A stretch of DNA of 64,000 nt from Deuterostichococcus epilithicus. Its lineage: Eukaryota > Chlorophyta > Trebouxiophyceae > Prasiolales > Stichococcaceae. The notes beneath the pieces were generated by a model, which saw nothing but the letters and a program-made list of their open reading frames with translations, had not been told where the DNA came from and searched no databases. Within the stretch, counting starts at the first letter, position 1, and each line of letters opens with the position of its first letter. The stretch covers positions 2,170,001 through 2,234,000 of the forward strand of contig JAVTLE010000013.1 in the NCBI GenBank assembly GCA_033439295.1, read 5' to 3'. Below, piece after piece: positions 1 to 64,000 of the stretch. Both the position numbers and the translations under genes were made by a program.

Positions 1-668
1 ATGCATATGAGCTCCTGTGATCAGGTACTTGGAGGAGAAACCAGCATTGTGGCGCCGCTCCGTCAGATCCCTCGACATGCCACCCACCTCCATAACCATG
101 AAGCCGCGCCCCTGGTGCATGCCCTGCTCGGACAGCCGCACGACGCAGGGGCACGGCTGCAGCCGCTTGAGCACCTTTGCCTCCCGCTCCACCGTGTTCA
201 CTTCCAGCAGCCGGTCCAGCTTCAGCGCCACCTTGCGGTCGCTGTGGAAGGCGTCCGCCACCTTCGGGACAAAACATGGCGACGAGATTCAGCGGTCCTC
301 AATGCGATGGTTGGAAGGCTGAGTTCGTGCAGGACTCTGGGCTTCCATCGCTGATGAGAGCGTCAAAGGGTCCGTCCCGCATCCGCTGACGCGCGCATGG
401 TTGTTCAGGTGCCGGCGATGGGCAGTGCAGCAGAGTCTGGCGGCCGGCACGCCTACATGCCGGCCGCCAGACTCTGCTGCACTGCCCATCGCCTGTGATG
501 ACTGCAACATCCCCTCTTAGGGGCAGGATCCAGGGCTTTCGTGGAAAGATATATTGTGCTGACCTCATACACCTCGGCAAACTGCCCCTCGCCAATCTTT
601 CGGATGACGCGCCACCGCTGCAAATTCAAGCCCTCGCCGAGCTTGTCGTTGCGCTGAAGAACCGGCAT
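1..668 (-). CDS. CK1/tau-tubulin-kinase-type protein kinase, 5' part (runs off the window)
   Basis: The start codon is at 668, followed by a short leader and a kinase N-lobe. Exon 1 encodes a glycine-rich loop (KIGEGQFAEVYE) and ends at a GT donor near 570. Exon 2, roughly 270 down to 25, resumes as VADAFHSDRKVALKLDR and carries the VALK lysine, the helix-C glutamate in VEREAKVLKRL, and the hinge stretch FMVMEVGGMSRDLTERR. This hinge pattern and the RWRVIRKIG start are typical of the casein kinase 1 superfamily, closest in style to tau-tubulin kinases. A donor-like GTACCTG near 27 suggests the next intron leaves the window. The catalytic loop (HRD, DFG) lies outside, so activity cannot be judged. 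The intron holds a perfect inverted repeat (414-493). Confidence 0.8.
414..493. repeat. Perfect 36-bp inverted repeat with 8-nt loop
   Basis: Positions 414-449 are the exact reverse complement of 458-493, separated by the loop 450-457. It lies inside the first intron of the kinase gene, so its transcript would fold into a long uninterrupted hairpin. It codes for nothing recognisable. Confidence 0.95.
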
Positions 669-1102
669 GCTTGCAACCCGCCACTATGGCTCCGAGGATA
701 ACAGAGTACACAGGTAAGGTGTCTAGAGACAGCAACAGCTGGGTGTCTCCAGCTGTCGATTACGAAGGCGTCAAGTTGATGGCAATGAACAACACGGCCT
801 GGCGCGTCTCGCCGCTGCGCAGCCGTGAGGCATAGCACAGTCGCCGGTGATTATTAATAGTCAAGTTTCATGAGGCGTTGCGCAGGCCGCGATTGTCCAG
901 TGCATTTACGTGCAAGCCTCCAGAGATGCTACTAGCCTACTCATTTTGGACTCACCCTGATTAAGAATTCAACGATTATCAACCCTTTGCTGACTAGACT
1001 ACCTTTGCGCACGGTAAACTTCTAGTCCGCGACGGGCGGTTCTAGGTCTTGCAGGTTCATCAAGGATCGTTTGTGGTCACTTCTAAGCCTTCTATATAGG
1101 AG
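669..1102. promoter_or_regulatory. Divergent intergenic region between kinase and glpX
   Basis: This 434-bp gap separates the start codons of two divergently transcribed genes and should contain both promoters and 5' UTRs. A TATA-like tctatatagg sits at 1091-1100, immediately before the glpX start; that is too close to be a conventional TATA box unless translation starts further downstream. No other element is recognised. Confidence 0.5.
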
Positions 1103-4100
1103 ATGGCCGCGCAACTGGGTATCCGAGGTCCTCGTGCCTGCAGCCTCAATCATTCGGTTGGAGCTCCGCACTCCCTGCGCGCAGCAGCCGTCAGGCACAA
1201 CAGGCCTTTGACAATTCATGCTTCATCAGGAAACGGCTCGTCGAAGGGTGCCACGCTTCATGGGTCCACCGGTACGTGGACCGAAAACGCACCGAGCACC
1301 TATTGATTGTAGCACGGTGGCAACAAGCAAGCCAATACGATTTTTCAAGTGATGAAGTTCAAATGGAGTGCAGTTGAAGCCGACATGCCTGTCCTGCCGG
1401 CTTGAATTTTAGGAAGCAGTTGCGCATGACTCTGTGACGGTGCACACGCTAGGGCCGAGGGAAAATTACACGATTGTGCAGCGCAACCTGGCCCTCGAGC
1501 TCGTGAGGGTGACAGAGGTGAGCCTGATGATCACTGCGTTGATGCACACAGGATGTGAATTCTCAGCATGTGGCGCTGAGTCAGCTCCTTCGCTATTCAG
1601 GCTGCCGCACTGGCTGGCGGCAGGTTTCTGGGCAGAGGCGACAAGAATGCCGCCGACCAGGTGCAACCCTGCTGCTCGATGCTGCCGTCATATAACCATC
1701 ACTCCTGGCCCTCGCCACGGCGCCAGTCGAGCAATGCAGCTCGCCGGTGCCTCCAATTGTGCTGCGCTTGCCGCCAAAATCACCTCACAGCTGCGCCGCC
1801 CTTGGCGCTGAGGTGCCCTACTTCTCAGAAAGAAGTTTCGTGGGCAGGCAGCAGTGGACCAGATGCGCAAGGTGCTGAACAGCGTCGCCATGGATGGCAT
1901 TGTCGTCATCGGCGAGGGCGAAAAGGACGAGGTGCGCTGGGGCTGTGTGGAGTGCTGGCATCCAGAGATGACTTGGCAGGGTGTTTTCAGCTCGGAGGGT
2001 CCTCCACTGATGGAGACGCGGCTGCCTTGCGAGTCAATCGTAACAGTCGGATTGGATTGGATCGCAACAATATCTCAATCATATCATCAACTGCCGATGT
2101 GAGACCTCGCCTGTGACTCATATCGTTCCCACACCCCGCAGGCCCCGATGCTGTACTGCGGCGAGCGCATCGGCTGCGCATCGGAGCCGGAGGTGGACAT
2201 TGCGGTGGACCCGCTCGATGGCACGACGCTGGTGTCGCAGGGCCGCAACGGCGCCATCGCTGTCATCGCTGTGGCGGAGCGCGGCGCGCTATATGACCCG
2301 GGGCCTAGCTTGTATATGAGCAAGGTGAGTACTTTTCAGGACTCTCGATTTGAAGGGGTGCTGGCGGTCCAATGATCGACTCTGGCGCGGTTGGGGATCT
2401 GGTGACTGTCATGTTATCTACTTGAGCTGAATAGCAGCGTGCTGATCGCCTCGACAAGGTCTCTGACCCCTTACTCGCATGATGTGCAGCTGGCGGTGGG
2501 GCCTGCAGTGAACCCGCGGGCGGTGTCGCTCAACCGCAGCACCCGCAGCAACATCCAGGCGGTCGCAGAGGCGCTGGGTGGGTGCACTGCTGCAGGGCCG
2601 CCTGCTCGGATGGTAAACATGTGCGCAGCAGCGGCCAGGCAACGCGAGCGTGAAGGGTGGACGAGGCAGACGCTCTTGAGTCAGACACTGCATGCATCCA
2701 GACGCTTGCTGACGCCTGGCATCAGCAGCAGTGCGGTAGCATTGACGCTGAGCAGGAACGGGAGCGAGCATTCCGTGCAGTCAATGCGCAGATTGGTCTC
2801 ACGTTGCATGCGCAGGCAAGGCCATCGGCGACGTCACGGTGGTCATCCTGGACCGCCCGCGGCACGCGGACCTCATCGCAGAGTGCCGCAACACCGGCTG
2901 CCGCATCAAGCTCATATCCGACGGCGACGTGGCGGCGGCCATCGAGGTGGCCAAGGCGGGTGCCGCCGCGGACATCCTCATGGGCATTGGCGGCACGCCT
3001 GAGGGTACGAGTGGCACCTGCCCCTGCTATCAGGCTTAGACGTTCCCGTCTGTGCTGCATCAATGCATGCTTGTTGCACAGGGACATCCTCGTGTGCATC
3101 GGCGGCACCCCGGAGGGTGGCACGCCTGCAGCTGCTGATAGATACTTTTTTTCCGCTTGCGCTGCATGGTTCTGCAAGTGACATAACCAGCGGCGATGTC
3201 GTGGTGACCGGCATGCATGTCTGATGCCGTTCTGCCGTCAGACATCTTGAACCTGTGCTTCTGCCCGCATGGTCTGCCAGTGGAGACCAAAGACGGCTCA
3301 GCCGCAGGCATTCTCAGCGAGCAGCTCACAGGACTGCATGGACGCGGCGCCAGCACCAGCATAAAAAACACCTCAACACATCGTGCCTTTCTCTGCAGGC
3401 GTCATTGCGGCGGCGGCGCTGAAGTGCATGGGCGGCCACCTGCAAGGGCGGCTGTACCCGCGTAATGAGGACGAGCGCAGCCGTGCCATCGCGGCAGGCT
3501 ACGATCTTGACGCCATCCTGCACACCAACGACCTCTGCAAGGGCGAGCAGGTGGGCCCAGGGTCTCGTGACGCACAGGTCCTTGAATACATTCTGTTTGG
3601 AAAGGGGAGATCCCTGAAGCGGCATGACACTTTGTCAAGATGTGCTAAACCACTCAGCGCACACTCTTGGACACTGGATGTGCGCTTCTCGGCAGGGACC
3701 ACAGGACGCATCATGAGCGGCGGGCACAGCTGACAGTGGGCGGCAAAGTTGTCCACCCTCCCTGATTATGCTCGCCGCAGATCTTCTTTGCGGCGACTGG
3801 CGTGTCGGACGGGGACCTGCTCCGCGGCTGTCGTTACTTTGCGGGCGGCGCCACCACCAACAGCATGGTCATGCGCTACCAGTCTGGCACCGGTGCGTTT
3901 TGCCAAGGGAAACAACGCAGATATTTCCCGATTCTGCAGCCGCAGGCTGGTGTGTTGGGCTTTTCACCCTGCACTGATTGGCACTGAGGCATGCAGCTGA
4001 CAGGATTTTGCTGCTGCAGTGAGGATGCTAGAGACACAGCACCGGTGGGCGCGTCCAGGTGAGCACAAAGTAGAGACTGTGCATCATCTGTCAAACACAC

Positions 4101-4223
4101 ATCCGGCAACAACTGATTGCAGGCTGCGTAAACTTTGACGGGTCGTGGATGATGAAACCACTGGTAACGTGCTGGCTGCAGGCATCACAAACCCGGATGC
4201 ATCGTCAGAGGGCGATTTCCTGA
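1103..4223 (+). CDS. glpX: Class II (GlpX-type) fructose-1,6-/sedoheptulose-1,7-bisphosphatase, probably plastid
   Basis: Hydrolyses the 1-phosphate of fructose bisphosphate (in cyanobacteria also sedoheptulose bisphosphate), a Calvin-cycle and gluconeogenic step. About eleven exons read in GlpX order: ELVRVTE (to 1517); [14 protein letters not shown] (about 1601-1660); the metal-binding GEGEKDE (1848-1930); [12 protein letters not shown], the Li-sensitive phosphatase motif (2142-2321); [16 protein letters not shown] (2490-2578); ILDRPRH to GIGGTPEG (2815-3003); [13 protein letters not shown] (from 3400); [15 protein letters not shown] (from 3781); [13 protein letters not shown] (from 4018). 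A first exon at 1103 encodes an Arg/Ser/Ala-rich leader resembling a chloroplast transit peptide. The last exon and stop (4223) are less certain. Green-lineage plastids usually use class I FBPase and a separate SBPase, so a bacterial-type enzyme is notable. An intronic copy of one exon end follows at 3083. Confidence 0.87.
2971..3118 (+). repeat. Duplicated exon end within a glpX intron
   Basis: The last 36 nt of the GIGGTPEG exon (2971 onward) recur at 3083-3118 with 31/36 identity, directly after an AG. Similarity continues past the donor into the intron (ggcacctgcccctgc versus ggcacgcctgcagctgc). Of five codon changes three are synonymous; the others are Met to Val and Gly to Cys. Confidence 0.85.
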
Positions 4224-4739
4224 GCCAGATGCACAGCGGCAGCCAGGTTGGCGGCCGCATCGTGCAGCCGTGAAGGAGGTTTTCTGCATGAAACTTCAGG
4301 CGCCAGAGCCGCTGCTGGGCGATCCTGCGTCGATTCCCCACATCAGGGTGCAAGAAGCGCCAGGCTACTGCTTGTAGACTTAGAAGCATAGGGTCAGGTG
4401 GCGTAAGGTCAGTCAGTTTCTGACCGTTTTTTGCAGCGCTTCACTGTTGGTAACACCTTGGCAGGGAAGGAAGTGTGTTCGGTGTGTCCAGGGATGCCAG
4501 TCTCATGTAGGTATAGGAACCAGGTTGCAAGCTGGATGAAGGTCTAGGAACCAGGTGGCAAGCTAGAGGAACAAAAAGGTACATGCCGATGTGTCATACG
4601 AACGCACGCTTGCTAGCAAGAGAATTGGGAAGCTGCTTGGTTGAAACAGCGCCAGTGTGGTTGACCAGGAGGTTGTCAGAGCCCAGGCGCAGGATGGTCA
4701 ATGCTGCATTCCGACCTCTCTGATGATGGGATTACTGAT
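4224..4739. other. Tail-to-tail gap between glpX and the ABC1 kinase gene
   Basis: It should hold both 3' UTRs. It contains a short direct repeat, 'ggaaccaggt(t/g)gcaagct', near 4515 and 4547. No coding signal or RNA gene is seen. Confidence 0.6.
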
Positions 4740-7700
4740 CTACTTCATCATTGAGATACGGTCGTCCCGCGCCCAATTCAGCTCCGGTGCAAGAATGCGT
4801 GTGTACCTGGGCAGCGCATGACACTCTCGGTAATCACAAGTATAATCTGGCAGCGTTGCACGCGTGACACCAGTTGGGCAGACTGGAGCAACCAAGGTTC
4901 ATGTGCTCCCCAGCATCAACATCAACTGCATGCTGACGCTTACCGGTCCAAGTATAGTATCTGCTTGATCAGCAGTCCAAATTCCCTACAAGAAACAGAA
5001 CCACTTGTGGTGATTCGGAGTCCTAACCCTCATTTCGTGGAACTACAAGGCACTTGCAGCATTGACAGACAGGAGGCAATGGAGGGTGTCACCTGGGGAA
5101 GCGCACTCCATAGCCTTCCGATATGGCCACGACTCGCAGCAACAAGCTGTTCACCTGCACAGCCAGCAAGACGCCTTCATGCCGGCAAGTAAGGCGCGCA
5201 AACCTGCTGGGTATCTATTTCCTGAAACTGAAGCACATACAATGCAAGAATGCTGGCGCGAATGCTGCTGCATAAAGTCAGCAACATCAAACACAACCGG
5301 GATCGGGTATGAGTTCGGAGGCAGAGACAGACACGAAAACAACAACAGAGTACAGCTTCTGCACACCTGCTGGTCCGCAGCGTCTGCTGTGGAGGTGCGG
5401 CCTGGAGCGCCCAGCGCATCGGACAGTGATGCTGGGTTGATGCTGTCGAAGTCCTCAAACAGCTGCCGCAGGTCGCGCCCAAATGCCTGCACGGAGTTCT
5501 CAGCACACCAGGTTTGATCAGGACTTTATCCCACACAGCTAGCCCCGGGAGTACTGGCATACACAGTGAAGTTGCATTGGTAGAGTTGCATTGATGAAGT
5601 GCATCGATGAAGTTGCATCGGCGAAAAGAGTGTCTGCGGCACCTGTACATCGATATCCTTACTGGTGGCCCCCACAGTGGCCAGTGCCCTGGCGATCGTC
5701 TCAAAGTCTGAGACGGCTGCCGAGGCAGCCAGCGCCTGCATGCAGCACTCCATTGCAACAACGTGTGGATTGTCGCAGCCCGTGTGTGTTCGGGTTTGCT
5801 GAAGCAGTTGGTATAGGGGTCAAGCGCAGAGCATTGTAGAACAACATCATGCGGCGCACCTGGATGGCTTGCCACGAAGCTGGTGCCAGGCTGCCCACGA
5901 TGCCAAAGTCGATGAAGCCCACTACCCCGTCGCTCATCACAATCAGGTTGCCTGCCATCAGGGAGACGGTCTGAGCAGCATGGGAATTCTTTTGACAGTT
6001 TATTGCTCTGTCCCACCGCAATGGGAGCATGCCATCGTCTGGAGGGGGCGGAAGGCTTTCTGGACCCATGTCTCGTCTCATTCAAGGACACACAAGGTCA
6101 GGGCGATGGCCGGTCAAATTTACCTGCATGGAGGTCGGCATGGAAGCTGGCGCAGTTGACCACACTGCCAAACCACACGTTGAGCGCACTGCATCAGGAG
6201 CAGACACCCGTTGACTCTTCCACTCGTCGCATCAACAGGATGGGGAGCTTCACAGAGGCAGAGTGGGGTTCTGCACGTCACTTGCAAGCCCGTGTCTCAC
6301 TTTATGAGAACTTGCTCGGGGTCTGCCGCTGTGACACCGCGAATGGCCGCCAAGTCCGTCAGCGGCACCCCCTCTAGCCGCTCCAACACCAGCACCCTGC
6401 ATAAAAGGGAGGCTCCAGCCTACGTTCTCTACGCACGAGGACTAGTCCGACAAACTCTGCGCAAGAGGACCTGGTTGAGAGTGAAGGTCGGGATGCAGCT
6501 GCCAAGCGCTTAAGTCAGCTATGGGCACCTGCCGCAGCATGAGGTGAGCGCCAGCTTTAGGCGGCCGGAGCAGCAGCTTTGTCGGAGCGGAGAGGACTCG
6601 CACCGCTTGGTAGATAGCTCTCTGAAGACGAAGGGCGCCGTGGCAATAGTTCGCAGGCCATTGCGGTCCAGGTAGCTAGAAAACTCAGCGATGTTGCGCG
6701 CCTCCGACACAAAGTCGCACTCCTTCATCATGCTGCGCCTGATGTCACCTGCACAAGGCATTCACACCCTTCCGTCAGTCCGCAAGATTGCGATGTGCAG
6801 CGTCTCCGCAAGCAACACAGGCAGCACAGCCAAGGGACATCAGCACTTGGGTTGCATCAACTGAGAAAGGAGCTCGCCTAGAATGTCGACCAGCGATGTC
6901 CGCTCCAGGGACGGGTCGATGAACTGGAGGATCTTGGCAGACGTTTCCAGAAACTCCAGGTCCACCCCCAGCAGCTCCTCCACACCCGGTTTCAATACCT
7001 GTCCAGAAGATAAACGACATTATGGGGCCACAATATGTTTGTCTGAGTTGCCCTGTGCGCGGCGTGCCTCCCTTGCTGCTTGGACTGTCCTGCAGGATGT
7101 TGGTAACTCGGCATGTGCTGTTACATCCAAAGGTGCGGCTGGGAAGTCAATGCCGTGGCAGCAAGGCTGCAGAGTGCATCTGGAGAAGCAGAGGGCGTCA
7201 CCTTGATGACCACGTCCCTGCCGCTCTGCCGCAGCGTAGCGCGGTGCACCTGCACCCACATCTCTGCTGTTCATTTGTTGCCCTACCCCAGAAGGCGGGG
7301 GGGGCGGTAGAGGATCCCCGAGAAAACACCCAAAGCAAGGATGCACAGCATGCCGCGCGGTGCACCTGCGCAATGCTCGCAGTCGCAAGCGGCGCCTCCT
7401 CGATGTAAGAAAAGGCAGTGTCTAGCTGCGCGCCCAGCTCCCTCTCGATGATGTCCCTGCACGTAGAGGGGCCATCCCCCGGTCAGGAGACTGTGAGGTC
7501 GAAAGCGTTTCCGGCCTTTCAGGAGATCGACTGTGCGCAACTGGTGCCTCTGCCAGCGCCCCCTATGCTGGGGCAAGGGCCAGCAAGGGAAGAGCTACCG
7601 GAAGCCACTTCGCAATGGGGTGCCACACAGCAAGCAGCCTGCTGGCACTGTCGCTAATTGTCTCAGCTTGCCTGGCCGTGAAAGCCTAGCACCATGGACT

Positions 7701-8421
7701 TGCCTGATCGTAGGCCACGGCACCGGCGGCGCGCTGTCCAGGCACGCCTGCATCTCCTCCACATACTCTGCAGGGAAGATCGTCGGGGACGACGCCACGA
7801 ACTGCACGGCACATACAAGGCATTGGTGACGCTGGGCTCGCGCAGACTGCAATACCAGACACGCCAGTCTGTCCGCCACAGTCAGAGCCCGCCCCTTAAA
7901 ACCCGCCCGCACAATCACGCTCTGCTGAGACAGATCCCGGCACTGACTCTGGTGCCGAGGTCGGATCTAACGAAGCACACCTGCCCCAGTTTGATGTAGG
8001 TGGTGCCGAGGCGCTCGAACAGGAGGCGAAGTACCCGCGGCGGCGGCGGCACAGAGCCGCGCTGTAGGTCAGACGCGTACTCCACGGCCACCGAAGCCAC
8101 CGCCTGTGCCGCCTGCAACGCCCGATTGATGCCCGTCGGGCCGGATGCTAGCGCCGCCGCGCCTATCTCCTGCAGCAGCGCTGCCAGTTCGCCGGTGCGC
8201 TTGAGGATGGATGGCGGCGGACGGCGGCGCGGCAGCGGGCCCGCCTCCTCCGCGAATGCGGTGTGGGCGATCGCGTGGGGCGCACGCCACTGCCGCCGCT
8301 GGCAGGCGGGCCTCGCGGACTGCCTGTGCGGCGGTGCTGGCCGCACTGCGAATGATGCACTGCCCCTGCCGGCGAGTGCGGTGATATGGGGGCACGCGCC
8401 GCTGTGGCTGACCTGCATCAT
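4740..8421 (-). CDS. ABC1/UbiB-family atypical kinase (ABC1K)
   Basis: ABC1 kinases act in plastids and mitochondria on quinone/prenyl-lipid metabolism. The start at 8421 gives a leader rich in Arg, Ala and Ser and poor in acid, consistent with organelle targeting. In order on the minus strand: LFERLGTTYIKLGQ with the family KxGQ signature (about 8030-7990); FPAEYVEEMQ (near 7770); IIERELGAQLDTAFSYIEE and ATASIAQVHRA (7450-7240); GRDVVIKV with the ATP-site lysine; ECDFVSEARNIAEF (near 6700); LVLERLEGVPLTDL (near 6380); FHADLHAGN split across an intron (6160/5960); GFIDFGIVGSL (near 5930). The C terminus is VNSLLLRVVAISEGYGVRFPR, then EFGLLIKQILYLDR (4986-4943), then YTRILAPELNWARDD, stop at 4740. 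The DLHAGN loop has Ala where many members have Pro. Confidence 0.88.
5570..5625. repeat. Imperfect short tandem repeat in an ABC1K intron
   Basis: Variants of 'gttgcattgatgaa' occur about four times in a row, lying between recognisable ABC1K exons. Likely slippage-derived. Confidence 0.7.
7239..7369 (-). repeat. Intron bounded by 15-bp direct repeats in ABC1K
   Basis: The 15-mer at 7355-7369 is repeated exactly at 7239-7253. One copy spans the donor (GCGCAG|GTGCACCGCGC on the minus strand) and the other spans the acceptor (GTGCAG|GTGCACCGCGC) of a 116-nt intron at 7250-7365. The intron therefore starts with the same sequence as the exon that follows it. Confidence 0.88.
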
Positions 8422-8933
8422 GTGTCGCTGCCTTCTTGACTGGAAGGCGCTTTTGTATCAAGGGCTAGCAGTGCAGGGTCGCCGCAGAGACGATGCAGAG
8501 CGCTCGAGCCGTGCACGTGGGGATGGCTAAAGCACCAAAAGGCTTCTGGTGCGAGCGGACCCAGACCGACGTCGCGACGCTATAGTGCGATGCCGTTCGG
8601 CAATTTGATATCGTCTCGATGTCGTGCAAACGCCAAGTTGCGTGCGATGATCTGCCTGCCGACGTCATGTGCATGTGTTGGATCTCAATTGCACCGCATC
8701 GTCAGTTCAGTTCTCAGTTGCACGTTTGCGAAAAATCCTCTCCAGCGCCACGCCACCTTTCACAATCGACAGCAAAGCAAACGCGGCTGGTATTCTTCCT
8801 GTCAGCGGCAACGCCTCTTCGAAACTGGATTTGTGCTTGTTTCGAACTGCGAAGGTCAGAGCCTCGGTAGTCGCCTGTGATTGCGTGTTGCTGTGGCGAA
8901 ATCCGGCGTGAAGCACGCAGACTACCTCCTGAC
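8422..8933. promoter_or_regulatory. Divergent intergenic region between ABC1K and ERG28
   Basis: A 512-bp gap between two start codons on opposite strands, presumably a shared promoter region. No defined element is recognised. Confidence 0.45.
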
Positions 8934-9864
8934 ATGCCGTCCGTCGTAGCTTTACGCCGATGGCTGGTTGTAGTGGCCTTCCTCCGACTGCTCTCAGGTA
9001 CAGCAGAGTACAGCAAAGTGTTGGAAAGCCTGCTCCCTCCCCGTCAAGCTACTCCTGACGCATGCCGCTCGCATGTAGCTACAATCTGCAACCAGTCGTC
9101 ATCGACTGCAATCCACCCCGCGGACTGCATCATGACGTCTGAGCAAAGGTGCTGCCACGCAGTCTATCTCGGCTACCTAAACGTCAGCCGGCTGTCCACG
9201 AACCTCTTTGACACGGTGCCCGGCGCAGGTAAGTTAGATGCTGTCACCTGTGTGTTGCAATTCGTCTTGCGAAGTCACACAGTCCGTGATGACCTGGCTG
9301 GCGGGGCGCAGTGACGGAGCTGAATGGGAGAACCTTCGCCATGTGGACAGCCACGTCCAGCATGCTGTGCCTGTTCTGCGCAAAGAACCCCCAGAACAGG
9401 GCCGTCTACAGTGAGTCATCCGTGCTGGCGTGAATTGGCACCAATCGACAGTCGTCCTGCATTTGTGAACGCGGGCGCAATTGGTGCACCAATGCTGTCC
9501 CTGCACAGGAGAATGCTGGTCACTCACTCATTCTTGAACGTGCGCAGGCGCGACACTGGGGTCTTTCGTGCTAGCGCTGCTCTTCTTCACCAGCGAGCTG
9601 CTATTTTTCAAGACAGTCAGTCTGAAGTCAGCATTGCAGCCCATGATTGTGGCAGGTGCGCGCAGCACCAGGCTTTCGCCTCTCGTCCAGCTGCGACTGC
9701 GTGCAGGCGATACACTGCTCAAAGTATGTACATCACCAGACATGATCTACTTGAGGTGATCCTGAAAATACGCCTGACACACGCTCTTTTCTGGCGCTCC
9801 AGGCGTCTCGGTGCTGTGGATGGGCTCAGGATTCAATTACTACACCTCGTATTCGGCTCAGTGA
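8934..9864 (+). CDS. ERG28: ERG28-like sterol biosynthesis scaffold protein
   Basis: ERG28 is a small ER membrane protein that tethers the sterol C-4 demethylation complex. Five exons join in frame: 8934-8997, 9163-9228, 9312-9410, 9548-9655 and 9803-9864, giving 132 residues, normal for the family. Recognisable segments are LRRWLVVVAFLRLLS, VYLGYLNVSRLSTNLF, VTELNGRTFAMWT, GATLGSFVLALLFFTSELLFF and VSVLWMGSGFNYYTSY. Several hydrophobic stretches fit its multi-pass topology. All junctions are GT-AG. The gene is complete and looks functional. Confidence 0.95.
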
Positions 9865-10642
9865 GTTGCCTGCTGCATCAGCATCACTGCATGCTCATAC
9901 ATTTTCACAAAGTCCGCATCCACTGCGCGTGAACCTGTGGCTCTCTGACGGCTAATGGTCCTAACTCTGCGTGTCTATCTATCGCAGGCCGTCAGAGGAA
10001 TTCCTGAAGGACGCGTGAAACGTCGACGGACACGTGAAACGTCGACATGGCGGCACAGGACCAATGGCACCGGTCAAGGCAGTTCGATAGGTCTCCACCT
10101 GCATTGGGCACATTGTTCTTGGATGTGGTGGCGAAGAGAGTTCCTGAAGTTGGGATCGCTTGGTCAGACGAAATTGGTTGGCTTACAACAGCTGCGTCAC
10201 AGGACAAGGCGGCAGATCCTTGTTACCGCCTGGCGAGGATAGATACGAAGCAAGCCTCTAGACGATGTACAAAGACTTGTGTAACGATACTCGCCAACAT
10301 CCACGGAGAGGAAACCACAGCAGTCTAACCTGATATCTTGTCAGACTGCCGGCTCTGGCTGACTTTTTCAGAGTTGTCACCACAATCACCATCTTCGAGA
10401 TTGCTGTAAACAGACGATTCCCTCCTGCTTCTCGCTCCTCCTTCCTACCTAGAGCTAGATTACGGCCTAAACCTCCCGTCATTGACTACGCCGTCGCCGA
10501 TGCAGGCTCCACGCAGCCGTGGCCTCCACATCAGCTCGCGGGGTAGAACAAGCTAAGTCCAACCGAAGCCCGTCTGCAAAAGTCAGTGTCAGCCCGAGGC
10601 TGGTGAATTGTTCAGCTCGACATCGTGACTGGCGGCAGCCAG
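9865..10642. other. Tail-to-tail intergenic region with small direct repeat
   Basis: It lies between the ERG28 stop and the end of the large minus-strand gene. A 14-bp sequence, cgtgaaacgtcgac, occurs at 10014-10027 and 10033-10046. No convincing coding exon is seen. Confidence 0.55.
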
Positions 10643-13600
10643 TCACAGGTCTGCACTGAGCGGCCCAAACTTCTCATCGCCCTCGCCGCCGCTGCGCGCG
10701 GGACCGTGCAGCATCGAGTCCGTAATCGCCAGCTCCAGGCTGCACACAACCGGAGGTCAAGCATCATTCGGGTTGTTCCCGTGGCACAGGTAACCTGCTT
10801 GGCAGTGACTCCAGGACCGTGGCTGCATCGAAAATGCAGCAGAGGTCTGCTACATACCTGCAGGAGCGGACGCCCAGGTAGCCGGTGGCAGGCAGGGAGA
10901 TGGCCGACACGGACTTCAAGCCGATGCCGCCATTGTCGGCGTAGGGCGCCGCGCCGGGCGCAGGGGACATCGCGTGCTGCCGAAGCTGCTCCGCCGGCGG
11001 CAGCAGCCAGTCCGTCATGTCGGGCGTCATGCCGCCCATGCCTGCACGCGGACGAAGGTGCGCAAGTTGACGGCATGCACGCACCGCAGGACAGGGCAGC
11101 CCAATAGGTTTCAATATGGCTTCTTTACGGGCCGCTGACCAGCCAGCTTGGGGGAATAGCGCATCTTGAAAGTGATGCTGCAGCTGGGGACGACCACAAA
11201 TCACATTGCTCATGTGGCAGGGTGCGCACCAGGCAGCCCGAAGCCCTGCAGGGTGGGACTAGAGCCGGCGACCATGCCCATGCTGCTGTGGTGCGCCGTC
11301 TGCGAGAAGGGGCTGTCCGACGCCTCCGTGTCGTGGAAGATCTGCGGCAGCATGTCGGCCTGCTCCTGCAGCAGAAAAGGGGCCACAGGACCGGAAAGAG
11401 AATCAGAACGGATGATGATGATGTCAAGTAGAAGATTGTCGATCCAACGGGCGTAGCGACGGCCACAGAACAGGTCGTTGCCGTAGATTTGGCTTTTCCA
11501 AAGCAGGTAATTGCAACCACCTTGGACAGGTCGTCAGGACCGTCTCAGGATGCATGTCTGAAAGACACCCTTTTGGAGAACAGCGCCCAGCCTATGCAAC
11601 CCGATAATGCGCCCACCTCGTGCTGCTGATGCAGGTGCGCCGGCAGGCTGCGCGCCGAGTGGAACAGGCCCGCTTGGTCCGCTGGGCGCAGCTGCAGCCC
11701 CTCCCTGTAGCCCAGACCCTCCGCCGGGAACTGCGAGCCCGCCGGCGCGTGGATGTGCGATGGCAGCAGCCGGCTGGCGGTGCCCGCCAGGTGTCGCGGC
11801 GGCAGGTGCAGCTGCGGCGCGCCGCCGACGTCCTGCAGCTGCTGCTCCGCCGCCTGCAGCTGCGCCTCCAGGGCGGTTGCCTCCTGCCCCTGCCGCAGCA
11901 GCAGCTGCTGCTGCTGCTGCCGCTGCTGCCGATCCGCAGCGTCCAGCGCCTGCTCCGTCGCCAGTCGCTGCTGCAGCAGGTGCGAGTGCAGTGCCGTCTG
12001 GTGCCGCTGCTGCCGCGTCGGGCTGCGAAGAGGTGCACAAACGCCACGTTGGTGCATGTCCTCACATCTGCAAGTGTACATGCACGACAGCTGCACTGGT
12101 GTGCACTCTCACATGACGAGCTGTGGGACGGCCAGAGGATCTGACTCTCCGGGCTTGCGCGGGGCTGTAGGCGCTCAATGTTGCACTGGCCGAGCTCAAA
12201 CATCGCAGAGCATCCTACCTGCGTGGGCCGCCACTGCCGCCGCTCCCCCTGAAGGGGCTGCCGCTGCCGGACGGCGGGTCCACTGGGCTGGGCGACATCG
12301 ACGTCTGGCCTACGCTGCCGCCCTTGAGCGGGCTGCCGCTGCCACCGGGGGAGGCGACTGCTCCCGAGCGGCTACGCTTGAAGGCGCCGCTGCCGCCCGC
12401 CCGCGCCATGCTGCTGTGCACGTTCGGGCTCACCGTCTGCAGCGCAGCAGGTCGGGCGAACGCATCAATTGGCAAGCTTGAGAGGGCATCAAAGGCAGTC
12501 TTCTTGACAACCGCTTCAATTGTAATATGCAGGCACCTTCAATGTAACTGTCATGAATTTTTTTGAACAGGAACAGTACAGCTCGTTATACGCCCGTTTA
12601 CATGCCCGAATTCACACACCCAGCGGCAGGAGCTGGTGTCCATGGACGGCGACGACTGCAGCTGCAGCGAGCCAAAGCCGGAGCCCAGACCGCTGCTGCC
12701 GTGGCGCGCTGTTGCCGGCAGCGGCAACCCCAGCTCTGGCAGCTGCTGGTGGAATTGGTGGTGGTGGCCGCCGTGCAGGTGCAGGGCCGGCGGCAACGGG
12801 CGCTGCTGCAGGCCCTCATCGTCCTGCAGCTCCAGTTTACAGAAAAGACGATTGGCGTTGGATCAGCTGATGCCTTGTTCATATGAGCGCTGTGGAGAGT
12901 GGAGAAACTAGCGGTTCATCCGATCGATCATCAGAGGGGAAGATGGCAGTCAGTCGCCAATGTGCTCTGGTGCAGCCATGTGCGCCTGGCAGCGACACAT
13001 GGGACGGGGTAACTCTGCACCTGGACGCTTGGCGCAGACAGCAGGGGCGCAGACCGACACGCTGACGCACCAGCAGGGCGTATCGAAATACCGACATCGA
13101 AATACCGACAGGACGTCAGAGTTGCCAGGCCGTTGCACATCGCACTGCACAAGAGACGCACACATCACAGCTTTTTGTGTTACCTGCAGCGGGTCCAGCT
13201 CCGGATGGTAGGGGTGCCCAAAAATGGACGGCGGCCCGCTGCCCACCGCAGAGTGCATGTCCAGCATCCTGCCGCCACCATCGCCGCCCAGGCCGCCTGC
13301 CCCCAGCCCCGACCCCAGCCCCGCCGGCGCCTGCCGCGTCTGCGAGTGCATTTCCGGCGACTCCGGCAGCGCGTGGCGCGGGTGGCTGGTGTCGCTGCAC
13401 GCAATGGGGACAGATGCTTCACTGGGAAAGGCAGCACCAAGTCACCACATGCAGTTCTTCATGATGTAATCTGGAACAGAATTTCTTTGCATTACACAAG
13501 CAAGCACTGCAGCTACCTGCTGGACTGGGAGCGGGTGTGCTCCTTGGTGGGGGACCCCCGCGCGGACGGCGTCGGCGGGCTGCTGACGGCGCTGCTGTAG

Positions 13601-14499
13601 CGCGCCGGCTGCCCACGCCGTGCCCGCCCCAAAACCGGCTTCCACCCCTCCCAGTTGTGCCTGCGGGGAGCAGAGGGGTTGATTAGTCGGCCATTGCATT
13701 CCTGGATGCATTGACGCTCGTCCTGGTCGACGCCGCGGCGTGATGCCCAGCTCCTGTGCGGTTCTCACACACAGCAAGACAGCAATGTTATGCCCACTGG
13801 TGACATGGAGCGAAGACCGGCGCCTCACGCGATGGGAACGACGAGCGGGATGAACGCCGCGCCAGTCGGCACGTCATTGTTGGCCAGCACCCGAATTTGG
13901 TTGGACACCGAGGTGCCAAGCAGGATCTCGCCGTCGTTGGTGTACACGCCTGCGCCGCATAAGGGCTCAGGGTCTTCGTTGCAGAATGTCAGTTGCATAG
14001 GAAAGTTCCTGGACAGGCTTCCACCAGCATGCCATCTTCACGAGATTCGCAGTTTGTAGCAGCATGTGTGAGAGGTTGCGGCTTGTGAGAAGGTGTGCCT
14101 CGGATCACGCTGACGAAGGTCAGAGGGAAGGCGTGGCGCCCGCACCCACCTGTCAGCAGCCGGAAGTAGCGCACGCCAACGTGGGTGCTGGCCTCGTCGA
14201 TGGACAGATACATGAAGCGGGCGTCCTTTAGCTCGTGGTCCTTCTCCTTGCGGGCGCGAGCAGCAGCGGCGGCCGCCTTGCTGGTCTTGGCGCGCTGCCG
14301 CCCTGACTTGCTGACCGGCGCCGGCTCCTCCTGGAACAGATCCGGCCCGCCGGACCGCCTGCAGTTGAGGACAGCTTCCTGATTCGAGCTTGTGCAGATA
14401 CTGGAGGCTCTCTGCGTCGTATCGGCAGCGGAGCCACACGGGACCGCAGCCCTCTTCTTTCGGAATGTTCAGCGGGAAAGCCCAGGCCGCGAGCATGGT

Positions 14500-14556
<57 letters not shown>

Positions 14557-15484
14557 CGGACAGAGTACGAAGCATGGCAACGCACCTGCCGAGACGGCCG
14601 TAGCGCTGAATGGCGCGCAAGATGGGGCCTTCGCAGCCCTTCTTACAGGCGGACCGCTGCACGCAGGTCCACTGGAAGCAGTCCTCCCCCGGCTTGGCCA
14701 CGTGCTGGATGCTGTCTGGCCGATCGTACACCACGAAGATGTGCACCCGCACCCGCTGCCCATTGCTGAGCCGCACATGGTACACAACGCCGCTCTCCTG
14801 CGATTGATCAGATTACATGTTTATCAAGGCATGCATCAGACTTCGGCAGACTCTGTCTCGTCAAGTGTCAAGCACCTGCACAAGGATGCAGATACAATGC
14901 AATAGTTCATGGCCTGTGGCATTGGGAAGGGTTGTGAAGCAGGTGGAAAGAGGTCATCGCCAGCTGACGCTCACTGCATAGCTATGCACAGTTCAGCGCC
15001 GCACCTCGTGCTCCTCGTTCAGGCCCTCCTGGCCGTTGGCCATGGCCTCCAGCACGTTGAGCTGCTCGTCGCCGTCCTCCTGCTGGATCACCAGCTGGCA
15101 CTGGTTGTAGGACCACCGCCGCTTGCCCAGCTTGTACGCCTTCAGGCTGCGGCAACACGATTTCTGGGTCAGAAACTGGTGTCACCCTCGCTTCCGCACC
15201 CTGAAACGTTGGCTGGAGCTTCCAGACTAGAACCTTGCCGCTCAGGCACGCAGTGCCATGTGCGACTGGCAAGAATTAAACCCATCAGCAGCTGGTCTTC
15301 AAAACCCAGCTCCGAATGAGCCGGTCACTGACCTGGTGTCCACGCCCTTGTCCGGCGAGTAGGGCTCGTTCACCGCCGTCGCCATTTGCGTCGCCAGTGG
15401 GCACAGGATACCCTGCGTGGCACCCGGCACCGAAAACGCCTCGTGCGCCAAGCAGCTGTCCCAGCCGCTGCCGCGGTGCATCAT
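10643..15484 (-). CDS. Large protein with conserved N-terminal region and Gln/Ser/Pro/Gly-rich tail; possible transcriptional regulator, family not recognised
   Basis: Many exons connect from a start at 15484 (or 15385, MATAVNEPYSPDKGVDT) to a stop at 10643. The ordered N-terminal part includes KLGKRRWSYNQCQLVIQ (near 15120), YHVRLSNGQRVRVHIFVVYD and a Cys-containing WTCVQRSACKKGCEGP (near 14650), WLRCRYDAESLQ, FMYLSIDEASTHVGVRYFRL (near 14190), and TFCNEDPEPLCGAGVYTNDG (near 13960) running into AHNWEGWKPVLGRARRG. The rest is low complexity: SSPPTPSARGSPTKEHTRS, a PSSM/SPLKGGS-type Ser/Gly stretch (about 12460-12220), a Gln-rich coiled stretch (about 12000-11650) and a final LSADL. Low-complexity tails with a compact basic N-terminus suit a DNA- or RNA-associated regulator, but that is inference. 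Exon joins around the (CAG)18 tract (about 14350-14560) are unresolved. Confidence 0.6.
14501..14554. repeat. (CAG)18 trinucleotide repeat (CTG in the sense strand)
   Basis: Eighteen uninterrupted CAG units lie within the large minus-strand gene, between the GRLG and AWAFPLNIP segments. If translated they would give poly-Leu or poly-Cys. No acceptor AG lies between this tract and AWAFPLNIP, so its intronic or coding status is unclear. Confidence 0.95.
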
Positions 15485-17081
15485 GGCTGTGACTCTGCGG
15501 GGTTGCTCGCCTCGCTCCTCCACCGGCGGTTGCTGCTTAGTTTGCCCTTACAGCAACAGCAACAGCGGCGGCGGCTGCGGCGGCGGCAGGAGCCGCGCCA
15601 GCTCCAAGTCGAATATCTGCAAGCCGACAATGCAACTGCTCAATAAATGTTCGTTATGTTCAATGTTCCACGCTGCCTGAGCTGCCAGCTTCACATTGCG
15701 GAGCTGCACCACAACCCTGAGCAACAGGGATTGAAGCGGATCTATGGCCGGCAGAGCGGCCGAGCCTCGTTCAGCTGCCGGTATCAGCTCTGTGGCGTAC
15801 TCGGGATGACCTGGCATAGCTGACCGGCAGAAAGCTGGTCGCACCAGAGGCCTTTTCACCGCAAGGACTCTGGTGAAAAGGACGCTTCTGTTGCTCCGGA
15901 CCTTGCTGCACTGGCCATCCTGCGGACCGCGACAGGCCGCGATACCTATCGACTAGAGGCAACGGATTGCCGGCAGCTGCAGCACTGCTAACAGAGCTGC
16001 TGCTCCTGCACCTCGGCAGTTGCCCACCGGCAAATGGTCCGGACAGCACGAGGCTTCAGCCGATCGAGGTTCAGCAGCACACCCAAAAGCATGCAGATTA
16101 GAGGCAGTGCATCGACTGAGCTGCTTTTGACTGGCTGCGCGCAGACTACACAGGCAGTTGAGCGCCCGGATCTGTTTGCAGTCCGGACGGCTCTGCCAGG
16201 TTGTCTCTGCAGCTCGCGAACCGGCGCACCTGGCGCTAGCAGCCGCGCTGGTTATCATGTCTACGCTCAACAAACTCCGCACATGAAGCACAGCGCCGCT
16301 ACGAGCATGCACGGCGCGCAGGGCCGGGGACCCACCGGTGTCGGTTTGGCCGCTCCGTACTGCTGAAAGGTGTGCATGCATACAGCTGGTGCAGCGGCGA
16401 TCGCGCCCACCATGGAGTCTTGCGTGCATCACAGTCCTCACCCGACAGGTAAGCCAGATGTATCACGCGCGCCGAGCGTCGCAATTCGCTGCTGCACTGC
16501 TTGCGGCGCTGAAGGGGCACTGGTGGTTGGACCGAGCAGCAGCCTCGCTTTCTCACGCGTGGAAGAGCGGCCCGTCCCTCAGGCGAGCTTGGCTGCCGCA
16601 GGTGGCGCACTGCGGTCAGATCCACTGCCTATTGTCGGTCAAGCGGCTGTGCTGAATGCGGGAGGCGCCGTGAGCCAAAGACAGCCCGCGGTTGCCGGGG
16701 AAGCTTTCTATGCTTCCGCGTTGGTAGTCCCTGCAATTCGTGGAACAGACCAGGAACAGACCTTGAATATAAGCATAAGAGAGACGTGTCGCCAATCTTC
16801 CTACAGCTTTGCTCCGTCGAGCTAGATGTGCTGCTCCGTGTTGAGGAGTGCCTCAAGACGTGGTCGTGGTCAGGTGACTTGCGGTCCGGCCAATCCCGCG
16901 TGTCTCTCGTTGTTGCTCAACTTTGCAAGCCTGTCAAAGGACAGCGGCGGAGACTGGCGCCACAAATAGGTATGGATGTACAGCCTGCCAGCCCTGTGCA
17001 TTACAAGCGAGCAGGTTGCTGCACAAATACTTCCTCATTTCCAAGAACAGTGCGCCTGATCCGCCGCCAGCCCAGTCGCGG
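15485..17081. other. Gap of about 1.6 kb without a supported gene
   Basis: This should include the promoter of the upstream regulator gene and the eIF4E 3' UTR. An open frame at 16370-16825 (+) has coding-like composition but no recognised domain. A 10-bp inverted repeat, ccttttcacc / ggtgaaaagg, sits at 15851-15881. Nothing else is supported. Confidence 0.5.
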
Positions 17082-18959
17082 TCAAATGGTGTACCGGTCC
17101 TGTAAATCATCACGCCTCACAGTCAGCACACGAAGTGCCACTTCATTGCGTCCAGGGTGCGAAGTCTCAGATGGAGGCACGCACGTAGCAGCAGTTGTCT
17201 CACCTTTGCCTTCTTGTCCATGGACTTTGCGTCGCTCTGCGTGATGCACGATGCAGCCAATGTCAAGGCCGCCCGCCAAGAACACACAAATGAGATGCAG
17301 ATGAAACACTTGAGCCAAATCAGCTTTTGACGCTGTCAGCTCTAAGAGTACCAAGCATCAAGGGCAGATGCAACAGGCAAGGCGCAGCTGCGTGTGCGGC
17401 GAAGGTAAGCTAGGGCCAATGGCGGCCACTGCAACACAGGGGCCAGGGGAAGAGGATGAGAGGCGCACGTGGGCCAAGAAGCCGCAGGCAGAGTCGTACT
17501 CGAGAAACTCCTTGAACTGCTTGCCGACGGACACCTGCACCGCCTCGTTGGAGGCGGTCTTGGTCCACAGACACACCTTGTCCTGCCGCTGCCGCATGTT
17601 GACCACCACGCCGCAGACCTCCTCCCCCTCGTTGAACTGCTCCCCGATGCACGCCAGCAGCTGCAGCGAAGGAAATGCACACTCTATTATCTCCATGTTG
17701 TCATGTACATGCACAGAAGCAGACCCTGCTACGGCATGCGCAGCGTGGACCAGACCACAGCAGGCCCATACGGTCTGCATGCTTGAGGCAGTGGCAGTAG
17801 GGCCAGGGCCTCTTGGCAGCTAGCCAACAGACGCCGAGGCACCCTGTCGAGGGCAGGATACTCGTCAAAGCCGCAGGGGGCTTGCAGCACAGCAACTCTT
17901 GCTCTTCGCCTGGTGAGCCCTGCTCATGTCAAAGAGCGGGACGTTCTATTCCTTGCATTTGGTAGTGGGTCCCATGAATTTGTGGGCCATCTCACCGAGT
18001 GCAGCCAGAACTTGTCCAGGATCTGCTTGTTGCCGCGCGGCACCAGGATGGTCCACTTGCCGCCGTTCTCGCAGGAGGGGTCCTCCCACTTTGGCTGAAT
18101 GCCCTCCTTGAAGAGGTGGAAGTCCGTGCCCGGCTGCAGCCAGCTGGGTGGCTTGATGTTGTTGTACAGGCTGCAGGGCGGAACACGAGCATCAGGGCTT
18201 TGCACACACATTGTGTGCAGCAAGTGTGGCACCCAGCATTGATTCATAGCAGCAAGCGCAGCAAGATGTCAGCTTCAGCTCACCACCAGAAGTCCTCGAC
18301 GGTCTGCGCAGGCACATGAGAAAGACCGTGAGAAGCGCGGTCCACGAGTGTCTGCGGGCACCAGATTTTTTGCTGCAGTGCACATGCAACATGCCGCAGC
18401 AATCAGGCTGCACAGCAGGGCGCCTCTGAACTCACCGAAAACGTGTAGACGGCCCGCAGTGTTTGTCCCCATGTGTTTTTGCTCTGCGAACCCTTAGGGT
18501 TGTCTGCAAGGCCACGGAACACATGTGCGAAGCAGTCAGTGCGCGGCCTGATATGGCTAAGTGCATTTGTTGCCTCGGGCTGACGCATGCCATTTGAGGT
18601 GCGCAAGATGCATTGTGACAAGGGCTTCCGGCTGGTCGTTCACGTGCTGCAGAGCGGGGGCTGAAGCTCACCAAACCTGCAGGCACCAGGCGCACGCTTG
18701 AGGACATGGCGGCACATGCATAGCTTCGGCCACTGGCACTCAGCAAGCGGATGTACAGTTGAGAAAGACCGGAGGCAGCTGACACGCTGTCCATGATGGC
18801 TTGCTACGAGCGTTCGTATCAGCGAGTATTGTGTGAAAGAGCGGATGCCCACCACAGCGTCCACGAGTGCTCGAGCGGATGCTTCTTGCCGCCGGTGTCT
18901 GGTGCGTCTGTGCTGCCAATCTCACCGTCTTCCCGCTTGCTGACCTCGTCCTTGGACAT
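17082..18959 (-). CDS. eIF4E: Translation initiation factor eIF4E (cap-binding protein)
   Basis: Binds the mRNA 5' cap and recruits eIF4G. Exons: start exon from 18959 (ends [11 protein letters not shown] near 18849), then 18436-18503 ([22 protein letters not shown]), 18284-18303 (TVEDFW), 17996-18170 ([20 protein letters not shown] then [11 protein letters not shown]), 17469-17660 ([20 protein letters not shown]), 17204-17236 ([11 protein letters not shown]) and 17082-17099 (DRYTI, stop). The cap-sandwiching Trp in the [11 protein letters not shown] region and a second Trp in [13 protein letters not shown] are present, as is the VEDFW eIF4G-binding element. All junctions after exon 2 are clean GT-AG and in phase. 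The exon 1/exon 2 junction does not resolve to a canonical donor in the required phase. Confidence 0.93.
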
Positions 18960-19405
18960 GGTTTAAGTTCTTGATGCAACCCCTGTGCCTTCTGCGGCGA
19001 TTGAACCTCGCTTCGAGCGCTGCAGCTTGCAGGCGGCTGCGCAGACCGGATTCTCACGGAAATGAATGCAGCAGACTATTGCAGCAGGCAATCTGCGATG
19101 CCTGCCGCATCGCAGCAGGGAGCACCGCAGCCGGAAGTAGTACTGGCTGTAGTAGATGCAGCAAACTTGCACTAGTTTCTGTTTCTCGTGCATACTGTTT
19201 GCAAGCTGTGGACCGCAGCCGTTACCACCACCGGCACAACCGTACTTGCAGAATGAGCCAATCAATTTGCAGAACCCAACGGGTCGGACTCGCAAGCCTG
19301 TCCGATGCCCGTGAAGAGGCGCCAAAATCGTGTTCTTCTCGAGTTTCTGCCTCTCACACTCCTCACGCACTTGCCGCTGTCCACAAAATTCCCTCAGCAG
19401 GTGCC
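18960..19405. other. Intergenic region upstream of eIF4E
   Basis: It lies between the eIF4E start and the stop of the next minus-strand gene, so it should contain the eIF4E promoter. No gene is recognised. Confidence 0.5.
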
Positions 19406-21716
19406 TCACGATCTAGTCGTCGGCGAGCCTGCCCCACTGTCAAAGGACCGCTGCATGATGACCAGCATGAACGTGACAAAGACCAGAAGGCTAGTTATTA
19501 GCCTCGCCGACGCGGATGACAGGGGCTGGGCCATTGCCGAGCCGCCCTCCTCCGGAATGATGACGGATCGCGGCGTGCGGCTGCTGCGTGGCGTTCGCAG
19601 CGCCCGGGGCGTGCTCCTGTCCCGGGGTGTGCCGCCCACCGACCTGCAAGTGGTTCGGTGTCACATGTCAATCAATGCGCAACCGTCCCAGGAGTGGCTC
19701 TCTGTCCGCGTTGCCTGAATGCCCGGATGCATTCTCATGTTCATGGGGCAACATGTCGCAGCGCCGACCTGCTCCGCCTCGGGGTGCCGGAAGGTTTTGG
19801 GGGCAGCTCAGTCAGGCCGCCGAGGTGCCGCGATGGCGTCACTGGGCTGCCCACATCCTCCTGCGGCCACGCGAAACAGTGATTTGGCCGGCAGCGCCGC
19901 AGACTACGACGCCGCAGAAAGGGAGCCACAACACTGGTCGGGGCAGCTCGGAAACCTTAGAGCAAGTTGTGTTACCTCCTTGAATGTCAGCCGCCGCGGC
20001 GTGCGCGGAGTGCGCGGAGTGCGCGACTTCAGCTTCCTCGTCCTCGTCCGCAAGGTCCCTGTAGGGGCAGCAGCAGCTGTCGTCATCTGAGCCAAAAGCT
20101 GATGTCTTGTATCGCCCAACCTCCCTGTCCCAGGCATGTGCATGTTCTGTGCATGTTGTGACCAAGTAGCGGGTTTGCTGGCCAGCCGTTGGCATGTGGT
20201 TCGCGAGTGCGTGACCCCGACCATCTCAAAGTGCTCGAAGTACCAGGAACGGACTGCTGCCTGCTGCTGCTGCGCCGCGTGCCGAGCCGGTGCAGCATCG
20301 CGACGCAGTCCAGCACGAACAGCGGCGCCGCCAGCCCACGCACCAGCTGCAGCCCCCGCGCCGCCGGCTCTGGCGTGCTCGGCCACCGGTGGTCTGGCAC
20401 CTGCACTCGAGGAGAGACAGCATGGGCAAGGGGCAGCATGAAAGCGTCACAGCCACCACCAGCATGCCAGTAGCAACAGGATGTGCTTTGCGCGATGCGC
20501 AATCCAGGCTGTCGCGGGGAAGGTGCAACGCTCACCCGCCAGCGGGCCAACGCCTCCCCTAAGGGAATCGCCAGGCTGCAGACTTCGAGGAAGGGGCCCG
20601 CCTTAGGCACCCGCCGCCGCAGCAGCCACAGCACAGCCAGCTGCACGCATTGCAGACGCCGTGGATTTTCAGCAGGTGTCCAGGCAAACGAAGGCACCTT
20701 CATCCCATTGCGGCACAACTTCATCTGGTGCTGCTCGTGTGCAGGCTCGAACTCCGGCAAGCACTTGCGTCCGGTGTTGCTTTGCCCATTTCCGCGTGCG
20801 GCCCTCACCTTGACGACGAAGCTGAACGTGATGCTGGCCTTGGCCTGCTGTATCCGGGGCACGCCGTGATCCCTCCACAGGTGGTTCACCCGCCGCACGC
20901 CGCGCTGTCCCGTCGTGAGCTGCAGCGGCGCATGCCCCACACCCCGCGCCCATTGCGAGATGCCGCTGAAACCCTCTGCCATCTTCGTTCCTGCATCAGA
21001 GCGATGTGATGGATCAAGCGCTGATATCTTGAATGCAACTGCGAATCTCTTGCATTCAACGCCATCTCGCATGATAAACCACTGCCCCGTCTGCCACTTC
21101 TTCTTCGTCTGCCCTGCCACGCATCCAGTGCGATCAGGCCGCGCACCTAGGACATTTTTGTGCTCTGGACGCTGCAGCCTGTCTGGCCGCTTGGGCGGCA
21201 GCTCTGGCGCCGGACGAGGTTTCAGCTGCTCCTCATCGTCGCTGTCTGTCAACAGGCAGTGGCACACTATCGGAAGGCAGCTGTAGCAGACCAGCCGGCG
21301 GTTGGTTGGCGATTTGACATTCGATATAAAGCTAATTGCTTTGCGGCATGCAGACAATTGCACGGGATGTGCCACAGACGATTCGGGAAACAGGGCTGTA
21401 ATCAAGAGCACGCTCAACGCCTGGACATGAACCCACCAGAGTATGTTACGATGCGCGCAACGCTGCCGTCCATGGTCTCGTTGGGGTTCTCGGTTTTGGT
21501 CACCTCCTTCACGACGCCGATGACCTCCTTGGCCACCGACTTTGCGAGCCCGGCGACCGTCTTGGGCTGCTCCTTGCCGTGCTTCTTGTCGTCGCCATCC
21601 TTTTCACTGTCGCCGCCCTCGCCGTGCGGGTGCGCCTTGGCGAGCTGGTCCTCGATTTGCTTCTGCCGCTTCTGCGCCTGGACGTAGGCGCCAAGGCCTG
21701 GATTTGCTGCCGACAT
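19406..21716 (-). CDS. Putative C-tail-anchored membrane protein of unknown function
   Basis: The start at 21716 encodes a hydrophilic Lys/Glu-rich N terminus (MSAANPGLGAYVQAQKRQKQ) containing AGLAKSVAKEVIGVVKEVTK. The next exon begins DSDDEEQLKPRPAPELPPKR. Later segments include GFSGISQWARGVGHAPLQLT, IQQAKASITFSFVVK, GPFLEVCSLAIPLGEALARW and GLAAPLFVLDCVAMLHRLG. The last exon (19639-19406) has a Ser/Thr-Pro-Arg-rich stretch (TPRALRTPRSSRTPRS) followed by a single hydrophobic segment, LITSLLVFVTFMLVIMQ, about 14 residues from the end, which fits a tail anchor with a cytosolic body. I do not recognise the family; middle exon boundaries are uncertain. Confidence 0.6.
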
Positions 21717-22248
21717 GGCCCTCAAGCAGCCCGTGCAGTGCAACCGCAGCCCGGGCTCCGCACACTGATCCGTGAGGCTGATCTAGCTGTGCCAATGCAT
21801 TTCAGGCCCGGACATGCTGCCTATGATAGCACGGCGGCACGCAATAATATCTGCGGCTCTTGCTAATCAGGAGGTGCAATCTACTGAAGGTGCATTGTCT
21901 CTATCGAGTCGAAATCTGTAGTGATTGACTGCGGATGGTACAAGTGCAGTTCGGGGCAGTGCGCGGCCTGGATTGGCAGTACAGCAATTGGCAAGGCTAT
22001 AGAAGCTGCAGACGCAACGACAGTGATGCGTTTTTGTGCAAGTGTCTGTGTCGCGCCAGCGCTCTGGCGCTGCTCGCATGCTCATTCAATCATCTCCCCG
22101 GCCAGCATTCGCCCTCTCCCCGACGAATCGACCGATGCCTTCACTTGGTTGCATGGACGTTGTGCAACACACGTTGTGTTCAGCACGAGATTGCGCCAGT
22201 GATCAGACCGCAGCCCAGTCCTGCCAGCCGCCAGCGCTTGCCAGCGCT
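21717..22248. promoter_or_regulatory. Divergent intergenic region upstream of LAS1
   Basis: A 532-bp gap between two oppositely oriented start codons. No specific element is recognised. Confidence 0.45.
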
Positions 22249-24865
22249 ATGTCGTCAGCGGGGCGGCCGGTGCCCTGGGCCAGCTGGCAGGAATGGCTGC
22301 AGGTTTCGGCCTGGCTCGACGCTGGAGATCCTTTGATTGTGCGGAAAGGCCTGGACAGGGTGCGTGCACCCGCCAGTGATCGCCAAGCCAGCATGCGCCG
22401 CCGAGTGTAGCGCGCGGCGGCTGATGTGGGGCGGGCTGCGTGCAGGTCGCGGCGTGGAGGTGCCGGGGACGGGTGCCTCTGGGCGCGGATATCCACGCCT
22501 GCCTCGTCGAGATCCAGATGAGGTACCTCTTCTGCACATGTTGTCCATGCCGCGGACGCAATTTTGCACAGGCGCCACAGTGCGCTGATGCGGCGGTGCT
22601 CCCCGAGCAGGGACCCGTGCGCCGGCGGCCAATTCCCGGCCTTCGCAACCACGCAGCCTGCAGACGACGGCTCGCTGCGGCTGCAGTACTCGATGGCCGT
22701 CGTGCGGCTGGTCAATGGCATCGCTGATTCCGCGCAGAAGGGCCGCACAGCCGTGTCCGTGGCGGGTCTTGCAGCACAAGCAGGTGCGCCAGTCAACCCT
22801 ACGACCTTCGAGACATGACGTCTGCAGCGCATGTCATGAACAATTCAGAACCCAGCTCCTCAAGAAACCGACAGACGCGCACTAGGTGTGAGCTCAGCGC
22901 CACCCGGCCCAACAGGTGATTCGTGGACCCAAGCGCGTTCTGCATCACGACGCAGGGCTTCCGCACACGCTGGTGGACCTGCGGCACGAGGCGACGCACA
23001 ACGAGCTGCCGAGCCTGCCGCTGCTGCGGGTCGCAGCCTGCCAGGCGCTTGCATGGCTGCGCGCCTCCTACTGGCAGGCCCAGTCGAACCAGCTGGCGGT
23101 CTGCGCTGCTCGCTGCCGCCAGCTGCTGCAGGTGGGCCTGGATCGTTGGAGGCATGCTTGAGTTTTATCGCATCAGCTCATATGTGGGTGTGGGCCTGGA
23201 TAGGTCGGGCTGTACAATGTGCAGTGCAGTAGCGACAGTCATCGATGTGGCTGCTGTGGGATCAACCTTGCTTGCAGCAGCATGCCGCCAACAGGAAGTA
23301 TGTGGGGCTGCAGGACGCAGTGCAGTGCTTCACGCTGGTACAGGTGGCCAGCGGGGCAGCCGCAGCAGGCCAGCCCACAGCCCACGGCCTAGCACAAGCG
23401 CCGGCGGACGTCGGCCAGAAGCAGCTGCGCGTTGCGCTGGCCGAGCTGCGGGGCCTGGTGCCGTCAGCCGCTGCCGCGCTGCTGGCCCCGCTGCTGCTGG
23501 AGCCCGGCTTTGTGCCACTGCCGAGCACCGCAGGCCGGCCGCCGCAGACCCCGCCCCCATTCAATGCGGCGAGCACGCCCAGCAAGGCGGCGGCGCGAGG
23601 TCCTGCACATGGAGTCGCAGAGGAGCAGGCGGCTGGAACTGGGCAGCTTTCAGAGGGTCTCGCAGCCTGGCAGGATGCCATGGCGGCGCTGCAGCAGGAG
23701 TGGCCGTCGCTGCCGGGGCTGCTGCTGGCGGGAGCGGTTGGGCGGCTCGCCAACGGCACTGCGCCGGCGGCGCATGCGGCCGCTTGGACGCACCTATTGC
23801 TGCGGCACGCCGCCGTGCCAGAGACCCCTGCGGCAGCCGCGGCCGGCAGCGGCGGCAACAGCACTGGCAGCGGCGGGGGCGGCGGCGGGAGCGGCGACAG
23901 CCGGCCGTCGCAGCGCTTCTCATGGCAGCTGGAAGAGGCGCAGGCGTCGCAATTGCTGACGACGTGCCTGGGACCCCAGCAGCAGCAGCAGCACCACGCT
24001 GCCGGCAACGTGCCCATGCTCGAAACCGAACAGCGAGCAGCTGCGCTGCTGGAGGCAGCGGCGTTGTTACTGCAGTGCACAGATAGCGGCGTCACCGGCT
24101 CCTGGCAGGTGTCTTCCACAGTACGATCGGCGCGCTTCCTGAAGTCACATGGCACAGTCACCTTGCACATCTTTTGCAATTTTGCGACTTACCACGGCGT
24201 GTCCTCCATGCACATGCTGACAATGTTGCTCTTGATCACCTGCGAGACAGTCCATGATTGAGCGTGCCTCATGTGCGAGCGGGCTTTGATGCTGGTGTTG
24301 GGTAGAGGTTTGATCTCTTGTGCTGATCAGCCGTCATTGCCGTAGCAGGTTGCGGCAGCGCGGCAAGCAGAACTGCTTGACTCGGCCGCGAGGGTGGCTG
24401 AGCCAGCCGCAGCATCGCCAAGCGTCAGGTGTGAGCCTCTGCTTGCGACCCTGGGCAAGGGAGGTTTGATGCCATCTCAAATCTCGTCATCATGACCCGC
24501 TCTGTGAAACCGACTCGAAAAACTATACTCGACATGCTTGCAGATGGCAGCGGGTGCAGTCGTGGCAGCCGTGCGCCATTGGCGGGACGCCATCTGTGCA
24601 CGATCCCAATGGCGCCCTGACGCCGGTGTGGCTGCCAACGGCAGCAAGCGAGACACAGCCTTGCGGCCAGCAGGGCGCAGACTCGACAGAGGGTTCTGGC
24701 GCAGCCCAGCCGGATGCTACGGCGGTGCCTGATTTCTTTGCAAAGTTCGCTGCGGAGGCAGAGCGGGAGCAGGTGTCGCCACTGCAGGCGCTGGCGGTCG
24801 ACTTGCCGCCAGCAGGGCACGCGCCTGCCGCCGCTGTCTCGCCAGCAGACATTTCCGTGTGGTGA
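22249..24865 (+). CDS. LAS1: LAS1-like pre-rRNA ITS2 endonuclease (HEPN domain)
   Basis: LAS1 cleaves the ITS2 spacer of pre-rRNA with the Grc3/NOL9 kinase during 60S ribosome assembly. Seven exons join in phase: 22249-22359, 22446-22522, 22611-22783, 22956-23131, 23278-24108, 24349-24428 and 24544-24865, giving 589 residues. N-terminal family segments are VPWASWQEWLQVSAWL, VAAWRCRGRVPLGADIHACL, LVNGIADSAQKGRTAVSVAG and LPHTLVDLRHEATHNELPSL. The last contains the HEPN nuclease signature RHEATH (Arg-x4-His). A long Ala/Gly/Gln-rich insertion follows in exon 5. The C terminus has WQRVQSWQPCAIGGTPSV, matching the conserved LAS1 tail that contacts the kinase partner. All junctions are GT-AG. Confidence 0.93.
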
Positions 24866-24988
24866 AACGGTCCGCAGTGCTCGCTAGCACATGACGAAGC
24901 TTGCGTAGTCGCAATGTCGAAGTGGCACGAGTTTGGATGAACGCGCAGCAGGCATCCAATCATGATACAACACAAAAGGTCAACTTGT

Positions 24989-26838
24989 TCAAAGCGGCAG
25001 GGCGTCAGGGTCGTGCTGTATCCGGTACACTCTCACGTTCTGCAGCCGCTCCTCCCGCAGCAGGTGCTGGAAGCTGACGACCGGCTCAAAATTCAGCACC
25101 TCCAGCCGCAGGCAGCCCTGGTTGGCCACCTCCGCCTCAAAGCCCCGCATCGACACCTCGTTGCGGACTTGCGCCGCGAAGTAGGCGACCGGCTGCGGCG
25201 CGCCGGGCTTGGGTGGCCTCGCCAGCAGCCGCTTTGCCAGTGGCACCAGCACCGGAAAGATGTTGGGATCGTACAGAAGGTCCGCGCCCAGCAGCACATC
25301 CGGCGGGGCGATGTCGTCGGTCCACTCCTCCCACACGCGCTGCTCCACCTGTGGGCACAAATGGTCGATGGGCATCCAGGTTTGTGAATGGAGCAGCCAT
25401 AACCTTCAGTGTATGTATCATGATGACCTCAAAGCAGCCCACTGCTTGCCAGCAGATGCCGGACACATTGCCAAGACACAGCAGCTCTGCCAGTAGCTCG
25501 ATTCAGGGCTCACGAAGCCAGTGCAAGGCGCTGTCTGGGGGTCAGCGGGCACCTGGATACCATCTGGAGAGGCTGCGACGGCAGAGGCGCCCGGCCGTGC
25601 TTCCACGCCATTCAGCGCCAGGTTGGCGCAGCAGTTGTCAACGACGGCAGCGTTGCCGTCCGTCAGCACCACCGAGCGGGCGCCTGCGCGAGCCAGCGCG
25701 ACGCCCACGATTCCGGTGCCGCACCCCAGCTCCAGACATGCCTTGCCTGCAGATGGACACACATGTCGTTCCAGTTCACCGCTTGCAGGAGGAAGATTCC
25801 GGCTGGCTAGGATGCAACATTTAGTCTGGCGGTGGGCACCCGGCTGATGCCATGACATGCTACGCCATGCCACAGGGTGTGTACAGCATGGACCGGACTC
25901 GGTGCCATGGCATGGAAGCAAAAGCAGTGCGAAGCGCCACCTGCAAACAGCTCCGGCCGGCTGAGGCACAGCTCCGCCAGCCGCAGGCCGGCAGACCACT
26001 CGTGGGCGCCAGTGCTGTCCGCCAGCAGGTTTTGACAACAGCGCAGGGCGACGGTGCCGGGCAGCTGCTGCAGCGGCGGCGGCGCCGGACTGTGATCCGC
26101 CAATGCAGCGTCGTAAGTGAATGTCTTGTAGCGCCTGTAGGCCCGCGGCAATAGCTTCAGGCCTGCTGCAAGCGCCTTGGAAATGACTCCCAAGAAGGCA
26201 GCATGCAGATGCAAGAGCGGTGCCTCACCATCCGTCTGTGTCCGGGTGAGCGTGGCCGACCTGTGGCAGGGCACAATCTCGTTGGATCCACAAACATCTG
26301 GCTTGCACTCGTCTCGCCATGAGAATATTGGATTGCTGCACTCAAATCTTCCCCCTCTAATCTGTCAAATGACTTGGCTGCAGCTGGCGTCAGTGTAACA
26401 TGCATCCTCACCAGCTGCGCATTGATGAACAGGTCCACAAGCTCGTCAGCAAGCTCGCAGCCATCCTCCTCGGCGGCGCGCACGAGCGCCTGCAGCAGTC
26501 GGCGCCGGTAGGACGGCCCAGGCGGCGCGTTGCGCAGGGCCGCGTCGGCAAACACCTCCTCTGACAGCCGCCGCTGCAGCTCCGTCGTCAGTGCGCCGCC
26601 GCCTGCTCGCCGTGCCTCGTCAGCCAACTGCGGCAAGGGATGTAGCATTTCGGCTGGGAATCGAAGATGGGACGGCCGACAGCTCATTGTGATCTCAGTA
26701 CTGTACGGTGTGGAACTGATGTGTAGGTCCAGTTGAACCCCGTTGCAAAGGGGTGGTGCCACTGCATGTTGCTTGCAGCACCTTGGTCGGCGCCGCCAGT
26801 TGCCGCACCCAACACTTGAACCGAAAAAGGTCTTGCAT
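24989..26838 (-). CDS. SAM-dependent lysine methyltransferase, EEF2KMT/FAM86-like (methyltransf_16)
   Basis: Family members methylate lysine on proteins; FAM86 acts on elongation factor 2. The first exon, starting at 26838, reads MQDLFRFKCWVRQLAAPTK and has a good donor. It joins LADEARRAGGGALTTELQRR near 26635. The middle carries YRRYKTFTYDAALAD and a substrate-side helix AGLRLAELCLSRPELF (near 25970). SAM motif I is CLELGCGTGIVGVALARAG (25740-25680), followed by VVLTDGNAAVVDNC. The C-terminal exon (25375-24989) has VWEEWTDDIAPPDVLLGADLLYDP, the post-motif II Asp region, and ends QHDPDALPL. The tail-to-tail gap to LAS1 is only 123 bp. Substrate assignment is by resemblance only. Confidence 0.85.
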
Positions 26839-27450
26839 CCCCTTCAGCCAGTTCTGAAGTAACTGTCAGGCTGACTGCTGCCGGAACGCGGTCGCTTCAA
26901 GTAGCATGCCTGGGTTGTGGTTCATGCGTGCCCGCATGGGTCAATTACGACGGGCAACGTGGGAAACACGACTTGGCAGTGCAAAGATACAGCAGCAATC
27001 TTCTCTGTTGTACGGCAGGCCCGGCGAGTTAACAGATGTGAAGAACCGGTCTGAAACTGTCCTGCAACTGCTGGATGGTGGGGATATCTTTCCAAAAACG
27101 GATTGTTGCGCAACCTCCCAGTAAATGCTCAATTGCTCCGTGTTATATTCACCAAGTGCCGTGAACTTGTTTCAGGCACTCGTGCGGAAACCTGACCAAG
27201 TCGGGGGATTGCATTCGGATCCACCAGCGCGCCAGCTGGAGCGCTGGTACTGGATCTTCCCAAGCAAAGCATGGGAAAGGGCGTGCTGACGTGTGAAATC
27301 CTAATTTCTTTAAATCTGCGCCACAGACAGTGTCGATGCGGCAATTTTTGCGAAACGCTGGCAGGCTGTGAGTATTCGTAGATACTGATACATTTCAAGG
27401 TGTCGAGTCTACTGGAATCTGGGGCTGATCAGGTCCAGGGCTTGATGAAC
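26839..27450. other. Intergenic region between methyltransferase gene and array 1
   Basis: It should hold the promoter of the minus-strand methyltransferase gene. It is more AT-rich than the flanking genes; no gene is recognised. Confidence 0.5.
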
Positions 27451-27476
27451 GGCAAACGCTGGCCATGTCCAGCGGT
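27451..27476 (+). repeat. Left flanking direct repeat of array 1 (26 bp)
   Basis: Identical over 26 bp to 28624-28649. It begins ggcaaacgctggccatgtcc and abuts the first repeat unit of the array. Confidence 0.93.
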
Positions 27477-28623
27477 TTACCCTTTAAAAAAGAACAGGCT
27501 GATAGGTAGCCCCGGGCGCCCTTCTGCCCTGTTCTTTTTTGAGTTTATTTTTAAAAGAGAAAGGTACGTAGGGCCCAGGCCCCTTTGAAAACGAACAGGC
27601 TGATAGGTAGCCCCGGGGCCCCTTCTGTCTCGTTCTTTTTTAAATGGGGGTAGCCCCGGGCCCCCTTCTGTCTTGTTCTTTTTCAAGTTCACTTTTAAAT
27701 TTAAAAGAGAACAGGCTGATAGGTAGCCCCGGGCACCCTTCTGTCTTGTTCGTTTCTATGTTCTCTTTCAAAAGAGAAAGGTACGTAGGGCCCAGGCCCC
27801 TTTGAAAAAGAACAGGCTCAGCCTGTCAGGCTGATAGGTAGCCCCGGGCACCCTTCTGTCCTGTTCTTTTTTAGATGGGGGTAGCCCCGGGCCCCCTTCT
27901 GCCCTGTTCTTTTTAAAATGGGGGTAGCCCCGGGCCCCCTTCTGTCTTGTTCTTTTTTAAGGTCTCTTTTAAAGAACAGGCTGATAGGTAGCCCCGGGCC
28001 CTCTTTTGTCTTGTTCTTTTTTCAAGTGCCTTTTTAGAAGAGAAAGGTACGTAGGGCCCAGGCCCCTTTGAAGAAGAACAGGCTGATAGGTAGCCCCGGG
28101 CACCCTTCTGCCCTGTTCTTTTTTAGATGGGGGTAGCCCCGGGCGCCCTTCTGTCCTGTTCTTTTTATGTTCTTTCTTATAAGAGAAAGGTACGTAGGGC
28201 CCAGGCCCCTTGAAAATAAGAACAGGCTGATAGGTAGCCCTGGGCACCCTTCTGCCCTGTTCTTTCTTGAATGGGGGTAGCCCCGGGGCCCCTTCTGTCC
28301 TGTGCTTTTTTCAGTTCTCTTTTAAAATGAAAGGCACGTAGAGCCCAGGCCCCTCTGCAAAAGAACGAGATAAGAGGTAGCCCCGGGCGCCCTTCTGCCC
28401 TGTTCTTGTTTAAGTGCTGTTTTAAAAGAGAAAGGTACGTAGAGCCCAGGCCCCTTTAAAAAAGCACAGGCAAATAGGTAGCCCCGGGCCCCCTTCTGCC
28501 CAGTTCTTTCTTAAAATGCCACGGTTTACTGGACACGACGGCTACCTTTCAACTTGTTCCTTTTTAAAGGGGGTTGGGCGCCCACACCTATAAGAAAGAA
28601 CAGGTTTAAAGGTAGCTGTGGCC
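27477..28623. repeat. Tandem-repeat array 1 of hairpin-forming roughly 100-bp units
   Basis: About 1.15 kb of degenerate tandem units. A unit reads: (A)nGAACAGG, 'ctgataggtagccccgggc', cccttctgt, CCTGTTC(T)n, a variable 'aagtgctcttttaaaagag' spacer, then 'aaaggtacgtagggcccagg' and cccctttg. GAACAGG and CCTGTTC pair, so each unit can fold. The 'ggtacgtag' mark recurs near 27563, 27780, 28046, 28189, 28333 (variant) and 28433. Extra short sub-units carrying only 'gggggtagccccgggcc' are interspersed. Both an 'acaggctgatagg' and an 'acgagataagagg' subtype occur. It lies between the methyltransferase and SEC14 genes. Confidence 0.93.
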
Positions 28624-28649
28624 GGCAAACGCTGGCCATGTCCAGCGGT
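28624..28649 (+). repeat. Right flanking direct repeat of array 1 (26 bp)
   Basis: Exact copy of 27451-27476, in the same orientation, directly after the last repeat-derived sequence. Confidence 0.93.
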
Positions 28650-29403
28650 GTCAACTGGCTCTCTGGCACCGCCGCCAGCAATCGGCGGCGGGCAGAAACC
28701 AGTCTGCACGCCTCTTGACATCTCTGCGCTAGTGAAAGCTGAGTCGCCTCCCCGACAAATATCATTGCTCCGACATAGACTCAAAAGGCGACACTCAAGA
28801 CATCTAGCTCAGAGATCATAGCGCTTAATTTGCCACGAGTCGATGTGTCTGCAAAACAGACGCAAGCACAAGCGGCAGTGCACTCTGCACTCTGCCACAA
28901 ACTGCAGTTGGAATGGGTATATGCCAGAGCCAAACGACCCTGCCAATAATATTCATTTTTACAACCATTCCAATCGATGTTTCGAATTTCGATTATAGAT
29001 GATGATCTTGTTTTCGTCCCATGTTCAGCCCTAGTGAGGCTGACGAATGGGCAACTGTCGCGCTCTCTCTCCCTGCTGGCCATACCATTTTAGATCCAGA
29101 TGGACGGTGACAAGCTGACAACTCAGTCGGTTCTGTATCAGTCCTGCCTATGCCGGCGAAGCGAATTCTGATCCCTGCAGATCGGCGGCATCAGCCGGCT
29201 GCCCAAACTAGCGCTGTGCGGTATGTGCGACGCGCAATGAATGTCATCTCGCTCCCCGATCATATCCCAAAGTCTCGTTGCCTAATCACGTCGCTCTCCT
29301 TCCGCAGCTGGCTGTATTTTGCGAAATCGAACTTGTACTCGCTTTGCCCACCCGCCATGCACCTGCGGGCAATAATTTGCAGTCTCCAAGATTCAGGTCT
29401 CTG
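28650..29403. other. Intergenic region beyond array 1
   Basis: It includes the downstream side of the SEC14 gene. A 100-codon minus-strand frame (28781-29083) has no recognisable domain or splice context and is not called. Confidence 0.5.
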
Positions 29404-31517
29404 CTAGCGACTTGCACACAGCATCGGCCACCAGCCACTGAACGAGAGCTCATAGTGGAAGCAGGGCAGCGAACCGCACTTTTCGACGTTCTTCAGGTCC
29501 AGCAGCGCACCGAGCGCCGCCGCGGCTGTTTTCTCATTGTCAATGAAAGTGATCTGCACCCACAACACTTTATTGGCCCGGCACGCTTGATGGCTTGAGC
29601 AAAACAAACGACCGAGAGGTGGCACACATGCAGCGTGGCAGCAGCGCATGTATGTGTTGATGTCAAGCTCGACGCCAAACGTGCAGCCTTGGAGCAGAGC
29701 ATGCAGGTGTTGGCGAACAGAGGATGCTGAGCACTCGGTACCTTCTCCTTCGTGGCTGCGAAACCACACAAGGAGACCCGTCAGTCAGTCGCCATGTGTC
29801 ACATCGACAAACGCTTGAAGCAACGACAGAAAGAAGTTCAGACCAAACCTGTGTCCATGAAGGGGTGGATGGCCTGCGTGTCATGTCGGTACAAATCAGG
29901 TATCGACTGTTGCAAGAGATCAAGATGTGCTTGCAAGATGAGAGATTCCACGTCCTTTGAGCTCATGTATGAATCATTTGCACTCGCCTTCCACATAAGG
30001 CTGAACACCCGCGGCGGCAGGTAGGCGATTGCCTGCAAGTTGCGAGTGGACTTTAGTTGTAAGAGACCACAGGATGCTGCCGGCCCGTGCATCTCACCAT
30101 GGGGTTTGATACAAGCCTCACCGCTCCGAGGCGTTCTGGGTAGTGGTTCTGCAGAACGCTCAGCGTGTGCAGCGCGGACTTGATGGGCGGTGAGGTGCCA
30201 TATGAATAGCCGATAAAATCCTGTTCAGGAAGCAAAGTACCATACATGTTCGGCTCGATCACGCTGCCATCACAGGCAAGGCTGCAATGCGGCAGAGCAG
30301 CCTTGCAGTGGACCCAACACATGCACAATGCATCGCGCAAGATGCAGTTGAGATCAGGCCTCACCACGAGCCAGGCCATGCTCGTGTTCAGGGTACCATT
30401 CCTGACCGCCTCCTCCGAACCGCCCGACTGGTCTATGAGCCACGAGGTCACTTCCAGGTTGTAGATGACGTATCGCATCTGCCGGTCCCACTGCAGGGCA
30501 TGCCATTTCAGACCTGTCAGGGGGATCACGGACTGAGCCTCCTCTGCATGTGGTCATGGAAACACGCCTGCAAAGTATTTGCCCCCTACACTTTCAATGT
30601 CAAGCGGAGACAAACGCAGACACAGAGAAGTAAGGCCAGCCACGCACTGTCTTTGTGTTCTCGTTCCTGCAAAGCCACCAGGATGCATGGCCTCAGATTG
30701 CTGCAGCGGCACAGAGTCTGCAACCTCTGACACGAGCCTGCCGCATCTGCTGGCGTCGCCCAGGATTCACAGTCTCTACAGGACTCGCATCACCGCACCT
30801 CGGCCTGAGGACCAGCACTGGGCGGCCTGCGTGGTCCGTCGCCACGCCGCCGCTGGCCTGGTCGGGCAGCAGGAACGACTTCCCTGTCTCCGCCTCCGGC
30901 GCGACATCCTCCCATGTGATCGCCTCCGGTCGGAACTCCTGCCGCCTGCCGTCAGGACAGCCATCGCATCTTCACTGCTGCGCGCATGGCTCACCATGCG
31001 CAGAGAATGGCCGTACCGCCCTCGCTCAGCATGATCAACATGCCGATGATGAACTGGAGGAGGAGACATTCAAACACCAGTGTGAGCTGAGACACACCAG
31101 GCGAGTGTGGCCTGCAGCATCTTTGTGGCGCGCTGCAGATTCCAGCTGCGCGCTCGGAGGTACCTCACGAGGCAGCTTGTGCTCACAAAGTGCTGCAGCG
31201 GCTTCGAATCCTGAAGGCCAGTGGCAGAGGCACGCTTTCAGCCGATATGATGCATCCTGCCGTTATCGGGTTCAGGTTGGCATTGCTCCTGGCCCCTGCA
31301 GCATGCCTGCAACCGCTGCCACTCGATTTGCAGGCTCAGCATGCGGGTTGGTACATTCGCGGTGCACCTTGATCGTGGCCGCCACGGCTGCTCTGAGCTG
31401 ATCTACAAGCTCCAGCTGCTTGTCGCTGAGCCCGACGCTCGGTGCGTGACCGTTGGGCGCCTGCTGTTCGTTATTCGAATGCCCGTTCGTGTCGAGACTC
31501 CTGCGGGACCCGGCCAT
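29404..31517 (-). CDS. SEC14-like phosphatidylinositol/lipid transfer protein (CRAL-TRIO)
   Basis: SEC14 proteins exchange phosphatidylinositol and other lipids between membranes. Exon 1 (31517-31368) is a polar leader ending QLRAAVAATIK. The CRAL-TRIO N-terminal helix bundle follows: RYLRARSWNLQRATKMLQAT (near 31120) and FRPEAITWEDVAPEAETGK (near 30940). The lipid-binding domain has QMRYVIYNLEVTSWLIDQ, DFIGYSYGTSPPIKSAL and TLSVLQNHYPERLGA (near 30215-30115), AIAYLPPRVFSLMWK, AIHPFMDT, and VLWVQITFIDNEK in the last exon, stop at 29404. The LQNHYPERLG and PPxxFxxxWK motifs are hallmark residues. One intron after LMWK uses a GC donor (AAG|GCGAGT). The end, FSGWWPMLCASR, is short, so there is no additional GOLD or nodulin domain. 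Confidence 0.88.
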
Positions 31518-32074
31518 CTGGCCACCGCGGCGGAGTGTCGAGATGAGACCTCAAAGGCTTGACTGATGCACCTCCACCGAAGGTACGGAGAATTGCCCTC
31601 GCAAAGCCGTGTGCACCTATGGAAGTTGGGGAGGGGGTCCGCTGCAGGGAATTTGGCTGATCAGGCACTGTCAGTTTTCGGCAATCGCTTGTCTGAGCCT
31701 GACAACAACACGAAAGATGCGATTGCACTTGTCATAACATGAGGATTGAGGATTCTGGCGCGGCGCCCTGCATGGGCAGTCCACGTGATATCATGACTCA
31801 AAATTGCGTAATGATGACGTAGCTGGGATCGTGTCAATGCAGCCTTTTCAGCTGTTGAGAGCGGAGTGCGGGCAGGAAAAGCGTAGACCGCAGGTGCAGT
31901 GTGCAGCGGTGCCCAACTCATATCGGCAGAGATCTCATTTGTCCACCAAGCGCATTTACGTAGGGTAACATCAAGCCTGGGCACGACTGGTAGGCACGTG
32001 TCAAGGTGAAGATGGCTCACTCCCAAAGGTGACCCGTGCGATGTGTCACTGAGACTCACGCCGACGCCGGCAGC
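31518..32074. promoter_or_regulatory. Divergent intergenic region between SEC14 and BTB-Kelch genes
   Basis: A 557-bp gap between two opposite start codons, presumably holding both promoters. No specific element is recognised. Confidence 0.45.
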
Positions 32075-35000
32075 ATGTCTGGCGCCATGGGCTTTGCTGG
32101 CGGGGCAGCGGACCTCAATATAGCGGGCCCCTGCTTCGCCGAATTCCGTGGCTTCTGGGAGGCCGGCCTGCTGTGCGACGTGGCGTTGCGCGCTGGCGAC
32201 GGCGCCGACGAGCTGCTGCTGCCGGCGCACAAGCTGGTCCTTGCGGCGGTTTCATCATATTTCCATGGCCTTTTTGCCGGCGCCGGCCGGCACATGCAGC
32301 GCAGCAGCTGGGCGCGGAGAGGCGGCGATTGCCCGGGCAGCAACGCTGGCAGCGGCGCCACCTCAGGCGCCAGCGAAGCAGCAGAAGGTGGCAGCGGCAG
32401 GGGCGGCGGGTCTGGTGCCGGCGCCGAGCTGCCAGTTGTTGACCTTTCGGCACTGGACCCACAGCAGCTGCGCTCTGTCATCGGCGCAGTCTATACGCAG
32501 CGGCTGCACGTGTCGGTCGACAACGTGCAGTCGCTGCTCGGCTGCTCTGACTTCCTTGGCATTGCCGCCGTCACGGACGCCTGCAGCCAGGTGGGGTTCT
32601 CTCCAGATTTTTGCCTCAGCTCAAGCGTGTGCAACTCCTCCAACGGGGCAGGGCTCCTGGATGCCTGCATCGTACATGCCGCACCCACAAGGCTGAGGAT
32701 CTGCTGACCAGCTGATTGCTCTCCCCGTCAGAACCCGACATCATGGACATGCCGGTGCGCGCAGTTTCTGGTGGACCAGCTTGACGTTTCATCCTGCCTG
32801 GCCACTGTGCGGCTCGCGGGGCACTTCGAACTTCCCTCGCTGCTGAAACCCACGGTGCGACGCCTGCCTGCGGTTGCGCACTGTTCCCACTTGGAATGCC
32901 TTCCAGCTCCTACAGCACATGAGCGGAAATCCGGGCAGAATTTGGTGTGGACACCAACATTCGCCTTTGTGTGCGCCGCAGATGGCCTTTGTGTGCGCAA
33001 ATTTCTCAAAGGCAGTGGCGGCAGAGGGCGCCGTCGAGCAGGTTCAGGGCCTGCCGAAGGAGCTGCTGCTGCAGCTGCTGGCCAGTGAGACGCTGCAGGC
33101 GTCCTCCGAGTTGGACGTGGCACAGGTGACACGTGTTGCATGCCGAGGCTGCCTGGGGCGGTGGGGCGCTGTCAGAAGCTGGAGTCAGAGGAGCCGTTTT
33201 CCTACACCAGATGCAGAACAACTTTGGGGCGGGCCGAGCCTGGGCTGGGCCGCACCTCGCCTGCGGGGCTGTCAAGACAAACACGTGCTTCGTGACAGCC
33301 GTTTGCTGGTGGCGCCTGCGCAGGCGGCGGTTGCTTGGTTGGAGGCGCGCCCTTCAAGTCTGCAGGCGGAGGCGCCCGACCTGCTGCGCACCGTGCGGCT
33401 GCCGCCGGGGCAGCTGCGCTCCGAGGTGAGCTCGGACCAAGGGACCTGAGTTTTGCGACCGGTGCGGCGTCGGAGCAGAAGCAGTCCTGGCATGCCGACC
33501 GTCCTGCGATAAGAACAATTACGGATTGGGTGTGCGAGATCAGGTGCACCCGACCACTGCGACCCACACTGCTGGAACGCCAACACGTGCTACTTCATGC
33601 AGGTCGAGAGCGGGGAGATCCATGTGCAGGACGCACGGTTCCGTGCCGCGCTGCTGGCACTGCTGGCGGATGGCATCTCCCGGCTGCGCATTCCGCCGGC
33701 GTGCCCACGGCAGAAGCTGCCAGTCACGCTGATTGCCGCCGGTGGCCACGACCCCTCGTGGCACGCCTGCAGGTTGGAAAAGCGCCTCCTCTCCATTCTG
33801 AGGATGTGTGCAGCGTCAGGATTCGGTCAGCTTCTGCCATGACACGCAAGGGCCCCCGGACTGCACTGCCGCGGACCTGGGTGCTGGACCGCTGGAAAGG
33901 CATGATGCCCTGACAGCGGGGACAGGAAACCGTCCGGGAGTCTGTGACGACACCCCTGCTTGCTTCGCGCGCGCAGGCACACAGAGCTGTACCGGCCGCG
34001 GACGGACGACTGGGTGGCGGGGCCATTCCTGCCGCAGGGCTACTCCTTTGCCGCCGGTGGCGTGCTGAGCGGCGATGCCGTCGTGGTGGGCGGCGCCACG
34101 CACGGCACCTGCGCCGCGCGGCTGCAGGACGGCCGCTGGCAGGGCCTGCCCGGCTGCCAGACGCCGCGCTTGCACGCTGCCGTCGCGGCGTGCGCCGGCC
34201 GTCTGTACATCCTGGTGAGCCCTCTGTCATGCATGATGCTTGACTCTCTCGCCTGCTGCCACAGCCCCCAGGCCCCACTGCACATGGTCCCGTGCCTCCC
34301 TTCACCACTGGAGCAAGGTGGCGCGGCACCTCACCACGGCGCTGGCGGGAGGCTCCCCTCGGAGCATTCGAGCCACACGTTCATGCAGCGGTTGATGCTG
34401 TGCACAATCCTGTGCACGATCCTGCGCAGGGCGGCAGAGCGGTGGACGGCACCACGCGGTGCACAGAGTGCCTGCTGCCTGACGGCCGGCGCTGGCAGCG
34501 CGGCCCCGACATGGTGCTTCCTCGCACCGCGCTCGCTGCGGCTGCAATCCAGGTCAGCCGCCGGCCGCATCGACGCGAAGCGCCTCCGCGGCCGTTTATG
34601 CACCGGCTCATCCACCGGCTCTTCATGCCCCTTCACGAGCTCTCATTCCCGCAACATCTCGCAGGCTGGCGGATCCATCATGCAACAAGAGACACCCCAC
34701 TGTGGAAGCCCTGTTGTGGGTGCCACCAGCACACTGTCCGGCCTCTGACAATTTGTAGGGTCGGCGTCCACAGGAGCAGCTGTTTGCCGTGGGCGGCCAG
34801 AGCGGCAAGGCGGTGCACGCGTCGATGGAGGTGCTCGACGCGCCGACCGGCTGCTTCGCACTGCTGCAGCGCCAGATGCGTGCCGAGCGCAAGTACACCT
34901 CCTGCAGCGCCATGGCAGGTGCCGGATGATTTGAAGAAGCGTTTGCGCCTCCGTTCCCAATGTCAGTGCACATGCTGCTGCGCTATGGCAGGCGCCCCAC

Positions 35001-35775
35001 GCCTGTCAGACGCTCGCTCCGAGCCCATCCTTACACGCGCGGTGCCCGCGTGCTTGACAGGTAGAGCGTTGTCGAGCCCAAAGCACATGCTGCTCGCCAA
35101 TCGGCTTCTGGCCACACCTCGGCACTCGAGTCCTGTCCTGCTGCAACGTGCCAGACCTGGCAACACAATCCAAATCGCCGACAGCACGGTTTCCATAGCA
35201 TAGCACCGTATGCAACCAGGGCGGCTGTACGTTGTGGGCGGGATGGACGCGACGCGGACACGCATGGCGTCAGTGGAGGCGTGGGACCCGCGGGAGGGGC
35301 GCTGGGCACAGCTGGCGCCCATGCGGCAGGCACGCGCCAGCTGCTGCACCGCCGTCCTCGGTGACGAGCTGTATGCTGTCGCCGGCAGCGGTGCGCCGTC
35401 TCTCCCACAGGCACAATGCCAACTACACATGTGCAGAACCCGGCTTTGCGGCAGGGGGACTGCGCTGCCTGTGCTAATGCTCCTGTTCCTTCCCCACCAT
35501 CTCTACTTACCTAGGTGCCTGCAGCGCTGCGCTGTCGGCGGCCTTGCTCTCCTTTCGTTCTTCTGCCAAGGGTGGACACCGCTGCGCTGCGTTCTCGTCC
35601 GTCTCAATCGCACATCCTGCAGCAACGAGTGCCCACTTTGGCCTGATATGCAGGCGAGAACGACAGCATCCTCGACACGGTGGAATGCTACTCGCCGGCG
35701 GCGGGCAAGTGGCGGTCGTGCCGCCCGCTCAACCTGGCCCGCAGCAACCTCGCGCTGCTGCCGCTGTGCGACTGA
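32075..35775 (+). CDS. BTB-BACK-Kelch (KLHL-like) protein, probable CUL3 ubiquitin-ligase adaptor
   Basis: In animals this architecture recruits substrates to cullin-3. The start at 32075 leads into a BTB domain: FWEAGLLCDVALRAGDG, LLLPAHKLVLAAVSSYFHGL, then AVYTQRLHVSVDNVQSLLGC. A Ser/Gly-rich insertion (about 32300-32430) splits it. BACK-like exons follow: FLVDQLDVSSCLATVRLAG, FVCANFSKAV, LPKELLLQLLASETLQASSE, AAVAWLEARPSSLQAEAPDL. Kelch blades come next: LYRPRTDDWVAGPFLPQGYS (34000), ECLLPDGRRWQRGPDMVLPR (34480), LFAVGGQSGKAVHASMEVLD (34785), GRLYVVGGMDATRTRMASVE (35220), SILDTVECYSPAAGKWRSCR (35660), stop at 35775. The exon ending SCSAMA (34918) is echoed in the next intron. Confidence 0.9.
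34897..34991 (+). repeat. Partial duplication of a Kelch exon end in the following intron
   Basis: The last 22 nt of the exon (34897-34918) recur at 34970-34991 with 18/22 identity in the same reading frame (TSCSAMA versus TCCCAMA). The copy is preceded by cag and followed by a GC donor-like GCGCCC. Confidence 0.6.
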
Positions 35776-36060
35776 TCACCTGTGTGACGGGATTCGAAGG
35801 CTGATCGCAAATGCTTCTGTCCAGCTACCATGTTGATGGCTTTGTAGGTCGATATGTACAACTGCCGCCATTTGAGGATGATGTATTGTTGTCCCTCCAT
35901 GCGGACCTGGGTGAGGTTTGTGTTTTTGTTCCTTTTCACACCGGAGAGGCTCCAAGTGAGGACTGAAAAGTGTCTTCAAGAAAGGCTGTCAGCATTTTGC
36001 TTCAAGACCTATTCCATAACCCAATTTGCGCCAAGGCTGCCGCCATCATGGCAGGGACCT
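35776..36060. other. Tail-to-tail gap between Kelch and ZIP genes
   Basis: 285 bp holding both 3' ends; nothing else is recognised. Confidence 0.6.
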
Positions 36061-38492
36061 CTAGTGACCGTGCTCGCCGTTCCATACCTCCAGACAGTAC
36101 AGGTTCCCCGACATCAGGGCCATGCCGACGAAGAAGGAAATGATGGCCTTCTCAGTGCCCGCATGCTTGAAGGCTGACGGCAGCAGCTCGTGCAACGTGA
36201 TCCATGTCCTGCGGCACACAAGCAGGTCCCGCACTTCAGCAGTCCGTCAACATGCCACCACAGCCCCACCGTGGCCAGCACGAAGACATCGTCGTCATCC
36301 TCGAGGCAGGGCAACGCCAGCAAATGGCCCACATGGGGTGCAAGCTTGTCACGTAAGCACATGTGGCTGGCATGTATGCAGGTAGGCATGCGGTCTAGCG
36401 ACAGGCCTGCAGGTGACCAGAGGCGTGCCACTCATCTGCCTGTCTGATGCGTAACTAATGGCAAACTCTGGTTGGTGACACTTCACAAACAAAAGGGGAT
36501 CTCGGACGCACATGATGCCGCCGACACCAGCCAACATCTGCTCCACCAGCTGCGGTGACAGGTCCACTGGCAGCACCAGCGCCACGAAGATCACCGCCGC
36601 AGGCTCCGCCAGGCCTGCCACGAAAGCCAGGGCGCAGGCGTCAGACCCTCCACCATTGCCTTGGCACAGGCGCTGGGTAGTCGTATTGTATGACCCTGAG
36701 CTCAGAAATAACCATTCCTGTCTCCCCGGGAGCCCCGCCCAGGTGTTTCTGCAGGCTGACCGTTGCAGGGCCTCACACCTTGAGGTGCGTCATGGAGCAG
36801 GCGCAGGCCGAGACCAGATGATAAGAGCTGCAAACCGGTTCCACGCACGATCTCGCACTAGCTGACCTGAGAGGAAGGCATATTTGAAGCCTGTCCAGCG
36901 GCTCTTGGTCGCAAAGTACACCGGCAGCGCCACCGCAACGCCCTCAGGTATGTTGTGCATTGCAATCGCCACCGCCAAGCTGAGCCCCACAGCCTGCAGC
37001 GGCCGCCAGCGCCCGTTGCTGACTTTTGCTCCATCACAGTTCTCTCAGGGTCACATGGCGAGCTGTGCACAGCACACATGCACTTGCACCTCTGCTCAAA
37101 GCGGTGTAGGTGTGAGTCAAGCGGACGATGCACTCCATGCAGTGCAACGACCTGCGGACTGGTTCCACACTGGCGCACCACCCACCTGAGACTTCATGGA
37201 CGCCAGGAAGACCGCGATGCCTTCGGGAAAGTTGTGCAGCGCAATGCCTGCGGACACGCACACACAAGAATGTGCAATGCTTCATCATCAGTGCAATGCT
37301 TCACGCACGAGTCACAAGCAGGCCTCCCAGCGGCCAGCGTGCTCAAGGGCCCCTGCACCCCAGGAACAGAACATGACCCACCTATGGCGGTGATGATGCC
37401 GCTCATCAGTACGCTCTTGCGCTGCCGGCGCTCCTCCTTGACCGCCTTGACGGTCTGCTTGCTGGCCTTGTCCGGCATCGGCGCCTCGCCGGCCTGGAGA
37501 GATAGTGGGAGGGATCTACACACTTGCACCTTTCCAGCCTCACTCTCCGGCTGATCAGAACTGGAGCATTGAATGCTGACGGGACCGAATCGATCACGTC
37601 GTTGACGATTTGTGTTTCGAACTCGCCTTCATCGTCTTCGTACCGAATGAGGGTTCCTATGTGCCACTCACCTGTATGGCGGCGTCCGCCGCCGAAGGCT
37701 CCGGGATGAAGTACACGATGGCGCCAAAGAAGACCACGCCAGCGTAAAACCACAAGTTGGCCATGAGAAATCCCACTGCCTGCGGGCACTCTGGGGTTTT
37801 GGCTTTAGGGTCTATGTGCAGGTACGGCAAGAGGCACGACCACAGCAGTCTGCCCTCAACGGCGGCTGGTGCCTGACGCCATGGGCACGCGCAGACGACA
37901 CGGAGCAGAAGGCACGCTGCCCTATCTGGGCCGCTGCGTGGCAGATCCTCGACTGCAATGTCACACAGCCCTGACAGAAGACCTGCTGCGCGGAGACGGC
38001 ACCTGCATGGACTGTGGCAGCAGGTCTACGAAGGAGATGCACAGCATCAGCCCTCCGGCTAGGCCCTGCGCGATACATATCGCACGGCGCCAACAGGTCA
38101 GCTGCAGGCAGACTTGACCGGTCGTGCGCAGTTCGTGCGCATGCCCTTGCCTCGGAGCCGCTTGCAGCTGTCTGATGCCAAGCGTGACATGCGTCAGGCA
38201 GGCATCCGCCTCAGCAGAAAGGGCTTGCATTGCCAAGGCAAGATGTTCCTGCTTGCCTGTAGGAGACCCAGCTTCTGGTAGCTCATATCTGGCTGCGATT
38301 TCAGAAAATATCCTCATGATGGCAAGCAATGATCGGCATCGCATCATCACGCATATCATCGTGGCCAAGCAAACGCAAACATACGCGCGACAGGCACACC
38401 TGCGCAACGACGATGAGACCGCCCAGCGCTGTCCCGCATGCCCCCATGCATGTGAGCAGCAGCGCCGTATGGATGTCCCCTCCGGACACCAT
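36061..38492 (-). CDS. ZIP-family metal (zinc) transporter, ZupT-like
   Basis: Moves Zn2+ or related divalent metals toward the cytoplasm. From the start at 38492, exons read: VSGGDIHTALLLTCMGACG (TM1), GLAGGLMLCISFVDLLPQ (TM2, near 38040), VGFLMANLWFYAGVVFFGAI (TM3, near 37760), a basic loop DKASKQTVKAVKEERRQRKS (near 37460), GIALHNFPEGIAVFLASMKS (near 37240) and SLAVAIAMHNIPEGVAVALP (near 36980). These last two carry the paired HNxPEG metal-binding motifs of the core helices. Then come FATKSRWTGFKYAFLSG, GLAEPAAVIFVALVLP, and ITLHELLPSAFKHAGTEKAI (near 36200), ending LYCLEVWNGEHGH, stop at 36061. Order and motifs match bacterial ZupT and the eukaryotic ZIP11-like subgroup. No His-rich loop is seen. 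Confidence 0.9.
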
Positions 38493-39385
38493 GTTGAATG
38501 CTGCCGCGGGCACCTCGGCAAAGCCGCTGGCCTGCTGCAGCCTGATCGGGGTCGAGCTGCCCTTCTGCGTGAACACAAGTAGAAACTTTATTCTTCTGCT
38601 TTCAGAATCACAAGTATGCAGGTCTGATCTGGCATGGAATGTCGCAGCGCATGATGAGGCAGACGCAACCGAGACAACACCCAAACCGCGCTTGTGCGCC
38701 GAAATCGGGGATTGACGCACCCTTACGGCGTCACCGGCGACCAAGGCCCAGTCTCCAACGTGTTTCCTGACCACGCGATGTGCACTGCTAGCGACAGATT
38801 GGAGGGTGCTGAGGGTCATGCAGCGCGACCTTCCGAGGTAAATGGAGGGTCGCTCTACTCTGTTTGCATCTCTATCCAAGGATTGTCTCTTCGCGTCTTC
38901 AGGACGAAGGTGCCGATGTTGTGACTTCGTTGCAGAGCTTTGTGAGGTCAAGGGGGATTGCAGATTCACCGCCAACTCATACATTGGCGATTACCACCGT
39001 CTGGACGACAATGAACGCCTTCGAGTGCCTCCTTCCACAATTCAGGTCAGGCTACGCACTGAACACTCTTTCCGAACTGACGTCTGCAGGATCTACGCTG
39101 ACGGAAAATTGCTGCAAAAGTGAGCGGCACATGCTCGGTGGACTCAGTTCTGGCCAGACGACTTTTTGTAGATGATCGGAATGGTCCTGCGGCACACTCA
39201 AACATAGCGTCATATTCCAGCAGTGAACGGATAACGAAGTACATCAGGCCAGCTGTGACCCCAAACTTGATGTTGCCATGAAAGCAATGCACCTGAATCA
39301 CTGCTGTCCCCGCAACAATGGAGAGCATCCCCAAAGCGTGGGCGGGTGGGAGGCACTCAGGCGGGGTTGGCCAGGCTGCACACGA
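38493..39385. other. Region of about 0.9 kb without a supported gene
   Basis: It contains the upstream region of the ZIP gene and the 3' side of the PsbP-like gene. Open frames on both strands lack recognisable domains. A hydrophobic minus-strand stretch near 39230-39330 could be an additional exon, but nothing links it to a gene. Confidence 0.4.
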
Positions 39386-41194
39386 TCAGAAGAGGCACCT
39401 GAATGACTGCTGCACAGTCCGCAGCAGCTTCTCCTTGGTATCGAAGGTCTTGGGCGGGGCCTTGACGAACATGGCAAACACCTGCACGGGGAGGGACCAA
39501 CAGCTCAGCAACCGACAAAACTGTGCCTAGCCCTTGTTTTCCTTCACCATGACAGCACCGTTGCACACCAGCAATGCTGCTCGGTCTCACCTTGCCGGTC
39601 TGCACCGTGACTGTGGCCAGGTAGTTGGCGACCTGGGCGCACAAAGCGGAATAGATATGCAGTTTGCGCAAACCAGCAATGCAACGAAGGTAATCAACAG
39701 CACAAGGCTCCATGACAGTGTGTGTATCATGGCGATCTTTGTGGACAAGCCACTTGTATGTAGCCGGCACACTCACCGGCGAGTAGATCTCGTAGTCAAA
39801 GTAAGTCTGACCATCGATCTCACGCTGGCTCTGCTTTGTGTCTGTGGACTCCGTGATGGCGTCCTGCGGTGCCAGCCGCAAGTGAATCAGCGCGCAGCCT
39901 GCCAACTTGGCTACACCGTAAGAGAGCAGACCACATGCACACGCGACGGTAACCAAGCAGGTGAGGTGGTGCATGGTCTACCTACCTGCAGGTCATAGTC
40001 CGCGCCTGCAAAGCCCTGGAAGGTCGTCTCAACGTTGTTCAGCCTGCGTGCAACGGTGTTTGCTGAATCCGCCCGGACCGAACGCATAATCACGGTGAAA
40101 ATTGTCGTGCAAACCACGACCGGAAGCTCTGGCGGTGACCGCTCACTGATCGCCCAGCCACCATCCTCACTTGAAGGTCTTGTTGTCCTCGCCGGCCCGC
40201 GAAAAGGTGACGACAAATGCGCCTGGGTAGCCTGACAGGAAAATACCGCACAGTCAATGACCAGGTGGGCAGAGTTGAGACGGCGCTGGCCAGCTGCTGG
40301 CTTGTATGCGCGACTGTGACACAGCTCGTCTACTTCGCCTCACCCTTGCCCTTCTTCTCGTACAGGATGCAGTCGATGCCCTGCATTCCCTTCTTCACCT
40401 GCAGGCGCCGTATGCCGGTCAGCTGCTGAGAGAGTGCTTCACAACGAGCCGAGGGGGCATGCAGACGACAAGGCGACGGACCTTGTTGACCGTCTCGATC
40501 TTCCACTCTGTGGGGTATGAGAAGTAGTACCTGCACAGAATTGTCAGATCAGCGCGGCATGAAAATTGCACCCCAGGATGCTTTGACGCAGTGTCAACAT
40601 GCGTAGTCCCACGCACTGGCTTTGACACCGGGCTCACTTTGCGTCCTCCTGCGCGTTGCCGCCGTAGCCGCCGTAGCTCGTTGGAGGGCTGGCAGTTCCA
40701 AAGTACACAGACATGCCTGCGGCTCCGGACCAGCATGGTCATACAGGAGCGATGCGAAAGTCTTCGAAGACGTGTTCAGTGTGCACTCCTGCATCAGAAA
40801 TCAAACCTTCCGCAGCAGGCTTTGTTTTGTCGACGACCTCCTTCACAAGCTCCTTGTTTGCCACCGCCTCCTCGTCTGTTGCATCCGCGGCCAGCGCGGG
40901 ATTGGTCTGGCTCATGGCCAGCGCCGTGCCCAGCATTGCAAGGAGCTCCCGCCTGTCCAGGCTGTGCTGCTGACCATCATGTTGATTGCTGGCACCGCTA
41001 TCCTGGCGTTGGCATCGCACAGCCGGGCTGCACCTGTTGAAAGCGTGGTGACACCTGGCAGCACTGCGGAAAGGGTGCAGGCAGCGCGTGTGGGAGGGTG
41101 CCAAGTTCATCGCGGACAAAATGCCCCGGCTATGATATGTGTTGGGTGCAAACGGTGCAGAACTGGCGAACAACATTGCTGTCGCGGAGATCAT
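39386..41194 (-). CDS. PsbP-domain thylakoid lumen protein
   Basis: PsbP-like proteins sit in the thylakoid lumen and help photosystem II or other thylakoid complexes. The start is 41194 or, giving a more typical transit peptide, 41110 (MNLAPSHTRCLHPFRSAARC). After an Arg/Ser-rich plastid leader comes a twin-arginine lumen signal, RRELLAMLGTALAMSQ, with an Ala-x-Ala cleavage site (ALAAD). The PsbP fold follows across exons: YYFSYPTEWKIETVNKV (near 40510), GMQGIDCILYEK, GAFVVTFSRAGEDNKTFK (near 40190), LNNVETTFQGFAGADYDLQ (near 40040), DGQTYFDYEIYSPV (near 39800), YLATVTVQTGKVFAMFVKAP, then KTFDTKEKLLRTVQQSFRCL, stop at 39386. Repeat array 2 starts under 90 bp upstream of the first start codon. 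The exact PsbP subfamily is not assigned. Confidence 0.88.
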
Positions 41195-41255
41195 GCTCAG
41201 GGGGTGTTACTACATGCGAAGCTGTCGCGAGGGATGCATTTTCAAGACTAATTTC

Positions 41256-41274
41256 ATGCCGGCCCTGTACCCAT
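41256..41274 (+). repeat. Left flanking direct repeat of array 2 (19 bp)
   Basis: Matches 41844-41862 at 18 of 19 positions. The repeated word, atgccggccctgtacccat, is unrelated to the flank of array 1. Confidence 0.88.
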
Positions 41275-41843
41275 AGGGGCCAGGCCCCTTTAAAAAAGAA
41301 CGAGATAAGAGGTAGCCCCGGGCCCCCTTCTGCCCAGTTCTTCTTCAAGTTCTTTTTTAAATGAAAGGTACGTAGAGCCCAGGCCCTTTTTGAAAAAGAA
41401 CGAGATAAGAGGTGGCCCCGGGCGCCCTTCTGCCCCGTTCTTTTTCAAGTGCTTTTTCAAAAGAAAAAGGTACGTAGGGCCCAGGCCCCTTAAAAAAGGA
41501 ACGAGGTAAGAGGTAGCCCCGGGCACCCTTCTGCCCTGTTCTTTTTCAAGTGCTTTTTCGAAAGAGAAAGGTACGTAGAGCCCAGGCCCTTTAAAAAAGA
41601 ACAGGCTGATAGGTAGCCCCGGGCCCCCTCTGCCCAGTTCTGTTTTAAGGTATTTTTGAAACGAAAGGTACGTAGAGCTCAGGCCCCTTTTAAAACAGAA
41701 CGGGATAAGAGGTAGCCCCGGGCGCCCTTCTGCCCCGTTCTTTTCCAAGTGCTTTTTCAAAAGAGAAAGGTACGTAGAGCCCAGGCCCCCTTTTGAAAAG
41801 ATCCCGGGCGCCCGTTCTTTTTTAAGTGCCTTTTAAAACGAGA
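41275..41843. repeat. Tandem-repeat array 2, same family as array 1
   Basis: At least five units with 'ggtacgtag' near 41367, 41469, 41570, 41667 and 41769, giving periods of 97-102 bp. Units carry the same parts as array 1 in the same orientation. Most are of the 'acgagataagagg' subtype, with one 'acaggctgatagg'. The minus strand is open for 156 codons (41290-41760) with a repeating GRPGLP/GPGATSYL-type pattern, probably fortuitous. It occupies the gap between the divergent PsbP-like and IBR5-like genes. Confidence 0.93.
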
Positions 41844-41862
41844 ATGCCGGCCCTGTAGCCAT
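41844..41862 (+). repeat. Right flanking direct repeat of array 2 (19 bp)
   Basis: Same orientation as 41256-41274, one mismatch, directly following the last repeat-derived sequence. Confidence 0.88.
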
Positions 41863-42165
41863 GTGTGGGTCAAGCAATACCTGCACCCTGGCCAGCGCCG
41901 GCAGTTTCTTGTTACAAGATGCATCAAATCTTCGCCAACCAAACGTTGAATCACTGCAAGCTGTCGTGCGAGTTTTCTCGGCACTTCGGCCCATGAAAAT
42001 TTGCGTTGAGGGGGGCTCCTTGAGAACCTCGACGCTTAACACCAGTGCAGCCTGTGCCCTGACCTCGCCTAGCAAAGCGTTCATCTTGGGAAGCCCGTCA
42101 TCTTGGCTGCCACAGCGGACCGACAAACCTTGCACTGCGGTCTAGCGTTCTGGGCATTCCTCCCC

Positions 42166-43760
42166 ATGTCCCGTTTGGGCAAGGCCAAGCGAGAGCGCGA
42201 GGAAGCGTGCTACATCTGCGGTCACTACCATGACGTGAGCTCTAATTCCATGCTTGCGCAGCTCTGTCAGACTTTGCCTCGGCTTCAACATGTGCGCATG
42301 CTAAACATGGTGTGTGCGCCTGTGCTCATCGCCCTGTGCTGCCCGCAGTATGAAGGCGGCGTCCCTTGCAGCGTGTGCGGACACCGACTGCAGCACACGG
42401 CGGAGAAGGGGCAGCAGCCCAGCGCATATCCTTCAGAAATTCTGCCGGGGTTTCTGTATCTTGGCAGCTACGACAATGCGTCCCGCTGCGAGCTGCTCAA
42501 GGCCATGGACATCACGCACATCCTGAACGTGAGCCTGCTCCTTGCCTCACCTGCTGCAATATCTAGAAGCTCAGCGCAGTGCACCTTGCAGCGCAGGAGG
42601 TGGCCGCCATGCTGTAACCCCATGGTGCTGTGCATGCGGCGACACGGCCTGCCATGCTCCAGAATCACAGAGTGCCTGTCGTCACGATGACAGCGTTGAA
42701 CATGTCGCCTCACGGAATCCCTGCAGACGGTGCCTTCGAGTCCGAACCTGTACAAGAACTCGTTCACATACGAGACAGTGGAGCAGCTGCCGCCAGACTT
42801 TACCGCATGCAACAAGTTCATAGGTATGAAATCCTGCATGACTTGTGGCTTTCGCCAGTCTCGCCATACGCGACTGCGATGCTGGCGAGACACGCAGCCT
42901 GATCACCTTTGCCACGCCTGGCGTAGTACTTCGCTGAACGTTCCAGAAGTCTGGGTCTGCAGACTCAGCGCGGGAGGCACAAACGCGGGTGTTGGTCCAC
43001 TGCATGTCAGGCATCACCAGGTATCGACAACACCAACTGCCCAACCGCTTGCAGCCTGGCATGCAAGCACTTTCTGTATGTGAACTTGCATAAAAAAATG
43101 TGGATTGGCTCAGCAGATTGGTCGCAACCTAGACGGCGCTGCTGATGCTGATGCACTGCATCTTGCATGCAGGTCGCCTGCAGTCGTGTGCGCATACCTG
43201 ATGCACCTGCGGCGGTGGCGGCTCACCGAGAGCTTCAAGTGGCTGGCGGACAAGCACCCACACATGCAGCTGTCGCTCGGTGCGGCTGCCTCCGTGCGGC
43301 CGAGTGTACAAAATTGCAATGACGACACACCAGTTGCATGTCGGCGAATGCTTGGACTGACGGGACAGGTCTTTGGACACGCTAGCGCAAGCTGCAGATC
43401 GTGGACACTGTGCATACTTGATGGCATGCAGGTGACCAGAAGCGGCTGCAGGAGTTTGAGGTGGCGTGCCTCGGCAGCACCTCTGTCGGCTTTGGCGGGC
43501 TGCAGCTGCCGCAGATCGCCGGCGCGCCACCGTCACAGCACGCGCAGCAGCCCGGCAGCGGCCCGTTCAGCTGGAACGGCAGTGGCGGCAGCCCGGCCAC
43601 GCCGCAGCAGCCGCTGCATGTGGCCAATGGCAACAGCGCGCCGCCGTCGTCGGCGCCGCAAGCTCCCTGTGACGCGCCCAGCGCCTCACAGCCGCCAGCC
43701 GGATTTAGTTTTATGCCAGGCGGTGTGACTGGCGGCTTCGTATTTGGCATCTCGCAGTAG
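42166..43760 (+). CDS. IBR5-like dual-specificity protein phosphatase
   Basis: In Arabidopsis IBR5 dephosphorylates a MAP kinase and modulates auxin signalling. Six exons join in phase: 42166-42234, 42349-42528, 42727-42823, 42963-43020, 43173-43279 and 43432-43760, giving 279 residues. A Cys-rich N-terminal zinc-binding element (CYICGHYHD then GGVPCSVCGH) precedes SEILPGFLYLGSYDNASRCE, VPSSPNLYKNSFTYETVEQL, and the catalytic P-loop LVHCMSGITRSPAVVCAYLM (Cys-x5-Arg). DQKRLQEFEVACLGS follows, then a Pro/Gly/Ser-rich tail ending GGFVFGISQ. The zinc element plus SEILPxFLYLGSYDNASR identify the IBR5 type among dual-specificity phosphatases. The loop reads SGITR rather than the SGKSR common in plants. 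All junctions are GT-AG. Confidence 0.93.
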
Positions 43761-44141
43761 CACAGCGACTCGTGGTGTCAGCACCCGATTGGGCCCAGCA
43801 GGATGCACGAAACTCGGCTATGGTTTTAGGTAGTTTCTCTTGCGTCGTCGGTCTGCTGGACTGATATGACTTCCTTGGCAGGCTGGTGGATGTACACAGC
43901 GAATGCAGCGGAGCAAACGATTCATGCTTGCAGTCCGAGGTTAAATGATTGAATGAGCTCCAGCCTTGCAGTATACCCGTAACTTTCAGCGTCACCAGAC
44001 TTAGAAGAGGAAGCCAAAGACATATAGACGTCCCACTGCCAGCATGACAATCATGGCACCAGCCAGGCTTCCTTCCTGGAGTATGCCTTAGGTGCGTGAG
44101 GGCACAGGCAGGGCAGGAGCAATCTCAATATCGGGGTTTCA
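43761..44141. other. Tail-to-tail gap between phosphatase and RF1 genes
   Basis: 381 bp containing both 3' UTRs; no further feature is seen. Confidence 0.55.
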
Positions 44142-47100
44142 TCACACAAACTTCGAGGCGGCCAGGCGCTTCAGCTGCTCGTTGGTGGCCTGCGTTTGCA
44201 ATGCGTCAACAAACACATCCAGCGACTCGCCCGCCAGCACACGCTCGATGCCATGCTCGGTGTGGCCCACCCTGTGGTCTGTGACGCGGCCCTGCGGGGA
44301 CACCAAACAGCGTGAGGGACATGCAACATCATGACCGAGCCTCGCCTGAGTGCAGCGCGCCCTGTCCGGGCGCTTGGTGTCGTGACACTCACTTTGAGCA
44401 GCACTACCTGGCGTCGCAGCCTCTGCTAGGCTGCCAGAAACCCTGACAACTCGAAGCGCTGACCTGGGGGAAGTTGTAGGTGCGGATGCGCTCGGAGCGG
44501 TCGCCCGAGCCCGCCAGCTGCACCTTGCTGGCCGACAGCGCCGCCGCCTGCGCCTCCTGCTGCGCCCGGAACAGCAGCGCCCGCAGCACCTTCATTGCCT
44601 TGGCCTTGTTTTTGTGCTGGCTGCGCTCGTCCTGGATGGCCACCACGGTGCCTGCGGCAAAGCATTCGACGCTGGTGTGTTTTGAACGTCAGGCCTCCAT
44701 GCAGGACCCAACAAGGTCCTGGTGATGAGGCCGAGCAGTGCAGCGCCTCCCGTCAGGCTTGTGTGTCGTAGCCTGCAGAGCTGGGCACGGCACATGCCTG
44801 TAGGAATGTGCGTGATGCGCACGGCGCTGTCGGTGCAGTTGACATGCTGCCCGCCGGCGCCGCTCGCCCTGAACGTGTCTATGCGGATGTCCTCATCCCG
44901 CAGCTCCACGTCCACCTGCCAGCAGCACCCACGCATCCTGCTTATCACAGGGCTGTCCCACAGCTAGCAGATTGAAAAGCAGAGTGACACGCCCAGGTGC
45001 GCCCACACGAGCCGGTGCAACGCAGGCCCAGCCCCCAGGCAATGCCACCAGCTCCTTCGGCATGGCTGCTGCAGTGCAGCTGCTGTGCAGCTCCCAGAAC
45101 TGCCCACGCATCCGCTGGAGAGTCCTGCCGCGGCATGCAGTCACTCCTCTGTAAACATGACACATAACCTTGTCATGCGCCTTACCCGAGGACGGCCACC
45201 GATGCGGCGCAGGTGGGCACCCGACGCAGCCACGCTCACGCAAGTCAGCTCCCAGATTGCAAATCTCTGCTGGCATACAGAGCAGTGCGTGCGGCTCGAG
45301 GGACTGGTGGGCCCCGGCGAGGATAACTGCAGAGGTGGCACCGCGCCGTCAATCCATCTGCGCTTGCTGACAGAAGTTGCTTCCAAAGTGGTATGCATTC
45401 TGCTCGGCGCGCCTGGTCTGCCTCAGCGAGGACGACCACCGATGCGGCGCTGGTGTGCACACGGCCGCTGGTCTCCGTCGCCGGCACCCGCTGCACGCGG
45501 TGCGTGCCTGACTCCCACTTCAGAGTGCCGTACACGTTTGCGCCTGTGTCACAAGGGGACGAGGGTCGCCAGGCGGTAAACTGCCGGCTGGCAGGGTGTG
45601 CCAAAGATCCAGCACTGGACGCTGTGTGGGCTGCTGTAAACCGCGGATGAATCTGTGGCCCCTCTGACATGTCACACGAGACTATAACATCATGGCGGGG
45701 CGGCGTGCACGCAGCTGCGGTGGTGTGGTGCTAGCTCAAGGCCGCAAATGACACCGTGCCTGATATGGCGGCGCTGCCGTGCTTGCAGCCTCCGACTGCA
45801 TAAAATCATTTGTGGGGTCCGCGGGAATGCTACGAACACTTCAGGTTGCAACGTGCCTGAGATGGCGGCGCTGCCATGCTTGCAGCCGCCGGCCTCCGTG
45901 AACGTCAGGTGCATGACCTCGAAGCGCCAGCCCTGCAGCGCCGCAAAGCGCTGATACATGCCCCACAAGTCCAGCGCAAACAGTGATGCCTCCTCTCCGC
46001 CGGTGCCGGGGCGCACCTGCATGTATGGAACCAAGATATGAAGGGGCCCCTCGCAGCACGAGAGTTTTTTGGCTGAAATATACCGGCTACAGGCACAAGC
46101 AGTTTCGGCACACCGATTGGCAGCAGCATGCTGAACGGCCGGTTGGCAGCAGAGTGCTGAGCGCCCAGGCATTGTGACGCCATGCCGCTCACCTCCACGA
46201 TGGCGTTGCGGCTGTCCAGCTGCTGCGTGTCCTCCTTCGCCAGCAGGTGCCCGATGACCTCCTGCTGCAGCTGGCCCACCTGCGGTTGCGACAGCAGCAC
46301 TGGAGGCGTGGTTGCGGAAGCGAGCTGCGAGACGTTGTGGCCGGAGGCCGCCTGCCGCGATTCGCCCGAGCTGGTTCGCTGCTTCTTGAAGACTCGAGTG
46401 CGGGCAAGACGGATTGCGCGGCTGCGGCAGAGGGCGCCCAACATGACACAGTGCACGGCGGTAGCGAGACGGTGGCCCCTGGAATGCAATTCAGTGTCCA
46501 CACCTGTTCCAGCGCCCGATGCCTGTCGTCCTGGACCAGCTGCCGCATCTCCGCGTCCTCTCCGGCCTCGCGCAGCAGCTGATCCAGGTCCGCCATCTGT
46601 GGGAGAGCCACGGGGCGATGGTCAAATCCTCTGCAGGCGTCCCCCATATAGTCACAACAGCTGAACATTCGTGTGTGATGGCTCGTTTGCGGCCCTGGTC
46701 GTCGTAAACTGCTTTTCAAGCTCCTGCTTACGGTTCCAGGCGTCCATGCCTTTTGTGGAGCAATGCCGCACCTCCTGCTGGCTGTCGGCCAGGAGCGTCG
46801 CGCTGTTGACGACCGGCGAAAGCGCGCCATACTCCTTGTGCATGGCCTGCAGCGCCTGTGCCGAAAGGCTCCCCGCCTGGTCTGCAGGTCAAGGAATCTG
46901 GGTTGCGCTCGGAAGCCGTTGTGCAGGCCTGAAGACGAGCATACAGCTCCAGGCATGCGAGCAATGTTGGCCCTGTGCGACCCTGCTGTGACGTCGCATG
47001 ATCAGTCACCTGCGAGCTGGCTGCTGAGGTCAGCGTAGCGGTCCCTCAGGCGCTGCAGCTCTGTTTGCACACCTTGCGAGTCCAGGACCGATCTGACGAC

Positions 47101-47403
47101 TGCGCACGGCATCCAATGCAGTTCAGTGCAACGCGGTGCAAGGCGACACACGGCTGCTGTCATGCGCAACCGGTGCCAGCAGTGCCTTGCAGGGCACGTG
47201 ACTTGAAGAGAGGTTCTATCACCTTCGGAGGTTTCGGCCTGCGCTGCGAAGCCTCTGGTCGCAGCTGAATGATGCCGGGCAGGGTGCGGGCAGCCGTCGC
47301 CGGCACACGCAGCAGCCGCTGCATCTGGGACGCTGAGCAGTCCCAGGACCCGTTGCCATGCGGCTGAGCTGCAGCATCCACCTCGTAGGTGTGCAAGCAC
47401 CAT
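44142..47403 (-). CDS. Organellar peptide chain release factor 1 (RF1/PrfA type), probably mitochondrial
   Basis: Reads UAA/UAG stop codons and triggers peptide release. The start at 47403 gives an Arg/Ala/Ser presequence ([20 protein letters not shown], later [13 protein letters not shown]) of mitochondrial style. The order then follows RF1: [135 protein letters not shown], the stop-codon-recognition PAT of RF1, [40 protein letters not shown] with the catalytic [41 protein letters not shown], and [10 protein letters not shown], stop at 44142. Two introns use GC donors (CAG|GCACG and CAG|GCGCG), and both contain copies of their upstream exon end. Plastid rather than mitochondrial location remains possible. 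Confidence 0.92.
45187..45460 (-). repeat. RF1 exon-end duplication B (decayed copy)
   Basis: 34 nt of the exon encoding [14 protein letters not shown] (45460-45427) recur at 45220-45187 with 31/34 identity. Changes are nonsynonymous (His to Pro, Ser to Cys, Val to Ala) and the copy ends in a strong donor-like GG|GTAAGG, in frame TAA. Confidence 0.85.
45755..45891 (-). repeat. RF1 exon-end duplication A (synonymous-only copy)
   Basis: The exon end encoding [11 protein letters not shown] (minus strand, 45891-45852) recurs downstream at 45794-45755 with 37/40 identity. All three changes inside the open frame are synonymous (GGC/GGA, CAT/CAC, ATC/ATA). The copy is preceded by an acceptor-like ttttatgcag and keeps the CAG|GCACG donor. 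Confidence 0.9.
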
Positions 47404-48479
47404 TGTGCAATGCAGGGGGCCACGCTCGGAACAATTTGCTTTAGGCTTGCTGCCGCCGCACCAATCCCTTATCCAAATGCTGGACTGGGCGCGGCCTCGC
47501 GTGCTGGATGAGGCGGAAAGAACCTCAAACACCTTTCGAGCAGCAACGCAGTGTGGTTAACCGTAGTATGCCGAGCTTCTCAATTCAGCCGGGTCGAGCA
47601 AAACAACATGCCCGCCCTGGGCTGTTGATCTTGGAATTTGTTCCGAGCTGCCTGGCCTGTCTAACATAACAGCATTCCGTGTTGTTTTTCGCCTCACAAA
47701 TGCTGATAGGCAAGTGCGAGAGTTACTCGCAACGTTCGCAGGCGCGCTGCCAGTGTCAGGAGGACAGACGCATTCAGTCTTAATTGATAGTTTGACATTC
47801 GAATTGCAGTTTGGCACTTCGTTCGGATGTGCGTCTGCTGTACTGAAGGCTGAAACTGTCGAAGTATCATCGAAGCTACAGTAGACAGCACCCAGCGTAC
47901 CTTGCTTGGAAAGGAAACGGGGTAGCTTTGCGCCCTTGAGCGGCACCTGAGGGCGGCAGGGCTCTGCCCACGATTGTGCCATGCATCCCGACTTTCGGCA
48001 CAGAAGATCGAGCAGCCGAAATTCATTGTTTCAAGACCCTGAAAGCGGCGACTTCTGGTCCAGCGGGCCCATCACGCCAAAGTGCGTCATGACTGACTGC
48101 CGCCAGGGCTGCTGCAAAGCTGCCATCAAGCATGTTTCAAGCTGATGCGAGGAATGCTATATCCTGCACAGGCGCGATGAGGCCCCCAACTCCAGGGCTG
48201 CCTTGCAAGCGCGATGTAAGCTGGGCGTTGGCATCTCAGTGGCGCTGTATCTCATTGCGACCCCAATACTGCGGGAAGCGAGCGTCGTGCCGCCATGGCT
48301 ATCGCAAGTCACCCTCCTAGTATGTTTTTCTGTGATACTCATTCGTTGTGTCTGGATATGTGTTCCCTTATACCACCAAAATGATTCGGCTGTCACCATC
48401 TTGCTTGTCCTGCAGCATGCGTCAGTGCCATGCAGTCTCCCAAGATGTCACAGGTCACACACTTGCTGAGCAGGCCGGC
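47404..48479. promoter_or_regulatory. Divergent intergenic region between RF1 and PAP2_C genes
   Basis: Roughly 1.1 kb that should hold both promoters and possibly an undetected upstream exon of the PAP2_C gene. Open frames within it have no recognised domain. Confidence 0.45.
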
Positions 48480-50371
48480 ATGGCGGCGCTGGCGGTGCGG
48501 TTGTTGACCTTCCGGCGCTGGAACGATGAGATGCCATACGCAAAGCCGTTCTTCGTTGCCTTTGCGATCCTGATCGGAGAGCTGTACATTGAGAACTGTT
48601 TCATCTGGTGAGATCCATCTGGATACTTCTAGACAGGAGGAACGCTGTGCCACCCTGCCATTTCGCAGGGCAGTCTCATGGTGTGGACCCCTGCGTATGA
48701 GCATGCTGTGATGGTGCGGCATCCAACCGCAACCTTCATCTCTATTTTGATGGTGTTTCATGTTGATGGACCAGGGTCGTCGCGGCATCAGACCAGCGCA
48801 AATACGCAGCACAGGAGCCGCTTCAGGACAACGTTCTGGTTGCCTGGCATGGTGCGCCGGCATGCCTGAGTGCACCTTGACGTGTGCTCTACAATCTTAG
48901 TGACAGCAAAAGGCAGGCCACCCTTGGCTGTGTGCTGCACACTACGAGAGACTATCTGGAGAGACTGTTCACGGCCCCACAGCCACCCTGTTGTGCTCTT
49001 GCTGCCGGTCAGCCATCACGGCGCGGCTGCCGGCGGCTGGCGCGCTGTTCCGGCGCCCGTGGGCCGAGATCCTGCAGCTCCTGGTGGCGCTCATCCTGCT
49101 GGGCGTATCGGTGCTGTTCGACCAGGTGCCGTCATTGCTGACCCCAGACTTTTCAGAGCTCCCGAGACTTGGGAGTGAAGGGAGCCTGGGGCTCCTGGGA
49201 GGGATCAGGCTAAGGCATGCGGCACGGGTTGCGTCGCTCGAAACCTACGGCAGACGGAGCCTGCTGTGCGATTCTGCACAGGTGCCGTTCTCGGGTTTTG
49301 GCATGATGACGCGGGCCATCCACACCATCTGGATTACCAGGTGCTGCCCTTCCGCATCTGACAGATGCCGGACAGGACCTGCCAATGCGACCTGCCACTG
49401 CAACCCGTACACTCACGTTTACTTATGTATAGCCGTATTCTCCTCGCTCTGTCCATGTGCGCATAGGATGCTACACGCCGACAGCCTCGTCCTGGCTGCT
49501 TTTCACGACGCAGGGTGATCCGGACGGTGGCATTCATGCTCACGGTGCTGCCGAGCCAGCGGCCGGGGTGCTACCAGCGGCGCTTCCCGCCGGTGCCTGC
49601 CAGCTGGTGGCGCTTCCTCGTCATCGGCTTCACCAAGCTGCGGGCCATGGGCGGCTGGTGAGACACCTGTCTTTGTCACCTTGACGGGCAACCTGTAAAC
49701 GCTGTGCACCGCTTGATCATGCATCTGATGGCTGGAATCTATACACAAGGAACTCCTCGAAGGCCTGATGGTCAAAGGGTGTGTGGGCTCAAACTGCAGT
49801 AACGATCTGATTATCAGCGGCCATGCCATCATCTACGTGGTGGCGCCGCTCGCGTTCCAAACATACTATCCCGGCAAAACGGCGTGGCTGCTCTGGCTCG
49901 GCGTCGCGCACAGCTGCTTCAGGGTGCGCCTGCATGGCTGCTAACATACCTCTCGGAAGAGCTCCCCCGTGCAGCGTGAGCATGTCGCAGCACCCGATGC
50001 ACGGCCTGTCTGCTCCCAAGGCGCCTCAACCCAATCTTTGCATGCCGCAGTCACCCATCATGCTGCAGCACCCCGTCACCATCCCTTTGCAAGAGGCATC
50101 TGCATTTAGGCCTCCGTAGGCATCTCAACGACAGGCTTCCTTTTGTATGTCGCAGGCGCCGATCACGATGCAGCACTATTCTGTGGACATGTGGCTGGCT
50201 GTGGTAGTTACGGGCCTGGTGTGGCACTGGTGCGCCTGGGCGCACGATGGGCGCGCCTGGCGGCCACGGCATGCGACAGAGCCGCCGGACCCGCGGCAGT
50301 GGGTGCTGACGGGCCTCATCCTGGGCGTGCTGGCACTGCTGGCCTACATAGTGATTGCCGGGGGCGCCTGA
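48480..50371 (+). CDS. Sphingomyelin-synthase-like/PAP2_C membrane phosphotransferase
   Basis: Members move phospho-head groups between lipids (sphingomyelin or inositol-phosphorylceramide synthases) or hydrolyse lipid phosphates. Exon 1 from 48480 (MAALAVRLLTFRRWNDEMPY) contains FVAFAILIGELYIENCFIW. An exon near 49010-49170 has ILQLLVALILLGVSVLFDQV. Then come FGMMTRAIHTIWITR (ends near 49340) and VIRTVAFMLTVLPSQRPGCY to FLVIGFTKLRAMGG (49520-49660). The catalytic exons are CNDLIISGHAIIYVVAPLAF (from 49801) and APITMQHYSVDMWLAVVVTG (from 50157), ending LLAYIVIAGGA. SGH and HYSVD match the two His and one Asp of the PAP2_C triad. The join between the first two exons does not resolve cleanly and the true start may be further upstream. 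Substrate is unknown. Confidence 0.82.
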
Positions 50372-50445
50372 TTACTATGTACTATGTACACAATGCAGCG
50401 CAGGAGTTTTGACGTATGACTCTTTGAGTTTCCAGATGCTGCCGC

Positions 50446-50450
50446 TGTAA
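50446..50450 (+). terminator. Candidate TGTAA polyadenylation signal
   Basis: TGTAA, the usual green-algal poly(A) signal, lies about 75 nt past the stop of the PAP2_C gene, within the 103-bp gap before the WDR91 stop. Confidence 0.5.
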
Positions 50451-50474
50451 ACCTCGACACATTTCTTCCCCGCA

Positions 50475-53400
50475 CTACACTTTCAAAAGAACGGCTTCAC
50501 TGTCCCGAGCACACACGAGCAGGCCGCCGTTCCTGTTCCAATCCAGCCCGGGGCTCGCTTCCGCTGACGCCGGGTTGCGATGCAATAGCGGTGCTGCCAG
50601 CCTCGCCGAGAGCGCCCCACCGTCGCAGATGTCCACGATGCGCACGTCCCCGCCGCAATCCACTGCCAGGCGCCTCCCGTCTGGCGAGGCTGCCATGCCG
50701 CACGACGCCGGAGCCGCATCGGCCACCGCAGGGACGGCCAGGGTGCCAAGCGGCAGCGGTTCTGAGAGGCTGCGCAGGTCCCACACCTGCAGCTGGCCGC
50801 TGCCTGGTGCCAGCACGGCGATGGTGCGGCCACCTTCCAGCCACTGCAGGCTGCCATAGAGACCGGCGCGGCGGACGCCCACCTGCGACTTGCAGGCAGC
50901 ATGCTGTGTCTTTGATAGGTCCCTGATGCAGCGAGTAACTCATGCTCGCGCAGCCGCTTGAGGCTCTGTCCGCTGCACGCACAAACTACTCCGACTGATC
51001 TATCGGCTGAAAATAATGCTCGATTCCAGCGCTGGACTGCGTACGCTGCTGCATCAGGCAGCAGGTCCTAGGCGCCCCACCTGCCAGGAGGCCACTGGCT
51101 GCCGGCTGTGCGGGTCGAAGAGCTGTGCGGTGCCGTCGGCTACCAAAGCCGCGAGCGCCGAACCATCGCCCGAAAAACCCAGCGCCGTCACCGGTGCCGC
51201 CGCCGGCAGGTTGGCGATGCGCTTGAAGGCGCGCATGTTCCACAGCGACAGCAACCCGGACCCCTCCTGGCCTGCAGAGGCAATCTTGCAAAGACTTTGA
51301 GGTGCCTGTTGTCGTGTCACAGATAGCTTCTTCTTACAGTCTGGGGTCCAGGCGGCAAGGGAGTCAGGAGGCGGCCTGGTAGGTCACACGCCAGCCAAAC
51401 ACTGCCGCTGGATGTGCCGCCTCGAAGCCTTTCCTTGAAGCACAGCAACATCAGCTTGCTGTGCACTGCCAAAGCCACCTGGCACTGCTGTCGAGGTGGC
51501 ATCGCAGCCTTAAAACCTTGTTGCTGAGCACAGCGACAAGGGGTCTCACCTGGTATGGCTGTGGAGCTGGCGAAGGCGGGGTCCGTTGGCGAGGTGGCCA
51601 TCGCCAGCACCTCCGATGCCGGGCCGTGGGACACAGCACTGCCGCCGTCAGACGCGGCCAGATCTGACGCCACCATGTGCTTGGTGTCCAGGTGCCTGTG
51701 TGCCAGTGCAGCCGCAGCTCCTCATTGCTCTTGCTTAGGCCCTTTTCCAGGCAAGTCTGTGGCCAGAGTCGAGTTTGCAGCCTGCAAACCATCGAGGGGC
51801 GGTGCATTGGTGGTCTGAACGATGTGAGGGGAACGGACGGACATGCTCCAGCGCATTTCTGCAGCAGCCTCCTGCTCACCAGCACTTGATGCCTTTGCCA
51901 TTCTTCATGCCCATGAGCATGAGCTTCCCTGCGCTTGTGGAGCAGTCGGGGCCTCGGTGACTCGGTGGGGAAGCCACGAACGCAGCGCTGGGGACAGCAG
52001 CATTGGGCAGCATTCGATGGACAGCACGGCTCGAGTTTCGGATTCTTTGCGCCACTCCAGCAACGATGGTCTGAACATATCCTGAACATATCAGCAGCCC
52101 GCCACCGCACCCGCACGCAGGTCCCAGGCGAGGGCGGAGACGGGCGCGGGGCACTGCAGCAGTGCCGCGCGGCTGCCGTCCGGCTGCGGCAGTGCGTCCG
52201 GGGCCCAGACGCGCACGACGCCGTCCGCCGCGGCGGTCGCTACGTTGCCGCCGGCCGGCGAGAAGCCGCAGCAGGTCACCGCGGCGTCATGGCCCTGCAA
52301 TGTGTTTTCCAGAGGTGTGGGGCAACGATTGCGCAGGGGCGGCCAGCATGGGGCGCGACGCTCGGGGCAGCAGGTCGCTGGAGGGTCACGCACACAGCGC
52401 GGAGCGGGCTGTCACGATGTGATACGGGGTTCACAGTGCACATGTGACGATGCAGCGAAGCAGGCACCGTGCAGCGGAGCGCCTGCCTCCCTTCGGTCGG
52501 AGGAGAGACACATCGATAATGAAAGGCCCCGCCACCACACAGCCATTGGTCGCGCTGCTGTTGCCAAGTCCAGGTGCATGCCGAGTGTGATGTGTCTACT
52601 GTTTTGGTCGCCCTGCAACAAGGAGGTTGTGCTGCCCTTCACCTGCAGAACCTCCACGATTGCCGAGGCGCCATCGCTGCGGCTGCCTGCGCCGGAGTCC
52701 GGATCTCTGCTGGAGCCGGTCGCTGAAGTGGTGATCCTGCTCCGCGAGCCACGCTCCGGCGGCTCAAGGCCCGAGGCACGACTTGTGGCGCCGCTGCGGC
52801 CCATCGCTGCTGTAGCCGATGGCGCAGGTGCACCCGGGGCTGCAGGCGGCCGCATGCCGAGGCCCCCGCGCTGCTGCTGTCCGCCTGCTGTCCCCCGTGC
52901 CGCTGCCTGGGCCGGAGCCGCCTTGCCCGTCGGCGTGAGCATGTCCGCTGCGGCGCCGCTTGCTTTTGGCTGCGGCGCCAGATCTGCCTGTCCCGCCGCA
53001 GAGCGTCCGAGGCCCGCGGTGCCGCCAGCACCCGGGCTGCCGCCGCCACCTGCGCCGCCCTCCCGTCCGCCGGCTGCGGCGCCACCCTGTGGGAATTCCG
53101 CGCCTGCCACCCGGCCGGCCGCCGGCGCAACGCCGTCCACGTCCGGCGCCGCCCCGCTCGCCGCCCGCAGCCGCTGCTGTAGGGCCTTCACGGTGGCCTC
53201 GGCGTCCGTTAGGCGTCGCCGCAGGTCCCGCCGCGCCGATTGGTCTGCCTCCCAGTTCAGCAGACTCGGCAGCGGCATGTGCGCCAGCGCCTCCCCTAGG
53301 AAGTTGCGCAGGCTCGCCGCCGTCAGCGCCGCCCACTGCTTGGTGAAGTACACCTGCGCCCGTATGCAGGTTGGGTCCGATTCACGACTGCTTGGAGCAT

Positions 53401-54582
53401 TGAGCCGGTGTTGGAAGGGAGGCGGCAGCATCGTAACTCACTATGGCAATAGTCTATCGTCGCTGGTCACGACTAAACACGGCAGCAGGAGACAAGGTTG
53501 AAAGGATTAATCGAAACGGTCAAGAACGGCACGTGAGTGCGGTGAGTCAAGGCAGGCTCGGAGGTCGAACCGACAGGCACAAGTCTGGAGGCGCGCACCT
53601 GGAACTCAGCCTGTGCGGCCTCCTGGCTCATGAACGGCAGCGCAAACCACTTGGCCCACGCGTCGGCGGACGCGCTCCGCAGCAGCCGCTCTCCGTATGC
53701 GGAAAAGAAGCTGCTCAGCCGCTCGAAGGCGCCGGCCTTGACCGCTGTGACCAGATACAGCTGTAACACCGCGGTCTGCACATGACAGTGGCTATGTCTC
53801 AGCGAAGTGACAGACAGTCAACCCATATAATTTCGTGGTTGATGTCGTGACGTATCTACGAAGGTCGTGAATGATGCTCATGTTTACATCGCAGGCCAGT
53901 GCTCGGTTCGCGACGCTGATGTTTCCTATCCCTGGTGCAGCACTGCTCTGCCCGTCCCACAAAGTGTCGTGCTGCTGCAGCCGACTGCTCCACTTCATCG
54001 CTTGCATTTGCTTGCAGATGATCGGATGTTTGCTGCCAGCAGTTCAACTCATAAAATCTCAGGGGACAAATGACAGCCGCACCTCCATTCTGTAAGCGAG
54101 CGGCGCGTGGCTCGGCGGCAGGTGGCCGAAGCAGCGCGCCGCCAGAAAGTCCAGCAATTGGACCAGCCGCTGACCCTTGCCACCGGGAACCAGGTCCTTC
54201 AGGATGAGGTCCGCAATGCGTGTTGACTGCGCCATGACAACGACAAGCAATGTCGATTTGAGGCACTAGGAGTGCGGCTTTTGGAGATGCTGTCAACCTG
54301 ATGTCGGATTGATCAGGTCGGACACTCCATGGACAAGTCAACTGGTAGCTTGGCACTGAGCTGCCGGGCACGTGCATTGAGTGTGCCTCCGCCGCTCACG
54401 CCCACAAGCCAGACCATGCAGTGTCGGCTCCAGGTCCTCACCTGGAAGTCGCAGCTGCAATCTGAGGCGCTCTCCGTCGAGAAGCTCTGCCAGGTCGCCG
54501 TGAAACCTCGCCACAGGAGATAATTGCGGACGAGGTTGTCCACGTATGGAATTGACGCCATGCGTTGCTCCTTGGACGCCAT
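50475..54582 (-). CDS. WDR91: WDR91-like endosomal WD40 protein
   Basis: In animals WDR91 is a Rab7 effector that limits PI3P on endosomes. The start is 54582 (MASKEQRMASIPYVDNLVRN; second Met at 54561). The N terminus is LisH-like: NLVRNYLLWRGFTATWQSFS. The conserved alpha-helical region follows: STRIADLILKDLVPGGKGQR (near 54220), LQLYLVTAVKAGAFERLSSF and WAKWFALPFMSQEAAQAEF (53770-53600), VYFTKQWAALTAASLRNFLG (near 53340), then a coiled coil RRLTDAEATVKALQQRLRAA. A long Ala/Gly/Pro-rich linker separates it from WD40 repeats: NTLQGHDAAVTCCGFSPAGG (near 52300), VATAAADGVVRVWAPDALP, KNGKGIKCW, LLSLWNMRAFKRIANLPAAA (51260), VWDLRSLSEPLPLG (50780), and the final LLHRNPASAEASPGLDWNRN, stop at 50475. 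It is tail-to-tail with the PAP2_C gene at a 103-bp gap. Confidence 0.87.
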
Positions 54583-56127
54583 GCGGCCAGTGATCCTGAT
54601 GCGCTACCCTTTCAGGGACGCATCACAAGGTCAATACTGGAGAGAAACGGGTTTCTGCAGTCGAAACGAGGCTTCACCACGTTCAACACCGCTGCTTTTC
54701 AAGCTCTGGCTGATTCCACGCGCTCGAGTCAAGGTGGCAGGAGTACACGCCGAGCTGTGGCACGCACGGACCAGATATTCACCGGAAACCAGGGGAGCTG
54801 CAAGTTGGGGAGTGAATGATGCAGTGAAGTGTGCACTGCCATCTGAACACTGGGACGGGGAGACCCGCATGTGTCAGACGTGTCTGTCAGAATTTGGGGA
54901 CGAGAATCAACCTTTGAAGCCTCAGGCGCAGACGGCGTCAAACTTCCAGCCTGCAACTCTCCTAGTCCAATGCGACCTTACACAGCACACATCTTTCAAA
55001 TTGGCAATACCGGGCGGATCAAGTGCAATGATCTGCGCTGTCAACTCACAACTCGAAACCTCTGTGACCCTCCAGCAGATCGGTGACCTCTGTACTCTAT
55101 ACTTTGTACTCTGTACTTCAAGCGTACTTGTCATCGCAATGTGGACAACGCGCCCACAGCATGACGCGCACTGCCGCCCAACTCAACTTTGTCAACCTCA
55201 TCGGAGTCAATCGGACAATTCAGTGAACTTGTAACTGCATTTGCTTTCTGATAGTTGAATCTTGATACAGCCACACAAGACACTCGGTGTGAAGCCTGCT
55301 GCGGCCGGTCACATAGCACCGCATCCATGCGTCGCAGATCAGCATCGCAGCCGCCCGCAGGCCAACGAAGAATACCTTGTAGGGACAACAATGCGTGGGT
55401 TGCAATTAGAATCTGCACAAGCCGAACCTAGAGCTGGGCCGAGGTATGGCAGCGGCGCAGCACAGGCTCCAGGAAGGCATGTTGATTGCGGCAGCGTGGC
55501 TCATAGGACCTGTTTCCAAGCAGATGGCACAGCCCAATCGTCATGCTGCGGCATGATCGTGGACGGATGACAAAAGAGTCGAATTTCAGTGCTTGCACAA
55601 CACCTTCAAAATGCCTTGGTCCTCTGATCAAACACAGTTGTACACAAACAACTTGTAGGTGTACGAATCTATTCAACCAGGCGACATCCGCACAACTCCT
55701 TGTTCACGACCTGAATGTGTTGAAGCGCGTCCTGCTGAACCGATCAGGCACCGACGCCTGATCCAGGAAGAAGCCGCAGGCAACAGTCGCGCCTGTTTCA
55801 GCGCATGTGCAGCGTCGCGCTCGGCTGCTGCTGCGCAGCACAGGCCTCCCAGCGCTTGACCTGTCGAGGGGCGAGTATGCCATCATCAACACGACGATAG
55901 TGCACCAAGCCAACATAAGTCCTTCTGCCCGAGCCCACGACACAGTCCCAGCCTCTCATGCTGGCGGCAGCAACAGGCACAATTGGGCACATCAGGCACA
56001 CCCTGCACGGAAAGATAGCAATGCATTGGCCCGCTGTCTGCACAGCCGCTTAGGCATCAGCTTTTCATGGCGCTTCACCATTCTACACTTCCAAGCGACT
56101 TGGGTTTCCAAAGTCCTGGCAGCTCAC
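54583..56127. other. Region of about 1.5 kb with no supported gene; possible 3' exons of the Ala-rich gene
   Basis: It contains the WDR91 upstream region. A minus-strand segment near 55790-55705 (GFFLDQASVPDRFSRTRFNT), followed by a GT, looks exon-like and could belong to the gene at 56128-59109, but I cannot connect it. Confidence 0.4.
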
Positions 56128-59109
56128 CAGCTGGCGCCGCTTGGCAGAGGGCGTGAGCTCTGCATCGCCCGCCGCCCTGACTTTGGCGCCCGGCCGCCGG
56201 GCCGCTGCGCCGCCGCCACGCCCAAACACATGCTTGCCGCCGCCGCCATCAGGCCAGGAGCCGCCGCTGCAGACGGTGGACGCATCATTCTCCGAGTCGC
56301 CGGCCGAAAAGGCGTCGGCAAACGCCAGGCGCTGCAGATGCTTGCGGGTGAGCGCCGCGGGCGCCTTGCCAGCGAGCCGCGGCACCCCTGTGGGCGCCCG
56401 CCTCTCGCCCAGCACGCCGCGTGTCTGCAGCAGATATGAAGCACCATTGGCCACTTCTGTCAAGCATGAGCGGCAGCATGGGCGGCGGCACGCTACAGAC
56501 CCAGGAGGCATGCCGATTCGCATAACAGGAATGGCCTCTTGACCCTCGGAACAGGAGCCGCATTGTCATGGGCTGGTTGCACCGAGGCAGGCAATCGTGA
56601 ACAAAACAGCGTGCCTGCGCTGCGATGCCAGACGCTGGCTTCCCTTCCTGCTGCTCTGCACTCGGTGCGTCGCCTGCCCCAGCGGCTCCCACTGCAGCTG
56701 CCAGCACGGGGTGTTGTGCTGCAGCCACACACGCAGGCAGCGCCTTGAGCGGCGAGGGAGAGGCGAGCGCCTCCAATGCCGTGGCAGACGCCCGGCTTGA
56801 AGCGGCCGCCTCGGCGCAAGCCGCTGCCTTGCCCGTGGCTGCTTCAGAAAGGCCGCCCTGGAGCGCTTTGAGTCGATGCAGCGCAGTCGGTGGCGCGACG
56901 AGCTGCAAGTCGCCTGCGGGCACCCGCAAGGGACTGCTCATCGACAGCGCGCCCTGGTTGCTAAGAGGGACCGGCGCCGGCAGCGGCAGCGCAGCCGGTG
57001 CTGGCGTCGCCTGCACCTGCCGCTGCTGCAGCTGCACCCGCAACGCTGCTGCAGTGAGCATGCCGGCCGGGCGGGCCACCACCACCGCCTGCTGGCACGC
57101 CACTGCTGCATGCGGCGCCGCGCCAGCCGCAGCCGCTGCAGCGCCGCCCGCTGGCGCAGCGCCGGCAGCGGCCTGAGCGCCGGCGGCCGCAGCGGCAGCC
57201 CAGCGTCGGCTCCCACCTCTGGGTTCTGCTCCGCGGCCGCTGAGGCGCCCGCAGGCATGAGTTCTGTGACAACTGCCGCCGGCTCTGCAGCACTGATGCT
57301 GTTGACCAGGGCCGGATCGCTGGCCGCATTGCCGCTGTGGCGGCCGTGCCTAGTAGGGTGCGCGCCCTTCCGCGCGCGGGCGGACCCCGCCACGCCGGCT
57401 GCGGCGCGGCCTGCGCCCGCAAACTTCACGCGTAGCGGCGTCGTTGGCAGCGAGAAGGGCAGGGGCGACAGCGGCAGCGCCGCCGGGCTGCAGCCGGCCA
57501 GGCGCAGCGGGCTGAGCACCGCATCCACCTCCGCGGCGGCGGCGGCGCGCCGCTTGAGGATGCTGGTCTGGCCGCCACCGACAGCCTTGCGGGCGGACGC
57601 CGCCTGGTGCGCGGCGCGCATGAGCTCTCCCGGCTGCGCACGGCTCTTCCTGGGCCCTGCACGCCGCGCAGCACAACCGGCTCGGCAGTTAGAGGGTCGT
57701 TATGTGCCGCAGCCTCAGCAGTTGCCTTTTCTTGCAGTTTGTGAAGCTGTGCAGGCGGGAGTTGCGAGGTGAATTTTCGCACCAGAAGACCGGCGCCCAG
57801 TCGATCCCCCAGAGCGCAGCAGGACGCTCTTCGGCCGTCCACGCCGCGCCGCTGCCGCCCGCTTCCGCGCGGTCTCCGCCGCCAGGGCAGCAGCCGGCGT
57901 CGCCTGCCGCGGCGTGCGCGCCACCACCAAGCCAATTGGCGCCGCCGCTGGCATGGACTGCGGCGCCTGAGGCGCCGGCGTGACCTCCGCTGCCGGCATG
58001 AAACCCCGCCCTGGCGTCACAGCTGGCGCCGCCGCTGTGGCCGCCTCAGACGGCGCGATGTGCACGCCGCCTGAAGCTGCGGCCCAGCTGGCAGTGGCCG
58101 CGGCTGCCGCCAGCGGTCCGGCACCCGTGCAGGCGGCGCCGTGCATGGACACGCGCTGGTACAGCGCGGCCGGGATGTGGCAGCCGTCCGGCGATGTTTC
58201 ACAGGCCATGGGCTGCTGCGGCTGCACGAAGGCGCCGGCCTGGCAGCCGTCGGCGCTCAGTCGCGCGGCGGGCGTCAGCGGCGACCGGCGCGCCGCCCTG
58301 CCAAGGCCCAGGCACGCCGCCGCACGGCGGGCGAGCTTTGCAAGCCGCCCGCTGCGGCGCTGCGGCAGCGCGGGCCGCTCGGCGGCGGCGGCGGCGGCGC
58401 GCCTGCGGCGGCCGCTGCCGATGGCCAGTGGCGAGAAGGCCAGGTCGGCAACGCCGGGGTGCATTGCCGCTGGGGTGGCGTAATTGTCCGCCGCGCGCGC
58501 AAAAATGTCGACTGCCGCCGCCGAGGTGTGCCGCGCCGGCTTGGCAGCAGAGCCGTCTGCGCAGGCGCGACGGACCGCGGCCGGCTGGTATGCCGCCGTC
58601 GGGTCGTCCAGCTCAACTGCTGCAGCCGCGTCATGCTCGCCTGGCGCATCGCGGCGGCGCTTGGGGCGAGGGCTCCAGCTGCCCGGCGTCGCGCTGGCGG
58701 CAGCGGGCGTGCGGTGGGAACCGCACGGCGGGCTGTCCTGTTCCATGTCGCTTGCGTCCGAGTAGTTGCACCGGGCATGTTGCTGCGCAGCTGTTGCCCG
58801 GGACCTCTGCACATTGTGTCAGAAATCATTTCAGCATGCAACAGACGATCAATGCTGCCGCGTGGACACGAGCCAACACCTTCAGCAACTTGAGTCCCGA
58901 CCGTGAGGTTGCACAGCCGTTGTCCCCTCCGGCAAGCTGTACCTCAAGCTGGACACGCAGGGCACACCGGCAGCCATGTGTGGCTTGGCGCGGCAAACAA
59001 GTAGCCGGAGAAGACAGCACGGATGCCGCGGACTCACCGGAGCACCACCTGCCGCACGCTCCAGCCGTCGCAGAATGACGCCGGCGTCCCTGAAGCTCGT
59101 TCGCCGCAT
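56128..59109 (-). CDS. Ala-rich protein with SP/TP sites and an RVxF motif; function unknown (3' end not located)
   Basis: The start exon (59109-59038) encodes MRRTSFRDAGVILRRLERAA and ends at a strong CCG|GTGAGT donor. It joins an acceptor at 58806, in phase, to an Ala/Arg/Pro-rich exon (SRATAAQQHARCNYSDASDM, PQRRSGRLAKLARRAAACLG). The next exon begins PRKSRAQPGELMRAAHQAAS (near 57650) and contains TSILKRRAAAAAEVDAVLSP, then SPLPFSLPTTPLRVKFAG. Later segments are GALSMSSPLRVPAGDLQL (near 56930), SPSPLKALPACV, and LTRKHLQRLAFADAFSAGDS (near 56330) to TPSAKRRQLVS, ending at a donor at 56127. Multiple Ser/Thr-Pro sites and RVKF (the PP1-docking pattern) suggest a phospho-regulated nuclear or mitotic protein; this is inference only. 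No domain is recognised. Confidence 0.55.
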
Positions 59110-60051
59110 GTCACCGTCAGCACCCGCTGTGGCACTGTGAGAGCCAGGCACTTTTGCTGACAAGGCGAAGGTTCCCGCCTGCCGCTGCGCGCTGGAGCCC
59201 GCGACCGGCCTCACGGCACCTTCGCTGAGCATCACGACGCCACGATAGTAGTGACACTCCATTTCGCAATTGCCAGCCTGCACTCGATAACAGAAACCAT
59301 TCGTCAGTGGTCGCGTCATACGCATGCCTGTGGTGTTGAGTTCCGCAACATGAAGCTGTGCAGGGCTCGAGCACAATCTGCATCTTTCCGTCAATTTGCA
59401 AGGATGAGGGAAGCTGGATGCATTGCTGGCCCCGCGACGCACATTGGCCAGGGGCCGACAGCCCAGGCGGGGATGGCTTCTGCTCGGACGTCAGGCCTGC
59501 GTGAGCTTGTTGCCGTTCGCTAGTGCCGCATTACTGAAATCGGAGCTATGCTGTGACGATATACGTGTTAGAGCTGTGTTGAAAGCAGGGGACAGGTGCC
59601 TGACGCAGTGACGCTGGCTGACTTGTGAGTCAGCTGTCGTTGGCTGACAGCGAGATAATTTGCACAAGTGTCCGCTCTACAAAACCCTTTCAAGCTCAAT
59701 GTCAACACTGCAAACGTCTAGCAGTTTGCATAACAACAGGGTGCTGCAACGACGACACCGATGCAAGATGCTTGCAACTGAACGGGTAGGGCCTCGTAGT
59801 CGCACACGCTCAAGATCCTGCAAATGCCATCTGCGGGTGGCCGGGCGCTGAAGCACCAGGGTGAACTTCTGCGTGTGCAAGGCAACTTCCCGGAGGGAAG
59901 GGTACGCAGATCCTTGAAGCGTCTAGTCTGCGATCCGTTTCATAAGTCACCTCTCGCCTCCACGTGCCGGAAGTCTGCTCACATCAGGCCATTGGCGCCT
60001 GCGCCGTATCCCTGCGTGCAGGCGACAGACAGATTCATCAGACAAGACAAG
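59110..60051. other. Region of about 0.9 kb without a supported gene
   Basis: It should contain the promoter of the Ala-rich gene and the 3' side of the first dehydrogenase gene. No domain, RNA gene or repeat is recognised. Confidence 0.45.
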
Positions 60052-61715
60052 TCACTGCTCTGTCCTATAGATGCAGTACACCGCATCTTTACGCAGAATG
60101 CACCAGGTCTCATGCACGCCCACTGACGGTGTCAATACCTGGTCGACGGGCAGGTTGACGCCGGTCAGGTCGCTGGCAGCATCGCCGAGCAGAAAGCAAA
60201 TGACACCTGCCATGGACTCTGGCGACACCATGCGGCGGTGCAGCGGGCACAGCATCGCCATGGCCTGCTCCGCCACAATCTTGGCCTGCTCTTCGCCCAT
60301 TTGGGCCACTTGTTTCACGCCCACTGCAGCCGTCATTGGCTGTCGCCGGAAAAACTCAGGCTTGCCCAAAATCCGGTCTCATTCAGCAACAGTGCAGGCA
60401 CTTGCGCAAGGTAGATGCCCCAACACTTACATGGAAAGGCATCAACGCAAGTGAACACCGCAAGAGATAGATCAACAGCCCACCGTCTCCACGCTGGTCG
60501 GCGAGACACAGTTGACCCGAATTTTGTCCTTGCAGAGCTTTGCTGCAGCGACCTGAGCCAAGGCCGGTCACTTCAGCTGAACCTTGTTGCATCACCAACA
60601 CTGCGAAAGCCTGATGGACCATCAATGGCGACCGTGATCACCTGGGTCAATCCGATGACAGCGAACTTGGTGACTGAATATGAGGGGTCGATCGCCGCGC
60701 TGCCGCGCAGACCCGCCACGCTGGCGATGGTCACAATCGACCCGCCACCTTCGCCTCCCAGGCGCTGGTCCTGGGAACGATCGCAATGATGTATTACATC
60801 TTGAGCTGTGGACACACAAGACAGATGCCGCCGACGGCAACAGCAATGTCACAGGCAGGGCATGTGCTTCGTGCTGCACAGCCACGAGTCCATACGCTCT
60901 GTTTGTAGGCTCCTACAGGTAGCACACCGCGCGCAGGCCTGGATGCTCATGAAGGTGCCGCGCAGGTTGATGGCGCAGGTGTCGTCAAATTCCTGTGTCG
61001 TGATGTCCACCAGCGGCGTCGTATGCGGGTGGGCGACGATGCCAGCCGCGCACACTGTCCCGTGTAGTGCTCCGAATCTGTCGGCCGCTGCGTCAAACGC
61101 CTTACCGACGCTGTCCTCTGACCTGCGCCTCCACTCACAAGGTGCAATTCAGCGCCTCAGAATCTGCTCAGCGGGAAGGGCAGCATGTGAATGCCTGATG
61201 CAGCCTTACATGAGCATTGCCAGACGAAAGCCCAGTAAAACCGTGCATGCGTATCCCTGGCATAACACCATGCAGTCATGGCCGTCTTTCAGTTCGCGCC
61301 TAACATTGCAGTGGACGAACAATGCACGGTTCTGGCCCAGCTCATCAACCAGCGCCGCGCCGGCATCTTCGTGTATATCGGCAATGGCGACTCGCCCGCC
61401 TTCTGCCACCAGCCGTCGCGCCACAGCAGCGCCGATGCTGCATTGCCGGAGCCAAAGATGACGTGCTTGTCTTGGAGGACCCTACGTCACTTGCTGCAGC
61501 TTCGTAACACACTTTCAAGGCGCTTCTGTGCAGTCTTGGGACCGGCAGACTCCAAGACCTTGCGAAATGTGCAGGGATGGCTCCTGGCACATCGACGTGC
61601 AACAGCAATGAGAACGCGGCTGGAGAGGCGAGCAGACATCTCACCCACCGCAACCCCCCGTTACGACCGTCACGGGGCCCTCGGATGCTGGCGCCGAGAC
61701 AGTGGACGCACCCAT
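60052..61715 (-). CDS. Short-chain dehydrogenase/reductase (SDR), copy A
   Basis: An NAD(P)-dependent oxidoreductase of the classical SDR type; substrate unknown. Exon 1 (61715-61645) encodes MGASTVSAPASEGPVTVVTG and ends GG|GTGAGA. It joins CATCGGC to complete the cofactor loop TGGCGGIG, followed by AAVARRLVAEGGRVAIADIH. Then LGQNRALFVHCNVR ends at a GC donor (AG|GCGCGA). Next come SEDSVGKAFDAAADRFGALH, VCAAGIVAHPHTTPLVDITT (CAAG in place of the usual NNAG), DDTCAINLRGTFMSIQACAR, and GGGSIVTIASVAGLRGSAAI, where Ser is followed by the active-site YSVTK. VAAAKLCKDKIRVNCVSPTS and SMAGVICFLLGDAASDLTG lead to VNLPVDQ. The last residues to 60052 are uncertain because a further splice at VDQ|gtattg is possible. 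It is divergent from a paralogue at 62133. Confidence 0.87.
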
Positions 61716-62132
61716 GTCAGCTGCACTCCTTGATGACGTCAGTGGTCACCCGTCCCGCCGGCGCCGCTATCTCTGCACTGCGCGGCCGCGGCCTGCCTCT
61801 GATCGACTCTGGTTGGAATCCGATGCAACTGAAACCTGATTGAACTGTAAACAACGTGGCGTTCATGTGTTCTCTGATCGTGATAGTGAGATCACGTGGG
61901 AAATCAAGATGACCTGGTGCCGCTCTGATAGCCGCATCTGATTTCCGTGCACGGGCGCTTTCCGGAGTATGTCAGGAGGTGGGAAGCTGAACATCCATTT
62001 GGAACGAGGGCGCAAGACCCCATCGACTGGCAAGATGTCGACGTCACCTCTCCCTATCGACGGAGGTGCAACCTACCTTGGACAGTCTTAAAGCCGATTC
62101 GCGGCATCAGGGAAAGCTTTTGAAATGTCAAA
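61716..62132. promoter_or_regulatory. Region between divergent SDR paralogues
   Basis: It holds the copy A promoter and probably an upstream exon of copy B. A candidate start at 61969 (MSGGGKLNIHLERGRKTPST) ends at a GGAG|GTGCAA donor but is not proven. Confidence 0.4.
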
Positions 62133-63608
62133 TTGCAAGTTCAAGAACCGCTACCGCAGCACAGCGTCCAGAAGCCGGACACGGCATCTGCGACCGGCAG
62201 CGCCGCCGGCGGCACAGCCATTGTGACAGGAGGCTGTTCCTACCTTGGACAAGCGGCAGCGAGGGCCTTGTCCAAGACCCATAAGGTGGTCATAGCCGAC
62301 CTGCCGGACAGGGCGGAAGAAGGCCGGGCCCTGGCGGCAAGTAAGGCTGGGCGCTGACGCCGCCGCCCTGTTCCTGGAATGCGACGTCAGGTGGGGCCAA
62401 GGTTGTTCAAAATAATGGTAACTTGTTGTAGGCCATAACTTAGCTGGCAGCTTGGCGCTGCAGGATGGTGCACTGCACTGCACTGCCGTGGCCGTCGCGC
62501 AGCATCGGTGGAAACCCATGGTCATCGCGCTGCGGTTTGCCTCCGCCCAGGGTGGAACAGGCCATTGAGAGGGCCTTCCAGGAGGCTGTCGATCATTCTG
62601 ATATGCCGCTGGCGTGCCTCGTCAATAACGCCGCCGTTTGCCTTGTCGCCAGCAACAAGAACTTCGGAGACATGAGTGTGGACGGTTTTGACCTTACGCA
62701 CTCGGCAGGTTTCCTTGTAGCCTGCACCCTGTTCTGATGGCCTTGCTGATGACCAGGCATGCTCTGGGCACGAATGTGGCATAGTCCTGGCTATCTGTGC
62801 TGTGTGGCAGGCAGCTGTGAGGTTTAACAGACATGACATCACATCCGCAGGAACACGCATGGCGCATTCCTCTGCACCCGCGCCTGATGCAGCCGCAGCG
62901 GCGGGGCTCCATCATCAACATCTCCAGCATCGCGGGCATCAGCCGGGCTCTGCCGTTTGAGGTGCCGAGCTACTCCGTGTCCAAATTTGCACTGGCCGGC
63001 ATGACGCAGGTCAAACCCTATACAACGCTGCAGCGCGGCTGCTGGCAAACTGCCTGCTGTTTGGGCCCCTGTATGCACGCACACATGCGGTGCCTATGTT
63101 GTGTACGTTGCCGCAGCAGACTTCCACCTCGTTGCATTGTGCGTAGGTTGCTGCCGCCAAGTTGGCGCCTCACTCCATCCGCGTCAATGCCCTGTCGCCA
63201 ACAGCCATTGCAAATTCGGCGAGCCTCCATCCATATGCACGCTGTGCTGTGACGCATCCAGAGTTTACATGGACGACGCAAGATTTGTCTGTTCCTGCGA
63301 CCATCTATGCAGTGCTATGGCAGTCCCCCAGGACATGACCTGGAGACATGCGGCATTATGCCACCGCAGCCGCTGGTGCTCAATTCCATCAAGGCATCGG
63401 GCCAGGAGCCTGATGCCGGAATGCAGATGACACAGCAGCTGTTTGCCACGCTGCACCCCACCCCGGCGAGCTCACTCCTGTCAGCGCGGTGGCAGACGCC
63501 ATCGAGTTTCTGGCCAGTGGCAGATCCCTCCACATCACCGGCATCAATATTCCGGTCGACCAGGTGATGAGAGACAGCAGTGCTGATGGAGTCGCAACCT
63601 GCTTCTGA
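62133..63608 (+). pseudogene. Short-chain dehydrogenase/reductase, copy B, apparently frameshifted
   Basis: Paralogue of copy A. The cofactor segment TAIVTGGCSYLGQAAARALS has Tyr where the classical motif has Gly. Downstream ADLPDRAEEGRALAASK is followed, one base out of frame near 62346, by LGADAAALFLECDVR, aligning with the copy A segment ending FVHCNVR; no intron is possible there. Further exons are VEQAIERAFQEAVDHSDMPL and LVNNAAVCLVASNKNFGDMS (62560-62690), GSIINISSIAGISRALPFEV with the active-site YSVSK (62908-63010), VAAAKLAPHSIRVNALSPTA (63149), and AVADAIEFLASGRSLHITGI to NIPVDQ, ending near 63608. The first coding frame has a stop at 62121 and no ATG, so an upstream exon is needed. 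The catalytic residues are intact, so the frameshift could be a sequencing error. Confidence 0.6.
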
Positions 63609-64000
63609 TTGCGATGTAGCAGGGCCGGTGACTGCTTCGACGCACTATGTACATGCACAGGGCTGGGCGGCGGACGCAATTAACATGCCGGCATAAACCG
63701 TTTCGGCTTCCAGCAGCTTGGCTAGTAGGTAGGGTGAAGCCGTCTGTCTGGCGGGTGTTAGCCTGCTTGTTCAGAAGAGAAAGACGTATGGCTTGGTTCT
63801 TCTGCCAGGTCAGCCAAGTGTACAATGCAGCAAAATTGCATAGCCAGTATTGATGACGAATCCAGCCTTGTCAGCTGGACGCAATTTGACTCGATGCAAA
63901 CGCTCTATGCAGCCCAGAACGTTCAGCCAGTCAGGTACATCGACAAGTAAATATAGAGATGAGGTATGCGAATTGCTTTGGCCAATGACTGCCTGTTTCG
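63609..64000. other. Downstream region to the window end
   Basis: No coding exon, RNA gene or repeat is recognised. Confidence 0.5.

Follow-up and report, generated by a model that had tools for sequence, protein, structure and literature searches.

How a tandem array of hairpin-forming units came to lie between two copies of one short sequence is the question raised by this locus. The window, that is the whole 64,000-nt stretch analysed (positions 2170001-2234000 of contig C11 in a 46.8-Mb, 21-contig genome that, by its organelle contigs, split genes and Zepp-like pattern, looks like that of a green alga), carries two such arrays, C11a and C11b (Table 1). The preliminary description had placed the first of them between perfect direct repeats distinct from its unit, and this was borne out: the flanks of C11a form a perfect 27-bp direct repeat, CGGCAAACGCTGGCCATGTCCAGCGGT, with a start-to-start distance of 1173 bp, and the repeat is not part of the array unit. 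Its extent had to be corrected, as it measures 27 bp from position 27450 and not 26 bp from 27451. With as many as 3 mismatches allowed, no third copy was found in the window (0 expected, 100 shuffles). Across the 46.8-Mb genome the inner 22-mer occurs exactly twice without mismatch, and it has one further match, on C15, with 3 mismatches. As the 22-mer is otherwise absent within 2 mismatches, the flank is local sequence, and its being a dispersed repeat found independently of arrays, a reading that the preliminary description had set against insertion, is excluded.

C11a is built of imperfect palindromes measuring about 34, 43-50 and 67 bp, and its higher-order period is 144 bp; it begins mid-unit and finishes in a 108-bp terminal hairpin block. 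The predicted fold of the whole array has an MFE of -508.9 kcal/mol; the comparison with 25 first-order random sequences, made for the first 420 nt, gave a z of -4.8. C11b both starts and ends in unit fragments, and its flanks match at 18 of 19 positions, with just two genome copies at up to one mismatch.

Table 1 Positions of the arrays, their flanking repeats and internal landmarks. Positions refer to the window unless a contig is named.
Feature	Position	Strand	Basis or remark
Left 27-bp flanking direct repeat (target-site duplication) of C11a	27450..27476	+	sequence comparison
Array C11a, tandem imperfect-palindrome subunits, 1146 bp	27477..28622	+	
Two overlapping perfect quasi-palindromes, ACAGGCTCAGCCTGT and TCAGCCTGTCAGGCTGA, breaking a C11a unit	27812..27834	+	
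Distinct 3' terminal hairpin block of C11a	28515..28622	+	in full elsewhere only in C5b, 94%
Right 27-bp flanking direct repeat of C11a	28623..28649	+	sequence comparison
Left 19-bp flanking repeat of C11b, ATGCCGGCCCTGTACCCAT	41256..41274	+	
Array C11b, hairpin array, period ~100 bp	41275..41843	+	
Right 19-bp flanking repeat of C11b, ATGCCGGCCCTGTAGCCAT	41844..41862	+	one mismatch to left copy
Flanking repeat of C5a, 18/18	C5:1610930-1610947 and 1611584-1611601		

Searching the genome for the unit and aligning the flanks of every array, the check that had been proposed, disclosed eight arrays on six chromosomes (C3, C5 with two, C7, C9, C11 with two, and C12), three of them with flush duplications. 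The unit-core pattern gave 58 matches genome-wide at up to 3 mismatches, 57 of which fall within the eight arrays, the remaining one being isolated, with 3 mismatches, on C9. All 25 matches of a second core lie in seven of the eight arrays, with zero in C9; the count of eight rests on these two patterns, and arrays of greater divergence could escape it. Tandem units are present in every array: imperfect palindromes of about 50 and 43 bp are centred on GGTAGCCCCGGGC, a 34-bp unit is centred on GGTACGTAGGGCCCAGGCCCC, and the units are linked by A/T-rich spacers, several of them palindromic. When the opening stretch of every array, at most 420 nt long, was compared with its own set of 25 first-order random sequences, six of eight folded more strongly than random, with z from -2.4 to -4.8; C5b and C12 gave just -1.4 and -1.5. 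GC-rich fold-back palindromes occur in C11a alone among the eight, other perfect palindromes being A/T spacers, and no perfect palindromes were found in C5a, C7, C9 and C12. C3 holds an inverted unit piece at C3:1759641-1759676.

The best match of a window was its own array for 15 of 15 windows in C3, 12 of 17 in C12 and 8 of 21 in C11a (two ties included), and the C3 and C12 windows indicate that local expansion or homogenisation does occur within arrays. In this respect, tandem homologous units with homogenisation inside each array, the family is like a satellite or minisatellite. The best matches of the 21 C11a segments are scattered over C3, C5a, C5b, C9, C11b and C11a itself at about 85-98% identity and point to no single donor array. 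A non-hairpin block of about 110 bp is common to C12 (L084:3640-3760) and C9 (C9:649754-649862) at 90%, and no further place for it was found in the genome.

Candidate relatives elsewhere were rejected. A search of Rfam at E up to 1 returned six matches far under their gathering scores (the best, MIR2646, 30.5 bits vs 245), viral contigs searched with the 17-mer unit core gave nothing, and a 20-mer had one match in a Hyphomicrobium genome, which was isolated, lacked array context and was taken as chance. Judged by sequence against Rfam, viral contigs and prokaryote genomes, the hairpin-array family appears to be new. Among the literature matches listed, none was recognised as an account of green-algal tandem arrays or satellites bounded by target duplications, which does not prove absence.

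The flanks of all eight arrays were compared by an ungapped search on both sides, covering 400 bp outside and 120 bp inside each boundary. Flush flanking duplications were found in three arrays, C11a (27/27), C11b (18/19) and C5a (18/18), and that of C5a also has just two genome copies at up to one mismatch. The other five, C5b, C3, C7, C9 and C12, whose boundaries are approximate, showed no flush duplication; the best flank likeness of C5b, 13 of 14, lies about 300 bp beyond one end and was not counted. With the comparison narrowed to 100 bp outside and 8 bp inside, the flanks of C11a scored 27 against each other, those of C11b 16 and those of C5a 18, whereas the remaining five arrays gave 6-8; the best of 56 mismatched left-right pairings scored 10. 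A scan of 118,006 bp, made up of the window and seven fetched stretches, found three exact direct repeats of at least 18 bp lying 60-3000 bp apart outside the arrays: the flanks of C11a, the flanks of C5a and a GCG-rich pair at 57533/58385. The one mismatch of the C11b flanks puts them outside the exact criterion, and in the seven fetched stretches repeats with unit-like motifs were dropped, so that flanks with such motifs would have been missed there. First-order random sequence of window length held on average 0.35 repeats of at least 15 bp (20 trials).

On these grounds C11a, C11b and C5a were very probably each inserted as a module, leaving a target duplication. The preliminary description had proposed just this for C11a, and had named other arrays lacking flanking repeats as the finding that would speak against it; five of the eight do lack them and three possess them, flush and locally unique, so that the proposal is supported for these three and the mode of insertion may not be general. 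The five unflanked arrays may be old, truncated, or joined without duplication. The C11a flank repeat itself holds a 6-bp-stem hairpin, CGCTGG/CCAGCG, equalled or exceeded in 0.54% of 5000 random flank segments of matched length. The corresponding values were 98% for C11b and 16% for C5a, and a hairpin preference of the target was therefore rejected, the stem being unusual in C11a only.

The three duplication-bearing inserts have no common ends. The ends of the eight arrays, five of them with approximate boundaries, were read by eye, and neither poly(A) nor a shared tail was found in either orientation; inverted repeats were computed for C11a and C7, the ends of the other arrays being compared by eye. 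C5a starts with a foreign fragment and ends mid-hairpin. The first 42 bp of its insert, flush with the duplication, match C7:961712-961753 (L079:3713-3754) at 95%, within an open frame matching XPG_I (E 3.3e-17) and XPG_N, which we take to be EXO1-like. From a GT signal, the captured piece may span an exon-intron border. It lies antisense to the unit orientation of C5a, at the 5' side of the array. The same junction of gene piece and hairpin unit occurs in C5b, about 7 kb away, with 93% identity to C5a over 80 bp, so the compound predates the placement of at least one of the two arrays. The terminal block, the captured piece and the block of C9 and C12 were found nowhere in the genome outside the arrays, save in the C7 gene itself.

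The chromosomal surroundings of the arrays were also surveyed. Genome-wide, 64 RVT_1 matches were obtained at E up to 0.001, 62 of them over the cut-off and some in large open frames, and on 15 of contigs C1-C19 they are grouped, with at least two inside about 30 kb. The distance from array to group is 42.5 kb on C12, 48.7 kb on C7, 62.7 and 76.6 kb on C11, 97.0 kb on C9, 116 kb on C3, and 345 and 352 kb on C5. Fisher's combined p for this proximity is about 6e-4 with the nearer array of each chromosome and 7e-4 with the farther, values that are post hoc, as the densest group per contig was chosen, single RT matches elsewhere on C7, C9 and C12 were ignored, and the groups of C3, C11 and C12 comprise two RT matches each, those of C12 being perhaps two pieces of one element. 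The Zepp LINE clusters of Coccomyxa are described as strictly one per chromosome and probably centromeric (PMC3446292). As in that account, RVT_1 matches here group on many chromosomes with the arrays in their neighbourhood, the identity with Zepp being putative; unlike Zepp clusters as described there, the arrays consist of hairpin units, not of RT elements, and are found outside the groups, at distances of 42-352 kb. On this post hoc comparison the groups near the arrays are probably Zepp-like centromeres.

Closer by, C5a has in its neighbourhood an exon whose DnaJ match falls short of the curated cut-off; C5b adjoins an ankyrin-repeat exon, and an RRM exon is found near C12. Of nine frames scanned, three (L081:6335, that of C3, and window 42073) matched nothing. 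On our reading of splice signals, several arrays would be intronic. A degenerate second copy of the DnaJ-like exon start (ADKAAIRQTKRDK / ADEAAIRKAKRDK) was seen at about L081 5660-5875, just upstream of the other copy and near the C5a insertion. The window also includes a BTB-domain frame with three protein relatives at 50-64% identity, and a perfect GCA trinucleotide repeat of 18.7 copies at 14500-14555.

Two origins had been offered for the long duplication, patch-repair insertion and target-primed retrotransposition, and it is the former that is favoured here, though unproven. On balance it seems slightly more likely than not that the arrays came in as ectopic filler DNA when staggered breaks were repaired. 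Two nicks on opposite strands, about 27 bp apart at C11a and 18-19 bp apart at the other two sites, would have produced a staggered break, and fill-in of both overhangs would have duplicated the target. Filler taken from another hairpin-repeat array of the genome, by copying or by ligation, would then have closed the gap, and in one lineage it would have included the 42-bp piece of another gene. The donor would have been DNA and not RNA, and the hairpins may promote breakage or template switching. The quasi-palindromes of C11a may be a footprint of fold-back synthesis, and both they and the inverted unit piece of C3 look like the kind of mark that such synthesis leaves. Repair of this sort explains the variable duplication length, the arbitrary ends, the mixed filler and the fold-back marks together. 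On this view the arrays would form a small family dispersed over the genome, apparently near centromeres, that owes its spread to patch repair at the DNA level and not to a transposase or a dedicated reverse transcriptase.

Events of this kind are described in other systems. For rice, asymmetric nicks and end joining are invoked to explain insertions of 10-1000 bp that come with tandem duplications and draw on ectopic donors (review PMC7407515), and breaks whose 3' ends protrude are reported to be the preferred places of tandem duplication, an outcome put down to the filling in of both overhangs (PMC8355091). The arrays resemble the patch-mediated double-strand-break insertions of rice (Vaughn and Bennetzen 2014, as summarised in PMC7407515) in their direct target duplications of variable length (27/27, 18/19 and 18/18 in three of eight arrays), in ectopic, mixed filler, C5a joining a C7 gene piece to hairpin units, and in the lack of fixed ends. 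They differ from the insertions as summarised there in that the filler is repeatedly one hairpin-array family, reaches 1.15 kb and lies near putative centromeres (PMC7407515). This recurrence counts against break repair, since filler taken repeatedly from one family is not predicted by random repair unless the donor has some special property; best matches that single out no donor for C11a, and GC-rich fold-back palindromes seen in one array of eight, also count against it. Array movement is most likely a known outcome of repair in which the donor is unusual and recurrent.

Target-primed retrotransposition in trans, in which a LINE enzyme, Zepp-like or of another kind, would copy array RNA into DNA at a nicked target, as happens to SVA elements with LINE-1, was judged unlikely, although it accounts for part of the evidence. 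The duplications of LINE/SINE-type retroposons measure about 7-30 bp, and those of three of the eight arrays are likewise long and of variable length (18-27 bp); the genome has at least 64 RVT_1 matches, of which some lie in large open frames, and the arrays share chromosomes with the RT groups and lie near them. SVA VNTRs vary in repeat number, as the arrays do. SVA and LAVA elements also have long, variable target duplications and captured gene pieces, and in these composite VNTR retrotransposons, as here, a tandem-repeat block has been moved as a module. Unlike them, the arrays occupy only eight loci and have neither poly(A), nor a recognised SINE- or LINE-derived end, nor a fixed 3' end. 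No poly(A), simple-repeat tail or common 3' terminus appears in either orientation. The EXO1-like piece is antisense at the 5' side, where template jumping by a reverse transcriptase would be expected to give sense; were the RNA read in the opposite direction, the foreign piece would sit at the 3' end, where priming starts. That the terminal hairpin block, the captured gene piece and the block common to C9 and C12 turned up in the arrays and the C7 gene only may likewise count against this route. The differing ends, the missing poly(A) tail and the 42-bp foreign piece flush in C5a together favour break repair over target-primed retrotransposition.

A more far-reaching possibility, held only tentatively and considered rather improbable, is a new non-coding mobile module: a palindrome array with no transposase or RT partner, copied preferentially by virtue of its fold into staggered breaks of centromere regions, leaving 18-27 bp duplications and able to carry gene pieces. 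The compound junction that C5a and C5b share, moved as one, would be an instance of such carriage.

Growth in place, by slippage expansion after an existing 27-bp tandem duplication or hairpin seed had been split, is quite improbable as an account of the loci. The C3 and C12 windows that match their own array best (15/15 and 12/17) and the 6-bp-stem hairpin of the 27-bp repeat are in keeping with it. Against it, units of one family make up eight arrays spread over six chromosomes, so that a seed must first have been inserted, and duplication is seen at three flanks unrelated to one another.

That the arrays are a non-autonomous DNA transposon, or a foldback element ending in inverted termini, is very improbable. 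C11a has strong foldback potential and a near-terminal inverted repeat (27480-27511 / 28540-28571, 32 nt, 88% complementary), but the right arm stops 51 bp inside the insert, comparable inverted pairs join many internal units, and other copies were read as lacking these ends. At 27, 19 and 18 bp, the duplications are not short and differ in length, and this variation, with that of the ends, largely refutes the reading.

Least probable is insertion at breaks of organelle palindromic repeats, as in Volvox: short hairpin-unit families of this kind are described in noncoding organelle and nuclear DNA of that green alga, and the 34-69 bp units resemble chlorophyte organelle short palindromic repeats (PMC2670323), but the arrays, unlike the Volvox repeats as described there, are ordered in tandem, with target duplications and GC-rich cores, and they have no matches on organelle contigs (0 of 58 unit-core and 0 of 25 second-core matches on C20 or C21, up to 3 mismatches), so that both contigs were rejected as sources, present-day organelle DNA is an unlikely one, and a lost or strongly diverged donor is the only remainder. 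C20 is the mitochondrial contig (97,409 bp, with COX1) and C21 (211,271 bp) a putative plastid contig by size alone. The match to COX1 (C20:8186-12727) is split into three separate pieces, which makes introns in this gene probable.

How satellite-like arrays move between chromosomes is an open question, and in this genome a few of them are found with readable insertion scars, so that the question can be tested by comparison of strains. If hairpin arrays are favoured as filler at centromere-proximal breaks, the secondary structure of DNA would be tied to break repair and to the growth of the genome near centromeres.
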